The notes below the pieces were generated by a model that made no database searches, was not told where the DNA came from, and saw only the letters and a program-made list of their open reading frames with translations. Shown piece after piece: positions 1-64,000 of a stretch of DNA of 64,000 nucleotides. Made by a program: the position numbers and the translations under genes. Each line of letters starts with the position of its first letter. Within the stretch, counting starts at the first letter, position 1. Origin of the DNA: Citrobacter gillenii (GTDB lineage Bacteria; Pseudomonadota; Gammaproteobacteria; Enterobacterales; Enterobacteriaceae). The DNA lies in assembly GCF_013337685.1 (NCBI RefSeq), contig NZ_SUQN01000009.1, positions 62,001 to 126,000 of the forward strand, in the 5' to 3' direction.

Positions 1-492
1 GGTGTGGCACTCTGGCTATCGGCGGGCATGCACATCAATGAAACACTGTTTCTGTTACATGATTTTTGTGAACTATATCACATCTGTTCGTTTGTTCACC
101 AGTGCGGGACGCTCTTTTTATTGTTTAATAGCCTTTATTAAATTGTGGTTATAGGATGTGGTGAGAGAATGCATCATTCGTAATAGAAGGTGTATTTACG
201 CTGCTTGTTATCTTTATCCTAAATTAATCTTTAAAAAAATTTATGTATTTTTTATGCGAAGCCCGTATAACGCGTATAAAACATTACGACTTTTACAGTG
301 TGCTATTTTCAAATAAGCTTAACTTTAAGTTTGCCTTACGGAAAAAGAATATCATCATCCGCTATTATCAGACTTTTACATAGAGACGGCGGTTGCGAAT
401 GTTGATAGATTCATACAACTTAACTAGCCGGCGTTTATAGCATCCTGCCTTGATGGGTACTGGCATATACGATACAGGGAAATAGGGCTGAC
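1..492. other. Intergenic region upstream of pdeC
   Basis: No gene could be supported here. The stretch is AT-rich from about 180 to 330 and probably carries the pdeC promoter, but I cannot pick one -10/-35 pair with confidence. In E. coli the neighbours on this side are ssb and yjcB; neither is recognisable in these bases. Confidence 0.4.
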
Positions 493-2079
493 ATGACTCA
501 CAGTGCGCGACGTAAGACGCTGAGGTTCCTTGGAACACTCACGGTGGTATTGCTCCCCGTGGTACTGGCGTTATGGTTTGCTCATGTCAGGGCGACGTCC
601 GAAACCCGCAATCAACTCCGCACTTTTGCGCAGCTGGCCCTCAATAAAACGGAGCTGGTGATCCAGCAAGCCGATCTCGCGCGTGATATGGCACAACTGT
701 ATCAAGGGGAGATGTGTACCCCGGCGCATCAAAAAAGTATGCTGAATATTATTCGTGGGCGTTTATATATCAGCGATCTCATTTATGCGCAGGGCGATCA
801 TTTTTTGTGCTCAACGTCGATGGTGCCGCCAGCCTCATATATTATGCCCACCGCTGACTATAAGCGGACGCCGGACATCTCCATTTATTACTATCGCGAT
901 ACGCCGTTTTTTTCTGGCTACAGAATGACGTATATGCAAAGAGGAAACTACGTTGTCGTTATCAATCCTTTATCCTACAGCGAGGTCATGTCTGATGATC
1001 CGGACCTTGCCTGGGGTGTCTATGATACGGTAACGGATAGCTTTTTCTCTGCCAGTGAAGGGTCAAACGTTGCGCAATTACTGCCGCTGGTACGCGGCGA
1101 TGCCCCGACATTCCAGCAAGACGATCGTTTCTATACCATCGTGCATTCAGAAAAGCGGCCCATTGCGGTTATTGTGTCGACCACGGACGATCGCGTTGAT
1201 CAGAATTTCTATCATGAAGCTGTACTAACGCTCCCTTTCGGCGTGATCTGTAGCATCCTGATCCTACTGATGTGGTGGCGTACGCGCCAACAATACTATT
1301 CTCCTCGCCGTCTGTTAAAACGCGCGCTCAAAAAACGCCAGCTTTGCCTGCATTACCAGCCGATCATTGATATCAAAAATGGTCAATGCGTTGGGGCCGA
1401 GGCGCTGTTGCGCTGGCCCGGTTGCAAAGGTGAGGTCATGAGTCCGACAGAATTCATTCCGCTGGCGGAAAAGGAAGGGATGATTGAGAAGATAACGGAT
1501 TATGTGGTCGAAGAAGTGTTCAACGATTTGGGCTATTTTCTGTCAGCACACCCTCAGCTTTACATCTCAATAAATCTCTCTGCCTCCGACTTTCATTCAT
1601 CCCGGCTGATCGCGCTGATTGCTGAAAAATCACGCGACTACTCTGTACGTTCGCAGCAAATCAAGGTTGAAGTCACCGAGCGCGGATTTATTGATTTGCA
1701 GAAGATGACCCCGGTTATTCAGGCATTTCGTCAGGCGGGTTATGAAGTCGCGTTTGATGATTTTGGGACTGGGTATTCCAATCTGCACAATCTGTCTTCG
1801 TTGAATGTGGATATTCTGAAGATCGATAAATCGTTTATCAGTACGCTGACCACCAACAGTACCAGCCACATGATTGCCGAACATATCATCGAAATGGCGC
1901 AAAGTTTACACCTGAAGACAATTGCAGAAGGGGTCGAAACAGCGGATCAAATCAGCTGGCTGCTGGAGCGCGGCGTACAGTTTTGTCAGGGATGGTACTT
2001 TGCGAAAGCATTGCCGCCGCAGGAGTTCATGCACTGGGTTAAGCGCTCGCCCGCCATACTGACGCAGGGCGGGCAATAA
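493..2079 (+). CDS. pdeC: CSS-motif cyclic di-GMP phosphodiesterase PdeC
   Basis: Membrane-bound phosphodiesterase that hydrolyses cyclic di-GMP. The 528-residue protein has a membrane helix near residues 12-28, a periplasmic CSS-type sensor region with a cysteine in HFLCSTS (about residue 100), a second helix near 243-262, and a cytoplasmic EAL domain. The EAL signature is visible as GAEALLRW near residue 302, with DDFGTGYSNL near 421 and AEGVET near 477, so the metal and substrate residues look intact. In the E. coli homologue (YjcC) the periplasmic cysteines respond to DsbA/DsbB redox state; that is family knowledge. It is followed convergently by soxS with only 2 bases between the stop codons, the same order as in E. 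coli. Confidence 0.93.
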   Translation: MTHSARRKTLRFLGTLTVVLLPVVLALWFAHVRATSETRNQLRTFAQLALNKTELVIQQADLARDMAQLYQGEMCTPAHQKSMLNIIRGRLYISDLIYAQGDHFLCSTSMVPPASYIMPTADYKRTPDISIYYYRDTPFFSGYRMTYMQRGNYVVVINPLSYSEVMSDDPDLAWGVYDTVTDSFFSASEGSNVAQLLPLVRGDAPTFQQDDRFYTIVHSEKRPIAVIVSTTDDRVDQNFYHEAVLTLPFGVICSILILLMWWRTRQQYYSPRRLLKRALKKRQLCLHYQPIIDIKNGQCVGAEALLRWPGCKGEVMSPTEFIPLAEKEGMIEKITDYVVEEVFNDLGYFLSAHPQLYISINLSASDFHSSRLIALIAEKSRDYSVRSQQIKVEVTERGFIDLQKMTPVIQAFRQAGYEVAFDDFGTGYSNLHNLSSLNVDILKIDKSFISTLTTNSTSHMIAEHIIEMAQSLHLKTIAEGVETADQISWLLERGVQFCQGWYFAKALPPQEFMHWVKRSPAILTQGGQ

Positions 2080-2081
2080 TT

Positions 2082-2405
2082 CTACAAACGATGGCGATAG
2101 TCGCTGGGGGTTCGATCAAACTCGCGGCGGAACACACGTGAGAATGTTTGTTGCGATACATAGCCGAGATCCATCGCAATATCAAAAATAGGTCGCTCAG
2201 TATTGCGTAGCTCAACGGCGGCCAGCAGCAGTCGACGCTGACGAATATAGTCGCCTAACGTCTGGCGCATCACCGTACGGAACATTCGCTGTAAATACCA
2301 CTTTGAATAACCTGATTTTTTCGCGACCGCTTCGATATTCAGCGGTTGGTCGATATGTTCATCAATCCATTCAATAAGTGTCTGAATAATTTGCTGATGG
2401 GACAT
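2082..2405 (-). CDS. soxS: Superoxide response transcription activator SoxS
   Basis: AraC/XylS-family activator of 107 residues that consists only of the two-helix-turn-helix DNA-binding domain. It turns on the superoxide and redox-drug regulon (sodA, zwf, fumC, micF and others). The sequence carries the characteristic second motif FDIAMDLGYVSQQTFSRVF and matches E. coli SoxS nearly throughout. It is transcribed divergently from soxR across an 86-base spacer containing the SoxR operator, so its expression depends on oxidised SoxR. The length is the family standard and nothing looks damaged. Confidence 0.97.
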   Translation of the reverse strand: MSHQQIIQTLIEWIDEHIDQPLNIEAVAKKSGYSKWYLQRMFRTVMRQTLGDYIRQRRLLLAAVELRNTERPIFDIAMDLGYVSQQTFSRVFRREFDRTPSDYRHRL

Positions 2406-2462
2406 ATGGCAGCCTCTTTCTCAGTATTCGATTCGTCGTTTTGTCTGTCGGCGAGTATAATT

Positions 2463-2480
2463 CCTCAAGTTAACTTGAGG
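2463..2480. promoter_or_regulatory. SoxR operator (sox box) in the soxS promoter
   Basis: A perfect 18-bp palindrome, CCTCAAGTTAACTTGAGG, lies 12 bases before the soxR start and 57 bases before the soxS start. This is the known SoxR binding sequence placed between the -35 and -10 of the soxS promoter; SoxR, a MerR-family protein, distorts the overlong spacer when its iron-sulfur cluster is oxidised. The same site also covers the soxR promoter, giving autorepression. Confidence 0.93.
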
Positions 2481-2491
2481 TAAAGCGATTT

Positions 2492-2950
2492 ATGGAAAAG
2501 AAATTACCCCGGATTAAAGCGCTGCTCACCCCTGGTGAAGTGGCAAAGCGTAGCGGCGTGGCAGTATCGACCCTGCATTTCTATGAAAGCAAAGGGTTAA
2601 TCAGCAGCATGCGCAATAGCGGTAATCAGCGTCGATACAAACGAGATGTGCTGCGTTATGTGGCCATCATCAAGATTGCTCAACGGATTGGTATTCCGCT
2701 GGCAACAATTGGTGATGCGTTGGGTGTATTACCCGAAGGCCACTCGCTCAGTGCGAAGGAGTGGAGGCAGCTTTCTTCACAATGGCGCGAAGAGCTTGAC
2801 CGACGCATTCATACTCTGGTGGCACTACGCGATGAGCTGGACGGCTGTATTGGCTGCGGCTGTTTGTCACGCAGTGATTGTCCGTTGCGTAACCCAGGCG
2901 ATCAGCTTGGTGAGCAGGGGACTGGGGCGCGATTGCTGGAAGATGATTGA
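2492..2950 (+). CDS. soxR: Redox-sensing MerR-family regulator SoxR
   Basis: Homodimeric sensor with a [2Fe-2S] cluster; oxidation or nitrosylation of the cluster turns it into an activator of soxS. The 152-residue protein has the N-terminal MerR winged helix ([20 protein letters not shown], about residues 12-31), a dimerisation helix, and the cluster-binding motif [12 protein letters not shown] near residues 119-130 with all four cysteines. The start at the first ATG follows the sox operator by 12 bases. The far C-terminal tail is variable in the family. Confidence 0.97.
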
Positions 2951-2976
2951 TGAGTTTGAAACCGGTGATGGGTATA

Positions 2977-3009
2977 AAACTAAAGCGCCACAACTGGGCG
3001 CTTTAGTTT
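2977..3009 (-). terminator. Strong hairpin after soxR, terminator in either direction
   Basis: A perfect 13-bp stem (AAACTAAAGCGCC / GGCGCTTTAGTTT) with a 7-base loop starts 26 bases after the soxR stop. On the minus strand the stem ends in TTTTAT, fitting an intrinsic terminator for a leftward transcript such as RyjA. On the plus strand it would end soxR mRNA with a weaker U tract. Confidence 0.6.
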
Positions 3010-3144
3010 GGTTCCGGTCTTTGTCTTTCACTCTATCCCGCTGGTTCACGGGAGGGTTTCCCCCGACATCAACACCCCTCAGTCGAGCACGTAGTGGAGG
3101 TTCCGGTCTGTGTTGATAAAGTAATTGTAAGCCACCCCAGGACA

Positions 3145-3169
3145 ATTGCCAGTCAATTGGCGGTTTTTT
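3145..3169 (+). terminator. Possible intrinsic terminator
   Basis: A short GC stem, GCC/GGC extended by wobble pairs, is followed directly by six T residues. It could end rightward read-through from soxR before the ghxP promoter region. The stem is short, so confidence is limited. Confidence 0.35.
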
Positions 3170-3278
3170 AGCCGAAATTTTTCCTGCATCTTCACCTGTT
3201 TTCCTGTGCGACTTTTCGCCTGAAATAGTAGCGCATGTTGCAATAACCCAGCGAAATTTGTTGCCAGATTGCGCATTA

Positions 3279-3294
3279 ACGATAACGTTTGCGC
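3279..3294 (-). promoter_or_regulatory. PurR-like operator upstream of ghxP (distal)
   Basis: Read on the minus strand the site is GCGCAAACGTTATCGT, which agrees with the PurR consensus ACGCAAACGTTTTCGT at 14 of 16 positions. Two weaker copies of the AAACGTTT core occur at 3422-3437 and 3475-3490. Purine repression of a purine permease is sensible, but binding is inferred. Confidence 0.5.
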
Positions 3295-3421
3295 ATCGGT
3301 TGGCTATTTCTTGTGCGCTATAAGAAGAAATGCATAAAAAGCGGCAAAGTTCTGTTGAAAACCGCCGTATGATCGCAGGATAATCGTTTGCTTTTTTTTA
3401 CCACCCGTTTTTTATGCGTGA

Positions 3422-3437
3422 AGCTAAACGTTTGCTT
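3422..3437 (-). promoter_or_regulatory. PurR-like operator upstream of ghxP (middle)
   Basis: AAGCAAACGTTTAGCT on the minus strand matches the PurR consensus at 12 of 16 positions with an intact central core. It lies about 113 bases before the ghxP start. Confidence 0.4.
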
Positions 3438-3549
3438 TTTTGCGACACCCCTTTTGGCGCAAACCTGGCACATGGAGAAAACGTTTAGCAGGCAGTGGAT
3501 TGTCCATCACGCATATTGACGAAAAATAAACTCTCAGGGGATGTTTTCT

Positions 3550-4899
3550 ATGTCTACGCCTTCAGCGCGTACCGGCGGCTCACTCGACGCCTGGTTTAAA
3601 ATTTCGCACCGCGGCAGTACCGTTCGTCAGGAAGTCGTTGCCGGATTAACGACGTTCCTGGCAATGGTCTACTCCGTCATTGTGGTTCCGGGGATGTTGG
3701 GTAAAGCCGGGTTCCCACCGGCTGCAGTTTTCGTAGCGACCTGCCTGGTAGCAGGCGTGGGTTCTATTGTAATGGGCCTGTGGGCAAACCTGCCGCTGGC
3801 GATTGGTTGCGCTATCTCGCTGACGGCGTTTACCGCATTTAGCCTGGTGCTGGGGCAGCATATTAGCGTGCCAGTGGCGCTGGGTGCGGTGTTCCTGATG
3901 GGCGTCCTGTTTACCATTATTTCTGCGACCGGTATTCGTAGCTGGATCCTGCGCAACCTGCCGCAGGGCGTTGCGCACGGCACGGGGATTGGTATCGGCC
4001 TGTTCCTGCTGCTGATTGCGGCAAACGGCGTTGGGCTGGTGATTAAGAACCCACTGGACGGCCTGCCGGTTGCTCTGGGCGATTTCGATACCTTCCCGGT
4101 GATCATGTCGCTGATTGGCCTGGCGGTCATTATCGGCCTTGAAAAACTGAAAGTACCGGGCGGCATCCTGCTGACCATCATCGGTATTTCTGTTGTTGGC
4201 CTGATTTTCGACCCTACCGTGCATTTTTCCGGTATTTTTGCCATGCCTTCTTTGAGCGATGCGGAAGGGAATTCCCTGATCGGCAGCCTGGACATTATGG
4301 GGGCGTTGAACCCGATCGTCCTGCCGAGCGTATTGGCGCTGGTGATGACCGCCGTCTTCGATGCGACCGGGACTATCCGTGCCGTGGCGGGGCAGGCGAA
4401 TCTGCTGGATAAAGACGGACAGATTATTGATGGCGGTAAAGCGTTAACCACCGACTCCCTGAGCAGCGTGTTCTCTGGTCTGGTGGGGGCGGCTCCTGCG
4501 GCAGTGTATATTGAGTCCGCAGCGGGTACGGCGGCGGGTGGTAAAACCGGTCTGACCGCGATCACCGTCGGCGTGCTGTTCCTGTTGATCCTGTTCCTCT
4601 CTCCGCTCTCTTATCTGGTTCCTGCCTACGCGACCGCACCGGCGCTGATGTATGTCGGCCTGCTGATGCTGAGCAACGTAGCGAAAATTGACTTCGCAGA
4701 CTTTGTGGATGCGATGGCGGGTCTGGTGACTGCTGTGTTCATCGTGCTGACCTGTAACATCGTTACCGGCATTATGATCGGCTTTGCTACGCTGGTGATT
4801 GGACGCATTGTTTCCGGTGAATGGCGTAAACTGAACATCGGTACCGTAGTCATTTCTATCGCGCTGGTGGCCTTCTATGCCGGCGGCTGGGCAATCTGA
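3550..4899 (+). CDS. ghxP: Guanine/hypoxanthine permease GhxP
   Basis: Inner-membrane proton symporter for guanine and hypoxanthine (NCS2/AzgA family). The protein is 449 residues from the ATG at 3550, the same length as the E. coli protein YjcD, and is almost entirely hydrophobic helices. An ATG nine bases upstream (3541) directly abuts the AGGGG ribosome-binding site, so 3550 is the better start. Family signature stretches are conserved, including the [13 protein letters not shown] segment and the [20 protein letters not shown] segment that contribute to substrate binding. A single-gene unit ended by a clear terminator at 4922. PurR-like boxes upstream suggest repression by purines. Confidence 0.95.
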
Positions 4900-4921
4900 T
4901 TCTCACATCATGATGATCCTG

Positions 4922-4950
4922 AAAACGGGTGGCTTTTGCCGCCCGTTTTT
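4922..4950 (+). terminator. Intrinsic terminator of ghxP
   Basis: The stem ACGGGTGGC / GCCGCCCGT with a TTTT loop is followed by a T run. It begins about 23 bases after the ghxP stop codon and is a textbook rho-independent terminator. Confidence 0.9.
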
Positions 4951-5057
4951 ATTTTCGGAACACATCCCGTTGTCTTTTGCGTTACTCTGAGGAAGATAGA
5001 ATTGAGGCACGACGCCTCTCGTCGCATATCATAAGAAACATCGCAAACAGGGAACGC

Positions 5058-6704
5058 ATGGAAATCTTTTTTACCATACTCATCATGACCCTTGTGGTCT
5101 CGCTGTCGGGGGTAGTGACTCGCGTATTGCCCTTCCAACTCCCTTTACCCCTTATGCAGATCGCCATCGGCGCCTTGCTGGCGTGGCCGACGTTTGGTTT
5201 GCATGTGGAGTTCGACCCTGAACTGTTTTTGGTTCTGTTTATCCCGCCGCTGCTGTTTGCCGATGGCTGGAAGACGCCAACGCGTGAGTTTCTCGAGCAT
5301 GGGCGAGAGATTTTCGGCCTTGCGCTGGCGCTCGTGCTGGTCACGGTGGTCGGAATAGGCTTTATGATTTACTGGCTGGTGCCGGGCATTCCGCTGATCC
5401 CGGCTTTTGCGCTGGCCGCCGTGCTGTCGCCAACTGACGCCGTGGCACTTTCTGGCATTGTCGGTGAAGGCCGCATCCCGAAGAAAATCATGGGCATCCT
5501 GCAGGGCGAAGCGTTAATGAACGACGCCTCCGGCCTGGTTTCACTCAAGTTTGCTGTCGCGGTGGCGATGGGCACGATGGTGTTTACCGTCGGCGGCGCG
5601 ACGGTTGAATTCTTCAAGGTGGCAATTGGCGGTATCCTGGCTGGGTTTGTTGTCAGCTGGCTGTACGGTCGCTCCCTGCGTTTTCTCAGCCGCTGGGGTG
5701 GCGATGAGCCAGCCACGCAAATCGTCCTGTTGTTCCTGCTGCCGTTTGCCTCTTATCTGATTGCGGAACATATCGGTGTTTCCGGGATCCTCGCGGCGGT
5801 GGCGGCCGGGATGACGATTACCCGTTCAGGTGTCATGCGCCGTGCTCCGCTGGCGATGCGCTTACGTGCAAACAGTACCTGGGCCATGCTCGAGTTCGTG
5901 TTTAACGGCATGGTCTTCCTGCTGTTAGGGCTGCAGTTACCGGGTATTCTGGAGTCTTCGCTGGCGGCGGCAGACGCCGATCCGAATGTCGAAATGTGGA
6001 TGCTGTTTACCGATATCGTGCTGATCTATGCGGCACTGATGCTGGTGCGTTTTGGCTGGCTGTGGACCATGAAAAACTTCAGCATGCGCTTTCTGAAGAA
6101 GAAGCCGATGGAGTTTGGCTCGTGGACCACGCGCGAAATCCTGATCGCATCCTTTGCGGGTGTGCGTGGGGCTATCACGCTGGCTGGTGTCCTTTCTATT
6201 CCGCTATTGTTGCCTGACGGCAGCGGCTTCCCTGCACGTTATGAGCTGATCTTCCTTGCAGCCGGTGTGATTCTGTTTTCACTGTTTGTTGGCGTGGTGA
6301 TGCTGCCGATCCTGCTGCAGCATCTTGAAGTGGCGGATCACTCGCAGCAGCAAAAAGAGATCCGCATTGCCCGTGCCGCGACGGCGGAAGTGGCGATTGT
6401 AGCCATCCAGAAAATGGAAGAGCGTCTGGCTGCGGATAGCGAAGAGAATATTGATAATCAGCTGCTGACCGAGGTGAGCTCGCGGGTGATTGGTAACCTG
6501 CGCCGTCGTGCTGATGGGCGAAACGACGTGGAAAGCTCGATGCAGGAAGAAAACCTCGAACGGCGTTTCCGTCTGGCGGCGCTGCGCTCGGAGCGTGCAG
6601 AGCTGTATCATCTGCGCGCCACCCGTGAAATCAGCAATGAAACGCTGCAGAAACTGCTGCACGATCTGGATTTGCTGGAAGCACTGCTGATAGAGAATCA
6701 ATAA
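5058..6704 (+). CDS. yjcE: Putative Na+/H+ antiporter YjcE (CPA1 family)
   Basis: Predicted cation/proton antiporter of the inner membrane. From the ATG at 5058, preceded by GGGAAC, the protein has 548 residues, close to the E. coli length. The first 420 residues hold about 12 membrane helices with the CPA1 signature around SPTDAVALSGIVGEGRIP and the LQGEALMNDASGLVSLKFA segment, which contains the ion-binding acidic residue. The last 130 residues form a charged, helical cytoplasmic tail. A longer reading frame opens at 4929 but overlaps the ghxP terminator and is unlikely to be used. The physiological role of YjcE is not well established. Confidence 0.9.
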   Translation: MEIFFTILIMTLVVSLSGVVTRVLPFQLPLPLMQIAIGALLAWPTFGLHVEFDPELFLVLFIPPLLFADGWKTPTREFLEHGREIFGLALALVLVTVVGIGFMIYWLVPGIPLIPAFALAAVLSPTDAVALSGIVGEGRIPKKIMGILQGEALMNDASGLVSLKFAVAVAMGTMVFTVGGATVEFFKVAIGGILAGFVVSWLYGRSLRFLSRWGGDEPATQIVLLFLLPFASYLIAEHIGVSGILAAVAAGMTITRSGVMRRAPLAMRLRANSTWAMLEFVFNGMVFLLLGLQLPGILESSLAAADADPNVEMWMLFTDIVLIYAALMLVRFGWLWTMKNFSMRFLKKKPMEFGSWTTREILIASFAGVRGAITLAGVLSIPLLLPDGSGFPARYELIFLAAGVILFSLFVGVVMLPILLQHLEVADHSQQQKEIRIARAATAEVAIVAIQKMEERLAADSEENIDNQLLTEVSSRVIGNLRRRADGRNDVESSMQEENLERRFRLAALRSERAELYHLRATREISNETLQKLLHDLDLLEALLIENQ

Positions 6705-6710
6705 ACGGTA

Positions 6711-6880
<170 letters not shown>

Positions 6881-6978
6881 AATCTATCATTACGGAATTT
6901 GCGAGCCGCTTTCCTGAACTGATCTGTTTGTCTTGTCGATTCCCTCTTTTCTCCATACGGTTAAGAAAAGGGGGAAAC

Positions 6979-7470
6979 ATGTCTGATTATCGGCGTCACT
7001 ACATCAACGGTGGGACATGGTTTTTTACGGTGAATCTACAAGACCGCAGAAGCCATCTTTTAACATCAAAAATCTATCATCTTCGCAGTGCTATTTCCGA
7101 GGTAAACAAGGTTAAACCTTTCCATATCAATGCGTGGGTCGTCTTACCTGAGCATATGCATTGCATCTGGACGCTGCCTGAAAATGACGCTGATTTTTCG
7201 TCCCGCTGGCGGGAAATTAAAAAGCATTTCACCCGATCGTTATCCGTCAGGCATATCTGGCAACCTCGCTTTTGGGAACATACCATTCGTGATGAGCGCG
7301 ATTATTGCCAGCATGTGGATTACATTTATATTAATCCTGTGAAACATGGTTGGGCGCAGCAGGTGAAGTCATGGCCTTTTTCAACGTTTCATCGTGATGT
7401 TAAATTGGGGTTGTATCCGGAGAACTGGGCAGGTGAGATAACGGACCTCCGTGCTGGTGAACGTGCCTGA
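6979..7470 (+). CDS. rayT: REP-associated tyrosine transposase (RAYT)
   Basis: Single-copy, domesticated IS200/IS605-like Y1 transposase thought to nick and move REP/BIME sequences. The chosen ATG at 6979 follows AGGGGG with 6 bases of spacing and gives 163 residues, about the E. coli RayT length (165). The HUH metal-binding motif is visible as EHMHCIW (about residues 68-74), and the catalytic tyrosine region as RDYCQHVDYIYINPVKHGW near 110-128. The gene sits exactly between two REP clusters, and its stop codon TGA is part of the downstream REP. In E. coli the gene is elsewhere on the chromosome, so this copy marks an independent location. Confidence 0.9.
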   Translation: MSDYRRHYINGGTWFFTVNLQDRRSHLLTSKIYHLRSAISEVNKVKPFHINAWVVLPEHMHCIWTLPENDADFSSRWREIKKHFTRSLSVRHIWQPRFWEHTIRDERDYCQHVDYIYINPVKHGWAQQVKSWPFSTFHRDVKLGLYPENWAGEITDLRAGERA

Positions 7471-7541
7471 TAGCGCTACGCTTATCAGGCCTACGGAACG
7501 CAATTGTAGGCCGGATAAGGCGATTACGCCGCCATCCGGCA
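7465..7541. repeat. BIME: REP pair downstream of rayT
   Basis: A gcctgatagcgc...tatcaggcc unit is followed by an inverted taggccggataagg...gccatccggc unit. It overlaps the rayT stop codon and ends 3 bases before the stop codon of the convergent LysR gene. Confidence 0.92.
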
Positions 7542-7543
7542 AC

Positions 7544-8434
7544 TTACGTCTCCTGCGTTAACCAAAACCCTTCGCAGCATTTTAGCCACGCCTGTGCGCT
7601 GTGCGACAGATACACGCCTTCGCGCCAGATCATGCCCAACTGCCAGCGTAAATGGCTTTCCAGCGGGATCCAGCGTAGCGTCTGCTTATCCAGTTTTTGG
7701 CAAATGGGTTCTGGTAAAATGGCGATCCCAACTCCGGCTTGTACCATCGCAGCGAGGAAATCCCACTGTCCGCTGCGTACCGCAATGCGTGGCTTGACGT
7801 GGTGCTGGCTAAACAACTCCAGCAACTGACGGCTTAGGGCGAAATCTTCGTTGTAGATTAGCAGCGGGTGCTCGGCCAGCGCCTCGGGGGAAATAGAATC
7901 ACAGGTTGTCCACTGGCCGGAGCGCGGCACCAGCACGCAAAGCGGATGGCTGAAAAGCGGCAAGGTCGCCAGACCGCTCTCTTCTTCGACCGGTAGCGCC
8001 GTCATCGCCACATCCAGATCGCCGTTCATCACTGCCTGCTGGACGGTTAAGCCACCAAATTCTGATATTTTCAGCTCAACGCCGGGATAACGCTGGCGAA
8101 ACAGGCTGATGGGGCCGGCCATTAACATGCCGACCATCGGGGGGATACCGAGTCGCAGGATCCCCTTATTCAGATGGTTAATATCGCTCAGTTCTGCCTC
8201 AAGCTGGCGGAATTCGGCGAGGATTGCCAGGCCGCGTTCAAAGACGATACGTCCGGTATCGGTCAACAACAATCGCCGCCCGTCGCGGATTAGCAGCGTG
8301 CAGTTCAGCTCGTCTTCAAGGTTCTTCAACATTTTGCTGATGGTCGGCTGGGTGACAAACAGCTTCTCTGCCGCGCGGGTAAAGCTCTGCTGGCGAACCA
8401 CCTCAACAAAATATCGCAGCGTTCTGATATCCAT
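7544..8434 (-). CDS. LysR-family regulator of the adjacent cidAB-like genes
   Basis: A 296-residue LysR-type regulator: N-terminal winged helix-turn-helix (FTRAAEKLFVTQPTISKMLK, about residues 18-37) and a two-lobe effector domain from about 90. SD sequence AAGGA lies 6 bases before the ATG. It is transcribed divergently from a holin-like cidA/cidB pair, with about 100 bases between start codons. In Bacillus and Staphylococcus the same arrangement (CidR/YwbI beside cid/lrg genes) is tuned by acetate and pyruvate metabolism. A role as CidR-like activator is inferred from this context; the effector is unknown. Confidence 0.82.
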   Translation of the reverse strand: MDIRTLRYFVEVVRQQSFTRAAEKLFVTQPTISKMLKNLEDELNCTLLIRDGRRLLLTDTGRIVFERGLAILAEFRQLEAELSDINHLNKGILRLGIPPMVGMLMAGPISLFRQRYPGVELKISEFGGLTVQQAVMNGDLDVAMTALPVEEESGLATLPLFSHPLCVLVPRSGQWTTCDSISPEALAEHPLLIYNEDFALSRQLLELFSQHHVKPRIAVRSGQWDFLAAMVQAGVGIAILPEPICQKLDKQTLRWIPLESHLRWQLGMIWREGVYLSHSAQAWLKCCEGFWLTQET

Positions 8435-8535
8435 GATTATTCCTTAAGACTATGCCTGCAATGAGTTTAATTCATTTCAGTCCTTGGGGGAGGGTCTCTA
8501 TACTGGCGCTCTCTCTTTTTTACGGACATTCCCTC

Positions 8536-8946
8536 ATGGCTGTGGCGATTAGCCGCGTGACGCCTGCGGTTATTCATCGACTCCAGGTCCCCGTTCAGGT
8601 TCTGTTGTACGCAGGTTTATTTGTTTTTGCTCAATATCTTGTCTCCTGGCTACATTTGCCGCTTCCCGCCAACCTGGTCGGGATAGTACTGATGCTGGTG
8701 CTGATTGTGTGCAGGGTGATCCCGCTTAGCTGGATACGCGCAGGCGCCCGTTGGCTGCTGGCTGAAATGCTGCTGTTTTTTGTCCCGGCGGTTGTTGCCG
8801 TGGTGAACTATACGCACCTGTTGCTGGTGGATGGCTGGCGCATTTTTGCCGTTATTGCCATCAGCACGCTGATGGTGCTCGGTGCCACTGCGTGGGTGGT
8901 TGATAAAGTTTATCGCTATGAAATGAGCAGGTTAAACCGTGAGTAA
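8536..8946 (+). CDS. CidA/LrgA-family holin-like membrane protein
   Basis: Small membrane protein with about four hydrophobic helices; LrgA/CidA proteins work with an LrgB/CidB partner in murein hydrolase control or, as shown for plant and some bacterial homologues, in pyruvate or glycolate transport. I start it at the ATG at 8536, giving 136 residues, because a TATACT hexamer at about 8498 could be its -10. The frame is open to an ATG at 8452, which would add 28 residues that lie before this promoter. It overlaps the next gene by 8 bases, so the two are translationally linked. E. coli has a related pair, YohJ/YohK, elsewhere. Confidence 0.8.
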   Translation: MAVAISRVTPAVIHRLQVPVQVLLYAGLFVFAQYLVSWLHLPLPANLVGIVLMLVLIVCRVIPLSWIRAGARWLLAEMLLFFVPAVVAVVNYTHLLLVDGWRIFAVIAISTLMVLGATAWVVDKVYRYEMSRLNRE

Positions 8947-9628
8947 TTTCCAGTTAAGCGTGTTGTGTCTGGTGATTACGCTGGGTATCTATTTTGCCAA
9001 CAAGCGCCTGTATCGTCGTTTTCGGACATTGCCGCTGATGCCGCTGGTCCTCACGCCCGCGCTGTTGGTGCTGATGCTGGTGTTCGGGCATATCTCCTGG
9101 CAAAACTATATTGGTGAATCGCACTGGCTGATGTGGCTTCTGGGCCCGGCGACCATCGCATTTGCCGTGCCGGTTTACGATAATCTCGCGGTCATTAAGC
9201 GTCACTGGATGTCGCTGACGGCAGGCGTGGTGACAGCAACACTGGTGGCCGTCACCAGTTCGGTATGGCTGGCGCGTCTGTTTATGTTACCCGATGAAAT
9301 CCAGCGCAGCCTGGCGGTGCGCTCGGTGACCACGCCATTTGCACTGGCGGCGGCCGAGCCGCTGGGCGGGCAACCTGATCTGGTGGCGCTGTTTGTGGTG
9401 ATCACCGGCGTATTCGGTATGGCGGTGGGCGACATGCTGTTTTTGCGCCTTTCCATTCGTGAAGGGATGGCGAAAGGGGCTGGGTTTGGTGCGGCGTCGC
9501 ACGGCGCAGGCACCGCGCGCTCCTATGAGCTTGGCCAACAGGAAGGGGTGATTGCCAGCCTGGTAATGATGCTTTCCGGCGTGGTGATGGTGCTGGTGGC
9601 ACCGCTGGTCGCGAGGCTGATGTTCTGA
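8939..9628 (+). CDS. CidB/LrgB-family membrane protein
   Basis: A 229-residue protein of the LrgB family with about seven membrane helices. The family signature is the C-terminal half, including the segment GFGAASHGAGTARSYELG at about residues 182-199. Translation starts at a GTG lying within the last codons of the cidA-like gene. Together the two form a CidA/CidB-type complex whose job in enterobacteria may be antiholin-like or export/import of small carboxylates; the sequence alone cannot decide this. Confidence 0.87.
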   Translation: MSNFQLSVLCLVITLGIYFANKRLYRRFRTLPLMPLVLTPALLVLMLVFGHISWQNYIGESHWLMWLLGPATIAFAVPVYDNLAVIKRHWMSLTAGVVTATLVAVTSSVWLARLFMLPDEIQRSLAVRSVTTPFALAAAEPLGGQPDLVALFVVITGVFGMAVGDMLFLRLSIREGMAKGAGFGAASHGAGTARSYELGQQEGVIASLVMMLSGVVMVLVAPLVARLMF

Positions 9629-9643
9629 CCAGCGGCCCGTACG

Positions 9644-10933
9644 CTATTTCAGCCGTGAAATCAGTTCAAACTCTTTAAAATTTACCGGGCGCTGCTGCTG
9701 CATGGAGCGATTCCCGGCGATGCCGGTCAGAATTGACATGGCGCCCGCGCGATGGTCGGCGGCTCGCTGCAGCGGATCGTGTCGCGGCTCGCCAAACAGA
9801 TCGGCCAGCATCGCGTTATCACCGCCGCCGTGGCCACCTTCGCCCAGCGTGAAGTCGGCCTGCCAGGGCGCAGCGAACATCGGGAAAACGGTAATATCAC
9901 AGCTTTCCAGGCTGCCTTCGTTCTCCCTCGCCCCGCCTGCATTGACGTATGATTTCTCCACGATCTTCATCTCCAGGCGACCTTCGCTACCGTTAAACAC
10001 CACGTTCAGTCCTTCCCACGGCAGATAAGTGTTCAACGAGTAGGTGAGCTGTACCTGGTTTTGATACTTCACCAGCACCGACAGCGTGTCTTCAATGGTG
10101 ATGCCATCGCTGAATACGCTTTGATCTCGGAAATAGTTGTCTTCGTGTTCAGCATCCAGATACAGCGCTTTAAGCTGCGGATTCTCCGCCATTTGCAGTG
10201 CAAACGGATCGTCCTTGGCCTGCGCATAGCCATGAGCACGTGGATAAAACTGCGTCACACCGCGGCGTTCGGCATTTTCTTTTCCGTAGAAACGCAGGCT
10301 GCCTTCGGCATAAACACGCTGTGGATAGCTGTCCAGCCAGAAGTTCATCAGGTCAAAATGATGGGTTGATTTATGCACCAGCAGGCCGCCGCTGTTGCGC
10401 TTTTCCCGATGCCAGCGGCGGAAGTAATCGGCGCCGTGTTCGGTATTCAGTAACCACTCAAAGTGAACCGAAAAGACGTCGCCAATGGCACCGTTCATCA
10501 GCAGCTCGCGTACCTTGCTGTGATGCGGAGCATAGCGATAGTTAAAGGCGACGCGCACCTCGTGTCCGGTCTCTTCAATGGCGTCGAGAATACGCAGGGC
10601 GCGCTTCTCATCGATGGTCATCGGTTTTTCAGTGATCACATCACAGCCCGCGTGCAGCGCCCGCACGATATAGTCATCGTGGGTGCGGTCCATAGTGGTC
10701 ACGATGATGACATCGGGGCGGGTTTCGCGGATCATGTCTTCAAACTGTGCGGCTTTCCAGGTGGATACCGGAGCGGCCCCCTCATTTTTTAATAGCTGAT
10801 TCGCGTAGTTCATACGGGTTTGGTTGGTGTCGCAAAAGGCGACCAGCCGGGCGTTTTCCTTCCATTGCCCACCAATCGCTGAGATATACAGGCCCGCTCG
10901 CCCGCCGGTTCCTACCAGGGCATATTTCTTCAT
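9644..10933 (-). CDS. Gfo/Idh/MocA-family oxidoreductase
   Basis: NAD(P)-dependent sugar or inositol dehydrogenase-like enzyme of 429 residues. It shows the N-terminal Rossmann motif (ALVGTGGRAGLYISAIG, about residues 4-20) and the family motif EKPM near residue 98, in which the lysine takes part in catalysis, followed by the second domain with the segment GGLLVHKSTHHFDLM. The ATG at 10933 follows AGAGG; an upstream in-frame ATG at 10951 overlaps that site. It stands alone, convergent with cidB. A KdgR-like operator at 10974-10992 suggests a role in uronate or pectin-derived sugar use, but the substrate is unknown. It has no counterpart at this place in E. coli. Confidence 0.85.
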   Translation of the reverse strand: MKKYALVGTGGRAGLYISAIGGQWKENARLVAFCDTNQTRMNYANQLLKNEGAAPVSTWKAAQFEDMIRETRPDVIIVTTMDRTHDDYIVRALHAGCDVITEKPMTIDEKRALRILDAIEETGHEVRVAFNYRYAPHHSKVRELLMNGAIGDVFSVHFEWLLNTEHGADYFRRWHREKRNSGGLLVHKSTHHFDLMNFWLDSYPQRVYAEGSLRFYGKENAERRGVTQFYPRAHGYAQAKDDPFALQMAENPQLKALYLDAEHEDNYFRDQSVFSDGITIEDTLSVLVKYQNQVQLTYSLNTYLPWEGLNVVFNGSEGRLEMKIVEKSYVNAGGARENEGSLESCDITVFPMFAAPWQADFTLGEGGHGGGDNAMLADLFGEPRHDPLQRAADHRAGAMSILTGIAGNRSMQQQRPVNFKEFELISRLK

Positions 10934-10973
10934 CGCATCCTCTTTTCTCAAAATGAATTAACGTGTTTATGTA

Positions 10974-10992
10974 ATAAAAACAGTGTTTCAAT
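10974..10992 (-). promoter_or_regulatory. KdgR-like operator before the oxidoreductase gene
   Basis: On the minus strand the site reads ATTGAAACACTGTTTTTAT and agrees with the KdgR consensus AATRAAAYRNYRTTTYATT at about 16 of 19 positions. It lies 41 bases upstream of the oxidoreductase start. Binding is inferred. Confidence 0.45.
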
Positions 10993-11175
10993 TTCATTTT
11001 GGTACTGTAGCGCTATCAACAGTGATGGATACGTTGGAGAGAGAAAACTGTGATCCCCAGCGAAAAAGACCGGAGAAGATGTCGATATTCTGATTTTCCC
11101 ATGAACGCTTTTTAGCCTTACGCTCATATTTTACAATCGTTATTAATTCCGTTAGCCAGTGTAAGGATATTCAGT

Positions 11176-12129
11176 GTGAAATATTTGTGGTTATCTGCTC
11201 TCCTGTTCAGCCAGGTCGTTATGGCCTGGTGTCCTGATGAGGACCAAAAGGTGGTACTTCAGGGAACATTGATACAACAGACGCTACCCGGCCCGCCAAA
11301 TTACGAAAGCATCAAGGACGGCGATGAAGCGGTAACTTATGATTATCTAAAGTTGGATCAACCTTTTGAGTGTGATATTACCGGTGAGAGTGAAAGTGTA
11401 CCGCTAGTACAGCTTATGTTGATGGGCAAAAGTAAGCCTGGTTACGCCGATCTTGCTCCTTCTCTGGGAAAAGATGTCATCCTGACTGGGAAAACGATGT
11501 ATGCCCAAACTGGCCTCCACTTTACCTCTGTCTTGCTCATCCTTGATGATGTGAAAGATGTTACCCCTCTCAACACGCCCGAACAAAAGAAAAGCGCGCT
11601 GATTCAGTTTCAACAGTTCCAGCAGGTGCTGAGTGAGAAAAACGTTGCCGCATTAAAGTCTTATTTTGTATTCCCATTACCGGGCAGCCTTGATGATTTT
11701 ATTCCTTACGATGAATCACAATCATCTCAGTCGGATCAGCTTACCGAGGCGGTGTTTGATAAAAATGCGTCGCAGATTATTAAGGGTTTACACATCTTGA
11801 GTAGTCTTGATGTTAACCCTGACACTCTGGAAATCAAAGAACACCGGATAAACGCGCTATCGGCACAAGAGCAGAAACGGAAATACTTTCCGGGTGATGA
11901 AGACGGCACGTTTTATTATGAAGAAAACGGTCAGCGTCACGTGGTTGACGGAACCTGCGACACGGTTGCTATGGGGGAATTTGACGAGGGCGTTTTAAGG
12001 CTTTCTCAGGGTACCGATGCGAATAAACAACGGCCTGGCCTCTCAGAGTCTTGTGACGGAGCCTCGTCATATTTGTTTAAGCTAATTGATGGAAAACTCC
12101 GTCTGGTGGCGAGTTTTACCGCAGGTTGA
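11176..12129 (+). CDS. Secreted protein of unknown function (DUF4431-like N-terminal part)
   Basis: I do not recognise a function. The 317-residue protein starts at a GTG that follows AAGGA and has a short signal peptide (cleavage after MAW or nearby, about residues 17-18), so it is probably periplasmic. The segment from about residue 25 to 70, ending YDYLKLDQPFECDITG, resembles the DUF4431 domain found in small secreted proteobacterial proteins. The rest is acidic and polar, without membrane segments, and has cysteines near 260 and 293 that could form a disulfide. It is flanked by actP in convergent orientation and has no operon partner. Confidence 0.65.
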   Translation: MKYLWLSALLFSQVVMAWCPDEDQKVVLQGTLIQQTLPGPPNYESIKDGDEAVTYDYLKLDQPFECDITGESESVPLVQLMLMGKSKPGYADLAPSLGKDVILTGKTMYAQTGLHFTSVLLILDDVKDVTPLNTPEQKKSALIQFQQFQQVLSEKNVAALKSYFVFPLPGSLDDFIPYDESQSSQSDQLTEAVFDKNASQIIKGLHILSSLDVNPDTLEIKEHRINALSAQEQKRKYFPGDEDGTFYYEENGQRHVVDGTCDTVAMGEFDEGVLRLSQGTDANKQRPGLSESCDGASSYLFKLIDGKLRLVASFTAG

Positions 12130-12143
12130 ATCTGTGCCGAACA

Positions 12144-12168
12144 CTCCCCGACCGGTGAAGCCGGGGAG
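12144..12168. terminator. Convergent hairpin between the secreted protein gene and actP
   Basis: CTCCCCG and CGGGGAG pair around an 11-base loop between two convergent stop codons. No strong T tract follows on either strand, so it may be only an mRNA-stabilising stem. Confidence 0.4.
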
Positions 12169-12176
12169 GAGATCTA

Positions 12177-14137
<1,961 letters not shown>

Positions 14138-14280
14138 CGCAGAGCTCTCCAGAGGTCCCCTTTGTCTTTCACACTGCAGGCATGACCTGTTAGCTGTCGC
14201 AGTCCGGCAACACGAAATCCTTTGGGGGAGGTTTTATAATTTCCCTCCCGATGAAGAGAGGGTAGGGGGATTTTTTATTT

Positions 14281-14361
14281 TGCCGGATGGCAGCTAACGC
14301 CTTATCCGGCCTACAAGGGATGCTGAACCTGTAGGCCCGATAAGCAGCGCGCCATCGGGCA
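14281..14361. repeat. BIME between acs and yjcH
   Basis: Two inverted REP units (tgccggatggc...ttatccggcctac and gtaggcccgataagc...gccatcgggc) lie 15 bases past the acs stop codon. In this position they may protect the acs part of the mRNA from 3' exonucleases and lower expression of the two genes that follow. Confidence 0.9.
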
Positions 14362-14375
14362 TTTCACGGTTAGGG

Positions 14376-18208
<3,833 letters not shown>

Positions 18209-18252
18209 CCCCTTTCCGCCTCGCAAGGGGCGGATAACTCAACGGAGTGAAT

Positions 18253-18819
18253 ATGAGCGTATTACGTTCGTTATTAACTGCTGGGGTGCTGGCGTCAGGC
18301 CTGTTCTGGAGCCTGTGCGGGAATGCCGCGACCCCCACGCCACAGGAATCGGATCAACGCTTTACGGTCACCCAACAGCGTAATCCGGATGCCGCCTGTC
18401 TGGATTGTCACAAGCCGGACACCGAAGGCATGCATGGTAAACATGCCGAAGTCATCAACCCAAATAATAAACTGCCGGTTACCTGCACCAACTGTCACGG
18501 CCAGCCGTCACCCAATCACCGCGAAGGGGTGAAGGATGTGATGCGCTTTAATGAGCCGATGTACAACGTGGAGCAGCAGAACAGCGTCTGTATGTCCTGT
18601 CACCTGCCTGAGCAGTTGCAAAAAGCGTTCTGGCCGCACGATGTCCACGTGACGAAAGTAGCGTGTGCCAGCTGTCACTCACTGCATCCGAAGCAAGACA
18701 CGATGCAGACGCTAAGCGATAAAGGACGGATCAAGATTTGCGTCGATTGCCACAGCGATCAGCGTAACAATCCAAACTTTAATCCGGCGTCGATTCCCTT
18801 GCTTAAGGAGCATCCATGA
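18253..18819 (+). CDS. nrfB: Pentahaem cytochrome c NrfB
   Basis: Periplasmic electron carrier that passes electrons from the NrfCD quinol dehydrogenase to NrfA. The protein has 188 residues from the ATG at 18253, which follows CGGAG; a GTG two codons upstream overlaps that site. The signal peptide ends near residue 25. Five CxxCH motifs are seen: CLDCH, CTNCH, CMSCH, CASCH and CVDCH. Its last bases overlap nrfC by four (ATGA). Confidence 0.96.
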
Positions 18820-19487
18820 GTTGCTCTCGTCGCCAGTTTATCACCGGCGTCGGCGCGCTGGTGGCTGTTAGCGGGACGGCGGGACGCGTCGTGGCGAAGA
18901 CGTTAAACATTAACGGCGTGCGTTACGGCATGATACATGATGAATCATTATGCATCGGCTGTACCGCCTGCATGGATGCCTGTCGGGAAGTGAACAGCGT
19001 GCCGGAAGGCGTATCGCGTCTGACGATTATTCGCAGCGAGCCGCTGGGGACGTTTCCTGATGTGAAGTACCGCTTCTTCCGCCATTCGTGCCAGCACTGC
19101 GATCACGCCCCCTGTGTTGACGTCTGCCCGACGGGGGCATCGTATCGCGATGCTGCCACCGGCATTGTGGATGTGAACCCGGATCTGTGCGTCGGTTGCC
19201 AGTATTGCATCGCCGCCTGCCCGTATCGTGTGCGCTTTATTCATCCGGTCAACAAAACGGCAGATAAGTGCGACTTCTGCCGTAAAACCAACCTGAAAGC
19301 GGGCAAGCAGCCTGCTTGCGTTGAGTCATGTCCGACGAAAGCGCTGACGTTTGGTAATCTGGACGATCCCAACAGCGAGGTCTCTCGTCTGTTACACCAG
19401 AAAAATACCTACCGTTACAAGCTGGCGTTAGGCACCAAACCGAAGGTCTACCGCGTTCCCTTTAAATACGGGGAGGTGAGTCAATGA
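18816..19487 (+). CDS. nrfC: Iron-sulfur subunit NrfC
   Basis: Periplasmic ferredoxin-like subunit of the menaquinol:NrfB oxidoreductase. The 223 residues begin with a twin-arginine signal ([10 protein letters not shown]). Cysteine clusters for four [4Fe-4S] centres follow: [11 protein letters not shown] near 47, [26 protein letters not shown] and CDFCRKTN...CVESCP. The gene overlaps both neighbours by four bases, which suggests coupled translation. Confidence 0.96.
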
Positions 19488-20440
19488 CACCCGCTTCTGC
19501 ATTCCATTTTGAATCACTGGTGTGGGACTGGCCCATCGCCATCTATCTGTTCCTGATCGGTATTTCCGCCGGACTGGTGACGCTGTCGGTATTGCTTCGA
19601 CGGCAGCATCCGGAAGCGGGCGGTTCAGACAGTACGTTACTGCGTACCACGCTGGTACTCGGGCCGGGAGCGATTATTCTCGGCCTGCTGATCCTGGTCT
19701 TGCACCTGACGCGTCCATGGACCTTCTGGAAACTGATGTTCCACTACAGCTTCACCTCGGTGATGTCGATGGGGGTCATGCTATTCCAGTTGTATATGGT
19801 GGTGCTGGTGCTGTGGCTGGCAAAAATCTTTGATAAAGAGGTTATTGCCCTGCAACAGCGCTTCGTGCCTCGTCTGACGATCGTGCCAAAACTGCTGGCG
19901 CTGATCGCGCCGTTCCATCGTCTGCTGGAAACAGTGATGCTGGTGCTGGCGGTGCTGCTCGGGGCCTACACAGGGTTCCTGCTGTCGGCGCTGAAATCCT
20001 ATCCGTTCCTGAATAACCCGATCTTGCCAGTGCTGTTCCTGTTTTCCGGGATCTCGTCCGGTGCGGCGGTGGCGCTGATCGCCATGGCATTGCGCCATCG
20101 CGGTAACCCGCACACCACCGAGGCGCATTTTGTACACCGCATGGAAACCCCGGTAGTGTGGCTGGAAATCTTCCTGCTGGCGGCGTTCTTTATCGGGCTG
20201 GCGCTGGGCGATGACGGCAAAATGCGCGCGCTGGTTGCGGCGTTGGGCGGTGGTTTCTGGACCTGGTGGTTCTGGCTGGGCGTGGCCGGGTTGGGGCTGA
20301 TCCTGCCGATGCTGCTGAAACCGTGGGCGAATCGCAGCCCGACGTTTCACGGTGTGCTGGCAGTGTGTGGTGCCAGCCTGACCGGCGTGCTGCTGCTGCG
20401 CTTTTTCATTCTGTATGCAGGGCAACTGACGGTTGCGTAG
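19484..20440 (+). CDS. nrfD: Membrane quinol-oxidising subunit NrfD
   Basis: Inner-membrane subunit of the NrfD/PsrC family with about eight helices, 318 residues, which oxidises menaquinol and hands electrons to NrfC. The sequence is hydrophobic throughout and keeps the family features around GISAGLVTLSVLLRR and FLLSALKSYPFLNNP. It lacks haem motifs, as expected. Confidence 0.94.
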   Translation: MTPASAFHFESLVWDWPIAIYLFLIGISAGLVTLSVLLRRQHPEAGGSDSTLLRTTLVLGPGAIILGLLILVLHLTRPWTFWKLMFHYSFTSVMSMGVMLFQLYMVVLVLWLAKIFDKEVIALQQRFVPRLTIVPKLLALIAPFHRLLETVMLVLAVLLGAYTGFLLSALKSYPFLNNPILPVLFLFSGISSGAAVALIAMALRHRGNPHTTEAHFVHRMETPVVWLEIFLLAAFFIGLALGDDGKMRALVAALGGGFWTWWFWLGVAGLGLILPMLLKPWANRSPTFHGVLAVCGASLTGVLLLRFFILYAGQLTVA

Positions 20441-20489
20441 GGCAAGGTGATTTCTGGACGTACTCCTTCCTGAAGCCGGTTTTCTGGCA

Positions 20490-22181
20490 TTGTTGTTAAG
20501 TCTCGGGGTCAACGTGTTGACCCCGCTTGCCGTGCTGACGGGCGTACGTCAGCGCTGGCAGGGCGTTATGCGTCTGGCCTGCGTGGGCGTGTGGACGCAG
20601 TTTGCGCTGCTGTTGCTGGCCTTTGCCATTCTGGTGTTCTGTTTCCTGACCAGTGATTTCTCCGTTGTTTACGTAGCTCAGCACAGCTATAGCCTGCTGC
20701 CGTGGGGATTAAAGCTGGCGGCGGTGTGGGGTGGTCATGAAGGATCGCTGCTACTGTGGGTGCTGTTTCTTTCTGCCTGGAGCGCACTGTTCGCCTGGCG
20801 CTCCAGGCGTGAGCCGGACGCGCTATTTCCGTTAACCCTCTGTGTCTTGTCAATGATGACCGCGTCATTGCTGCTGTTCGTGGTGGTGTGGTCCGATCCG
20901 TTCGTACGCATCTTCCCGCCGGCAATTGAAGGGCGCGACCTGAACCCGATGCTGCAACACCTGGGGCTGATTCTGCATCCACCGCTGCTGTATCTGGGCT
21001 ACGGTGGGCTGATGGTGGCGGCCGGCGTGGCGCTGGCTTCGCTGCTGCGCGGCGGCTTTAACGCGCGGACTGCCTGGGTGTGCTGGCGCTGGGCGCTGCC
21101 CGGCTGGTGCGCCCTGACGCTTGGGATCATCCTTGGTTCCTGGTGGGCTTATTGTGAACTGGGCTGGGGCGGCTGGTGGTTCTGGGACCCGGTAGAAAAC
21201 GCTTCCTTATTACCCTGGCTTTCCGCCAGTGCGTTACTGCATAGCCTGTATGTCTCACGGCAGCGTGGAGGTTTCCCGCACTGGTCGCTGCTGCTGGCGA
21301 TTGTCACGCTGATTTTATCGCTGTTGGGCACGCTGATTGTGCGTTCCGGCATACTGGTTTCTGTTCATGCCTTTGCGCTGGACAACGTCCGCGCTGCGCC
21401 GCTGTTTGCGCTGTTTACCGTGTTAAGCCTGGCATCGCTCGGTCTGTATGCCTGGCGGGCGCGGGACGTCGGTCACACGGTACGTTTTGGCGGCTGGTCG
21501 CGTGAGATGATGATTCTGGTCGCGCTGCTGCTGTTTTGCGCGGTGCTGCTTATCGTGTTGATTGGCACGCTGTATCCGATGATTTACGGCCTGTTTGGTT
21601 GGGGACGACTCTCCGTTGGCGCGCCTTACTTCAACCGTGCAACGCTGCCGTTTGGCCTGCTGATGCTGGTGGTCATCGTGATAGCGACGATCAGAAGCCG
21701 GAAGGTGCCGCTGCGAAGCCAGCTTCCGGCGCTGCTGGCGCATGCTGGCGTGCTGGTTTTTGCTGCAGGGATCGTGTTCTCCAGCGGGAGCCGCCAGGAA
21801 GTGAGCCTGAATCTGAGTCCTGGGCAGCAGGTTGAACTGGCAGGCTATGTTTTCCGCTTTGAGCACCTCTCTCTGGAAGCAAAAGGAAACTACACCAGTG
21901 AAAAGGCGCTGATTACGCTCTGGCAGGATGAGAAACGCATCGGCAGCCTGCAGCCCGAAAGACGCTTCTATTCCGCGCGTCGCCAGCAAATGATGGAGCC
22001 GGGTATCCGTTGGAACCTGCTGCACGACTGGTACGCGGTGATCGGCGAAAAAACCGGACCGGAGCGCTATGCCATGCGCTTGTACGTGCAAAGTGGTGTG
22101 CGTTGGGTTTGGGGCGGAGGGCTGCTGATGGTATTCGGCGCGCTGCTCAGCGGCTGGCGGGGGAGAAAGCGCGATGCGTAA
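20490..22181 (+). CDS. nrfE: Haem lyase subunit NrfE (CcmF-like)
   Basis: Membrane component of the special haem lyase that attaches haem to the CWSCK site of NrfA. It has many helices and the CcmF-family tryptophan-rich motif ELGWGGWWFWDPVENA near residue 227. The start is uncertain: I give the TTG at 20490 (563 residues), but it has no Shine-Dalgarno sequence. The frame is open back to 20451, and the preceding residues (LPEAGFLALL) look like real coding sequence, so a CTG at 20454, six bases after AAGG, is an alternative. There is no ATG or GTG in frame. The 3' end overlaps nrfF by 8 bases. Confidence 0.88.
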   Translation: MLLSLGVNVLTPLAVLTGVRQRWQGVMRLACVGVWTQFALLLLAFAILVFCFLTSDFSVVYVAQHSYSLLPWGLKLAAVWGGHEGSLLLWVLFLSAWSALFAWRSRREPDALFPLTLCVLSMMTASLLLFVVVWSDPFVRIFPPAIEGRDLNPMLQHLGLILHPPLLYLGYGGLMVAAGVALASLLRGGFNARTAWVCWRWALPGWCALTLGIILGSWWAYCELGWGGWWFWDPVENASLLPWLSASALLHSLYVSRQRGGFPHWSLLLAIVTLILSLLGTLIVRSGILVSVHAFALDNVRAAPLFALFTVLSLASLGLYAWRARDVGHTVRFGGWSREMMILVALLLFCAVLLIVLIGTLYPMIYGLFGWGRLSVGAPYFNRATLPFGLLMLVVIVIATIRSRKVPLRSQLPALLAHAGVLVFAAGIVFSSGSRQEVSLNLSPGQQVELAGYVFRFEHLSLEAKGNYTSEKALITLWQDEKRIGSLQPERRFYSARRQQMMEPGIRWNLLHDWYAVIGEKTGPERYAMRLYVQSGVRWVWGGGLLMVFGALLSGWRGRKRDA

Positions 22182-22683
22182 ATTAATCACAGCGTTGCCG
22201 GATGGCGGCGTAAACGCCTTATCCGGCCTACAGGGTACGCAAACCGTAGGCCGGATAAGCGCAGCGCCATCCGGCAGAAAGTTTTTACTCTTAACGATCG
22301 TCTTGTTTTTCATCACTTTCGCTACGCATGCCCAGGTTGTCGACACCTGGCGTTTTGACAACCCGCAACAGCAGGAAAAAGCGCTGTCTATTGCCAGCCA
22401 GTTGCGCTGCCCACAGTGCCAGAATCAAAACTTACTGGAATCCAATGCGCCGGTGGCGGTCAGTATGCGTCATCAGGTGTATAGCATGGTGGCAGAGGGC
22501 AAAAGTGAACATGAGATCACCACGTGGATGACCGATCGTTACGGTGATTTCGTCCGCTATAACCCGCCGCTCAATAAGCAGACGCTGTTGTTGTGGGCAC
22601 TGCCGTGCCTGTTATTGCTGCTGGTGGGCGTGATTATCTGGCGGGTGAGAACGCATCAGCGCGTAGAAGAGGATGAACGATGA
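22174..22683 (+). CDS. nrfF: Haem lyase subunit NrfF with a REP-encoded N-terminal extension
   Basis: CcmH-like thioredoxin-fold partner of NrfE that keeps the NrfA apoprotein cysteines reduced; the motif [10 protein letters not shown] with its CxxC is intact at about residues 78-87. At 169 residues it is about 40 longer than E. coli NrfF (127). The extra part is N-terminal: codons 8-34 are read from a complete REP pair (22195-22277). The normal signal peptide, beginning at [12 protein letters not shown], follows only after it. There is no ATG or GTG after the REP that would restore a standard start, so the signal peptide carries a roughly 34-residue leader. A C-terminal membrane helix lies near 136-156. 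Confidence 0.88.
22195..22277. repeat. REP pair inside the nrfF coding sequence
   Basis: The unit ttgccggatggcgg...ccttatccggcctac is followed by its inverted partner gtaggccggataagc...gccatccggca. It is a full BIME of the same kind as the intergenic ones in this window, but it is translated without a stop codon as part of nrfF. Confidence 0.95.
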
Positions 22684-23297
22684 GTCAGCCTGAATGTTGT
22701 GCACCGTTGCGTCCGATGCCGGTAAAACGCCTGGCCGCTATAGCTGTGCTGATGGTGATTGCCTGCACGGGAGGGTATTTGTTGTCGCCTAAATGGCAGG
22801 CGGTCCAGCAGGAGCAGGCGCGACTGGCTGACCCGTTACATGCGTTTTCTGATGAAAATATGCAGGAAAAACAGCTGCTTTCGCTGCAGTCAAAAATACG
22901 TGCCAACCCGCAAGACAGCACGCAATGGGCGCAACTGGGTGAGTATTATCTTTGGCAAAACGCGTATCATAATGCGCTACTGGCCTATGAGCAGGCGCTG
23001 CGTTTGCGCGGTGAAAACGCCGAGATCTATTCGGCACTGGCGACGGTGCTGTACTATCAGTCCGGGCAGCATATGACGCCGCAAACCCGTGAGATGATTG
23101 AGAAATCGCTGGCGCTGGACCCGACAGAAGTTACCGCGCTGATGCTGCTGGCTGCTGATGCGTTTATGCAGGCCGACTATGCACAGGCTATTTTGCAGTG
23201 GCAAAAAGTTCTCGATTTAAACTCGCCGAGGGTGGATCGTGCTCAGTTGATTGACTCAATCAATATGGCGAAATTGCTGCAGAATCGACAAAAATAA
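22680..23297 (+). CDS. nrfG: Haem lyase subunit NrfG (TPR protein)
   Basis: A 205-residue membrane-anchored protein with an N-terminal helix (about residues 14-34) and a tetratricopeptide-repeat domain facing the periplasm. TPR proteins of this type (CcmI/NrfG) bind the C-terminus of the apocytochrome, here NrfA, and present it to NrfE/NrfF. TPR-like repeats are visible, for example [20 protein letters not shown]. The start overlaps the nrfF stop (ATGA). Last gene of the operon. Confidence 0.93.
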
Positions 23298-23641
23298 TTT
23301 TTGTTTTTTTGTGATTTGCGTCGTTTTTGCTGTGCAAAAAAACAGCAGTTGAACAAATTAGCGAAAAAAACGCACAGTCATAATTCTTCATTTTTTATCA
23401 AATGAATATTCTTTTATAACAAAAAGTTATTCATGATGACCCGCATAAACTCGCGTTTTTATGCATAAAATCAGCTAAAGGCCCTGTTCTTAAAGGGTTG
23501 CGCTGAATGCCATGCAAATGATAATGATAATAAGCGTTAAAAAATTCCATAAACGAACGCAACACAATTCATACCCTTTCAGTATGTACTATTCCCATAG
23601 GTTATATGTGAAATAGCGCTCCATCGAGGAAGTCCGTTGTT
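23298..23641. other. nrfG-gltP intergenic region
   Basis: 344 AT-rich bases with several A and T runs after nrfG. No convincing terminator could be fixed. A Fur-like hexamer repeat lies at 23520-23538 before gltP. No coding sequence is supported. Confidence 0.5.
23520..23538 (+). promoter_or_regulatory. Fur-box-like sequence upstream of gltP
   Basis: GATAATGATAATAAGCGTT shares the first 12 bases exactly with the 19-base Fur consensus GATAATGATAATCATTATC, 14 of 19 overall. It is about 104 bases before gltP. Iron control of gltP is not something I know to be established. Confidence 0.35.
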
Positions 23642-24952
23642 ATGAAAAATTTGAAAGTCAGCCTGGCCTGGCAGATTTTGATCGCCATGGTGCTGGGCAT
23701 TTTGCTGGGGAGTTACCTGCATTATCACAGTGACAGCCGCGAATGGCTGGTAGTTAACCTGCTGTCTCCGGCAGGGGATATCTTTATCCACCTGATCAAA
23801 ATGATTGTTGTGCCGATAGTTATCTCCACGTTGATCGTCGGTATTGCCGGGGTCGGTGATGCCAAACAGCTGGGTCGTATTGGCGCCAAAACCATTATCT
23901 ATTTCGAAGTGATCACCACCGTGGCAATTATCCTCGGCATCACGCTGGCGAATGTGTTCCAGCCTGGTACCGGTGTCGATATGTCGCAGCTGGCGACCGT
24001 GGATATTTCGAAATATCAAAGTACAACCGCAGAAGTGCAGAGCCACGCGCATGGCCTGATGGGTACGATTTTGTCACTGGTGCCGACCAACATCGTTGCG
24101 TCGATGGCGAAAGGCGACATGCTGCCGATTATCTTCTTCTCGGTGCTGTTTGGTCTGGGCCTGTCTTCACTGCCGGCCACTCACCGCGAACCGCTGGTGA
24201 CCGTGTTCCGTTCCATCTCTGAAACGATGTTTAAAGTGACGCACATGGTGATGCGTTATGCGCCGGTCGGTGTCTTTGCGCTGATCGCCGTCACCGTGGC
24301 GAACTTCGGTTTTGCCTCCCTGTGGCCGCTGGCGAAGCTGGTGCTGCTGGTGCATTTCGCCATCCTGTTCTTCGCGCTGGTGGTGCTCGGTATCGTGGCG
24401 CGCGTGTGCGGTTTGAGCATCTGGATCCTGATTCGTATCCTGAAAGACGAACTGATTCTGGCCTACTCTACCGCCAGCTCTGAGAGCGTGCTACCGCGTA
24501 TTATTGAGAAGATGGAAGCCTATGGCGCACCGGCCTCCATCACCAGTTTTGTGGTGCCGACCGGGTATTCGTTCAACCTTGACGGTTCGACGCTGTACCA
24601 GAGTATCGCCGCGATTTTTATCGCCCAGCTGTACGGCATTGACCTGTCGTTGTGGCAGGAAATCGTACTGGTGCTGACGCTGATGGTGACCTCGAAAGGG
24701 ATCGCGGGTGTGCCGGGTGTGTCGTTTGTGGTGCTGTTGGCTACGCTGGGTAGCGTGGGTATTCCGCTGGAAGGTCTGGCATTTATCGCCGGTGTTGACC
24801 GTATCCTCGACATGGCGCGTACTGCGCTGAACGTGGTGGGTAACGCGTTGGCGGTACTGGTTATCGCCAAGTGGGAACACAAATTTGACCGTAAAAAAGC
24901 GCTGGCCTATGAGCGCGAAGTATTGGGCAAATTTGATAAGACCGCCGTGTAG
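23642..24952 (+). CDS. gltP: Glutamate/aspartate:proton symporter GltP
   Basis: Inner-membrane dicarboxylate/amino acid:cation symporter (DAACS family), 436 residues, about the E. coli length. The serine-rich signature AYSTASSESVLPRI is present near residue 278, and the NLDGSTLYQS motif near 316 gives the substrate site. The C-terminus departs from E. coli in its last residues: the stop codon TAG lies inside the REP element that follows directly, so the tail reads FDKTAV. Confidence 0.95.
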   Translation: MKNLKVSLAWQILIAMVLGILLGSYLHYHSDSREWLVVNLLSPAGDIFIHLIKMIVVPIVISTLIVGIAGVGDAKQLGRIGAKTIIYFEVITTVAIILGITLANVFQPGTGVDMSQLATVDISKYQSTTAEVQSHAHGLMGTILSLVPTNIVASMAKGDMLPIIFFSVLFGLGLSSLPATHREPLVTVFRSISETMFKVTHMVMRYAPVGVFALIAVTVANFGFASLWPLAKLVLLVHFAILFFALVVLGIVARVCGLSIWILIRILKDELILAYSTASSESVLPRIIEKMEAYGAPASITSFVVPTGYSFNLDGSTLYQSIAAIFIAQLYGIDLSLWQEIVLVLTLMVTSKGIAGVPGVSFVVLLATLGSVGIPLEGLAFIAGVDRILDMARTALNVVGNALAVLVIAKWEHKFDRKKALAYEREVLGKFDKTAV

Positions 24953-25021
24953 GCCGGATAAGGCAACGCCGCCATCCGGCAACCCGCTCTGGATTGCCGG
25001 ATGGCGCTATGCTTATCAGGC
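24949..25021. repeat. BIME overlapping the gltP stop codon
   Basis: Two inverted REP units, gtaggccggataagg...gccatccggc and ttgccggatggcgc...cttatcaggc. The first one supplies the TAG stop of gltP. It separates gltP from the convergent yjcO. Confidence 0.93.
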
Positions 25022-25033
25022 AATCCACCTTCA

Positions 25034-25717
25034 CTACCCGTTCGTTAACTTATCAAACTCTTCGCAGCCGGTATCAAACCCTTCCGTACAGCTCAGATTC
25101 AACCAGTGCAGCGCCTTCTGTTTATTCTTTTCAATAAAACCCTGCTCACCGTTTAAGAACATCATCCCGGCCCAGTACTCGGAATACCCGGTACGCGAAA
25201 TGGCCGAGCTGCGTTTGAAATACCAGGTGGCTTTGTCATCGTCTGCGGGAATGCCTACGCCGTTGGCGTAAATCAGGCCGAGCAGCATCTGCGCATCAAC
25301 GGCTGAGTCGCTCTCCAGATTCTCCGAGGCGTTTTGTAACAGCGTAATGGCTTTGGGGTAATCGGTACGCCCCGCCTGGGTATTGACCAGGATACGTGCC
25401 AGTGTAATTTCGCCGCTCTTACTGCCCGCCTGGGCCGCTTTTTCAGCCAGCGTTTTGGCTTGCGGATAATCCAGACTGACTGGATTGGTAATTTTAATTT
25501 GTGCCAACAGAGCCCAGGCGTCCGAATCGCCATTGTCGGCAGCCTTTTGCGCCCAGTATTCGGCTTTACTCAAATTGCCTGAACTAAACCAGGTATCGGC
25601 GAGAAAGTATTGTGCGCGTCGGTCTCCAGCCTCTGCGGCCTTCAGGAACTGGCTACCTGGTTCTTCGGCATGGGCAAAACATGTCAATAACACCATCAAG
25701 GCGAAAAGTCGTTTCAT
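25034..25717 (-). CDS. yjcO: Sel1-repeat periplasmic protein YjcO
   Basis: A 227-residue protein with a signal peptide (MKRLFALMVLLTCFAHA) and Sel1-type TPR repeats, each with an A-x(3)-G-x(2)-A-Q-like core such as AAEAGDRRAQYFLAD and LLGLIYANGVGIPADD. Such proteins act as periplasmic scaffolds; no function is known for YjcO. The start is placed by similarity to E. coli YjcO; the upstream frame runs into the fdhF terminator and REP and is not coding. The ribosome-binding site is weak. Confidence 0.9.
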   Translation of the reverse strand: MKRLFALMVLLTCFAHAEEPGSQFLKAAEAGDRRAQYFLADTWFSSGNLSKAEYWAQKAADNGDSDAWALLAQIKITNPVSLDYPQAKTLAEKAAQAGSKSGEITLARILVNTQAGRTDYPKAITLLQNASENLESDSAVDAQMLLGLIYANGVGIPADDDKATWYFKRSSAISRTGYSEYWAGMMFLNGEQGFIEKNKQKALHWLNLSCTEGFDTGCEEFDKLTNG

Positions 25718-25770
25718 CTTATTTTTAGATTTAGAGTAGGGAACGAACAGTATAGAGAGATTATTTGCAT

Positions 25771-25798
25771 AAAAAAACGGCCTCCGAATGGAGACCGT
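25771..25798 (-). terminator. Intrinsic terminator after fdhF
   Basis: Minus-strand stem ACGGTCTCC / GGAGGCCGT with a 4-base loop, followed by seven T residues. It lies between yjcO and the REP that follows fdhF and fits the end of the leftward fdhF transcript. Confidence 0.85.
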
Positions 25799-25809
25799 TG
25801 TAAGGAAAA

Positions 25810-25897
25810 TGCCTGATGGCGATGCCAACGCATCTTATCAGGCCTACAGTGGAAACAGGTCGTAGGCCGGATAAGGCATTCATGCCGCCATCCGGCA
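25810..25897. repeat. BIME downstream of fdhF
   Basis: Units gcctgatggcg...cttatcaggcctac and gtaggccggataagg...gccatccggc, ending 3 bases before the fdhF stop codon. Confidence 0.93.
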
Positions 25898-25899
25898 GA

Positions 25900-28047
25900 T
25901 CAGCCCATCGCGCTTTCGCGCAGACTGGCTTTCAGCTTGGTGTACTCATCAATCACATACTGCTCGGCAGCACGCTGATCGGCAATGCGCTCAACGTTGA
26001 CGGCACAGTACTTGTACTCTGGCGTTTTGGTAATCGGACTCAGGTTCTCGGTGACCAGTTCATTACAGGCCCCAATCCACCACTGGTAGGTCATGTAAAT
26101 CGCGCCTTTGTTCGGGCGATCGCTGACTGCCGCACGCGTGATGACACGACCTTTACGCGAGTTAACCCACACCAGCTCTTCATCCTGAATGCCCAGACGT
26201 TCAGCATCGGCGGTGTTGATCTGGGCGTAGCCCGGTTCATCCGCTAATGCCGCCAGTGCCGCACAGTTGCCGGTCATTGAACGGCAAGAGTAGTGGCCGA
26301 CTTCGCGCACCGTCGACAGGACCATCGGGTACTCGTCGGTCAGCTTGTCGATTGGCGCAACCCAGTCGCAGGTAAAGAACTGTGCCAGACCGTTCGGGGT
26401 GTCAAACTTCTCTTTGAAGAGGTAAGACGTGCCCTGATCGGCATCCGAGGTGTCGCGACAAGGCCACTGGATATAGCCCAGTTCGCCCATCTTCTCGTAG
26501 GTGGCGCCGTAGAAATCCGGGCACAGGCCGCGCAACTCATCCCAGATTTCCTGGGTGTTGTTGTAGTGCATCGGGTAGCCCATACGGGTAGCAATTTCAC
26601 TGATAATCTGCCAGTCCGTTTTCAGATCCCACTTCGGCTCAACTGCTTTAAAGAAGCGCTGGAAGCCACGGTCAGCCGCAGAGTAGACGCCTTCATGCTC
26701 ACCCCATGACGTAGACGGTAAAATAACGTCTGCGGCAGCGGCGGTTTTGGTCATGAAGATATCCTGCACGATGACCAGTTCCAGATCCGCAAAACCTTTG
26801 CGCACTGCGGACAGTTCAGCATCGGTCTGTAATGGATCTTCACCCATAATGTACGCCGCGCGCACTTCGCCATGCGCCGCACGGTGCGGCAGCTCGCTGA
26901 TGCGATAGCCGGTATGGGCAGGCAGGCTTTCTACGCCCCAGGCTTTAGCAAATTTCTCGCGGTTTTCTGGGAATTTAACGTACTGATAGCCCGGATAGGT
27001 ATCCGGCAGCGCACCCATGTCGCACGCGCCCTGAACGTTGTTCTGGCCACGAACCGGGTTAACGCCCACGCTTGGCTTACCGAGGTTGCCGGTCAGCATG
27101 GCGAGGCTGGTCAGTGAACGCACGGTTTCCACGCCCTGATAGAACTGGGTCACGCCCATGCCCCACAGGATAGCCGCGCTTTTTGCCGATGCATACATAC
27201 GTGCAGCCTGACGAATTTCCTGTGCGCTCACGCCAGTAATGTCTTCGACGGACTCCGGCGTATAGCCTTCGACGATCTTGCTGTACTCTTCGAAGCCTTC
27301 CGTACGTGAGGCCACGAACGCCTGGTCGTACAGTTTTTCTTCGATGATGACATGACCCATAGCGTTGAGCAGCGCGATATTCGAGCCGTTTCTTAACGCG
27401 ATGTGCATGTCGGCAATGCGCGCGGTTTCAATTTTGCGCGGATCGCAGACGATAATTTTCGCCCCGTTACGTTTAGCGTTAATCACGTGATTCGCCACGA
27501 TAGGGTGGGAATCCGCCGGGTTGTACCCGAAAATAAACACTAAATCGGTGTTATCAATTTCGTTAATCGCATTACTCATTGCGCCGTTACCGACCGATTG
27601 GTGCAGACCTGCAACCGAAGGGCCGTGTCAGACGCGAGCGCAGCAGTCAACGTTATTGGTACCAATAACGGCGCGTGCGAATTTTTGCATTACATAGTTG
27701 GTTTCATTACCCGTTCCGCGAGATGAACCGGTCGTCTGAATAGCATCCGGGCCATACTTCGCTTTGATGGCGCTCAGGCGAGTTGCCACGTAATCCAGCG
27801 CTTCATCCCAGGAAACAGATTCCAGTTTGCCGCCACGTTGGCGACGGATCATTGGGGTTTTCAGGCGAGGGGTTAGGATCTGGGTATCGTTGATAAAATC
27901 CCAGCCATAATAGCCCTTCAGACACAGGGTACCCTGGTTGGTTTTCCCCTGCGCCGCCTCAGCCCGGACGATTTTGCCGTTATCGACCACCAGGTTGATT
28001 TTGCAACCTGATGCGCAATATGGGCAAACCGTGACGACTTTTTTCAT
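25900..28047 (-). CDS. fdhF: Formate dehydrogenase H, selenoprotein
   Basis: Molybdenum-selenium enzyme of the formate hydrogenlyase complex; oxidises formate to CO2 during mixed-acid fermentation. The frame is interrupted by one TGA at 27628-27630 (codon 140), which is the selenocysteine codon, in the context CCARV-Sec-HGPSV as in E. coli. Read through, the protein has 715 residues. N-terminal cysteines CPYCASGC bind a [4Fe-4S] cluster, and molybdopterin guanine dinucleotide domains follow. The sequence just after the TGA forms the bacterial SECIS hairpin. Upstream there are a sigma-54 promoter and an FhlA-like site. Annotation pipelines may wrongly split it into two genes of 139 and 559 codons. 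Confidence 0.97.
27592..27630 (-). promoter_or_regulatory. SECIS element of fdhF
   Basis: On the minus strand the TGA is followed by CACGGCCCTTCGGTTGCAGG and TCTGCACC, in which GGTTGCAGG/TCTGCACC make the SelB-binding hairpin with the AGGTCT apex. As far as I can compare from memory it equals the E. coli element. Confidence 0.92.
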
Positions 28048-28098
28048 CGGTCTCGCTCCAGTTAATCAAATCGCGCATACGCGCTTGTCGTTTTTGTT

Positions 28099-28115
28099 AT
28101 GCATCTTTTATGCCA
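28099..28115 (-). promoter_or_regulatory. Sigma-54 promoter of fdhF
   Basis: Minus-strand TGGCATAAAAGATGCAT has the GG (-24) and GC (-12) dinucleotides ten bases apart, as the sigma-54 consensus requires. It is about 52 bases from the fdhF start. Confidence 0.8.
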
Positions 28116-28184
28116 TGTTTTTAGCAGGGGCATTGGCCGATAATACGGGCATCATTTGTGCAAAACCCTGACGAAAAACAGGCT

Positions 28185-28202
28185 GTCGTCATATTTGACG
28201 TG
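28185..28202. promoter_or_regulatory. FhlA-like upstream activating site of fdhF
   Basis: The inverted repeat CGTCA-TATT-TGACG (28187-28200), preceded by TGT, resembles the FhlA motif TGTCG-N4-TGACA. Its position, about 105 bases upstream of the expected transcription start, matches that of the E. coli fdhF activator site. Confidence 0.6.
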
Positions 28203-28335
28203 ACGAATCCTACAAGTGTGACGGCCCGGCAGTGTGACCGGGGCTATGTTTCCCGCACGTCCTTGTGCCTTATCGCTGTCACTCTGTGCAGAATCATTCA
28301 CACTCATTTGAGTTGGCGCGAGATGGGGAAAAACA

Positions 28336-29067
28336 ATGAAGCCGGCGATACTGGTTGTGGATGATGACGTAACAATCTGCGCACTCCTGGAGGATGTGTT
28401 GAGCGAACACGTCTTTGCCGTGACGGCCTGTCATACCGGACAGGCGGCGTTGCGCTGCATTGAGACTCAGCCGGATATTGCGCTGGTTTTACTGGATATG
28501 GTGCTGCCCGACACCAACGGCCTGATGGTGCTGCAACAGGTGCAAAAGATGAGGCCTGGCCTGCCGGTAGTGATGCTCACAGGAATGGGCAGTGAGTCGG
28601 ATGTGGTGGTCGGGCTGGAAATGGGCGCTGATGATTACATCGGTAAACCGTTCAATGCGCGGGTGCTGGTGGCGCGGGTGAAGGCGGTGCTCAGACGCGT
28701 AGGCGTGCTCACGCCTGAAGGCTCGGGTGCGCAAACTACCGGGCTTTCCTTTAATGGCTGGCATCTGGATACCGCGGGCTGCCAGTTGCGTAATCCCCAG
28801 CAGTTGAAAGTCGACCTGACGCAGGGCGAATACAGCCTGCTGCTGGCGTTGGCACAAAATGCCCGGCGGGTGCTGAGCCGCGAGCAGCTGCTGGAACTGA
28901 CGCGCAGCGACAGCGTCGAGGTGTTTGATCGCACCATCGACGTGTTAATCATGCGACTGCGGCGCAAAATAGAAGCCAACCCGCATCAGCCTATGCTGAT
29001 TAAAACCCTGCGCGGGTTGGGATACGTGTTTGCCGCTGACGTCCAGCATCACGAAAAAGCGGCGTGA
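28336..29067 (+). CDS. OmpR-family response regulator of the sugar island
   Basis: A 243-residue two-component response regulator: receiver domain (about 1-120) with the acidic pair DDD near 9-11, phospho-acceptor Asp near residue 54 in LVLLDMVLPD and the lysine in GKPFNAR; then an OmpR/PhoB winged-helix domain (about 135-235) ending in LIKTLRGLGYVFA. No kinase gene is adjacent. The nearest orphan partner is the hybrid sensor kinase at 35491, on the other side of the sugar operon, and I infer the two work together. SD GGGG lies 7 bases before the ATG. No counterpart here in E. coli K-12. Confidence 0.88.
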   Translation: MKPAILVVDDDVTICALLEDVLSEHVFAVTACHTGQAALRCIETQPDIALVLLDMVLPDTNGLMVLQQVQKMRPGLPVVMLTGMGSESDVVVGLEMGADDYIGKPFNARVLVARVKAVLRRVGVLTPEGSGAQTTGLSFNGWHLDTAGCQLRNPQQLKVDLTQGEYSLLLALAQNARRVLSREQLLELTRSDSVEVFDRTIDVLIMRLRRKIEANPHQPMLIKTLRGLGYVFAADVQHHEKAA

Positions 29068-29077
29068 TCGTGTGCAG

Positions 29078-29162
29078 TTGCCGGATGCGGCGTAAACGCC
29101 TTATCCAGCCTACAAAAGCGATAATGGCTACGTAGGCCTGATAAGCGCAGCGCATCAGGCAT
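29078..29162. repeat. BIME overlapping the end of the kinase gene
   Basis: Units ttgccggatgcgg...ccttatccagcctac and gtaggcctgataagc...gcatcaggca. The second unit contains the stop codon of the PfkB kinase gene. Confidence 0.92.
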
Positions 29163-30156
29163 CAGCCATCCCAGCTTTTAACTCTGCCAGCGTTTTCGCG
29201 CCGTCGATGGCATTGGCGCACAGCAAACTGGCCCGCGCGCAGGCGTGCGCCAGCCGGATACTCTCTTCCAGCGACCAGTGCTCATGGCAGCCGTACAAAA
29301 ATCCGGCGCAAAATGCATCCCCCGCACCGACGCTGCCGACGATCTCCTCCTGCGCCAGATACTGCGAAGGGATCCATGTGCCGTCTCGATCCGGCGTTTC
29401 GCCCCAGGCGCCTTCCGGGCAGTGGATCACCACCCGCTGGCGCACGCCCGCGTCCAGCAGCTCACGTGCAGCGCTGGCGATGTGCGGGATATGCAGCTCA
29501 CCGTTAGGCTGGCGGATCGCCAGCCCGCTGAATTCCCCGGCCTCCAGCTCGTTAATCACCAGATAATCGAGATGACGGAGCGCTGGCATTACCAGCGGCT
29601 GATAGCGCGGATCGCCCTTGCGCGACACCAGGTCCAGCGATGTTTCAAACCCGTTATCGCGCATTTGCGCCAGTAGCCGAGCGCTGCGCGTGCCAAAGGT
29701 ATCATCCGGCTTGTCCAGGCTGTCGAGCAGCAGCAGATAGCCGAGATGGAAAATTTTCATCGTGCTATCAAGCTGCTCAAAGGCGGGCAGGTCCAGCAGC
29801 CGGTTTGCGCCGGGAGAATGAAAAAAAGTGCGCTGGCCGCTCGGGTCGGTCATCACCTGCGACATCGAGGTGGGGGCGGACGTGGTGCGCTGCACGTGCT
29901 GGCGATTCACGTGATACTGCTCGAGCATCGCCATAATGTAGTCACCATCGCTGTCCTGACCGATCAATCCCACCGCCTGCAGCGGTAGCCCGGTGTGCAT
30001 TTTCGCCAGCGTCAGCAGCACGTTCAGGGGCGCACCGCCGGTAGCGCGTTCGCTGTGGGTGATCTCCGCCAGCCAACCGCATTCCGGCCACTGCACAATT
30101 TGATGCACATGATCGACCAGCATGTTGCCTGCGGCGATAATGCCTCTGCGTTCCAT
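29155..30156 (-). CDS. PfkB-family sugar kinase
   Basis: A 333-residue carbohydrate kinase of the PfkB/ribokinase family. The N-terminal signature GGAPLNVLLTLAKM is near residue 40 and the ATP/catalytic signature GSVGAGDAFCAGFLYG near 280, with the catalytic aspartate in GAGDAF. It is the last gene of the sugar operon and starts within the aldolase stop codon (TGATG). Placed after an isomerase and before the aldolase step, it probably phosphorylates a ketose. The last codons and the stop overlap a REP element. Confidence 0.88.
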   Translation of the reverse strand: MERRGIIAAGNMLVDHVHQIVQWPECGWLAEITHSERATGGAPLNVLLTLAKMHTGLPLQAVGLIGQDSDGDYIMAMLEQYHVNRQHVQRTTSAPTSMSQVMTDPSGQRTFFHSPGANRLLDLPAFEQLDSTMKIFHLGYLLLLDSLDKPDDTFGTRSARLLAQMRDNGFETSLDLVSRKGDPRYQPLVMPALRHLDYLVINELEAGEFSGLAIRQPNGELHIPHIASAARELLDAGVRQRVVIHCPEGAWGETPDRDGTWIPSQYLAQEEIVGSVGAGDAFCAGFLYGCHEHWSLEESIRLAHACARASLLCANAIDGAKTLAELKAGMADA

Positions 30157-31016
30157 CAGGCCTGCCCCGCGCTGCCAAAGATGCGCATCTGTTCGGAGAC
30201 GGTATCGGTAATGGCCTCTTCGATACCCAACAGCAGCTCAGCAAATTCGTCGTACAGCGGCTGGCGGTTGTTCATCCGCGACTCCACCGCCGCCAGCGCC
30301 GCCTGTGACATACCGGTATAGAAGTTGATTTTGTGGATGCCAAGCTCGATGGCGCGACGGAAATCGTCGTCGCTAATGCCGGAGCCGCCGTGCAGTACCA
30401 GCGGGATTGCCGCCTGCTGTCGAATGGCGTCCAGTCGCGGGAAGTCGAGTTTGGGGTCGCCTTTGTACTTGCCGTGGGCATTGCCAATGGCGACGGCTAA
30501 GGCATCAATGCCGGTTCTGTCGACGAAATCCCGTGCCAGCATCGGGTCGGTAAACAGCGACTCGTCGGCATGGCCGTACAGCGCTCCGCCTTCATCGCCG
30601 CCGACGGCCCCCAGCTCTGCTTCCACCGACACGCCGACGGCGTGGCACATCTTCACCACCTCGCGGGTCTGGCGAATATTCTCCTCGTACTCCAGCGTAG
30701 AACCATCGAACATCACCGAGCTGAAGCCTAAGCGCAGCGCCCGCACCACCGACTCAAAATGCAGGCCGTGATCGAGGTTAAGCACCACCGGAATGTCATG
30801 GCGTGCGGCTTCGAACTTTACCGCTTCGACCAGAGAATCCAGCGAGATATATTTAAAATGCACTTCGGCAATGTTGATAATAAATGGCGATCGTTCCTGC
30901 TTCGCGGCGGCAAACAGCGCACGCAGGAAGTGCGAATCCAGAACGTTAAACGCGCCTAAGGCATAGCGGTGCTCGCGAGCATGGGCGAGGCCATCGGCGA
31001 GGGAAATCAACGGCAT
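30156..31016 (-). CDS. Class II fructose/tagatose-bisphosphate aldolase-family protein
   Basis: Zinc-dependent aldolase of 286 residues. Typical metal and substrate motifs are seen: NLDHG (about residues 79-83), VEAELGAVGG (about 131-140), GNAHGKYKG (about 177-185) and LHGGSG (about 206-211). It would cleave a ketose phosphate to DHAP (or glyceraldehyde phosphate) and an aldehyde. It follows the isomerase gene by 14 bases and overlaps the kinase by one base. The exact substrate cannot be read from the sequence; relatives act on fructose-1,6- or tagatose-1,6-bisphosphate, or on inositol catabolites. Confidence 0.87.
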   Translation of the reverse strand: MPLISLADGLAHAREHRYALGAFNVLDSHFLRALFAAAKQERSPFIINIAEVHFKYISLDSLVEAVKFEAARHDIPVVLNLDHGLHFESVVRALRLGFSSVMFDGSTLEYEENIRQTREVVKMCHAVGVSVEAELGAVGGDEGGALYGHADESLFTDPMLARDFVDRTGIDALAVAIGNAHGKYKGDPKLDFPRLDAIRQQAAIPLVLHGGSGISDDDFRRAIELGIHKINFYTGMSQAALAAVESRMNNRQPLYDEFAELLLGIEEAITDTVSEQMRIFGSAGQA

Positions 31017-31030
31017 AATGCGCTCCTTGG

Positions 31031-31714
31031 TTAGCGGAACAGGCGATATTCGTTACACAACACCAGCAGCGCCGGTTCGTCTTCTTCAATGTCGTTATAG
31101 CGGGCGATGGGTTGCAGGAAATGGTTATCGTGATCGTCGTCGTTAACCGAAGAAACTTCGCCAACCAGCACGTCGCCAAACCCTTCTTCGGCCCAGAAGC
31201 TATGATACAGACCGGGCGTCAGGCAGATGCTTTCCCCTGGCGTCAGGCGCAGCTGGCTGCCCGCTGCGTGCGTTTGCCGGCAGCCGTCAATCACTACGCT
31301 GACGTCGCTGTCTTCCGTTTGTTCTCTGACTCCGGCGTTCCACAGTTCCACAATCAAATTACCGCCGCCGCGATTGATAATGTCTTCGCGTTTGCGCCAG
31401 TGAAAATGCATGGGCGTCACCTGGCCATCGCGGACGTGCATGATTTTTTCGGCGTAGCATTTCTCATAGGGCATGCCTTTTGGTGAACCATTACGCAGGG
31501 TAAACAGCGTTAAGCCCAGGGCGGCAAAGTTATCACCGCCGAATGCGGTGACGTCCCAGCCGAGTTTGAGGTCAAAGACTTCACTCCAGGCTCCGGCGTC
31601 GAGTTTGCGCCATTGGGTGGGTGGGAAGCTGGCGAAGGGTGGGAGATGCACGTCGTGCAAGGAAAAAAACTGGCGCGTGTGACCCAGAATCTCATTTATT
31701 GCGGAGCGTTTCAT
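31031..31714 (-). CDS. D-lyxose isomerase-family cupin sugar isomerase
   Basis: A 227-residue single-domain cupin. The metal-binding pattern MHFHWRKREDIINRGG (two His) followed by a glutamate, and the later GLYHSFWAEEG histidine, agree with D-lyxose isomerases. An E. coli O157:H7 member of the family has been characterised structurally and acts on D-lyxose and D-mannose; that is literature knowledge about the family. Here the gene sits between transport genes and an aldolase/kinase pair, so it should make the ketose that is then phosphorylated. It is separated from the binding-protein gene by a REP pair. Confidence 0.86.
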   Translation of the reverse strand: MKRSAINEILGHTRQFFSLHDVHLPPFASFPPTQWRKLDAGAWSEVFDLKLGWDVTAFGGDNFAALGLTLFTLRNGSPKGMPYEKCYAEKIMHVRDGQVTPMHFHWRKREDIINRGGGNLIVELWNAGVREQTEDSDVSVVIDGCRQTHAAGSQLRLTPGESICLTPGLYHSFWAEEGFGDVLVGEVSSVNDDDHDNHFLQPIARYNDIEEDEPALLVLCNEYRLFR

Positions 31715-31738
31715 GGACAGAATTCTCCTTAATATAAT

Positions 31739-31820
31739 GCCGGATGGCGCTGCGCTTATCCGGCCTACAAATTCATAGCGATCTTGTAGGCCGGATAAGG
31801 CATTTTTGCCGCCATCCGGC
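31739..31820. repeat. BIME between binding-protein and isomerase genes
   Basis: Units tgccggatggcgctgcgctt...cggcctac and gtaggccggataagg...gccatccggc, inside the sugar operon. It may set a difference in mRNA level between the transport and the catabolic halves. Confidence 0.92.
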
Positions 31821-31834
31821 GTTGTTGTGGCGAC

Positions 31835-32776
31835 TTATTTCACCGTCCAACCCTTATAGCTGCCGACGTTGTTCTTATCGATCATCGTCACCGGGATCAG
31901 CACGGGCTCTTTCGGCGCGGGTTTACCCTGCAATATGTCATAGCCGATTTCGACCGCTTTGGCTGCCATCACCTGCGGATCTTGTGCCGGGGTCGCCACA
32001 AATAATGAGTTTTCCCGCTTCAGCGCCTCTTCGCCGTCCGGCGATCCGTCGACGCCGACAATAAAGAATTCACTACGCTGCGCCTGTTTTGCAGCCAGAT
32101 CGGCCCCGATCGCTGTCGGATCGTTAATGGCGAACACGCCGTCGATCTTCGGATTGGCCGCCAGCAGAGCGGTCATGATCTCCAGCCCGCCTTCACGGCT
32201 GCCCTTCGCGTTCTGATTATGCGACAGCACCTTGATGTCCGGGTGGCGTTTGAACTCGGTCTGGCAGCCTTCTACGCGGTTCTGCACGGCGGAAACCGGC
32301 GGCCCGTTGATGATAACGACGTTGCCTTTCCCTTTCAGGCGGTCGGTGATGTATTTACAGGCCATTTCGCCGGCCTGGGTGTTGTCGGAGGTGATGGTGG
32401 CGTCAGCGCCTTCCGCTGCCACGTCAACGGCGACGACCACAATCCCCGCGTCTTTCGCCCGTTTTACCGCCGGGCCGATGCCTTTGGAATCTGCCGCGTT
32501 AAGAATGATCATGTCGACTTTAGCGGCAATAAAGTTGTCTATCTGCGACACCTGTTGACCGAGATCGTAGCCGCTGGACACCAGCGTCACTTTGACGTTA
32601 TCCCCCGCCAGCTTGCGCGCTTCCAGTTCTGCACCTTTGGTTATCTGCACGAAGAACGGGTTGGCAAGATCGCCGACCGTTACGCCGATGGATTTCAGTT
32701 CTTTTGCCTGCACATACGGCGTCGCGGCAAGCAGTGCGCCAGCACAGAGCGCGGTAACTAATGGCTTCAAACGCAT
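31835..32776 (-). CDS. Sugar ABC transporter periplasmic binding protein (RbsB family)
   Basis: A 313-residue type I periplasmic binding protein with a signal peptide ending near QAKE (about residue 24). The fold family (ribose/allose/LacI-like) is recognisable from segments such as IGVTVGDLANPFFVQITKGA and DMIILNAADSKGIGPAVKRA. It delivers an aldose or ketose to the RbsC/RbsA-type transporter encoded just upstream. Ligand unknown. It is third in the operon rather than first, with REP elements on both sides. Confidence 0.92.
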   Translation of the reverse strand: MRLKPLVTALCAGALLAATPYVQAKELKSIGVTVGDLANPFFVQITKGAELEARKLAGDNVKVTLVSSGYDLGQQVSQIDNFIAAKVDMIILNAADSKGIGPAVKRAKDAGIVVVAVDVAAEGADATITSDNTQAGEMACKYITDRLKGKGNVVIINGPPVSAVQNRVEGCQTEFKRHPDIKVLSHNQNAKGSREGGLEIMTALLAANPKIDGVFAINDPTAIGADLAAKQAQRSEFFIVGVDGSPDGEEALKRENSLFVATPAQDPQVMAAKAVEIGYDILQGKPAPKEPVLIPVTMIDKNNVGSYKGWTVK

Positions 32777-32810
32777 ACTCGTTTCCTCACGTAGGGTATT
32801 GTTGTTATAC

Positions 32811-32858
32811 GCCTGATGGCGCTGCGCTTATCAGGCCTACGAATATGTAGGCCAGTAA
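32811..32858. repeat. REP element between permease and binding-protein genes
   Basis: A unit gcctgatggcgctgcgctta...ggcctac is followed by a degenerate partner (gtaggccagtaagc). Confidence 0.85.
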
Positions 32859-32864
32859 GCTTGT

Positions 32865-33860
32865 CTATGCACTTTGATGGTGTCGGGTACGGTATTTGTC
32901 GATGAGCACCGCTATGATGATCACCGCCCCTTTGATCACCAGTTGCCAGAAATAAGACACGCCCATTAGCGTCATGCCGTTATTGAGCGTAGCGATAATC
33001 AACGCCCCTACCAGCGTGCCGGTGATGGTGCCGATCCCGCCGACAAAACTGGTGCCGCCGAGGATCACCGCGGCGATGGCGTCCAGCTCATAGCCCATGC
33101 CCAAGTTGCCGTTGGCGCTGTACAGTCGCGAGGCGCTCATCACCCCGCCGAGGCCGGAAAGCAGCCCGCTCATGCCGTAGACGAACAGCAGCACCAGCCA
33201 CACTTTGATACCGGTTAACCGTGCGGCCTGCATGTTGCCGCCCACCGCGTAAATATGAACGCCCAACGTGGTGCGACGCAGAATGAACCAGCACACCGCA
33301 ATGACCGCCAACGCAATCACCACCAGCCACGGGATCGGCCCGAGGTAGTTGTTACCGATCCACTCGAAGCTGATATTGGAGTTGATAACCGTGGTGCCGT
33401 CCGCCAGCAGGTAAGCCGCGCCGCGCAGCGCGGTATAGGTGCCAAGGGTGACGATAAACGGTGGCAGTCCGGCAAAGGCGACCAGTGCGCCGTTAAACAG
33501 CCCCAGTGCCAGGCCAAGCATCAATGCCGCCGGAATCGACAACAGTGCCAGCTCCGGGATCAGCGACACGACCATCGCCGCCACCGCAGTGGTGCCAAGA
33601 ATGGAACCGACGGAAAGGTCGATCCCACCGGTGAGAATGATGAAGGTCATCCCCGCTGCCAGCACGATGTTGATCGACGCCTGACGGGTGATGTTGAGCA
33701 GGTTACTTTCGGTAAAAAAGTTGGGTGCGATAAAGCCAAATACCGCCACAATCAGGATTAAAATGGGCAAGATACCGACCGTTTGCATCAGATCGCCCAT
33801 CAACATTTTTTTCGCGGAAGCGGATTTGGCCGCCGGCTGGGAAGGGGTTGGATTATTCAT
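32865..33860 (-). CDS. Sugar ABC transporter permease (RbsC family)
   Basis: A 331-residue inner-membrane permease with about eight to ten helices. The family signature is visible: [12 protein letters not shown] (about residues 81-92) and the EAA-like [19 protein letters not shown] segment (about 270-288). It overlaps the ATPase gene by eight bases. It forms the channel for the sugar brought by the adjacent binding protein. Confidence 0.93.
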
Positions 33861-35376
33861 GGGACACCGCCTGATGATGGGAGTCGTTCACGCCGGTTGC
33901 CAGCGTCATAATATTTTCCTGAGTAATGCTTTGTCCGTTCAGCTCACCGGCAATACTGCCTTCGCGCATCACGTACACCCGGTCACTCATGCCGACCACT
34001 TCCGGCAGTTCGCTGGAGATCATTAAGATAGCCACACCTTTGCGCGCCATTTCGTTCATGATCCGGTATATCTCGCTTTTGGCGCCGACGTCCACGCCGC
34101 GCGTGGGTTCGTCGAGGATCAAAATGCGTGGGCCAATCGCGACCCAGCGAGAGATAAGTAATTTTTGCTGATTGCCGCCGGACAGTCCGCCCGCGCGGAC
34201 CTGCGCGTGGGGTACGCGGATGTTGAGCAACTGAATGGCGTCATCGGAGATGGTCTGCGCTTTTTTGCGGTTCAGCATGCCCCAGTTGGCGTCACGCTCC
34301 AGCGTGGCCATGGTGATGTTTTCAGCCGCCGCCAGCTCTAAAAACAGCCCCTGTTCTTTGCGGTTCTCGGTCAGAAAGCCGATACCGTGATCGATGGCCT
34401 CACGCGGGGAGTGGATCACCACCGGCTCGCCGTCGACTTCAATCATGCCGCTGATGGCTTTGCGCACGCCAAAAATCAGCTGTGCCAACTCGGAGCGACC
34501 GGCGCCGACCAGCCCGGCCAGGCCGACAATCTCCCCGGAACGCACCAGTAAACTGCACGGCTGGACTTTGTTGCCATCGGTCAGGTGATGCACGTTCAGG
34601 CGCGCCTTGCCTAAAGGGATATCGCGTTCTTTGTTGAACAGATCGCTTAACGGGCGGCCGACCATCATGCGCACCAGTTCAGAGGCGTTAAGCTTGTCGC
34701 GGGTCAGGCTGCCGACGTACTGCCCGTCGCGCAACACGCTGACGCGATCCGAAAGTTCATACACTTCCGCCATGCGGTGGCTGATGTAGATAATCGCCAT
34801 CCCCTCATCACGCAGGCGCATGATCAGCTCAAACAGGCGGTGGGTTTCACGTGAAGAGAGGGCGGCGGTGGGTTCATCCATGACCAGGATGCGGCTGTTA
34901 CGGTGCAGGGCGCGGGCGATTTCGACCTGCTGCTGCTCGGCGATGGTCAGCGTCATGACCCGATCGCTGGCCTTAAATTGTGCCCCGAGCCGGTCGATGA
35001 CCTTTTGCGCCTGCATCACCATCTCTTTGCGCTGTACCAAACCACCGCACGACAGTTCGCTGCCAAGAAAGATATTTTCCGCTACCGTCAGATTTGGCGC
35101 GAGCTGCATCTCCTGATAAATCAGCGTGATGCCAGCGCTCAGCGCATCCTTGGGTCCGCGAATATGAAAGGGCTGACCGTCAATTAAGATCTCACCGCTG
35201 GTGGCGGTATAGGCCCCGGCGAGGATCTTCATCAGGGTGCTTTTCCCGGCGCCGTTTTCACCCATCAGGGCGTGGATTTCGCCGGACCACACCGTTAAAT
35301 CGACCCCTTTCAGCGCGTAAAATTTGCCGAATGCTTTGGCAATGTTGCGCATCTCCAGAACCGGTGTCTTGCTCAT
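33853..35376 (-). CDS. Sugar ABC transporter ATP-binding protein (RbsA/XylG family)
   Basis: A 507-residue double ATPase typical of ribose/xylose-type importers. The first cassette has Walker [13 protein letters not shown] (about residue 39) and Walker [13 protein letters not shown] (about 162); the second has the degenerate Walker [13 protein letters not shown] and Walker [13 protein letters not shown]. First gene of the leftward six-gene operon and divergent from the sensor kinase gene. Confidence 0.93.
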
Positions 35377-35436
35377 AACGGATCTCCTGCGGGGTGGCCG
35401 ATATCAGCAGTCCATCACAGGAATGTAAATGCAAAA

Positions 35437-35461
35437 TGTCAGAAGCCGTTCATATTTGTCA
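35437..35461 (+). promoter_or_regulatory. Direct repeats in the operon/kinase divergent promoter
   Basis: TGTCA occurs twice, at 35437-35441 and 35457-35461, with exactly 20 bases from start to start, i.e. two helical turns, in the 87-base spacer between the divergent genes. The arrangement is typical for a tandem OmpR-family binding site; assignment to the island's regulator is a guess. Confidence 0.3.
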
Positions 35462-35490
35462 TATTGCGATTTTTCTTCATGGAGCGTGAT

Positions 35491-37755
35491 ATGCCGCAAC
35501 CCGGACGTCACTTTTTCGCCAGTGCGCGCGGGCGATTGCTGTTCTTCAATCTGCTGGTGGTGGCGGTCACGCTGATGGTCAGCGGGGTGGCGGTGCTGGG
35601 CTTTCAGCATGCCAGCCAGATCCAGGAACAGGTGCAACAGCAAACCGTTGATGACATGACCGGCAGCATGAATCTGGCGCGCGACACGGCGAACGTCGCG
35701 ACGGCGGCGGTGCGGCTCTCACAGGTCGTGGGGGCGCTGGAATACAAAGGTGAAGCGGAACGGCTACAGGAGACCCAGCGCGCGCTCAAGCATTCGCTGG
35801 AACAGCTGGCCAGCGCCCCGCTGGCGCAGCAGGAACCGGGGCTGGTCGAGCGCATTATCCAGCGCAGTAACGAACTGCAAAGCAGTGTGGAAGGCATGCT
35901 GCAGCGCGGGCAGTTGCGGCATCTGGAACGGAATGCTTTGCTCAGTTCGTTGTACCAGAATCAAAGTTATTTACGCCATCTGCAAAAACTCACCGGCGCG
36001 CAGGATGACGCGCTGCTGAGGCAGATGGACCGCCTGATCGTTGCCGCCATTGAAACGCCGACGCCGCGTTCGGTAATTAAACAGTTGGGCGGCGTGATGC
36101 CCGCGCTTGTTCTGCAAAACCCCAGCCAGTTGGTGAGTCGTATTCTTAGCGACTTCAACCTCGAACTGCATAAGCTGGAGCCGCTTTCGTCCGCGCTGGA
36201 GCAGAGTGACCTGGCGATCAGCTGGTATATGTTCCATATCAAAGCGCTGGTGGCGATCCTCAACAGCGATATCAACCAGTATGTCTCGCAGGTGGCGAGT
36301 ATCTCCGAGCAGCGGGTGGCGCAAAGCCATCAGGAACTGCAGTCCGGCGTGCTGTTTATCATGATTTTTGCGCTGTTGGCGGTGGTGATCACCGGCTTTG
36401 CCGGCTGGTATATCTACCGCAACTTAGGCTCGAACCTGACGGCTATCTCGCGGGCGATGACCCGGCTGGCGCATGGCGAATCGGACGTCAGCGTGCCGGC
36501 CCTGCAGCGGCGCGATGAGCTGGGAGAGCTGGCGCGCGCCTTTAGCGTGTTTGCCCGCAATACGGCGTCGCTTGAACACACCACTCGGCTGCTGAAAGAA
36601 AAAACAACGCAGATGGAAATCGACCGCACCGAGCGTCAGGGGCTGGAAGAAGCGTTACTGCACAGCCAAAAGCTGAAGGCGGTGGGGCAGTTAACGGGTG
36701 GATTAGCGCATGATTTCAATAACCTGCTGGCAGTGATTATTGGCAGTCTGGATTTGGTCAGTCCGGACTCGCCCGATGCGCCGCGCATCAACCGGGCGCT
36801 AAAAGCCGCCGAGCGCGGGGCGCTGCTGACCCAGCGACTGCTGGCTTTTTCGCGCAAGCAATCGCTGCACCCACATGCGGTGGAGCTGAAAACGTTGCTG
36901 GAGAACCTGGGGGAGCTGATGCGCCATTCGCTACCGGCGACGCTGACGCTGGAGATTGAAGCGCAGTCACCCGCCTGGCCGGCGTGGATCGACGTCAGCC
37001 AGCTGGAAAACGCCATTATTAATCTGGTGATGAACGCCCGTGATGCGATGGACGGGCAGGCGGGTACGATTAAAATTCGCAGCTGGAATCAGCGGGTCAC
37101 GCGCAGCGACGGACGCAAGCAGGACATGGTGATGCTGGAGGTGGCCGATCAGGGCTGTGGGATGTCGCAGGAGATCAAAGCGCAGGTCTTCGAACCGTTC
37201 TTCACCACCAAACAGACCGGCAGCGGCAGCGGGCTGGGCCTGTCGATGGTGTACGGTTTTGTGCGTCAGTCCGGTGGTCGGGTGGAAATTGAGAGCGCGC
37301 CGGGGCAAGGGACCACGGTCCGGTTACAGCTTCCGCGCGCCATTGTGCCGGTGCAGCCTCAGGACATCCCTGTGGTGGAACATGCGGCGAACAGCGGTGA
37401 GAAACTGGTGTTGGTGCTCGAAGATGAGGCCGATGTGCGCCAGACGTTGTGTGAGCAGCTCCACCTGCTGGGTTATCTGACGCTGGAGGCCGCCAACGGC
37501 GAGCAGGCGATGCACTTGCTTGCCGCATCTTCAGAGATCGACATTCTGATCAGCGACCTCATGCTGCCCGGTGGATTAAGCGGCGTGGATGTGGTTAACC
37601 ATGCGCTAAAGCATTACCCGCAGTTGAGTATCCTTCTGATCAGCGGTCAGGATTTGCGTCCGGCACACAACCCGGCCCTGCCGGAGGTGGCGCTACTGCG
37701 AAAACCGTTTACCCGCGGGGAGCTGGCGCAGGCGCTGCGTCATCCGCGCAATTGA
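35491..37755 (+). CDS. Hybrid sensor histidine kinase of the sugar island
   Basis: A 754-residue membrane kinase. Layout: helix about 16-38, a helical periplasmic region, second helix about 286-308, HAMP, HisKA with the phospho-acceptor His near 407 in [11 protein letters not shown], HATPase domain with N, G1 (VADQGCGM) and G2 ([11 protein letters not shown]) boxes, and a C-terminal receiver domain with Asp near 689 in [10 protein letters not shown]. The ATG at 35491 follows GGAG by 6 bases; upstream in-frame starts at 35464 (TTG) and 35479 overlap that site. The periplasmic domain has the all-helical look of TorS-type sensors, which often read a periplasmic binding protein. That would suit control by the sugar-loaded binding protein. 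Confidence 0.88.
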
Positions 37756-37823
37756 GATTCCTCCGCTACTCGTGAGCAAGCGCTTTGATTACCGTGGGGC
37801 GAGTTTCTTTTTGAGGCTGGTTT

Positions 37824-38153
37824 ATGACACGCTCCCCGACGATCTTTTTTTTCAGTTTGCTGATGCTGACCACCGTGTCGGCGCAGGCGGATATTATTGA
37901 TGACGCCATCGGCAATATTCAACGCGCCGTCAGCGACGCCTATAAGCCTGATAATAATCGGGATTACGATGACTCGCGCGACGAAAGCTGGCAACGCCAG
38001 GTAAGCGACGATCGCCGCAGGCAATATGACGATCGTCGCCGCCAGTTTGAAGACCGCCGTCGGCAGCTGGATGACCGCCAGCGTCGGCTCGATCAGGAAC
38101 GGCGTCAGCTGGAAGATGAAGAACGTAGAATGGAAGACGATTACGATCGTTAA
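37824..38153 (+). CDS. yjdP: Periplasmic protein YjdP, charged repeat
   Basis: A 109-residue protein with a signal peptide ending at AQA and a mature part that is almost entirely charged, made of repeated D-D-R-R-R-Q and L-D-D-R-Q units that should form a long helix or coiled coil. The gene is the E. coli yjdP homologue and sits next to the phn cluster as there. Function unknown. SD TTGAGG. Its stop codon shares bases with that of the toxin gene on the other strand. Confidence 0.92.
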   Translation: MTRSPTIFFFSLLMLTTVSAQADIIDDAIGNIQRAVSDAYKPDNNRDYDDSRDESWQRQVSDDRRRQYDDRRRQFEDRRRQLDDRQRRLDQERRQLEDEERRMEDDYDR

Positions 38154-38437
38154 CGTAGTCTTTCGCTGGCAAGATTATAAACTTCACTACGCTCGCGTTT
38201 ACCGACAGCAACGACAGCGATGACCAGGGTGTCGTCAATAACTTGATAAACAAGACGGAACCTTGAAGTGCGTAGTTGGATTTTATAGCAATCTTTTATT
38301 CCCCTGAGCTTCGCGGAGGGGACATGCGGATTTTCACCGCATTTCTTGAGTTCTCTGGCAAACTGCTGCTGAATGGTTTTATCCAATTTTTGCCATTCTT
38401 TCAGCGCATCTTCCCTGAATTTTACCGTATAACTCAT
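38150..38437 (-). CDS. RelE-family toxin
   Basis: A 95-residue RelE/ParE-superfamily toxin, expected to be a ribosome-dependent mRNA endonuclease. Its C-terminal half is close to E. coli RelE: the segments LRGIKDCYKIQLR, SRFRLVYQVIDD and VGKRERSEVY are present, including arginines and the terminal tyrosine of the active site. The second lysine of the RelE motif YKIKLR is replaced by glutamine. It follows the antitoxin gene with a four-base overlap (ATGA). The pair has been inserted between yjdP and phnP compared with E. coli K-12. Confidence 0.88.
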   Translation of the reverse strand: MSYTVKFREDALKEWQKLDKTIQQQFARELKKCGENPHVPSAKLRGIKDCYKIQLRTSRFRLVYQVIDDTLVIAVVAVGKRERSEVYNLASERLR

Positions 38438-38685
38438 AAATAGCTGTCCAGACCAACATCCACCAGTGGCTGTTGGCTCCGTTCATGGACTAATTTAACC
38501 AGTTGCTGATCGTCCAGCGCATCAAGCATTTTTTCGTAAAGCTCAGCGGGAACACAATAAAAGGCAGGCTGGTTACGGTTCAGGATTGCGACCGGAAACC
38601 CATCCCCTGCGCTAACAGTCGCCATCGGGTTCTTTTTTAGCTCACTCACGCTCGCGGTGGTGTCGCTTAAAATGATATGTGGCAT
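38434..38685 (-). CDS. Phd/YefM (StbD)-type antitoxin
   Basis: An 83-residue antitoxin. The N-terminal part (SVSELKKNPMATVSAGDGFPVAILNR) has the Phd/YefM fold signature rather than that of RelB, so the module is the mixed StbD/StbE type. The C-terminus should neutralise the RelE-like toxin. It is the first gene of the pair and should autorepress through the palindromes at 38695-38750. Confidence 0.87.
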   Translation of the reverse strand: MPHIILSDTTASVSELKKNPMATVSAGDGFPVAILNRNQPAFYCVPAELYEKMLDALDDQQLVKLVHERSQQPLVDVGLDSYL

Positions 38686-38694
38686 TATCGCTCC

Positions 38695-38750
38695 TTAAGA
38701 CCATTTAACTGGTCTTAATATAGGATGGGAAAGACCTGTTAACAAGTCTT
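38695..38750 (-). promoter_or_regulatory. Toxin-antitoxin promoter with twin operator palindromes
   Basis: Two inverted repeats, AAGACC...GGTCTT at 38697-38716 (arms extend by TTA/TAA outside) and AAGAC...GTCTT around GTTAAC at 38731-38750, lie 34 bases centre to centre. On the minus strand a good promoter, TTGTTA (38740-38745), 17 bases, TATATT (38717-38722), overlaps both, so binding of the antitoxin would block it. Confidence 0.75.
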
Positions 38751-38768
38751 ATTATGAAGTGTCTCCGC

Positions 38769-39527
38769 TTAATCCAGCACAATCTCCATGCCGTCATACC
38801 CGGCTTCGATGCCTGTCGGTAGCGGATTATGCATTAGCCACTCGTCGAACTGATGGCTGATGTGGGTCAGAATCACCCGTGGGCAGCGGATAACGTCATT
38901 GAGCGCAATCACGGTATTTACATCGCAGTGGTTGCGCGGCGGTTGCGTGCGCGGGGCATGGCTACAGTCGATGATCATCGCCTGCGGCTGATTGTTGCCC
39001 AGAAACGTCAGCGTTTTGTCGGGCAGCCCGGCGGTATCAGAAAGCCACGCCACGCGGCTGTACGCGGTTTCCAGCAGATAGCCAAACGTCAGCTTTGAGT
39101 GGTTGAGCGGCAGCGGTGTCACCTGCAACCCCTGCAAATTAAACACCACAAACGGTTCGACGGTGTGGTTAAAGTCGAGAATGCCGGGATGCTTAAACAG
39201 ATCGTCGCAGCCCTGTTCATCCGGCGGCCCATATACCGGGATCGTTTTCCCCACGCCCCAGCGCAGCGGAAACAGTCCCTGCACATGATCCATATGGTAG
39301 TGGGTGAGCAGAAACTGGCGGAAGCTGCCGGCGGGCCAGTCGTCCATCAGATGCGGGATCCCCGCGTCGAGCAGCGTCACGGCATGGTTGAATTTGACCA
39401 CGCCGCTGCAGGGGCGGCGGCGATATTGCGACTGTAAACGCGCCCGCTGGCAGGCGCGGCAGTCGCAGCCAAAAACCGGCACCAGCTGCGCGCCGCCAGT
39501 GCCGCTTAAAGTGATCGTTAAGCTCAT
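38769..39527 (-). CDS. phnP: Phosphoribosyl 1,2-cyclic phosphate phosphodiesterase PhnP
   Basis: Metallo-beta-lactamase-fold enzyme of 252 residues that opens the cyclic ribosyl phosphate made by the C-P lyase. The metal motif is seen as THYHMDH (about residues 75-81). Cysteines near 21-27 probably hold the structural zinc known in this protein. The start at 39527 has AGGGGAG five bases upstream; the longer frame overlaps this site. Last gene of the phn operon; it follows phnN directly across a REP because phnO is missing. Confidence 0.95.
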
Positions 39528-39550
39528 TGTTGCTCCCCTGGTCATGTATA

Positions 39551-39587
39551 GCCGGATGGCGACGCAGGCGTCTTATCCGGCCTACGG
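39551..39587. repeat. Single REP between phnN and phnP
   Basis: One unit gccggatggcg...cttatccggcctac at the place where E. coli has phnO. Confidence 0.88.
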
Positions 39588-39599
39588 GTCCGTGCGCTC

Positions 39600-40145
39600 T
39601 CAGGCATAAGAATGCTTACGTCCCATCAGTGTGAGCAATGTATTCACTGACTGTAGCAGACTACCGTCATTGTTTAGCGTATGGCAGTCCTCTGGCGCAT
39701 AGCGGGCCGCACGTTCAAGACGGGCGACAATCTCCGTTTCATTTTCTCGCCCGCGCGCCAGTAAGCGCTGGCGCAACACGTCTTGTGATACCTGCAAACA
39801 GACCGGCAGCAGCGCCGCGCCGTAGCGTGATTTTGCCTGTGGCAGATGGGCGCGGGAGCCGTTTACCACCACATCAAACCCGGCGTGTAGCCAGAGGTCA
39901 ATCTCCACGCCGACGCCGTAGTACAAGCCGTTGGCATGCCAGCTCAGCGCCAGCAGGTTCTGTCCGGCGCGGGTAAAAAACTCCTGTTCGCTCAGCGCAA
40001 TATGGTTTTCATTCCCGGCGTTGGCGGCCCGGGTAATGTAACGATGCGCCACCAGCAGTTGCGCCTGTTCCTGCTGGCGGAGTTCGGCCAGCAGGCTGTC
40101 CTTACCGGAGCCGGACGGCCCCATCAGCCAGATCAGTTTTCCCAT
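39600..40145 (-). CDS. phnN: Ribose 1,5-bisphosphate phosphokinase PhnN
   Basis: A 181-residue guanylate-kinase-like enzyme that phosphorylates ribose 1,5-bisphosphate to PRPP, the last step of C-P lyase product recovery. The P-loop GPSGSGKDS is at residues 9-17. It lies 2 bases after phnM. Confidence 0.94.
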
Positions 40146-40147
40146 AG

Positions 40148-41284
40148 TCAGAATACCCTTTTTCCCTGCCGCCAGACGTGGTCGATATGCACGTGATCGC
40201 CTTTGCGGTGCGCCAGCACCAGATCCGCGCGTTTACCTTCGGCGATAACACCGCGATCGTCGAGATTCAGCGCCCGCGCCGGATTACGGGTCACCAGATG
40301 AATCGCCTGCGCCAGCGTGAAGCGGTTGGCATCGTCGTCCGCTACACGAAACGCTGCGTCGAGCAGGCTGGCGGGGTAGTAATCAGAGGAGAGAATATCC
40401 AACAGCCCCAGTTCAGCCAGCTTATGCGCCGCGACGTTGCCGGAGTGCGAGCCGCCGCGCACGATATTGGGTGCGCCCATCAGCACATTCATGCCGTGCT
40501 GGCGTGAAGCCTCTGCGGCTGCAAAGGTGGTGGGAAACTCGGCGATCACGCTGCCAAGTTGATGTGATTCGAGAACATGGCCATGGGTAGCGTCGTCGTG
40601 GCTTGCCAGCGCAATATGGCGTTCGCGACAAATCTGCGCGATGGTGGTCCGGTTGGGCTGCGACCAGCGCGCCGCGAGGGCTAACTGCTCCTCTTCATAG
40701 CGGGCCATCTGCTCATCGGTAAGTGAATACTTGCCCTGATAATATTCCCGGTATTTTTCGCGGTTGGCGAACTGGCGCTGGCCCGGCGAGTGATCCATCA
40801 GTGAAACCAGCGTCACCGGTTCGCGCCCGACCAGTTTTTCAAACAGCGGTAGGGTGGTGTGGTGCGGCAGTTCGCAACGCAGATGCAGACGATGCTCGGC
40901 GCGGTTGACCCCGCGCTTCTGCGTTTCTTCCACCGCATTGATCATCTTTTCCAGATTTTCCAGGCGATCGCCGCCGTCGCGAACATCGCCAATCGCCACT
41001 GCATCCAGCACGGTGGTGATGCCGCTGGCGACCATCAGCGCGTCATGGCTGCTCATCGCCGAATGCGCGGGCCAATCCACCTTCGGGCGCGGGGTGAAGA
41101 ATTTGTCGAGATTATCGGTGTGCAGTTCGATAAGCCCCGGCAGCAGCCAGCCACCTTCACCGTCCAGCGCCTCGGGTAGACGGCTCTGGCTTTCGGTAAA
41201 GGCGCGAATCACGCCGCCCTCCATTTCCAGCGATCCCTGTACCACTTCGTCTTCCAGCACCAGCTTTACGTTATTGATAATCAT
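40148..41284 (-). CDS. phnM: Triphosphate pyrophosphohydrolase PhnM
   Basis: Amidohydrolase-family enzyme (378 residues) that removes pyrophosphate from alkylphosphonate ribose 5-triphosphate to give the substrate of PhnJ. Metal ligands are in the ELHTDNLDK segment near residue 54 and in later histidines ([10 protein letters not shown]). It overlaps phnL by four bases. Confidence 0.95.
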
Positions 41285-41961
41285 GCTGTGGTTCCCATCA
41301 GGTGCAAACGGTCCGCTACGTGGTCGCGAACGGTTTGATCGTGAAAAATACCGACAATTGCCGCGCCGCGCGCTTTGGTTTCTTCTATCAGTGCCACTAC
41401 GGCGGCGCTGTTTTTGGCATCCAGCGACGCGGTGGGCTCATCGAGCAGTAAAATTGGGTAATCGACGATAAACCCGCGCGCAATGTTGACGCGCTGCTGC
41501 TCACCGCCGGAAAAGGTCGATGGGGCGAGATGCCACAGCGTTTCCGGGACGTTCAGACGTTCCAGCAGGCGCGCCGCTTTGGCCGCACACACGTCGCGGG
41601 AGACGCCCAGATCCAGCAGCGGTTGCATCACCACGTCCAGCGCCGAGACCCTGGGGATCACGCGCAGGAACTGGCTGACCCAGCCGATGGTGGAACGGCG
41701 CACTTCCAGCACTTTCCGCGCCGGAGCCTGCACCAGATCCACCCACTCGTCGCCGTGCTGAATATGAATATGGCCGGTGTCCGGCAGATAGTTGGCGTAC
41801 AGCGAACGCAGCAGCGTTGATTTCCCACTGCCCGAGTGACCGTGCAGCACCACGCACTCACCGCTTTTTACGTCCAGAGTGGCGTTGTGCAACACCGGCA
41901 GGCGTACGCCGTTTTGCTGGTGCAGTACAAAGGTTTTACTGACATTTTCTACGCGGATCAT
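41281..41961 (-). CDS. phnL: C-P lyase-associated ATPase PhnL
   Basis: ABC-type ATPase of 226 residues: Walker [10 protein letters not shown] near residue 40, ABC signature FSGGEQQR and Walker B LLLDEPTA. Together with PhnK it binds the C-P lyase core and is needed in making the ribose triphosphonate, not in transport. A REP pair separates it from phnK. SD GAGG upstream of the ATG. Confidence 0.94.
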
Positions 41962-41980
41962 TTGAGCCTCATGGTTCTTA

Positions 41981-42042
41981 TTGCCGGATGGCGCTGCGCT
42001 TATCCGGCCTACAAAAAACGCACCTGTAAGCCGCCATCCGGC
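41981..42042. repeat. REP pair between phnK and phnL
   Basis: Units ttgccggatggcgctgcgct...ccggcctac and a shortened partner gtaagccgccatccggca, within an operon whose other genes mostly overlap. Confidence 0.9.
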
Positions 42043-42053
42043 ACAACAAAAAA

Positions 42054-42812
42054 TCAGTTCTGCAACACCGACGACACCAGCAGTTGGGTGTACGGATGAT
42101 GCGGATCGTCGAGCACGCGGTCGGTTAATCCACTTTCCACTACCTGACCCTGTTTCATCACCAGTAAACGGTCTGCCAGCAGGCGCGCCACGCCCAAATC
42201 ATGGGTGACAATCACCACGGCCAGATCCAGTTCCACCACCAGGCCGCGCAGCAGGTCCAGCAGTTTGGCCTGTACCGAGACGTCCAGCCCACCGGTGGGT
42301 TCATCCATAAATACCAGCCTGGGATGGGTGACGAGGTTGCGGGCAATCTGTAAACGTTGCTGCATGCCGCCGGAGAAGGTGGTGGGCAGATCGTCGATGC
42401 GCGAGGCGGGAATTTCGACGTCGGTCAGCCAGCGCTGCGCGGTAGCGCGGATGTCGCCATAGTGGCGTGCGCCGGTGGCCATCAGGCGTTCGCCGATATT
42501 ACCGCCCGCCGAAACCTGACGGCGCAGGCCGTCCATCGGGTGCTGATGTACCACGCCCCATTCGGTGCGCAGCAGGCGGCGACGGTCGGCTTCGCTCATG
42601 GCGTACAGCGAACGGTTCTGATACACAATTTCGCCAGACTGCGGCGTCAGGCGCGAGGAAATCGACTTCAGCAGGGTTGTTTTGCCGGAACCGGACTCGC
42701 CCACAATGCCCAGCACTTCGCCAGGCCACAGGTCAAAAGAGACATCGCTGAAGCCTTTGCCCGGCGCGTAGAGATGGGTCAGGTTATTGACGGAAAGCAG
42801 CGGTTGCGTCAT
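42054..42812 (-). CDS. phnK: C-P lyase-associated ATPase PhnK
   Basis: ABC-type ATPase of 252 residues that docks on the PhnGHIJ core. Walker [12 protein letters not shown] (about residue 36), signature FSGGMQQR and Walker [12 protein letters not shown] are intact. It overlaps phnJ by four bases (ATGA). Confidence 0.95.
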
Positions 42813-43657
42813 TGGCTAAGGGCCTCGCTCTGTTGGCGGCAGTAGTCGGTGTCGGAGCAGACAAACATCCGTTTGCCGCTGTCGTCGAGCACCACTTCGT
42901 CGAGATAGCTGTGGGTGGAACCGCAGATGGCGCAGGGTTCATCCCAGCTCTGCACGGTAAACGGGTGATCGTCGAAATCGAGGCTCTCGACTCGGGTATA
43001 CGGCGGTACGGCGTAGATGCGTTTTTCACGCCCGGCCCCGAACAGCTGCAGCGCGGGCATCCTGTCCATTTTCGGGTTGTCGAATTTTGGGATGGGTGAC
43101 GGATCCATCACGTAGCGCCCGTTGACCTTGACCGGATAGGCGTAGGTGGTGGCGATATGGCCGAAGCGGGCGATATCCTCATACAGCTTCACCTGCATCA
43201 CGCCGTACTCTTCCAGCGCGTGCATGGTGCGGGTTTCCGTCTCGCGTGGCTCGATAAAGCGCAGCGGTTCGGGGATCGGCACCTGGAAAATAATAATCTG
43301 ATCTTCCGTGAGCGGCGTTTCCGGGATGCGGTGACGGGTCTGAATAAGCGTCGCGTCGCAGGTCGCGTCGGTGGTGTTTACCCCGGTTACGTGCCTGAAG
43401 AAGTTGCGAATGGACACCGCGTTGGTGGTGTCATCCGCGCCCTGGTCGATGACCTTCAGCACGTCAGCTTCACCTATCACGCTGGCGGTAAGCTGAATAC
43501 CGCCGGTGCCCCAGCCGTAGGGCATGGGCATTTCACGCCCGCCGAACGGTACCTGATACCCCGGAATGGCGACCGCTTTCAGCAGTGCCCGGCGGATCAT
43601 GCGTTTCGTTTGTTCATCGAGATAAGCAAAATTGTAGCCGGAAAGATTAGCGGTCAC
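42809..43657 (-). CDS. phnJ: C-P lyase PhnJ
   Basis: Radical-SAM enzyme of 282 residues that breaks the carbon-phosphorus bond, releasing alkane (methane from methylphosphonate) and ribosyl cyclic phosphate. The C-terminal cysteines CAICGSTHSY...CSDTDYC supply the [4Fe-4S] cluster and the catalytic cysteine. Translation most likely starts at the GTG at 43657 inside the end of phnI, giving the protein VTANLSGYNF..., which aligns with the E. coli N-terminus. The frame is open further upstream, but that part is a shadow of phnI. Confidence 0.95.
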   Translation of the reverse strand: MTANLSGYNFAYLDEQTKRMIRRALLKAVAIPGYQVPFGGREMPMPYGWGTGGIQLTASVIGEADVLKVIDQGADDTTNAVSIRNFFRHVTGVNTTDATCDATLIQTRHRIPETPLTEDQIIIFQVPIPEPLRFIEPRETETRTMHALEEYGVMQVKLYEDIARFGHIATTYAYPVKVNGRYVMDPSPIPKFDNPKMDRMPALQLFGAGREKRIYAVPPYTRVESLDFDDHPFTVQSWDEPCAICGSTHSYLDEVVLDDSGKRMFVCSDTDYCRQQSEALSQ

Positions 43658-44714
43658 GGACGGCCTCCTGTTGCAGGCGTTTGAGCAGTTCCAGCTCGGC
43701 CTGGAAATCGACGTAGTGGGGGAGTTTGAGGTGGGAAACAAAACCCGCCGCCTCGACGTTATCCGCATGTGCCAGCACGAACTCTTCGTCCTGCGCCGGT
43801 CCCGTGACCGTTTCATCGTAGTCGGGTGCCTGTAGGGCGCGGTCTACCAGCGCCATTGCCATCGCTTTGCGTTCGCTCATGCCGAACACCAGCCCGTAGC
43901 CGCGGGTAAAATGGGGAGAGTCATTTTCTGGCGCGACAAAGCCGTTCACCATTTCGCATTCGGTCATCAGCAGTTCGCCGACGTTTACCGCAAATCCCAG
44001 CTCTTCCGCTACTATTTCCAGCGCCACATAGCCGCTGCGGATCTCGGCGGCAAACGGGTGATTGCGCCCGTAGCCGCGCTGGGTGGAGTAAGCCAGCGCC
44101 AGCAGATACCCTTCGTCGCCGCGCATTAGCTGTTGCAGGCGCGAGGCGCGCGAGCAGGGGTACACCGGCGGCGTGCGGGTGATGTCATCGGGCTGAGCGC
44201 CGTCGTCCTCTTCGTGCTTCGCCAGCCCCTGATTTGCCAGCAGGGAGAAGACATGCGGGGCGGCATCCTGTTCACTCTCCGCGGCGCGCAGCGGCGGCGT
44301 CTCGCCGTTGGCCAGCAGAGTGAAATCAAGCAGGCGGTGGGTATAGTCGTAAGTTGAACCCAGCAACTGCCCGCCGGGAATATCCTTGTAGACGGCGGAA
44401 ATACGCCGTTCCAGGCGCATCTCTGCGCTGTTGACCGGCTCGCTCACCGCCAGTTTTGCCAGCGTCGTGCGGTAAGCGCGTAGCAAAAAGATGGCTTCAA
44501 TGTTGTCGCCGCTGGCCTGCTTGAGCGCCAGTGCCGCCAGTTCACGGTCGGCGATACCGCCTTCAGTCATGACCCGGTCAACGGCGAGGTTCATCTGCTG
44601 TTCGATTTGCGCCACGCTCAGTTCGGCAATGTGCGCATCGCCCCGGCGTCGGTTCTCCTGCAGCGCGTGGGCGTTGGCTATTGCCTTCTCGCCCCCTTTG
44701 ACGGCAACGTACAT
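43647..44714 (-). CDS. phnI: C-P lyase core subunit PhnI
   Basis: A 355-residue core subunit; with G, H and L it attaches the alkylphosphonate to ribose in place of adenine of ATP, and alone it shows purine nucleosidase activity in E. coli. The ATG at 44714 overlaps the phnH stop (TGATG) and follows GGAGG; an in-frame start two codons earlier would cover that site. It overlaps phnJ by 11 bases. Confidence 0.95.
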   Translation of the reverse strand: MYVAVKGGEKAIANAHALQENRRRGDAHIAELSVAQIEQQMNLAVDRVMTEGGIADRELAALALKQASGDNIEAIFLLRAYRTTLAKLAVSEPVNSAEMRLERRISAVYKDIPGGQLLGSTYDYTHRLLDFTLLANGETPPLRAAESEQDAAPHVFSLLANQGLAKHEEDDGAQPDDITRTPPVYPCSRASRLQQLMRGDEGYLLALAYSTQRGYGRNHPFAAEIRSGYVALEIVAEELGFAVNVGELLMTECEMVNGFVAPENDSPHFTRGYGLVFGMSERKAMAMALVDRALQAPDYDETVTGPAQDEEFVLAHADNVEAAGFVSHLKLPHYVDFQAELELLKRLQQEAVRDR

Positions 44715-45310
44715 CAGCACACCTCCACGTGGGTGGTTCGCGGAATAGCCAGCAGCCGTTCGCCGCAGGTGAGGATCAGATCAATCCCCAGCGGGAACGG
44801 ATGCGGGCGCTCGGTCAGTTCATGAATCAGGCATTCCGGTAACTGCGGGGCGATCATCCGTTCTTCGGCGATACCGGCCCCGGTCAGGCGCAGCATGCGT
44901 CCACCGCTTAAGCCCGCGATCTGCACAATCAGGGTCGCGCTGGTCTCTGGTGCTACGGCGGAACCGGAAGAGAGGGCGTTGAGCTGTTCGCTGCTAATGC
45001 GATTGTCGGCGATGGCAAAGGCCGCCTGCTGCGGTTGTTCTACCAGTGGGGCATTGGTGTGAAAACGCAGGTTCTGTCGGGCAATGTCGTTATCCATGGC
45101 TGGAGCCAGCCACACCGGGGTGTCACCGTCGACCAGGGTCAGCAGCACGCTGGTGGTCGCCAGACCCAGCGGCTGCCAGCCGTGTTTCAGCTGATGCAGG
45201 GCGACAATCACCCCCGGTTCGCTCATGGCTTTCAGCAGGCGACGAAAGCACTGCTGCGCATCCTGGACGGGTAAATTAAAGGCGCTCTGTAGTGCCGTAG
45301 ATCGTGTCAT
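44714..45310 (-). CDS. phnH: C-P lyase core subunit PhnH
   Basis: A 198-residue subunit of the PhnGHIJ core complex. It overlaps both neighbours, by four bases with phnG and one base with phnI. No catalytic motif is known for PhnH; identification rests on position and sequence similarity across its length. Confidence 0.94.
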
Positions 45311-45759
45311 GCGTTATCTCCGCGTACCAGTGTGAAGAAGTCGACCCGGCTGGCGTTGACTTCGGCACGGCGAGCGTTAATTAGCGCATCGCGTTCCGCT
45401 TCCAGCGGGGTAATTAAGGTTTCCATTACGCTCTGGAAATACGTCTGTTCCTGCAGCAGTGCGTCGATCACGGCGCACTGCTCGGCGTGGGGTTTGTTGC
45501 GTCCCAGCAGGTAGCTATAACCCAGCGTGCCGCTCTTCAGGCGTACGACGGCGCGCGTTATCGTGGTATCACCGGCAAAAAAACGGTTGCCGGTGCCGCC
45601 CATGCGGGCCTGGATCTGCATCAGCCCGCTTTCCGGTGCGCGGATAAGTTCATATTCTGGTGTCAGTTTCAGCGCGTTGACGCGCGCATTCAGGTCTTCA
45701 GCGTTGCTGTAAGCCAGCGCGCGCATCCAGCGCTGGCGGGTGGCGGTATCAAGGTGCAT
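45307..45759 (-). CDS. phnG: C-P lyase core subunit PhnG
   Basis: A 150-residue small subunit of the core complex, matching the E. coli length. It starts directly after the phnF stop (TGA then ATG) and ends in a four-base overlap with phnH. Confidence 0.94.
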
Positions 45760-46485
45760 TCAGTGCTCCATGGTGAATTCGATCATGTCGGCGCGGGTCA
45801 GGCTGACGGAGTATTCCGTCGCGTGTTCTTCGCCTTCACGGTGGTTCAGGGTGCGCACGCACAGCAGCGGCGCCATGTTGGGGATTTCCAGTACCTTGCT
45901 CTCTTTGGCCTGCGCGCGGCGGGCGCTGATGCGTGTTTGCGTGCGCAGTAACATCAGACCCAACTGCTCGCGCAGGTAGTCGTGCAGCGAGCCGTGGTTA
46001 AAGCCCTGCAACAGCGGCCAGAGGGTGAGGTCGGAAAAATAGTGGTCGATAAGACAGAGCGCGATGCCGTTCACCCGGCGCAGGGTGCGCAAATGGATGA
46101 CGTTGTCGCCCTCGGTGACGCTGAGCGCGTCGGCAATATGGCTCGAGGCCGGGCGCAGCACCGCCAGCAACTTCTCGCTGGTGGGATGGCTGCCCTGGTC
46201 CAGCAGGTTCTGACTGAAGCGCGCCTGGGCATTCAGTGGGTAATCGAACGGGCGCATCAGCACCAGCACGCCGACGCCCTGACGACGCTGCACCCAGCCG
46301 CGTTCGACCAACTGGTCAATGGCGCGGCGCAACGTGTGGCGGTTGACCGCGTAGCGGGCGGCAAGCTGATGCTCGGCCGGAAGGTAGTCACCGCAGCGAT
46401 AATGTTGACGAAGCTCCTGCTCAAGTCTGGCGGCAATTTCCTGATAACGCGTCGGATAACTGGTCGGATGTGTAGACAAGTGCAT
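45760..46485 (-). CDS. phnF: GntR-family regulator PhnF
   Basis: A 241-residue HutC-subfamily GntR regulator: N-terminal winged helix (AARYAVNRHTLRRAIDQLVE, about residues 45-64) and a C-terminal UTRA ligand domain. It is thought to repress phosphonate genes. The ATG at 46485 gives the E. coli length; a TTG three codons upstream lies too close to the GAGG ribosome site. Confidence 0.92.
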   Translation of the reverse strand: MHLSTHPTSYPTRYQEIAARLEQELRQHYRCGDYLPAEHQLAARYAVNRHTLRRAIDQLVERGWVQRRQGVGVLVLMRPFDYPLNAQARFSQNLLDQGSHPTSEKLLAVLRPASSHIADALSVTEGDNVIHLRTLRRVNGIALCLIDHYFSDLTLWPLLQGFNHGSLHDYLREQLGLMLLRTQTRISARRAQAKESKVLEIPNMAPLLCVRTLNHREGEEHATEYSVSLTRADMIEFTMEH

Positions 46486-46505
46486 AGCAATCAATGCCTC
46501 GCTGA

Positions 46506-47285
46506 TTAGATGAAGTGCTTACGCAAACGCTGAGAGAGGAAATCCAGCAGGCTGACGGTGACGATGATTAACACCATCAGGGCGCAGGTTTGCTGGAACT
46601 GAAAGCCGCGAATCGCCTCCCATAACGTCACGCCGATGCCGCCTGCGCCAACCATGCCGACCACCGTGGCGGAGCGGACGTTGGACTCAAAGCGGTACAG
46701 CGAGTAGGAGATGAGCAGCGGCATGACCTGCGGTAGAACGCCGTAGAGGATCTCTTCAATTTTGTTAGCACCCGTGGCGCGAATGCCTTCGACCGGACCC
46801 GGCTCAATGGCTTCTACCGCCTCGGAAAGCAGTTTGGAGAGCACCCCGGTGGTGTGGATAAACAGCGCCATCACCCCGGCGAACGGCCCGAGACCGACCG
46901 CAACCACAAACAGCATGGCGAAGACCATTTCGTTGATGGCGCGGCAGGCGTCCATCAGGCGACGCATCGGCTGGTAAATCCACCACGGCACCAGGTTGTC
47001 GGCGCACATCAGGCCGAAAGGAATCGACAGCACCACGGCGAGGGCGGTCCCCCAGACGGCGATTTGCAGGGTGATGGCCATTTCGCTGAGATAGTCCTGC
47101 CACTGGCTGAAGTCCGGCGGGAAGAAGTCAGCGGCGAAGGTCGCCATATTGCCGGAATCCTCGATCAGCGTGAGTGGAGCCATTTCGGCCCCTTTCCACG
47201 ATACGACCAGCACGGCGAGAAGAATGGCCCAGCTCAGCAGCGAGAACCAGCTACGCTTGGGCGGGGCGACGGTGATGGTTTGCAT
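46506..47285 (-). CDS. phnE: Phosphonate ABC transporter permease PhnE (intact)
   Basis: A 259-residue inner-membrane permease with about five to six helices and the binding-protein-dependent transport signature ([20 protein letters not shown], about residues 165-184). The reading frame is continuous. In E. coli K-12 the gene carries an 8-base duplication that breaks it; here nothing of the kind is seen, so phosphonate uptake should be functional. Confidence 0.95.
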
Positions 47286-47315
47286 ATTTGGCTCCGTTGG
47301 AACAGGTGTTTGCGT

Positions 47316-47395
47316 TGTAGGCCGGATAAGGTGTTTGCACCGCCATCCGGCATTTACGCGCTTGCCTGATGGCGCTGCACTTATCAGGCCTACAA
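47316..47395. repeat. BIME between phnD and phnE
   Basis: Units ttgtaggccggataagg...gccatccggc and gcctgatggcgctgcac...atcaggcctac, directly after the phnD stop codon. Confidence 0.92.
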
Positions 47396-47396
47396 A

Positions 47397-48413
47397 TCAC
47401 TGCACCGCTTTATTTACGCTGGTCATGGCACCCAGCGCGGCGGTCAGGCGGTCGAGATCATCCAGTTGTGCTTTAATCACCGAGGTTTTGCTGGTTTTCT
47501 CTTCCGCGTTCAGGCCCTTGTTGTCCTTCACGCCCTGCATCTCTTTAAACAGCGCCAGCTGGCGAATCGGTACCAGTTGCAGATCGCTGGAGGCACGGAA
47601 CGGCGCCCAGCCCAGGCGTTCCAACGTGGCTTTCTCTTCCGGCGTTTTGCCATAGCTCATGAAGAAGTCGTACACCTTGTCCTTGGTGGTTTCGGAGAGG
47701 TTTTTGCGCCAGACGATCGGATCGCCTGGGATCAGCGGCGATTTCCAGATCACCTTCAGCGCTTTCAATTTTTCTGGTGCAGAGGTTTTTAACTTGTCGA
47801 GGTTTTCGGTGTTGTTGGTGGCAACATCCACCTGCTTGTTGGCGACGGCCAGGGCGTTAGTTTCATGCCCGGCGTTAACGGTGCGCTTGAAGTCGCTGGC
47901 AGCAATGTTGTTTTTCGCGAAGACGTAGTAACCGGGGACGAGGTAGCCCGAGGTGGAGTTTGGATCGCCGTTACCGAAGGTTAGATCCTTACGTTTGGCG
48001 ATCAGATCGTTCAGGTTGTTGATCGGACTGTCTTTATTGACGATCAATACGCTCCAGTAACCCGGCGATCCGTCTGCTGCGACGGTCTGGGCGAAGACCT
48101 GTCCATTGGCGCGATCCACCGCTTCCATCGCCGAGAGGTTGCCGTACCAGGCGATATCGACTTTGTTAAAGCGCATGCCCTGGATGATCCCGGCGTAGTC
48201 CGGGGCGAAGAAGGCATTCACTTTTACGCCCAGCGATTTTTCCATGTCCTTCAGGAACGGTTCCCACTGTGGCTTCAGGTTTTGCTGTGATTCGGTCGAA
48301 ATAATGCCAAAGTTCAGCGCTTTTTCCTGTTCTTCGGCATATGCCGGGCTTAAGAAGGTGCTGAGACTAAACATGCTGGTGAAGGCCAGCGCGGCAACTG
48401 TCTTATAACTCAT
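47397..48413 (-). CDS. phnD: Phosphonate periplasmic binding protein PhnD
   Basis: Binding protein for 2-aminoethylphosphonate and other phosphonates, 338 residues, the E. coli length. The signal peptide ends near AYA (about residue 26). The phosphonate-binding segment with NGDPNSTSGYLVPGYYVF near 150 is conserved. The ATG at 48413 follows AGGA by six bases; an ATG two codons upstream overlaps that site. It is followed by a REP pair. Confidence 0.95.
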   Translation of the reverse strand: MSYKTVAALAFTSMFSLSTFLSPAYAEEQEKALNFGIISTESQQNLKPQWEPFLKDMEKSLGVKVNAFFAPDYAGIIQGMRFNKVDIAWYGNLSAMEAVDRANGQVFAQTVAADGSPGYWSVLIVNKDSPINNLNDLIAKRKDLTFGNGDPNSTSGYLVPGYYVFAKNNIAASDFKRTVNAGHETNALAVANKQVDVATNNTENLDKLKTSAPEKLKALKVIWKSPLIPGDPIVWRKNLSETTKDKVYDFFMSYGKTPEEKATLERLGWAPFRASSDLQLVPIRQLALFKEMQGVKDNKGLNAEEKTSKTSVIKAQLDDLDRLTAALGAMTSVNKAVQ

Positions 48414-48436
48414 TTCCATTCCTCATTGTGGGGATG

Positions 48437-49225
48437 TCAGGCAGCCTGTGCGTTCTGGTCGACGCGGTTCATGCTGCGGTAGAGATGGTCAAAACGTTCG
48501 TTATCAAACTGCTGGCTGCTGCCGTCGTAGAAGACGTGTCCCTGGCGCAGCGCAACAATGCGTTCGCAGTAGCGCAGGGCGTAATCCACCTGATGCAGCG
48601 TGACCACGACGGTGATGCCGTCGGTCTGGTTAATGTCGCGCAGGGTGTCCATCACGATGCGTGCAGATTCCGGGTCCAGCGAGGCAATCGGCTCATCGGC
48701 GAGGATCACTTTTGCCTGTTGCATCAGGGCGCGGGCGATGGCGACGCGCTGCTGCTGTCCGCCGGAGAGCGTAGAAACGCGCTGGTAGGCAAAGTGGGCC
48801 ATGCCAACGCGGGTCAGCGCCTGTAACGCCCGTTGCTTCTGCTGTGGCGTAAACCAGCTAAAACAGGTGCGCCAGAACGGCGTGCTGCCGAGGGCGCCAA
48901 TCAGCACGTTCTCCAGCACGGTGAGACGGTTCACCAGATTGAACTGTTGGAAGATATAGCCCGTATGGGCACGGCTTTTGCGGATGTCACGCGCCAGTCG
49001 GCCTTCACGTTGTACCGTGCGGCCTAATAGCTCGACGTGGCTACCTGGCGATTTATCACCGGTAATCAACCCGCTTAAATGACGTAAAAGGGTGGATTTG
49101 CCGGAACCTGATGGCCCAAGCAGAGCCACCATCTCACCGGAATGGATAGTCAGATCAACCGCATTCAGCGCCTGATGATGATTGAATGATTTGGAGAGTT
49201 TCTCGACGCGAATAACCGTTTGCAT
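48437..49225 (-). CDS. phnC: Phosphonate ABC transporter ATPase PhnC
   Basis: A 262-residue ABC ATPase of the PhnCDE importer: Walker [12 protein letters not shown] (about residue 37), signature LSGGQQQR and Walker [12 protein letters not shown]. First gene of the leftward operon phnCDEFGHIJKLMNP. SD GGGAGG seven bases before the ATG. A Pho-box-like sequence lies upstream. Confidence 0.95.
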
Positions 49226-49269
49226 GATGCGGCCTCCCTAAAAAAGTGGCCCCATCGTGGCGGATTAAT

Positions 49270-49287
49270 GTGACATTTTCGTTAAGG
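49270..49287 (-). promoter_or_regulatory. Pho-box-like site upstream of phnC
   Basis: On the minus strand CCTTAACGAAAATGTCAC ends with a perfect TGTCAC half of the PhoB consensus; the other half is degenerate (about 10 of 18 overall). It begins 45 bases before phnC, where PhoB control of the operon is expected. Confidence 0.5.
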
Positions 49288-49357
49288 GATGGTTACTCGA
49301 AGATGAAGAGTTGAGCGATATTTGATGACAGTACGGGAGGACAAGCCTCCCGTAGGA

Positions 49358-49807
49358 TTACTCCGTGGGGGGCTGCTGCTGTTTGACGACGTTGATCATC
49401 CACGGCACACCGTACTGGTCGGTGACTTTACCGAAACCGTGCGCCCAGAATGTTTCCTGCCAGTCCATTTCGATTTGACCTGTTGCTGCCAGGTTGTCAA
49501 ACCAGCGCTTCCCTTCGTTGACATCCTGCGTGTCGAGGACCAGCGTGAAGCCGGAGTAATGGGCTTTTCCCGTCGCGACGCCGTCGCTCATCATGATGTC
49601 GCTGCCCGCAACGCGCAGGTTGGCGTGGGCTATGGCGGTATCAGGGAATTTCATTCCAGAAGGGCAACCCTCTTCACTGTCCTGCGCCGACTGGGGCATT
49701 TCACCGAAGTTGATTTTGTAGAGCAGTTCTGCGCCCAGCGTCTGTTGGTAGTACGCAATGGCGTCAGCGCAGTTGCCTGCAAAAGAGATGTAGGGACTTA
49801 ACGACAT
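49358..49807 (-). CDS. yjdN: VOC-family protein YjdN (PhnB)
   Basis: A 149-residue glyoxalase/bleomycin-resistance-fold protein of the DUF1338/3-demethylubiquinone-like subgroup. It matches E. coli YjdN throughout (FAGNCADAIAYYQQTLGAEL near the N-terminus, WQETFWAHGFGKVTD near the C-terminus). Despite the old name phnB it is not needed for phosphonate use. The start at 49807 follows AGGTAAAG. Confidence 0.93.
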   Translation of the reverse strand: MSLSPYISFAGNCADAIAYYQQTLGAELLYKINFGEMPQSAQDSEEGCPSGMKFPDTAIAHANLRVAGSDIMMSDGVATGKAHYSGFTLVLDTQDVNEGKRWFDNLAATGQIEMDWQETFWAHGFGKVTDQYGVPWMINVVKQQQPPTE

Positions 49808-49850
49808 GATCTTTACCTCAGGTAAAAGAAGCCCGTTAAGTGTAGTTAGC

Positions 49851-49919
49851 GTAGGCCTGGTAAGCGAAGCGCCACCGGGCAATAAAAGCCGGATGGCGAC
49901 TAACGCCTTATCCGGCCAA
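49851..49919. repeat. BIME between yjdN and yjdM
   Basis: A degenerate unit gtaggcctggtaagc...gccaccgggc is followed by gccggatggcgac...cttatccggcc. Confidence 0.88.
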
Positions 49920-49924
49920 CAAAA

Positions 49925-50260
49925 TTAGTTCTTTTTCACAAACTCGGATTTCAGTTTCATCGGTCCGAATCCATCAATCTTGCAATCGATGTTGTGGTCG
50001 CCTTCCACCAGGCGGATGTTTTTCACTTTGGTACCGATCTTCAGCATGGAAGAGCTACCTTTGACCTTCAGATCTTTCACGACGGTTACGCTGTCGCCGT
50101 CGGCCAGCAGATTACCGTTAGCGTCTTTCACGATCAGTTCGTCGCCGTCATGCGCAGGTTCAGCATCGTTCCATTCGTGAGCGCATTCCGGGCAGATGAA
50201 CATGCCGTTATCTTCGTAGGTGTATTCGGAGTTGCATTGTGGGCAGTGTGGTAATGACAT
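49925..50260 (-). CDS. yjdM: Zinc-ribbon protein YjdM (PhnA)
   Basis: A 111-residue protein with an N-terminal zinc ribbon (CPQCNSEY...CPECAHEW, residues about 6-32) and a C-terminal PhnA domain. Function in E. coli is unproven. It is nearly identical to the E. coli protein ([20 protein letters not shown]). The ATG at 50260 follows GAGGAAAT; the longer frame runs into the promoter region. Confidence 0.94.
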
Positions 50261-50811
50261 GTGGATTTCCTCAAAAGTCAGCAGGGGCAAAAGCGCCCAA
50301 AAAATGGCAGATTGCCGAAAAAGGCCGCAATTATACATAAAATCCCTGCGGTTGTCGGGACTACTGTCTGATTAAGCGCTGAGGCACGGCGCAGATAAAG
50401 GTCTCAATACCTGTACTTTCCACTACTTGCACGTTTGGCGGAATATTTTTTAAGGGAAATTGCTCCGCTTTGTTATTTAAGTTAAGGTGAGGCGAACCAC
50501 CTGATATTCATTGATAACATGGCTCTCAGAATGGCTTAGTTATTGTAAGTGGATATCGCATCCCCCTTAATTTAGGTAGGGGAATTAAACTGGCATTTTT
50601 CAAAACTGAACTACTCTGTTTATCTTTCTTACTTATTACAGTAAGGGAGAGGCATCGGGCCAGCGGTTATAAAACAAATTTAATTTAATAATATCAATTA
50701 GTTATTTTGATTTTAATTATTTCCACACGTAATGATAAAAGCCGAAAATTCATAAATAAAAAGATTTGGCTGAATAAAAGTAAGATTATTTGCGTTAAGG
50801 AAAAATTTTCC
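50261..50811. other. yjdM-crfC intergenic region
   Basis: 551 bases, becoming very AT-rich after about 50640. It holds the divergent promoters of yjdM and crfC. No further gene is supported; a frame from 50707 upstream of crfC is AT-biased and reads as leader, not protein. Confidence 0.55.
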
Positions 50812-53166
50812 ATGTACACACAGACAATATATGAATTAAGTCAGGAAGCTGAACGCTTGCTGATGCTCTCTCTTGACCATCTCAGGCAGTTGAAAAAATT
50901 GCCGACGACGTCGTTGGATGATGTCGCGTTGAAAAAAGGTGAGCATAGCGGGCACGTACAGCCCCTGCATTTCACTGCGCGTGGCATGGATGTCCAGCAA
51001 GCAACGCTCAATAATGAGCTACGGAAGGTCACGCGTCTGGAAATGGTACTGGCCATTGTCGGCACGATGAAAGCGGGAAAGTCGACGACGATTAATGCGA
51101 TTGTGGGGACGGAAGTGTTACCCAATCGTAATCGTCCGATGACGGCCCTGCCGACGCTGATCCGCCATACGCCAGGCCAGAAAGATCCGGTGTTGTATTT
51201 TTCTCATGTCGCGCCGATTGATGCCTTAATGAAAACCTTGCAGCAGCGTGTGCGCGAGTGCGATCGCCAGTCTCTTAGCCATGAGCTGGAAATTGATAAA
51301 GATATGAATACGCTGCTGCTGCGTATTGAAAACGGTGTGGCGTTCGAGCGCACCTATTTAGGTGCCGAACCTATTTTCCAGTGCCTCAAGAGCCTGAACG
51401 ATCTGGTGCGTCTGTCAAAAGCGCTGGAGGTTGATTTTCCTTTTTCTGCGTACGCCGCCATTGAGTATATTCCGGTGATTGAGGTTGAGTTTGTGCATTT
51501 GGCCGGGCAGGCAAATTATCCGGGGCAGTTAACCCTGCTGGATACGCCGGGGCCGAATGAAGCCGGACAGCCGCACTTACAAAAGATGCTGAAGGAACAG
51601 CTGGCGCGGGCGTCTGCGGTACTGGCGGTGATGGACTATACCCAACTGAAGTCGATTTCGGATGAGGAAGTTCGCCAGGCGATCACCGCGGTGGGTAAAT
51701 CGGTACCGCTGTATGCCCTGGTCAATAAATTCGATCAAAAAGACCGTAATAGCGATGATGAAGAGCAGGTGCGGGCGCTGATTTCTGGCACGTTGATGAA
51801 GGGCGGTATTACGCCTGAGCGTATTTATCCGGTGTCTTCCATGTGGGGGTATCTGGCGAACCGCGCACGTCATGAACTGATGACTCACGGGCGGCTGCCG
51901 GATCACCAGCAACAACGTTGGGTACAGGATTTTGCCGAAGCGGCGCTGGGTCGGCGTTGGCGTACCGCCGATCTGGATGATACCGAGCATATTCGGCATG
52001 CTGCCGATTTACTGTGGCAAGACTCGCTGTTTGAGCAGCCGATTCAGAATGTTATTTATGCCGCCTACGCGAATGCCTCGCTCTATGCGCTCCGCTCCGC
52101 GTCCCATAAGCTGTTGAACTATGCGCAAAGCGCACACGAATACCTTGAGTTTCGCTATCACGGATTAACGGTCGCGTGTGACAAGCTGCAGCTGAACATC
52201 GACCATATTGAAGAGGATATGCAGCAGATCCAGGTGGGTCAGGAGCAGGTCAGCGATGAGGTTAAACACGAAGTTGATTTGGCACTGGAGGCGACCACCG
52301 CGTTTCTCAATCAGCAGCAGGCTGAGATCCTGGGCAGTATCGATAGGCTGTTTGAAAAAGAAAGCGTGCTGAGGATGTCACGACACGGTATGGGGTCGGG
52401 CGCTGCGGCGGCGGAAATGGCCGGAGAAATGCTGGTGCTGCATGATGAAGGGCAAGCGAAAATTGTGTTAGATAAAATTCGTTCCGCCTGTGAAGTCGTC
52501 CTGCTGGCGGCACAGGAGAGCATCAGCCGCGATTTAGCCCTGCGCTTTGAGCAACTTGAGTCGACGTTGTCGCGGGCGTTAAATGACGCCATACGACCCA
52601 TTGAGCAGCGGGTGAAAGAGGAGTTAAGCCATGCCGGATTCCGTGCCCGGATCCGCTTTCCGGCGTTTCATTCGGCGATGTTTAACTTCAATACCCGCCA
52701 GTTGTTTAACGAAGCGATTGAGCAGGATACGCCGTTGGATGAAGGCACATCCTCTGCGGGCGGAGTGCGGGATACGTTCTCACGTTGGCTGAATCAGCCT
52801 AACTGGGGATGGAATGATGATGTCGCCGCAAAAACGCGGTACCTGATTGATATCAACGCACTGCACAACAGCCTTGGGCAGTACGTTACGCTGTTTTGCC
52901 AACAAATTCGTAAAGCTTTAGTGGCGCAGGTCGATATTTCTGTTACGGCAGGTATGGCGACGTTTTTTGCCGATTTTTCGCTGTGTCTGACGCAATTGCA
53001 GGCGAGCCTGCGTGAGAGTCTGATCCTGCGTCAGCAAAATGAATCTGCTGTGAGCGCATTGAGTGAACAACTGCAGCACCGTATTACGATTGCGTCATGG
53101 ATTTATGAAGACTCCCGCTTGCTACGTGATGATATCCATACCCTTTTTGCAGCTGAGCATACATGA
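50812..53166 (+). CDS. crfC: Dynamin-like GTPase CrfC
   Basis: A 784-residue dynamin-like protein. GTPase motifs: P-loop GTMKAGKSTTINAIVG (about residue 83), G3 DTPGPNEAG (about 243) and G4 NKFDQKD (about 304). The rest is long helical stalk. In E. coli the homologue (YjdA) binds the replication clamp and helps keep sister nucleoids together; that is literature knowledge. The ATG at 50812 is chosen because the homologous protein starts at MYTQT and AAGGA lies upstream. It overlaps yjcZ by four bases. Confidence 0.93.
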   Translation: MYTQTIYELSQEAERLLMLSLDHLRQLKKLPTTSLDDVALKKGEHSGHVQPLHFTARGMDVQQATLNNELRKVTRLEMVLAIVGTMKAGKSTTINAIVGTEVLPNRNRPMTALPTLIRHTPGQKDPVLYFSHVAPIDALMKTLQQRVRECDRQSLSHELEIDKDMNTLLLRIENGVAFERTYLGAEPIFQCLKSLNDLVRLSKALEVDFPFSAYAAIEYIPVIEVEFVHLAGQANYPGQLTLLDTPGPNEAGQPHLQKMLKEQLARASAVLAVMDYTQLKSISDEEVRQAITAVGKSVPLYALVNKFDQKDRNSDDEEQVRALISGTLMKGGITPERIYPVSSMWGYLANRARHELMTHGRLPDHQQQRWVQDFAEAALGRRWRTADLDDTEHIRHAADLLWQDSLFEQPIQNVIYAAYANASLYALRSASHKLLNYAQSAHEYLEFRYHGLTVACDKLQLNIDHIEEDMQQIQVGQEQVSDEVKHEVDLALEATTAFLNQQQAEILGSIDRLFEKESVLRMSRHGMGSGAAAAEMAGEMLVLHDEGQAKIVLDKIRSACEVVLLAAQESISRDLALRFEQLESTLSRALNDAIRPIEQRVKEELSHAGFRARIRFPAFHSAMFNFNTRQLFNEAIEQDTPLDEGTSSAGGVRDTFSRWLNQPNWGWNDDVAAKTRYLIDINALHNSLGQYVTLFCQQIRKALVAQVDISVTAGMATFFADFSLCLTQLQASLRESLILRQQNESAVSALSEQLQHRITIASWIYEDSRLLRDDIHTLFAAEHT

Positions 53167-54056
53167 CTAACGTGTTACTGGAAGGCCCCGGGCGGGCGCT
53201 GGAGTGCGTCTACCCAAAGTTTATGGTCGATCTGGTTCAGGGAGATGAAACCAAACGTTCCGGCGGTTTTCTGCAACAGCAGCAGCGTCTGCGCGCGCGC
53301 CTGACGCAGGAAGTGTTATCCCAGACACAGCTGCGGGCGTGGGTTCTGGCGGGCGTCTCCAGCGAGCATCTGATGATGCGCCTGAAGCTGGTGGAAAAAC
53401 TGGCGAGCATGATTGACCCCGGTCATCTGGCGCTGGTGCGTATTACCGAAGGATTGGCGTTCCTGCAAGAGACGGAACGTCCGCGCGGGCAATCCACGCC
53501 CGGCATTATGCAGCAGATCAATACGCTCTCCAGCTGGTTTAGCCAACGCAGTGCTTATAAAGAGAAGGCGCTGACGCAGCGCGGGCTGACCGTTCAGGCG
53601 GGTGAACACAGCGAACAAATTTTTACCCGTTGGCGGGCGGGGGCGTATGACGGCTGGTCGCTGCCGGGGCGTTGTTTTGTCGCGCTGGAAGAGCTGCGCT
53701 GGGGCGCGTTTGGTGATGCTTGTCGGCTGGGCAATGCCGATGTGGTGGCGATGCTCAAAGATAATCTACGCACTATGGCGACCCAGGCGCTGGCGCACAG
53801 TGTGAATGCCGCACCCACCACGCGTCATTATTATCATCAATGGCTCAGTTCACCTCCCGCAGGGGGATCACGCGAGCATAACGATATGCTGAGTTGGTTG
53901 GGCGACTGGTGTGATATGGAGCAGCATCCGGTGAGCGGGTCGGTGACGCAGCGTTGGCAAAATGTGGCGCTGGGGATGCCGCGACTGTGTTCGGCGAAGC
54001 GACTGGTGGATGCGATGGTTGAGGAGATTTTTGCACCGTCCCCTCGCAGAGGCTGA
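53163..54056 (+). CDS. yjcZ: Conserved protein YjcZ
   Basis: A 297-residue soluble protein without recognised domain, homologous to E. coli YjcZ (conserved stretches HLMMRLKLVEK, RGLTVQAGEHSEQIFTRWRA and RCFVALEELRWGAFGDACRL). It starts within the crfC stop (ATGA) and so is its translational partner. The C-terminal codons and stop lie in an inverted repeat, CACCGTCCC...GGGACGGTG (54034-54068), which lacks a T tract. Confidence 0.9.
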   Translation: MTNVLLEGPGRALECVYPKFMVDLVQGDETKRSGGFLQQQQRLRARLTQEVLSQTQLRAWVLAGVSSEHLMMRLKLVEKLASMIDPGHLALVRITEGLAFLQETERPRGQSTPGIMQQINTLSSWFSQRSAYKEKALTQRGLTVQAGEHSEQIFTRWRAGAYDGWSLPGRCFVALEELRWGAFGDACRLGNADVVAMLKDNLRTMATQALAHSVNAAPTTRHYYHQWLSSPPAGGSREHNDMLSWLGDWCDMEQHPVSGSVTQRWQNVALGMPRLCSAKRLVDAMVEEIFAPSPRRG

Positions 54057-54082
54057 GAAGGGACGGTGAGTACGCAGCGGAC

Positions 54083-55081
54083 TTAGTGGTGTAACGAGTC
54101 TGCCGGCGCGGTTGTCGATTCTGTGACGACCGGTGTTTTGTTAAAACGTTTGGCGTACAGGGCGGTGATAATCGGGACCAGAATCGCCGTGACAATCACG
54201 CTGGCGGCAACCAACGCGGTAGCGGAGGCGGCAACCGGTTCAAATGCCGGGTTAATCTGGGCGATAATGACCGGGTTTGCTACCGCAGCACCGGCTGCAG
54301 AAGAAGCCGCTACGCCCGCCGTACCGTTCCCGCCACCAATCACACGGTCAGCAATAATCAGCGGGATACCGGTAATCACGATGACCGCGACACCCAGCAG
54401 GATACCCAGCAGACCGGTATCAACGATAACGCTCAGGTTAATGGTGTTCCCCAGTGCGAAACCGAAGAACGGAATCAGTACCGGCGTCGCTTTGCTGAAG
54501 AAAGTACGCAGGTCGTGATCCAGGTTACCCAACGTAAAACCAATCAGGAACGGTAATACGGCGCCAACGAAATGGTGTGGCTCAAAGGAGGCGAGACCTG
54601 CAGAACCCAGAATGACCATGGTCATCAGCGGGCCGGATTCCAGAGACATCAGGACAAATGCGCCGGACTCTTCTTTAGTGCCGTACTGGTTCATCAGGCT
54701 GGCGTACAGACCGCCGTTGGTCATGTCCATTGCAGAGACAATTGCCAGGACGGAAAGACCCGCAAAGAATCCTGTTTGAATACCGGTATCAGGAATGAAT
54801 GATGCGGCGATCATTGCCACTGCCCAGGCCACGGCGATTTTGGTTAATACCAGCGTACCGGACTTGCGTAATACCGTGCCGGTTGCCCGTAAATCAATAG
54901 AAGCACCAATACAAAAGAACCACACGGCCAGAATGGGAACGGTGCCGCTAATCATCCCTTTAGTAAATGAACCGAAATACGCACCGGTATCGGGAGCTAA
55001 CGTATTTAACACCGCACCTAATAACAGAGGAATCAACATCATTCCGCCGGGGATGCGTTCAATCGTGGCCTTAATTTTCAT
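54083..55081 (-). CDS. kdgT: 2-keto-3-deoxygluconate permease KdgT
   Basis: A 332-residue inner-membrane proton symporter with about ten helices, of the KdgT family that imports 2-keto-3-deoxygluconate from pectin or uronate breakdown. Typical stretches are [19 protein letters not shown] at the N-terminus and [15 protein letters not shown] near 116. GAGG precedes the ATG at 55081. In E. coli the gene is elsewhere, so its place between yjcZ and proP is special to this lineage. A good KdgR box lies upstream. Confidence 0.93.
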
Positions 55082-55291
55082 AAACGTCCTCATATCTTAT
55101 CGCCGATGATAAATGCGCAATAAAACAAAATATTATTTAAATTCAACAAGTTATTCGTAAGTCTTAACAAAGAAAAAAAGCTATCTCTTTGTTTTTTAAA
55201 ATCTAACGCGGCATACGTTGAGCATGTCATTGCCCCCAGGGATAGTGCGTCTGGAATTAGTGTGCATTCATAAGAACGATGATTCAATCAA

Positions 55292-55310
55292 AATAAAACA
55301 GCGTTTTAGT
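55292..55310 (-). promoter_or_regulatory. KdgR operator upstream of kdgT
   Basis: AATAAAACAGCGTTTTAGT fits the KdgR consensus AATRAAAYRNYRTTTYATT at 18 of 19 positions. It lies 210 bases upstream of kdgT, so a long leader or distal promoter must be assumed. Confidence 0.6.
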
Positions 55311-55553
55311 TATCTTCATCACATATTTCACGCAAAAATTCCTAAAGCTTCCGATTATTAAAAAACCTGTGAATAAGTTGTAACGGGATTAGGTGTTTTT
55401 TTGCCTGGCAGGGTAATAATGACGTTCGTGATTGTTGATGCTGAAAAGCGATTTTTACTTGTAGTAAATAGGGAATTAATCGCAACCCTGGTGTGTAAAA
55501 AAGTTGACTAAGAATGACCTTATTTACGCAGGTTGACGAAATGAAATACTATG

Positions 55554-55569
55554 TGTGAAGTTGATCACA
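55554..55569 (+). promoter_or_regulatory. CRP site in the proP P1 promoter
   Basis: TGTGAAGTTGATCACA is a perfect TGTGA-N6-TCACA. In E. coli a CRP site is centred at -34.5 of proP P1, whose start lies about 182 bases before the gene; that would be near 55597 here and fits exactly. It could also serve kdgT. Confidence 0.8.
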
Positions 55570-55780
55570 GATTTAAACACTGTTAGGGTAAAGAGGTCAT
55601 TAACCGCCCAATCAGGCGTCAACAGGTTCGGTTGTACTGCGCATTGCCGTTCAGTGTAAGTAAACCTGCTACGCTTGTTACAGGGATTGCGCCTGTGCAT
55701 TCCCCGCTCGGCGATGACCTTAGCGCATGCTGCGTTGGGAGAGTCTCGTGCGCGACAGGGCTAAGTCTATGAGGACTGGT

Positions 55781-57283
55781 ATGCTAAAAAGGAAAAAAAT
55801 AAAACCCATTACGCTTCGCGACGTCACCATTATTGATGACGGTAAACTGCGAAAAGCCATTACCGCAGCGTCGCTGGGTAATGCGATGGAATGGTTCGAT
55901 TTTGGCGTTTATGGATTTGTTGCTTACGCATTAGGTAAAGTGTTCTTTCCGGGGGCTGACCCCAGCGTGCAGATGGTTGCTGCACTCGCCACCTTCTCCG
56001 TTCCCTTTCTGATTCGACCGCTTGGCGGACTGTTCTTCGGTATGCTCGGCGATAAATACGGTCGCCAGAAGATTCTCGCTATCACCATTGTCATTATGTC
56101 GATAAGCACCTTCTGTATTGGGCTTATCCCGTCGTATGCCTCGATTGGTATCTGGGCGCCAATATTGCTGTTGCTGTGTAAGATGGCGCAGGGATTCTCG
56201 GTGGGCGGGGAATACACCGGTGCTTCGATTTTCGTCGCGGAATATTCCCCGGACCGTAAGCGCGGATTTATGGGCAGCTGGCTGGACTTTGGCTCGATTG
56301 CCGGGTTTGTGCTGGGTGCGGGCGTAGTCGTGCTGATCTCGACCGTCGTCGGTGAGGAAAACTTCCTTGAGTGGGGCTGGCGTATTCCGTTCTTTATCGC
56401 GCTGCCGTTAGGACTGATTGGTTTGTATCTGCGCCACGCGCTGGAAGAAACCCCGGCGTTTCAGCAGCATGTCGATAAGCTGGAACAGGGCGATCGCCAG
56501 GGGCTGCAGGAAGGGCCGAAGGTTTCGTTTAAAGAAATCGCCACTAAACACTGGCGTAGTCTGCTGGCGTGTACCGGTCTGGTGATTGCCACCAACGTCA
56601 CCTATTACATGCTGCTCACCTACATGCCGAGCTATCTGTCGCATAACCTGCATTACTCTGAAGATCATGGTGTGCTGATTATTATCGCCATTATGATTGG
56701 TATGCTGTTTGTGCAACCGATAATGGGGCTGCTGAGTGACCGTTTCGGGCGTCGACCGTTTGTGATCATGGGCAGTATTGCGCTGTTTGTGCTGGCCATC
56801 CCGGCCTTCATCCTGATTAACAGTAACGTCATCGGCCTGATTTTTGCCGGTTTACTGATGCTGGCGGTGATCCTCAACTGCTTTACCGGGGTGATGGCGT
56901 CAACGTTACCGGCAATGTTCCCGACGCACATTCGTTACAGTGCGCTGGCTGCGGCATTTAATATTTCGGTACTGATTGCTGGTCTGACACCGACGCTGGC
57001 CGCCTGGCTGGTGGAAAGTTCGCAGAACCTGATGATGCCGGCTTACTATCTGATGGTGGTTGCGGTGGTCGGTTTAATTACCGGTATGACCATGAAAGAG
57101 ACCGCTAACCAGCCGCTGAAAGGGGCGACGCCTGCCGCTTCGGATATTCAGGAAGCGAAAGAAATCCTCGGCGAGCACTACGATAATATCGAGCAGAAGA
57201 TTGAAGATATCGATCAGGAAATTGCGGATTTGCAGGTTAAGCGTTCACGCCTGGTCCAGCAGCATCCGCGTATTGATGAGTAA
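55781..57283 (+). CDS. proP: Osmosensory proline/betaine:proton symporter ProP
   Basis: Major-facilitator transporter of 500 residues that takes up proline, glycine betaine and ectoine in response to osmotic upshift. Twelve helices, the MFS signature GDKYGRQK near residue 90 and the repeat DRFGRRP near 325 are visible. A C-terminal heptad-repeat coiled coil (HYDNIEQKIEDIDQEIADL, about 464-482) is the osmotic tuning element. The ATG at 55781 gives the E. coli length; the frame is open to 55727. Confidence 0.96.
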   Translation: MLKRKKIKPITLRDVTIIDDGKLRKAITAASLGNAMEWFDFGVYGFVAYALGKVFFPGADPSVQMVAALATFSVPFLIRPLGGLFFGMLGDKYGRQKILAITIVIMSISTFCIGLIPSYASIGIWAPILLLLCKMAQGFSVGGEYTGASIFVAEYSPDRKRGFMGSWLDFGSIAGFVLGAGVVVLISTVVGEENFLEWGWRIPFFIALPLGLIGLYLRHALEETPAFQQHVDKLEQGDRQGLQEGPKVSFKEIATKHWRSLLACTGLVIATNVTYYMLLTYMPSYLSHNLHYSEDHGVLIIIAIMIGMLFVQPIMGLLSDRFGRRPFVIMGSIALFVLAIPAFILINSNVIGLIFAGLLMLAVILNCFTGVMASTLPAMFPTHIRYSALAAAFNISVLIAGLTPTLAAWLVESSQNLMMPAYYLMVVAVVGLITGMTMKETANQPLKGATPAASDIQEAKEILGEHYDNIEQKIEDIDQEIADLQVKRSRLVQQHPRIDE

Positions 57284-57292
57284 TCGTGTTAT

Positions 57293-57372
57293 TGCCTGAT
57301 GGCGCGCAGCTTTCAGGCCTACGGGTAGCGTTGTACTCAGTAGGCCGGATAAGGCGTTAGCCGCCATCCGGC
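57293..57372. repeat. BIME downstream of proP
   Basis: Units gcctgatggcgcgc...tttcaggcctac and gtaggccggataagg...gccatccggc between proP and pmrR. Confidence 0.92.
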
Positions 57373-57379
57373 GCGTGGC

Positions 57380-57396
57380 CTTAAGGTTGGCTTAAT
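57380..57396 (+). promoter_or_regulatory. PmrA (BasR) box of pmrR
   Basis: CTTAAG-GTTGG-CTTAAT fits the PmrA consensus YTTAAK-N5-YTTAAK. It lies 45 bases before the pmrR start and marks it as part of the polymyxin-resistance regulon. Confidence 0.85.
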
Positions 57397-57410
57397 CTCT
57401 GTCAGGCAAA

Positions 57411-57436
57411 CTCTCCTCCATATTATCGGAGGAGAG
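57411..57436 (+). promoter_or_regulatory. Inverted repeat covering the pmrR ribosome-binding site
   Basis: CTCTCCTCC and GGAGGAGAG form a perfect 9-bp stem with an 8-base loop. The right arm is the Shine-Dalgarno sequence of pmrR. The loop contains TATTAT, which could instead be a -10 element. Confidence 0.55.
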
Positions 57437-57440
57437 TGTC

Positions 57441-57530
57441 ATGAAAACCCGTATCTATGAAAGTTTAACCACCGTGTGCAGCCTGCTGATTGTGAGCAGC
57501 TTTGTGTACGTGTGGGTGAGCTCTTACTGA
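57441..57530 (+). CDS. pmrR: LpxT-inhibitory small membrane protein PmrR
   Basis: A 29-residue single-helix membrane peptide, MKTRIYESLTTV... ending in WVSSY, close to Salmonella PmrR. In Salmonella PmrR binds LpxT and stops lipid A 1-phosphorylation, so that PmrC/EptA can add phosphoethanolamine; that is known biology. SD GGAGG eight bases upstream, and a PmrA box before it. Its last codons overlap the end of basS on the other strand by 7 bases. Easily missed by gene finders because of its size. Confidence 0.88.
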   Translation: MKTRIYESLTTVCSLLIVSSFVYVWVSSY

Positions 57531-58606
57531 TCTTTCTCCAGTACTACGCTGGCTCGGGTGCCGGTGGCCCCAGTACGATTTTGCAAAAAGAATTGCCCGC
57601 GATGGAGCTGGGTGATGCGGCTGACAATGCTCAGCCCCAGTCCAATACCGCCAAAACGACTGTCCATGCGCACAAATGCTTTGCTTAACTCCCCGCATTT
57701 ACTTTCATCAATGCCCGGCCCTTCGTCTTCAACGACCATCTGCGCCTCCGGGCTAGTATTCAGGCTAATTCTAATATTACTGCCCTCCGGGCTGTAACGA
57801 TGCGCGTTTTCGACTAAGTTACGCAGCAGCATACGCAACAGCGTAACGTCGCCACGCACCACGACATCGGTAGCGCTCTCGGGTAATAGAAGCGTTTGTT
57901 GCCGCTGATCCAGCATGGTGCTGAGTTCATCGTAGGCAGGCAGTATGACGTCCTCCAGCAGTTTGACATGCTGGTAATTCCCCGCTGAAAACGACTGACC
58001 CACGCGGGCAAGCTGCAGCAGCTGCGACACGCAGTCCATCATTTGGTCTAAGCGGGCAATAAGCGGTGAAACGTCCACGTTGTGGGTTTTTGACAGTAAT
58101 TCCAGGTGCAGGCGAACGCCAGATAACGGTGTGCGCAGCTCGTGAGCGACGTCGGCAGTAAACAGACGCTCATTGTCGAGAGTGTTGGTGAGTCGCGTCA
58201 CCAGCTGATTCAGTGCCGTGACGACCGCCTGTATCTCAACGGTAGAGCTGCGGATCTCTATAGGGGTCAGGTTATCGGCCGTGCGCGCTTCTAACTCTTT
58301 TTGCAGGTTGGCAAGCGGGCGGGTGATCCGTCGCACTGCCTGATAGCAAATCAGCAGCGTCAGGCTGACCATAAAGAGACCGGGGACGATCAGGCTGGCG
58401 ATGGCCTCGCGGATCTCATGCATGATGTGGCGATCGTTGTTACGGTTTTCGCGTAACGCCTGTTCGAACAGCTGTATTTGTTCGGTGCTTTCATGCCACA
58501 GCCAGAAGGTGCTAATCAGCTGAAAGACCACCAGAATCAGGCCGATCGTTATCATCAAGCGATGGCGCAGGGGCAGCGGCTGTTTTAAATAACGTATCAG
58601 CTTCAC
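57524..58606 (-). CDS. basS: Sensor histidine kinase BasS (PmrB)
   Basis: A 360-residue sensor of ferric iron, mild acid and aluminium (known for Salmonella PmrB). Helices at about 15-35 and 65-88 enclose a short periplasmic loop with acidic residues; then HAMP, HisKA with the phosphorylated histidine in DVAHELRTPLSG (about residue 152) and the HATPase domain (N box LRNLVENAHRYS, G box FGGIGLGLSIV). It starts one base after the basR stop and is the last gene of eptA-basR-basS. Confidence 0.95.
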   Translation of the reverse strand: MKLIRYLKQPLPLRHRLMITIGLILVVFQLISTFWLWHESTEQIQLFEQALRENRNNDRHIMHEIREAIASLIVPGLFMVSLTLLICYQAVRRITRPLANLQKELEARTADNLTPIEIRSSTVEIQAVVTALNQLVTRLTNTLDNERLFTADVAHELRTPLSGVRLHLELLSKTHNVDVSPLIARLDQMMDCVSQLLQLARVGQSFSAGNYQHVKLLEDVILPAYDELSTMLDQRQQTLLLPESATDVVVRGDVTLLRMLLRNLVENAHRYSPEGSNIRISLNTSPEAQMVVEDEGPGIDESKCGELSKAFVRMDSRFGGIGLGLSIVSRITQLHRGQFFLQNRTGATGTRASVVLEKDQ

Positions 58607-59275
58607 TTAGCTTTCCTCAGTGGCAACCAGCATGTAGCCAAATCCCCTGACCGTGCGAATACGGGCTTTACCCACTTTATCGCGCAGGTTGTGAATGTGA
58701 ACTTCCAGCGTATTGGTCGACGGTTCGTTATCCCAGCTGTAGATATCGTTATACAGGATTTCCCGGTGTACCGGGCTGCCCGCTTTGAGCATCAAGCGCG
58801 ACAGCAGCGCGTACTCTTTCGGCGTTAAGATAACCTCTTGCCCGTCCATCCATACCTGGCGACGACCAATGTTCAGCGTCAGGTTACCGACAGTCAACTC
58901 GCTCTCGCCCTGATTGTTATGGCGGCGCAGCAAGGCCCGAATACGGGCATGCAGTTCTTCCAGCGCGAACGGTTTGACCAGATAGTCATCGGCACCGACG
59001 TCCAGCCCGGCAACCCGGTCTTTGAGCGTATCGCGGGCGGTGAGGATCAGCACCGGAATCGTGTATTTTTTCTGCCTGATGCGGTTGAGAAAGTGCAGGC
59101 CGTCTTCATCAGGTAAACCGAGATCCAGTACCACCAGACTATAATGCCCGGTCTCCAGACATTGCTCTGCGGCACGGGCGGTTGACACGCCGTCGCAGGC
59201 ATAGCCTTCCGTTTGGGCGGCAAGGATCAGTCCCTGTAATAACAGCGTATCGTCTTCAACAATCAGAATTTTCAT
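58607..59275 (-). CDS. basR: Response regulator BasR (PmrA)
   Basis: A 222-residue OmpR-family regulator with phospho-acceptor Asp51 ([13 protein letters not shown]) and a C-terminal winged helix ending [16 protein letters not shown]. It activates eptA, pmrR and the arnabinose-lipid A genes through boxes of the CTTAAG-N5-CTTAAT type, three of which are seen in this window. The gene starts 4 bases after the eptA stop. Confidence 0.96.
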
Positions 59276-59279
59276 TCAG

Positions 59280-60917
59280 TTAGCCTCCCCGGCATGGGTG
59301 CAGAATATCATCTGCCGCCTGGTAATTCCTGGTCTGTACGCCCGTTAATCCCAGCAGGGTGGAGAACAGATTATCTTGTGAGAAGTCTTCTGCGCTGGCC
59401 CGTTTTTGCAAACATGTTTGCGAGATCTGGTAGCGTTGCTGGTAGTCCTCTGACAACCACAGCAGCATCGGTACATGCTTTTGTGTTTCTGGTGCGATGG
59501 AATACGGCAGGCCGTGTAAATAGACGCCGTTTTCCCCTAACGATTCACCGTGATCGGAAAGATAGACCAGGCTGGTGGTGAAATTGTCCTGATGCGCTTT
59601 CAGTATATTGATTGCTTTATCAACAATATAGTCAACATACAGGATGGTATTGTCGTAGGTATTCACCAGTTGTTGCTGCGAGCAGGTTTGGATCTCATTG
59701 GTGTCGCAGGTTGGGGTGAATTTCTTGAACTGCGGCGGATAGCGGTTGTAATAGGTCGGGCCGTGACTGCCGATGGTATGCAGCACAATCACGCCGTCGC
59801 CCTGAAGATGGTTAATGTACTCTTCCAGTCCGTGGAACAGAACATCGTCGTAGCATTCACCGTCGATGCACTGCCCCGGCAGATTCAGTTTGGTCATATT
59901 CTGATACGGTACGCGGTCGCATGCGCCTTTACAGCCGCCGTCGTTATCATTCCACAGCACGTTGATTCCCGCCCGCTGAATGACATCAAGTACGCCTTCC
60001 TGGTGGTGCGCCAGCTCTTCATCGTAGTGTGCACGCGGCATGTCGGAGAACATGCAGGGGACGGACACCGCCGTCGCCGTCCCGCAGGACGTGGTGCGCG
60101 GGAAATAGACCACGTCATCTTTTTCCAGCCGCGGGTTGGTCTGGCGTGAATACCCCGACAGCGAGAAGTTATCCCCGCGCGAGGTTTCTCCCAGCACCAC
60201 GATGGTGAGATTTTTACGCTTTTCTTTCAGCATTAACGGATTGCGGTGGGCATCTTCACCAATACGCACCAGCGGCAAATCGGCCAGGCGCTGGTGTGAA
60301 TACCAGGACGAAGTGGCGACGATGCTGTTGGACGGGCTGAGGGATTTAACCAGCTCTTTGTTGTTGCGAAACAGTGAGGCGTAATCTTTGTAGAAGAAGG
60401 TGGCGACCAGCACGATCAGCAGTACCGAGACCAGGATATTTGCCCCCCGGTACAGCACGCTACGCAATACCGGCGTCGTTGGTTTAATTTTGATCCAGCA
60501 GGCGATGATCGCCGCCAGAATACCGCTTATCCCGAGCGTGATGATCATTTGCGGCGTCAGCAAGGCGAAGGTTTCAGCGGGCGTGGTATCCATCATATTG
60601 GCGATCATCGAGCGGTCAATGATGATGCCGTAGGTCATGATGAAATACTGGGCAGAGGCACCCACCAGAATGAAAATGCAGGCCAACGGGCGGTTAAGCC
60701 ACAGGAATGAAGCCAGCGTCAGCACAATGTTCATGACGCTGAAGGCCACCACCGGCATGGAGAGAAACACCAGCACGTTGCGCAGGGAGTCCAGCGGGAG
60801 GTCTTGCAGCACCTGCTTATAGAACGCGACGTTCAGAAAGGTGGCCAGATAAAAAGAGATCAGCAGCAGCCAGCTGATATGCCCGAGAGTCGGTCTTTTA
60901 AACAGGTGCTTTAACAT
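59280..60917 (-). CDS. eptA: Lipid A phosphoethanolamine transferase EptA (PmrC)
   Basis: A 545-residue inner-membrane enzyme that adds phosphoethanolamine to lipid A and lowers binding of polymyxin. Five N-terminal helices (to about residue 180) are followed by a periplasmic alkaline-phosphatase-fold domain; the nucleophile threonine is in GETSRGDNFS (about residue 241 region) and metal residues are in SDHGESLGENG. First gene of the eptA-basR-basS unit. The ATG at 60917 corresponds to the E. coli start; an upstream frame of 14 codons is not conserved. Confidence 0.95.
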   Translation of the reverse strand: MLKHLFKRPTLGHISWLLLISFYLATFLNVAFYKQVLQDLPLDSLRNVLVFLSMPVVAFSVMNIVLTLASFLWLNRPLACIFILVGASAQYFIMTYGIIIDRSMIANMMDTTPAETFALLTPQMIITLGISGILAAIIACWIKIKPTTPVLRSVLYRGANILVSVLLIVLVATFFYKDYASLFRNNKELVKSLSPSNSIVATSSWYSHQRLADLPLVRIGEDAHRNPLMLKEKRKNLTIVVLGETSRGDNFSLSGYSRQTNPRLEKDDVVYFPRTTSCGTATAVSVPCMFSDMPRAHYDEELAHHQEGVLDVIQRAGINVLWNDNDGGCKGACDRVPYQNMTKLNLPGQCIDGECYDDVLFHGLEEYINHLQGDGVIVLHTIGSHGPTYYNRYPPQFKKFTPTCDTNEIQTCSQQQLVNTYDNTILYVDYIVDKAINILKAHQDNFTTSLVYLSDHGESLGENGVYLHGLPYSIAPETQKHVPMLLWLSEDYQQRYQISQTCLQKRASAEDFSQDNLFSTLLGLTGVQTRNYQAADDILHPCRGG

Positions 60918-60965
60918 GAAGAGGAAATTCCATCGACTAAGTGGGGCAGATCCTCGCAAAGTAAA

Positions 60966-60982
60966 GTTAAGCCAACCTTAAG
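60966..60982 (-). promoter_or_regulatory. PmrA box of the eptA-basRS promoter
   Basis: Minus-strand CTTAAG-GTTGG-CTTAAC, 49 bases before eptA, fits YTTAAK-N5-YTTAAK with one change in the last base. It provides positive autoregulation of basRS. Confidence 0.82.
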
Positions 60983-60984
60983 AA

Positions 60985-61001
60985 CTTAAGATTGGCTTAA
61001 T
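60985..61001 (+). promoter_or_regulatory. Second PmrA box in the opposite direction
   Basis: Plus-strand CTTAAG-ATTGG-CTTAAT, a perfect consensus match, stands back to back with the eptA box, only two bases apart. No gene lies downstream of it on the plus strand. Confidence 0.7.
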
Positions 61002-61002
61002 A

Positions 61003-61032
61003 CCGGATGGCTGCGATGCCTTGTCCGGCCTA
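61003..61032. repeat. Single REP between eptA and adiC
   Basis: A short unit taccggatggctgcg...cttgtccggcctat. Confidence 0.75.
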
Positions 61033-61053
61033 TATGCACCCCTGCTGCTTACA

Positions 61054-62391
61054 TTAATTATTGTTAACTGGGGCATCCAGTGGATACGGATTTTTATGGA
61101 TCCGGTTGTAATTAAGGGCATACAGCGCGGTGATGATCATCAGCATCACGAATGACCACATCACTTCTTTGGCACCCGAGCCGACCACTGCCCAGATGCA
61201 GTAGATAAATGCCACGAAGGTGACCAGCAAGTACAGAGGACGTGCTTTACCAAAGTGACCATGGCCCAGCAGCAGCAGGGCGGCACAGGTATACAGGTAA
61301 GGCACCAGCGTGAAGATGACTGAGACAGAAGAGACCAGACCAAACTCTTTGGCGGCGTTCGGTGACATGCTGCTGAACTGGAAGAGAGTCATCAGGATCC
61401 CGACGATAATTAACCCGGCAACCGGCGTACCGGCTTTGTTGACGCGGGCGAAAATCGGTGGGAACAGACCGTCGTCGGCCGCCGCTTTTGCGGTTTGCCC
61501 GGCAAGCAACGTCCAGCCGCCCAGTGAGCCGAGACACCCGGCCGCTGCGCAGAAGGAGACAATCGCGCCTGCGGTGTCACCCAATGCCATGCGTGCCGCA
61601 TCGCCGAATGGTGAAGCCGAAACGCGCAGCGCCGCGTTAGGGATCATGCCCATAATCGCGGTGGTAGAAAGCACGTAGCAGACGGCGGCAATCAGTACCC
61701 CGCCAATGGTGGCGATAGGAACGTTACGTTTAGGGTTTTTGACCACGCCCGCAGCCACAGAAGCACTTTCTACCCCGATGAATGACCACAGGGTGACGTT
61801 CAAGGTACTTTGGATCGCGCCGAAGGTGTTCATGCCGCTGACGTTCCAGGCTGCCATATAGGTTTCACCGCGAAACCAGAACCAGCCGAATACGGCAATC
61901 CCGACAATGGGCACCAGTGCCAGCACGGTAGCAATGGCCTGCACGCGGGTGATCATTTTTGGCCCGACGATATTCAGCAACACGAAGACCCACAGTACGG
62001 CGACGCAGGTCAGCGTCAACACCAGCGGATCTTTTAAGATGGGGAAAAAGTAGCTCAGGTAACCCACGCCAATGACCACCATCGCGATGTTACCGATCCA
62101 GCAGGCCAGCCAGTACAGGACGTTGGTTTGATAGCCTAAGAAGGGACCGAAGCAGCGGCGGGCATACGCGTAAGAACCACCGGGACTGGAGTCTAAGGAC
62201 GACATTTTGGCGTACACCATCGACAGCGCCAGCGCGCCGATAATCGTGACCAGCCATCCGTAGATTGCAATCCCGCCAGTTGACGCCAGATTGGCGGGTA
62301 ACAGGAATACACCGGAACCCATTATATTCCCCGACACCATTAAGGTGACGGGGATTAAGCCCACTTTGTGAGCATCAGCATCCGTCGACAT
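61054..62391 (-). CDS. adiC: Arginine:agmatine antiporter AdiC
   Basis: A 445-residue APC-superfamily exchanger that imports arginine and exports agmatine, the transport half of arginine-dependent acid resistance. Twelve helices; the substrate-binding GSG motif of helix 1 is seen in [16 protein letters not shown] (about residues 22-37), and conserved TM6 residues are in [18 protein letters not shown] (about 199-216). It is 127 bases downstream of adiY. Confidence 0.96.
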
Positions 62392-62518
62392 ATTTCTTAA
62401 CTCCTGATAAGGATAAATGACGACGTATCATACCTCCGCAGAAGATGATTGAATTATGGCGAAAGGTGAGTATCGCCAATGCTGATATTATTATGGCTTA
62501 TTGCTAAATGATTAAAAA

Positions 62519-63280
62519 TCAGGCGGCCGTTTGTTCCCGGTGCAGGCTAACATAATGCAGTGGGGTCATCCCGTAGAACTCTTTGAATACAGAGATGAAG
62601 TATGACGTACTGTTATATCCGCACAGTTGCGACACCTGAGATATGTTTTTTCCGTCCATCAATAATTGATTGACGGCATAACGCATGCGACAGGTGGTAA
62701 TTATTTGGCTGTAACTTGTATTTTCATTTTTGAGCTTTTTCTTTAACAAACTGGGGCTCAGGCACAGGCAACTGGCGACCAAACTCAAGTTCCAGTCTTT
62801 ATGAATATCACTCTCAATGATGTGATAAACGCTGTCGCTAATGCGGCTGCGTAACATATGCATCAGCAGCGGGAGAAACTTTTTGCTGTCGAGAAAGCGT
62901 GATAGCACGGTGAACAGCAGTGCACGCGTCCGTTCTGCCTCCCCTTCGTTCAGCGTTTCCATCACGCTGTGCTGGGCGGCGACCCGAAACACATCCGGCG
63001 TCAGGCAGGCAGCGGTCATTACCGGGCTGGCACTGCGTTGCCAGAGGGGGATTTGTGAGAGATCTTTATTTAAAAATCGTAAGTAATCTTTAATAATGTC
63101 GCGACTGATGTGAACCACCAGGGCGTTATTGAGTGAAGAGAAGTCGATAATATTATTATCACATGCCACCAGTGCCATGTGGTTGGCTTTTAAACTGATG
63201 GCTTCTTTACCGTTAATCCTTAACCAAACATCTTTCTCCGTTAATACAACAACACAAGCTTCTTTGCTGCAAACCCTCAT
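62519..63280 (-). CDS. adiY: AraC-family activator AdiY
   Basis: A 253-residue AraC/XylS-family regulator with a C-terminal double helix-turn-helix (VASCLCLSPSLLKKKLKNE and ISQVSQLCGYNSTSYFISVF, about residues 167-230). It activates adiA and adiC under acid and anaerobic conditions in E. coli. Its place between adiA and adiC is the conserved one. Confidence 0.93.
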   Translation of the reverse strand: MRVCSKEACVVVLTEKDVWLRINGKEAISLKANHMALVACDNNIIDFSSLNNALVVHISRDIIKDYLRFLNKDLSQIPLWQRSASPVMTAACLTPDVFRVAAQHSVMETLNEGEAERTRALLFTVLSRFLDSKKFLPLLMHMLRSRISDSVYHIIESDIHKDWNLSLVASCLCLSPSLLKKKLKNENTSYSQIITTCRMRYAVNQLLMDGKNISQVSQLCGYNSTSYFISVFKEFYGMTPLHYVSLHREQTAA

Positions 63281-63593
63281 ACCCGAACTCCTGGAATATG
63301 AATATAAAATACCGTCGCTCGCCGAAGGGTGAGTAATACCGGTTAAATAGAATTGTATGATGAATCAAAACCTGCGATAAAATAGCGTGATTCAAAGGAA
63401 TTACAATATCTGTGGGGATTATTGGGGTGTACATAATAATTTACGCGAGTGGCAACGTGTTTTCGCTGCATAAAAAAAGCGCGGGGTGGCCCCGCGCAAA
63501 AGGTATGACAATGTTATTGTTTTGCAGCAATACTCAGGAATTACTCAAGCATGACATGTCTACCTTAAACATCGGACTATCTATAAAGCGACA
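63281..63593. other. adiA-adiY intergenic region
   Basis: 313 bases with the adiA terminator at 63472-63497 and presumably the adiY promoter. No further gene is supported. Confidence 0.6.
63472..63497 (-). terminator. Intrinsic terminator of adiA
   Basis: Minus-strand stem GCGCGGGG / CCCCGCGC with a 3-base loop is followed by seven T residues, about 97 bases after the adiA stop. Confidence 0.9.
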
Positions 63594-64000
63594 TTATGCT
63601 TTCACGCACATGACGTGATACATGCCGTCGATAATTTCCGTTCCTTCGGTTTCATGTTCAAAGCCAGGGAAGTTATGGTCCCAGGATTGCAACGAACGCA
63701 GGTAACTTATCTGTGGGCTATTGGCATCGCCAAAGTTTTCCCCGGACAGCAGCATCGGGATTCCCGGTGGGTAAGGGATAACGGAATTGGCGGCAATACG
63801 GCCCGGCAGATTTTCGATGGCTACCATCTCAACGTTGTCGCTCACGATCGCGTTATAGGCTTCGCGCGGGGTGATTTCAGCGACAGGCAGGCCGGAGTAG
63901 GCCGCATTGAGGCGGCTACCTGGGTTATTTTCTTTCAGCCAGGCGAACATGGTGTCGCCCAGATCGTGAATGCCCATGTTGGCGTAAGTGTCAGGATGTT
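63594..64000 (-). CDS. adiA: Arginine decarboxylase AdiA (3' part)
   Basis: The C-terminal 134 residues of the PLP-dependent, acid-induced arginine decarboxylase; the frame runs off the right edge of the window, so the N-terminal four fifths are missing. The visible part contains the C-terminal domain typical of the enzyme (SVIPYPPGIPMLLSGENFGD and the end DGMYHVMCVKA). It consumes a proton per arginine and is paired with AdiC. Confidence 0.93.
   Translation of the reverse strand, partial: HPDTYANMGIHDLGDTMFAWLKENNPGSRLNAAYSGLPVAEITPREAYNAIVSDNVEMVAIENLPGRIAANSVIPYPPGIPMLLSGENFGDANSPQISYLRSLQSWDHNFPGFEHETEGTEIIDGMYHVMCVKA

Follow-up and report, generated by a model that had tools for sequence, protein, structure and literature searches.

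How a palindromic repeat of a family that is described as extragenic comes to lie within the reading frame of a gene, ahead of a Sec signal peptide, and whether it is translated there, are the questions raised by the nrfE-nrfF-nrfG locus of Citrobacter gillenii. We analysed a stretch of 64,000 nucleotides containing this locus (hereafter the window; genes lie on the plus strand unless stated otherwise). In it, nrfE (20451-22181), coding for a CcmF-like haem lyase subunit, is an open frame of 576 amino acids matched by NCBIfam NF007691 over residues 4-575 and closed by TAA at 22179-22181. The gene nrfF (22174-22683, 169 amino acids) starts at an ATG (22174-22176) placed so that the two genes overlap by 8 nt, and is preceded, inside nrfE, by a putative Shine-Dalgarno sequence, GGGGAG (22160-22165). 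Its first seven codons (22174-22194), whose first 8 nt are those shared with nrfE, are followed by an 81-nt inverted REP pair (22196-22276), then by the Sec signal-peptide region (22273-22332, residues 34-53, with a helix predicted at 34-50 and a probable cleavage site at Ala-53, before the mature part) and finally by a normal NrfF. The downstream partner nrfG (22680-23297) is a separate gene. NrfF has a CcmH domain (PF03918, 4.3e-44), the LRCPQC form of the LRCxxC motif (residues 77-82) and a predicted N-terminal signal helix, and the NrfF model TIGR03147 (1.2e-61) matches its residues 39-161, i.e. starting shortly after the REP.

As the original prediction had it, a complete REP pair stands in frame inside nrfF without a stop codon, and the frame is open through it to 22683. 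Four of the six possible readings of the pair (two orientations by three frames) are stop-free, and the open frame of the window alone is weak evidence for translation, within chance. Up to the hydrophobic core, the in-frame ATG, GTG and TTG codons are ATG 22174, TTG 22195 and TTG 22303, at -156, -135 and -27 nt from the Ala-53 codon; the last lies within the core, and no ATG or GTG follows the REP.

The pair consists of REP unit 1 on the minus strand (22196-22231, GTAG end at 22231, translated on the plus strand), a 14-nt loop (22232-22245) and REP unit 2 on the plus strand (22246-22276, GTAG end at 22246, also translated). Its outer arms (22196-22207/22265-22276, 12 nt) and inner arms (22218-22231/22246-22259, 14 nt) are both 100 % complementary. 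The 14-mer core has 214 exact copies in the genome, 107 per strand, against none for the reversed control, and for this reason the pair is a real member of the REP family of this genome. A match to Rfam naRNA4 (RF02564), which we take to be a family of REP-derived RNA, lay over REP unit 1 on the minus strand (22178-22228), with 38 bits against a gathering score of 59.5.

Checked by eye against the entries in Table 1 of PMC2817692, the unit is a GTAG-ended palindrome of 20-40 nt. It resembles the enterobacterial GTAG-family REP types that this table lists for both C. koseri and S. enterica, i.e. a GTAGGCCGGATAAG...CGCCATCCGGC unit and its inverted pair. High copy number and closely spaced units of opposite orientation, two further traits of the family, are also present. 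Location is the exception: GTAG-family REPs are described as extragenic, whereas this pair lies within a translated gene. Lying outside genes is customary for the family, and the survey of intragenic REPs (PMC3733652) admits intragenic members. No match to the Y1 transposase domain (PF01797) was found in the genome of the window; such matches occurred in 5 of 12 genomes tested, with a distribution that does not track the REP state at nrfF, and genes for REP-associated tyrosine transposases may be lost (PMC3733652). One of the genomes surveyed below (G273) has seven PF01797 matches, six of them with identical scores, and this resembles a multi-copy insertion element.

The claim that a coding REP is unusual was borne out for this genome. 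The window holds 26 REP half-sites (at most two mismatches), and among ORFs of at least 100 amino acids covering any of them, only nrfF and a glyoxalase-like ORF (49358-49882, minus strand) had a Pfam match. In 20 further stretches of the genome, taken as every fifth of 100 listed REP core sites, none of the 25 REP cores fell in an ORF of at least 80 amino acids with a Pfam match. The site in the glyoxalase-like ORF is a degenerate core (49851-49864) at its 5' end, ahead of the domain, and the start of this ORF may be mis-set. A second candidate coding REP, at 31755-31799, was discarded as it falls between two genes.

To place the junction in its family, NrfF was searched in the genomes available; it was found in all 17 Citrobacter genomes (that of the window included) and in 58 of 392 genomes of the family at E 1e-40, genus-level top-up searches adding five new genomes. 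Of the 74 genomes tabulated, one (G193, genus g45) was dropped as its nrfE is not beside nrfF, which left 73 junctions. At that locus (L099) nrfF lacks the signal and the first mature residues, and the operon looks truncated. Inserts were called long when at least 110 nt separated the nrfE anchor from the Ala-53 codon. By this definition 26 junctions are long (112-160 nt, REP-derived) and 47 are short (53-103 nt), the E. coli type included. An insertion unique to the strain of the window is thereby rejected. Long inserts occur in 6 of 23 genera, i.e. in 11 of 17 genomes of Citrobacter (g1), all four counted of g45, the single one of g61 (whose junction is the same as that of a named C. amalonaticus locus, L039), all three of g94, six of eight of g125 and the single one of g134. 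The oddity at nrfF to which the original prediction drew attention is thus real in this strain, but it is not an isolated case, REP-derived in-frame sequence being found in six genera.

A REP core with at most two mismatches was recognised in 22 of the 26 long inserts. Three others (G339, G394 and G060) hold one only with three mismatches, and the last (G006), devoid of a core, was placed among them on the similarity of its linker to the others (0.733 to G003). None of the 47 short junctions holds a core with at most two mismatches; G313 has one with three mismatches and G085 one with four. One 103-nt junction counted as short (L058 of G057) encodes a leader that exceeds the usual length by about 15 residues and in which no REP is recognisable, and this leader is possibly a fully eroded REP. 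Of 5426 E. coli genomes, 5370 have a match to a junction without REP that covers 80 % or more of a 501-nt query, the 20 matches listed of these being single pieces. REP-less starts are what outgroups have, in agreement with the proposal that such a start is ancestral. The proposed ancestral form, a start region ATG-CGT-AAA-TTT-TTA split into two halves by the REP, was seen in no REP-less relative; the nearest REP-less starts read ATG CGT AAT/AGT ATC TGC... in Citrobacter and ATG CAT AAC AGC GGA ACG TTT TTA CTC in G058 (locus L061).

All 26 long inserts are in frame, 20 of them read from a start that overlaps the nrfE stop and six continuous with nrfE. Twelve insert lengths were recorded between the nrfE anchor and Ala-53, and every one keeps its frame class (1 modulo 3 in all 20 separate genes, 0 in all six fused ones), which suggests that indels have been filtered for frame. 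On this comparison the in-frame state is beyond chance, and the translation of the REP that had been proposed for the window gains support. A leader of the same length free of REP sequence would have spoken against this proposal; the only ones of this kind carry an eroded REP and so speak for translation, not against it.

In six of the 26 genomes (G003, G006, G007, G015, G273 and G241) both the nrfE stop and the nrfF start are missing. Five of these have a single open frame of 738-788 amino acids made of NrfE, the REP-derived linker and NrfF, and in the sixth, G241, a frame of 935 amino acids also takes in NrfG. Family models find NrfE and NrfF within the single ORFs of G003, G241, G273 and G006, as well as NrfG in G241, and a Pfam run on two of these four genomes agrees. 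The fused frame also occurs in the named loci of C. werkmanii NBRC 105721 (L035), Citrobacter sp. MGH106 (L036) and C. portucalensis A60 (L042), which were not counted in addition to the six. Assembly error was judged an unlikely source of the fusions, as they are found in six genomes, of which G003 is assembled in one contig and G273 in two.

The linkers are more alike than the nrfE genes upstream of them. Among G003, G007, G015 and G273, the five pairs computed have linkers 0.977-1.000 identical against 0.795-0.927 for the upstream nrfE (for G273 and G015, 0.989 against 0.81). The nrfE genes of these four genomes form no clade, and their joint grouping on the nrfE tree was rejected (p-AU 1.8e-71). 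From near-identical linkers beside diverged, non-clade nrfE genes, we infer exchange of the junction across species and genus boundaries.

Such exchange bears on the origin of the insert, which may have been one ancient insertion, passed down with losses in part of the lineages and shuffled by later recombination, or several insertions at one hot spot; we consider a single event about as likely as not. Site and frame are identical throughout, 16 of the 17 inserts with both REP cores found share a loop length of 14 nt (it is 11 nt in the eroded insert of G339), and the linker and tree data just given point to exchange. Against a single event, both orientations of the pair exist and loop sequences differ. 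Moreover, parsimony on the nrfE tree (54 rows) needs nine changes for presence and 15 for orientation and presence together, with states assigned by eye and 13 of 51 inner branches weakly supported. The two orientation forms (also classified by eye) are both open in the frame used, and reverse-complementing the pair of the window yields a peptide of the second type.

What selection preserves at the junction was then considered at the level of residues and of nucleotides. In the leader, pN/pS was 0.37 in Citrobacter, 0.96 in g125 and 0.68 in g94, compared with 0.08, 0.06 and 0.07 in the mature part, and 0.32 and 0.82 in two fused groups, compared with 0.09 and 0.15, all these values resting on small counts. 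On these ratios the residues of the leader appear loosely constrained while the frame is kept. Across 1.4 kb compared in five carriers from Citrobacter, divergence is lowest in the 83 nt of the REP (38 differences of 830), and none of the 1139 windows clear of it reaches so low a value. Synonymous sites show the same, with 26 of 285 for the leader and 353 of 751 for the mature part. A REP that was neutral except for its frame would not account for such low divergence. In g125 and g94 the REP is no more conserved than its flanks. To judge from these alignments, the frame is kept everywhere and conservation at the nucleotide level is found in Citrobacter, in both forms, but not in g125 or g94. 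As to gaps, the nrfF REP has none in any of the four Citrobacter carriers set beside the window, which share 78-82 of its 83 bases, against 6 of 20 gap-free, full-length locus-species cases for five nearby extragenic REPs. The four carriers were chosen for having the nrfF REP, so that its presence lies outside this test, which concerns the absence of gaps; the REP-less G005 was the fifth genome in this comparison.

These data raise the possibility that selection maintains the REP as RNA or DNA, with a hairpin that begins some 22 nt inside nrfF tuning initiation, ribosome speed or mRNA decay and hence the NrfE:NrfF:NrfG ratio, with translation as a by-product. The window leader folds at -59.5 kcal/mol (z -6.2 versus shuffles), and its standing as the most conserved stretch in Citrobacter, synonymous sites included, fits this view. 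We nevertheless consider it rather unlikely as the main explanation: 5 of the 26 inserts fold scarcely better than shuffles (z -1.0 to 0.0), all five with an open frame, the conservation does not extend to g125 and g94, and recent exchange or gene conversion between REPs would lower divergence too. It is very improbable that NrfF translation begins after a REP that is truly extragenic, as PMC3733652 proposed for most 5'-end REPs: the NrfF model match does begin past the REP and an in-frame ATG or GTG stands after the insert in some relatives (between 48 and 30 nt ahead of Ala-53; 8 of 20 separate genes and all six fused genomes), but the other 12 separate genes have neither codon there, that of the window among them, for which this start is rejected, nothing would then hold indels to multiples of three, and nrfE reads straight through into nrfF in six genomes.

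We therefore regard as probable that the REP pair is translated as the N-terminal part of NrfF and has been domesticated as a permissive signal-peptide leader, then as a fusion linker. This reading builds on features present in the genomes themselves (the insert, the kept frame, the fusion ORFs and near-identical linkers despite diverged nrfE) and supposes, beyond them, translation in the cell, near-neutrality of the leader, a given topology and processing of the fusions. A REP pair would have settled just inside nrfF, at the overlap with nrfE, and be read as the N-terminal part of NrfF, where the extra residues would only lengthen the cytosolic n-region of the Sec signal peptide and the disordered leader would remain inside on signal cleavage. 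The junction may tolerate a REP because the added residues merely extend a cytosolic, disordered n-region that is lost with the signal. In the window, where neither ATG nor GTG follows the REP, selection would keep above all the reading frame. The possible second starts after the insert (8 of 20 separate genes and six of six fused, not the window) count against this reading. As NrfF was reported to be dispensable in E. coli (PMC3601427), the gene as a whole may be under weak constraint.

Structure predictions are consistent with this leader. In the AlphaFold2 model of the window NrfF (mean pLDDT 76.1), residues 1-28 have pLDDT below 50 and are followed by the helix at 34-50. In that of the fused protein of locus L088 (mean 75.5), the linker (574-608) likewise has pLDDT below 50, between helices 550-573 and 605-619. 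The leader is thus predicted to be disordered, from models that rest on shallow alignments (37 and 24 rows). Foldseek related the two halves of the fusion to CcmF (6zmq) and, weakly, to CcmH (2hl7). The passage from insert to linker would have required the loss of the nrfE stop and the nrfF start, so that a REP-derived peptide connects NrfE and NrfF in a single chain. Topology would permit such a chain, the C-terminus of NrfE being probably cytosolic (judging from its RGRK end and the topology of CcmF) and the NrfF signal running from inside to outside, and signal peptidase could still release NrfF from it. Going further, the REP could be a frame-safe, exchangeable cassette, perhaps recruited repeatedly and open in both orientations, serving as leader, then as linker of one-chain NrfE-NrfF and NrfE-NrfF-NrfG, with additional RNA/DNA selection (dual coding) in Citrobacter; we put this forward as a tentative extension, with doubt.

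Intragenic REPs and Rickettsia palindromic elements are already known. According to PMC3733652, more than half of the REPs inside ORFs occur as dimers or groups encoding 20-30 residues, and the nrfF REP, lying within an ORF as a dimer, resembles these. Most 5'-end cases of P. putida, C. koseri and S. maltophilia were held there to be non-coding, whereas the nrfF REPs keep frame across genera and include read-through fusions. Rickettsia palindromic elements are inserted in frame into genes (PMC10969869), as is the nrfF REP. We liken the two by behaviour, without filing the latter as such an element: it is an enterobacterial REP, in a Sec leader, and a linker between two genes of the same complex. 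Precedents also exist for fused adjacent subunits of System I lyases, E. coli CcmH being a CcmH-CcmI fusion (PMC3601427). NrfF-NrfG are likewise fused in one ORF of 357-381 amino acids at L075, L100 and L124 (genera g81, g90 and g62), where the nrfE-nrfF junction is short and without REP, and open-frame length suggests the same in nine more genomes. The NrfE-NrfF fusions differ from these by their REP-derived linker, the NrfF-NrfG fusions being confirmed in three genomes of other genera with short nrfE-nrfF junctions. Neither a REP in nrfF nor an NrfE-NrfF fusion was found in the papers searched; the list of intragenic REPs in Additional file 3 of PMC3733652 may include the C. koseri nrfF.

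The nrfF REP is real and, judged by comparison, translated, and it belongs to a pattern that spans six genera. It provides a clear comparative case for a translated enterobacterial REP, where the survey of intragenic REPs doubted most 5'-end cases, and outlines a path by which a repeat between overlapping genes may turn first into a peptide and later into a linker of fused proteins. The division of labour in the lyase for the CXXCK haem of NrfA is described as not yet clear (PMC12285233), and the natural one-chain NrfE-NrfF(-NrfG) variants could aid structural and functional work on this lyase.
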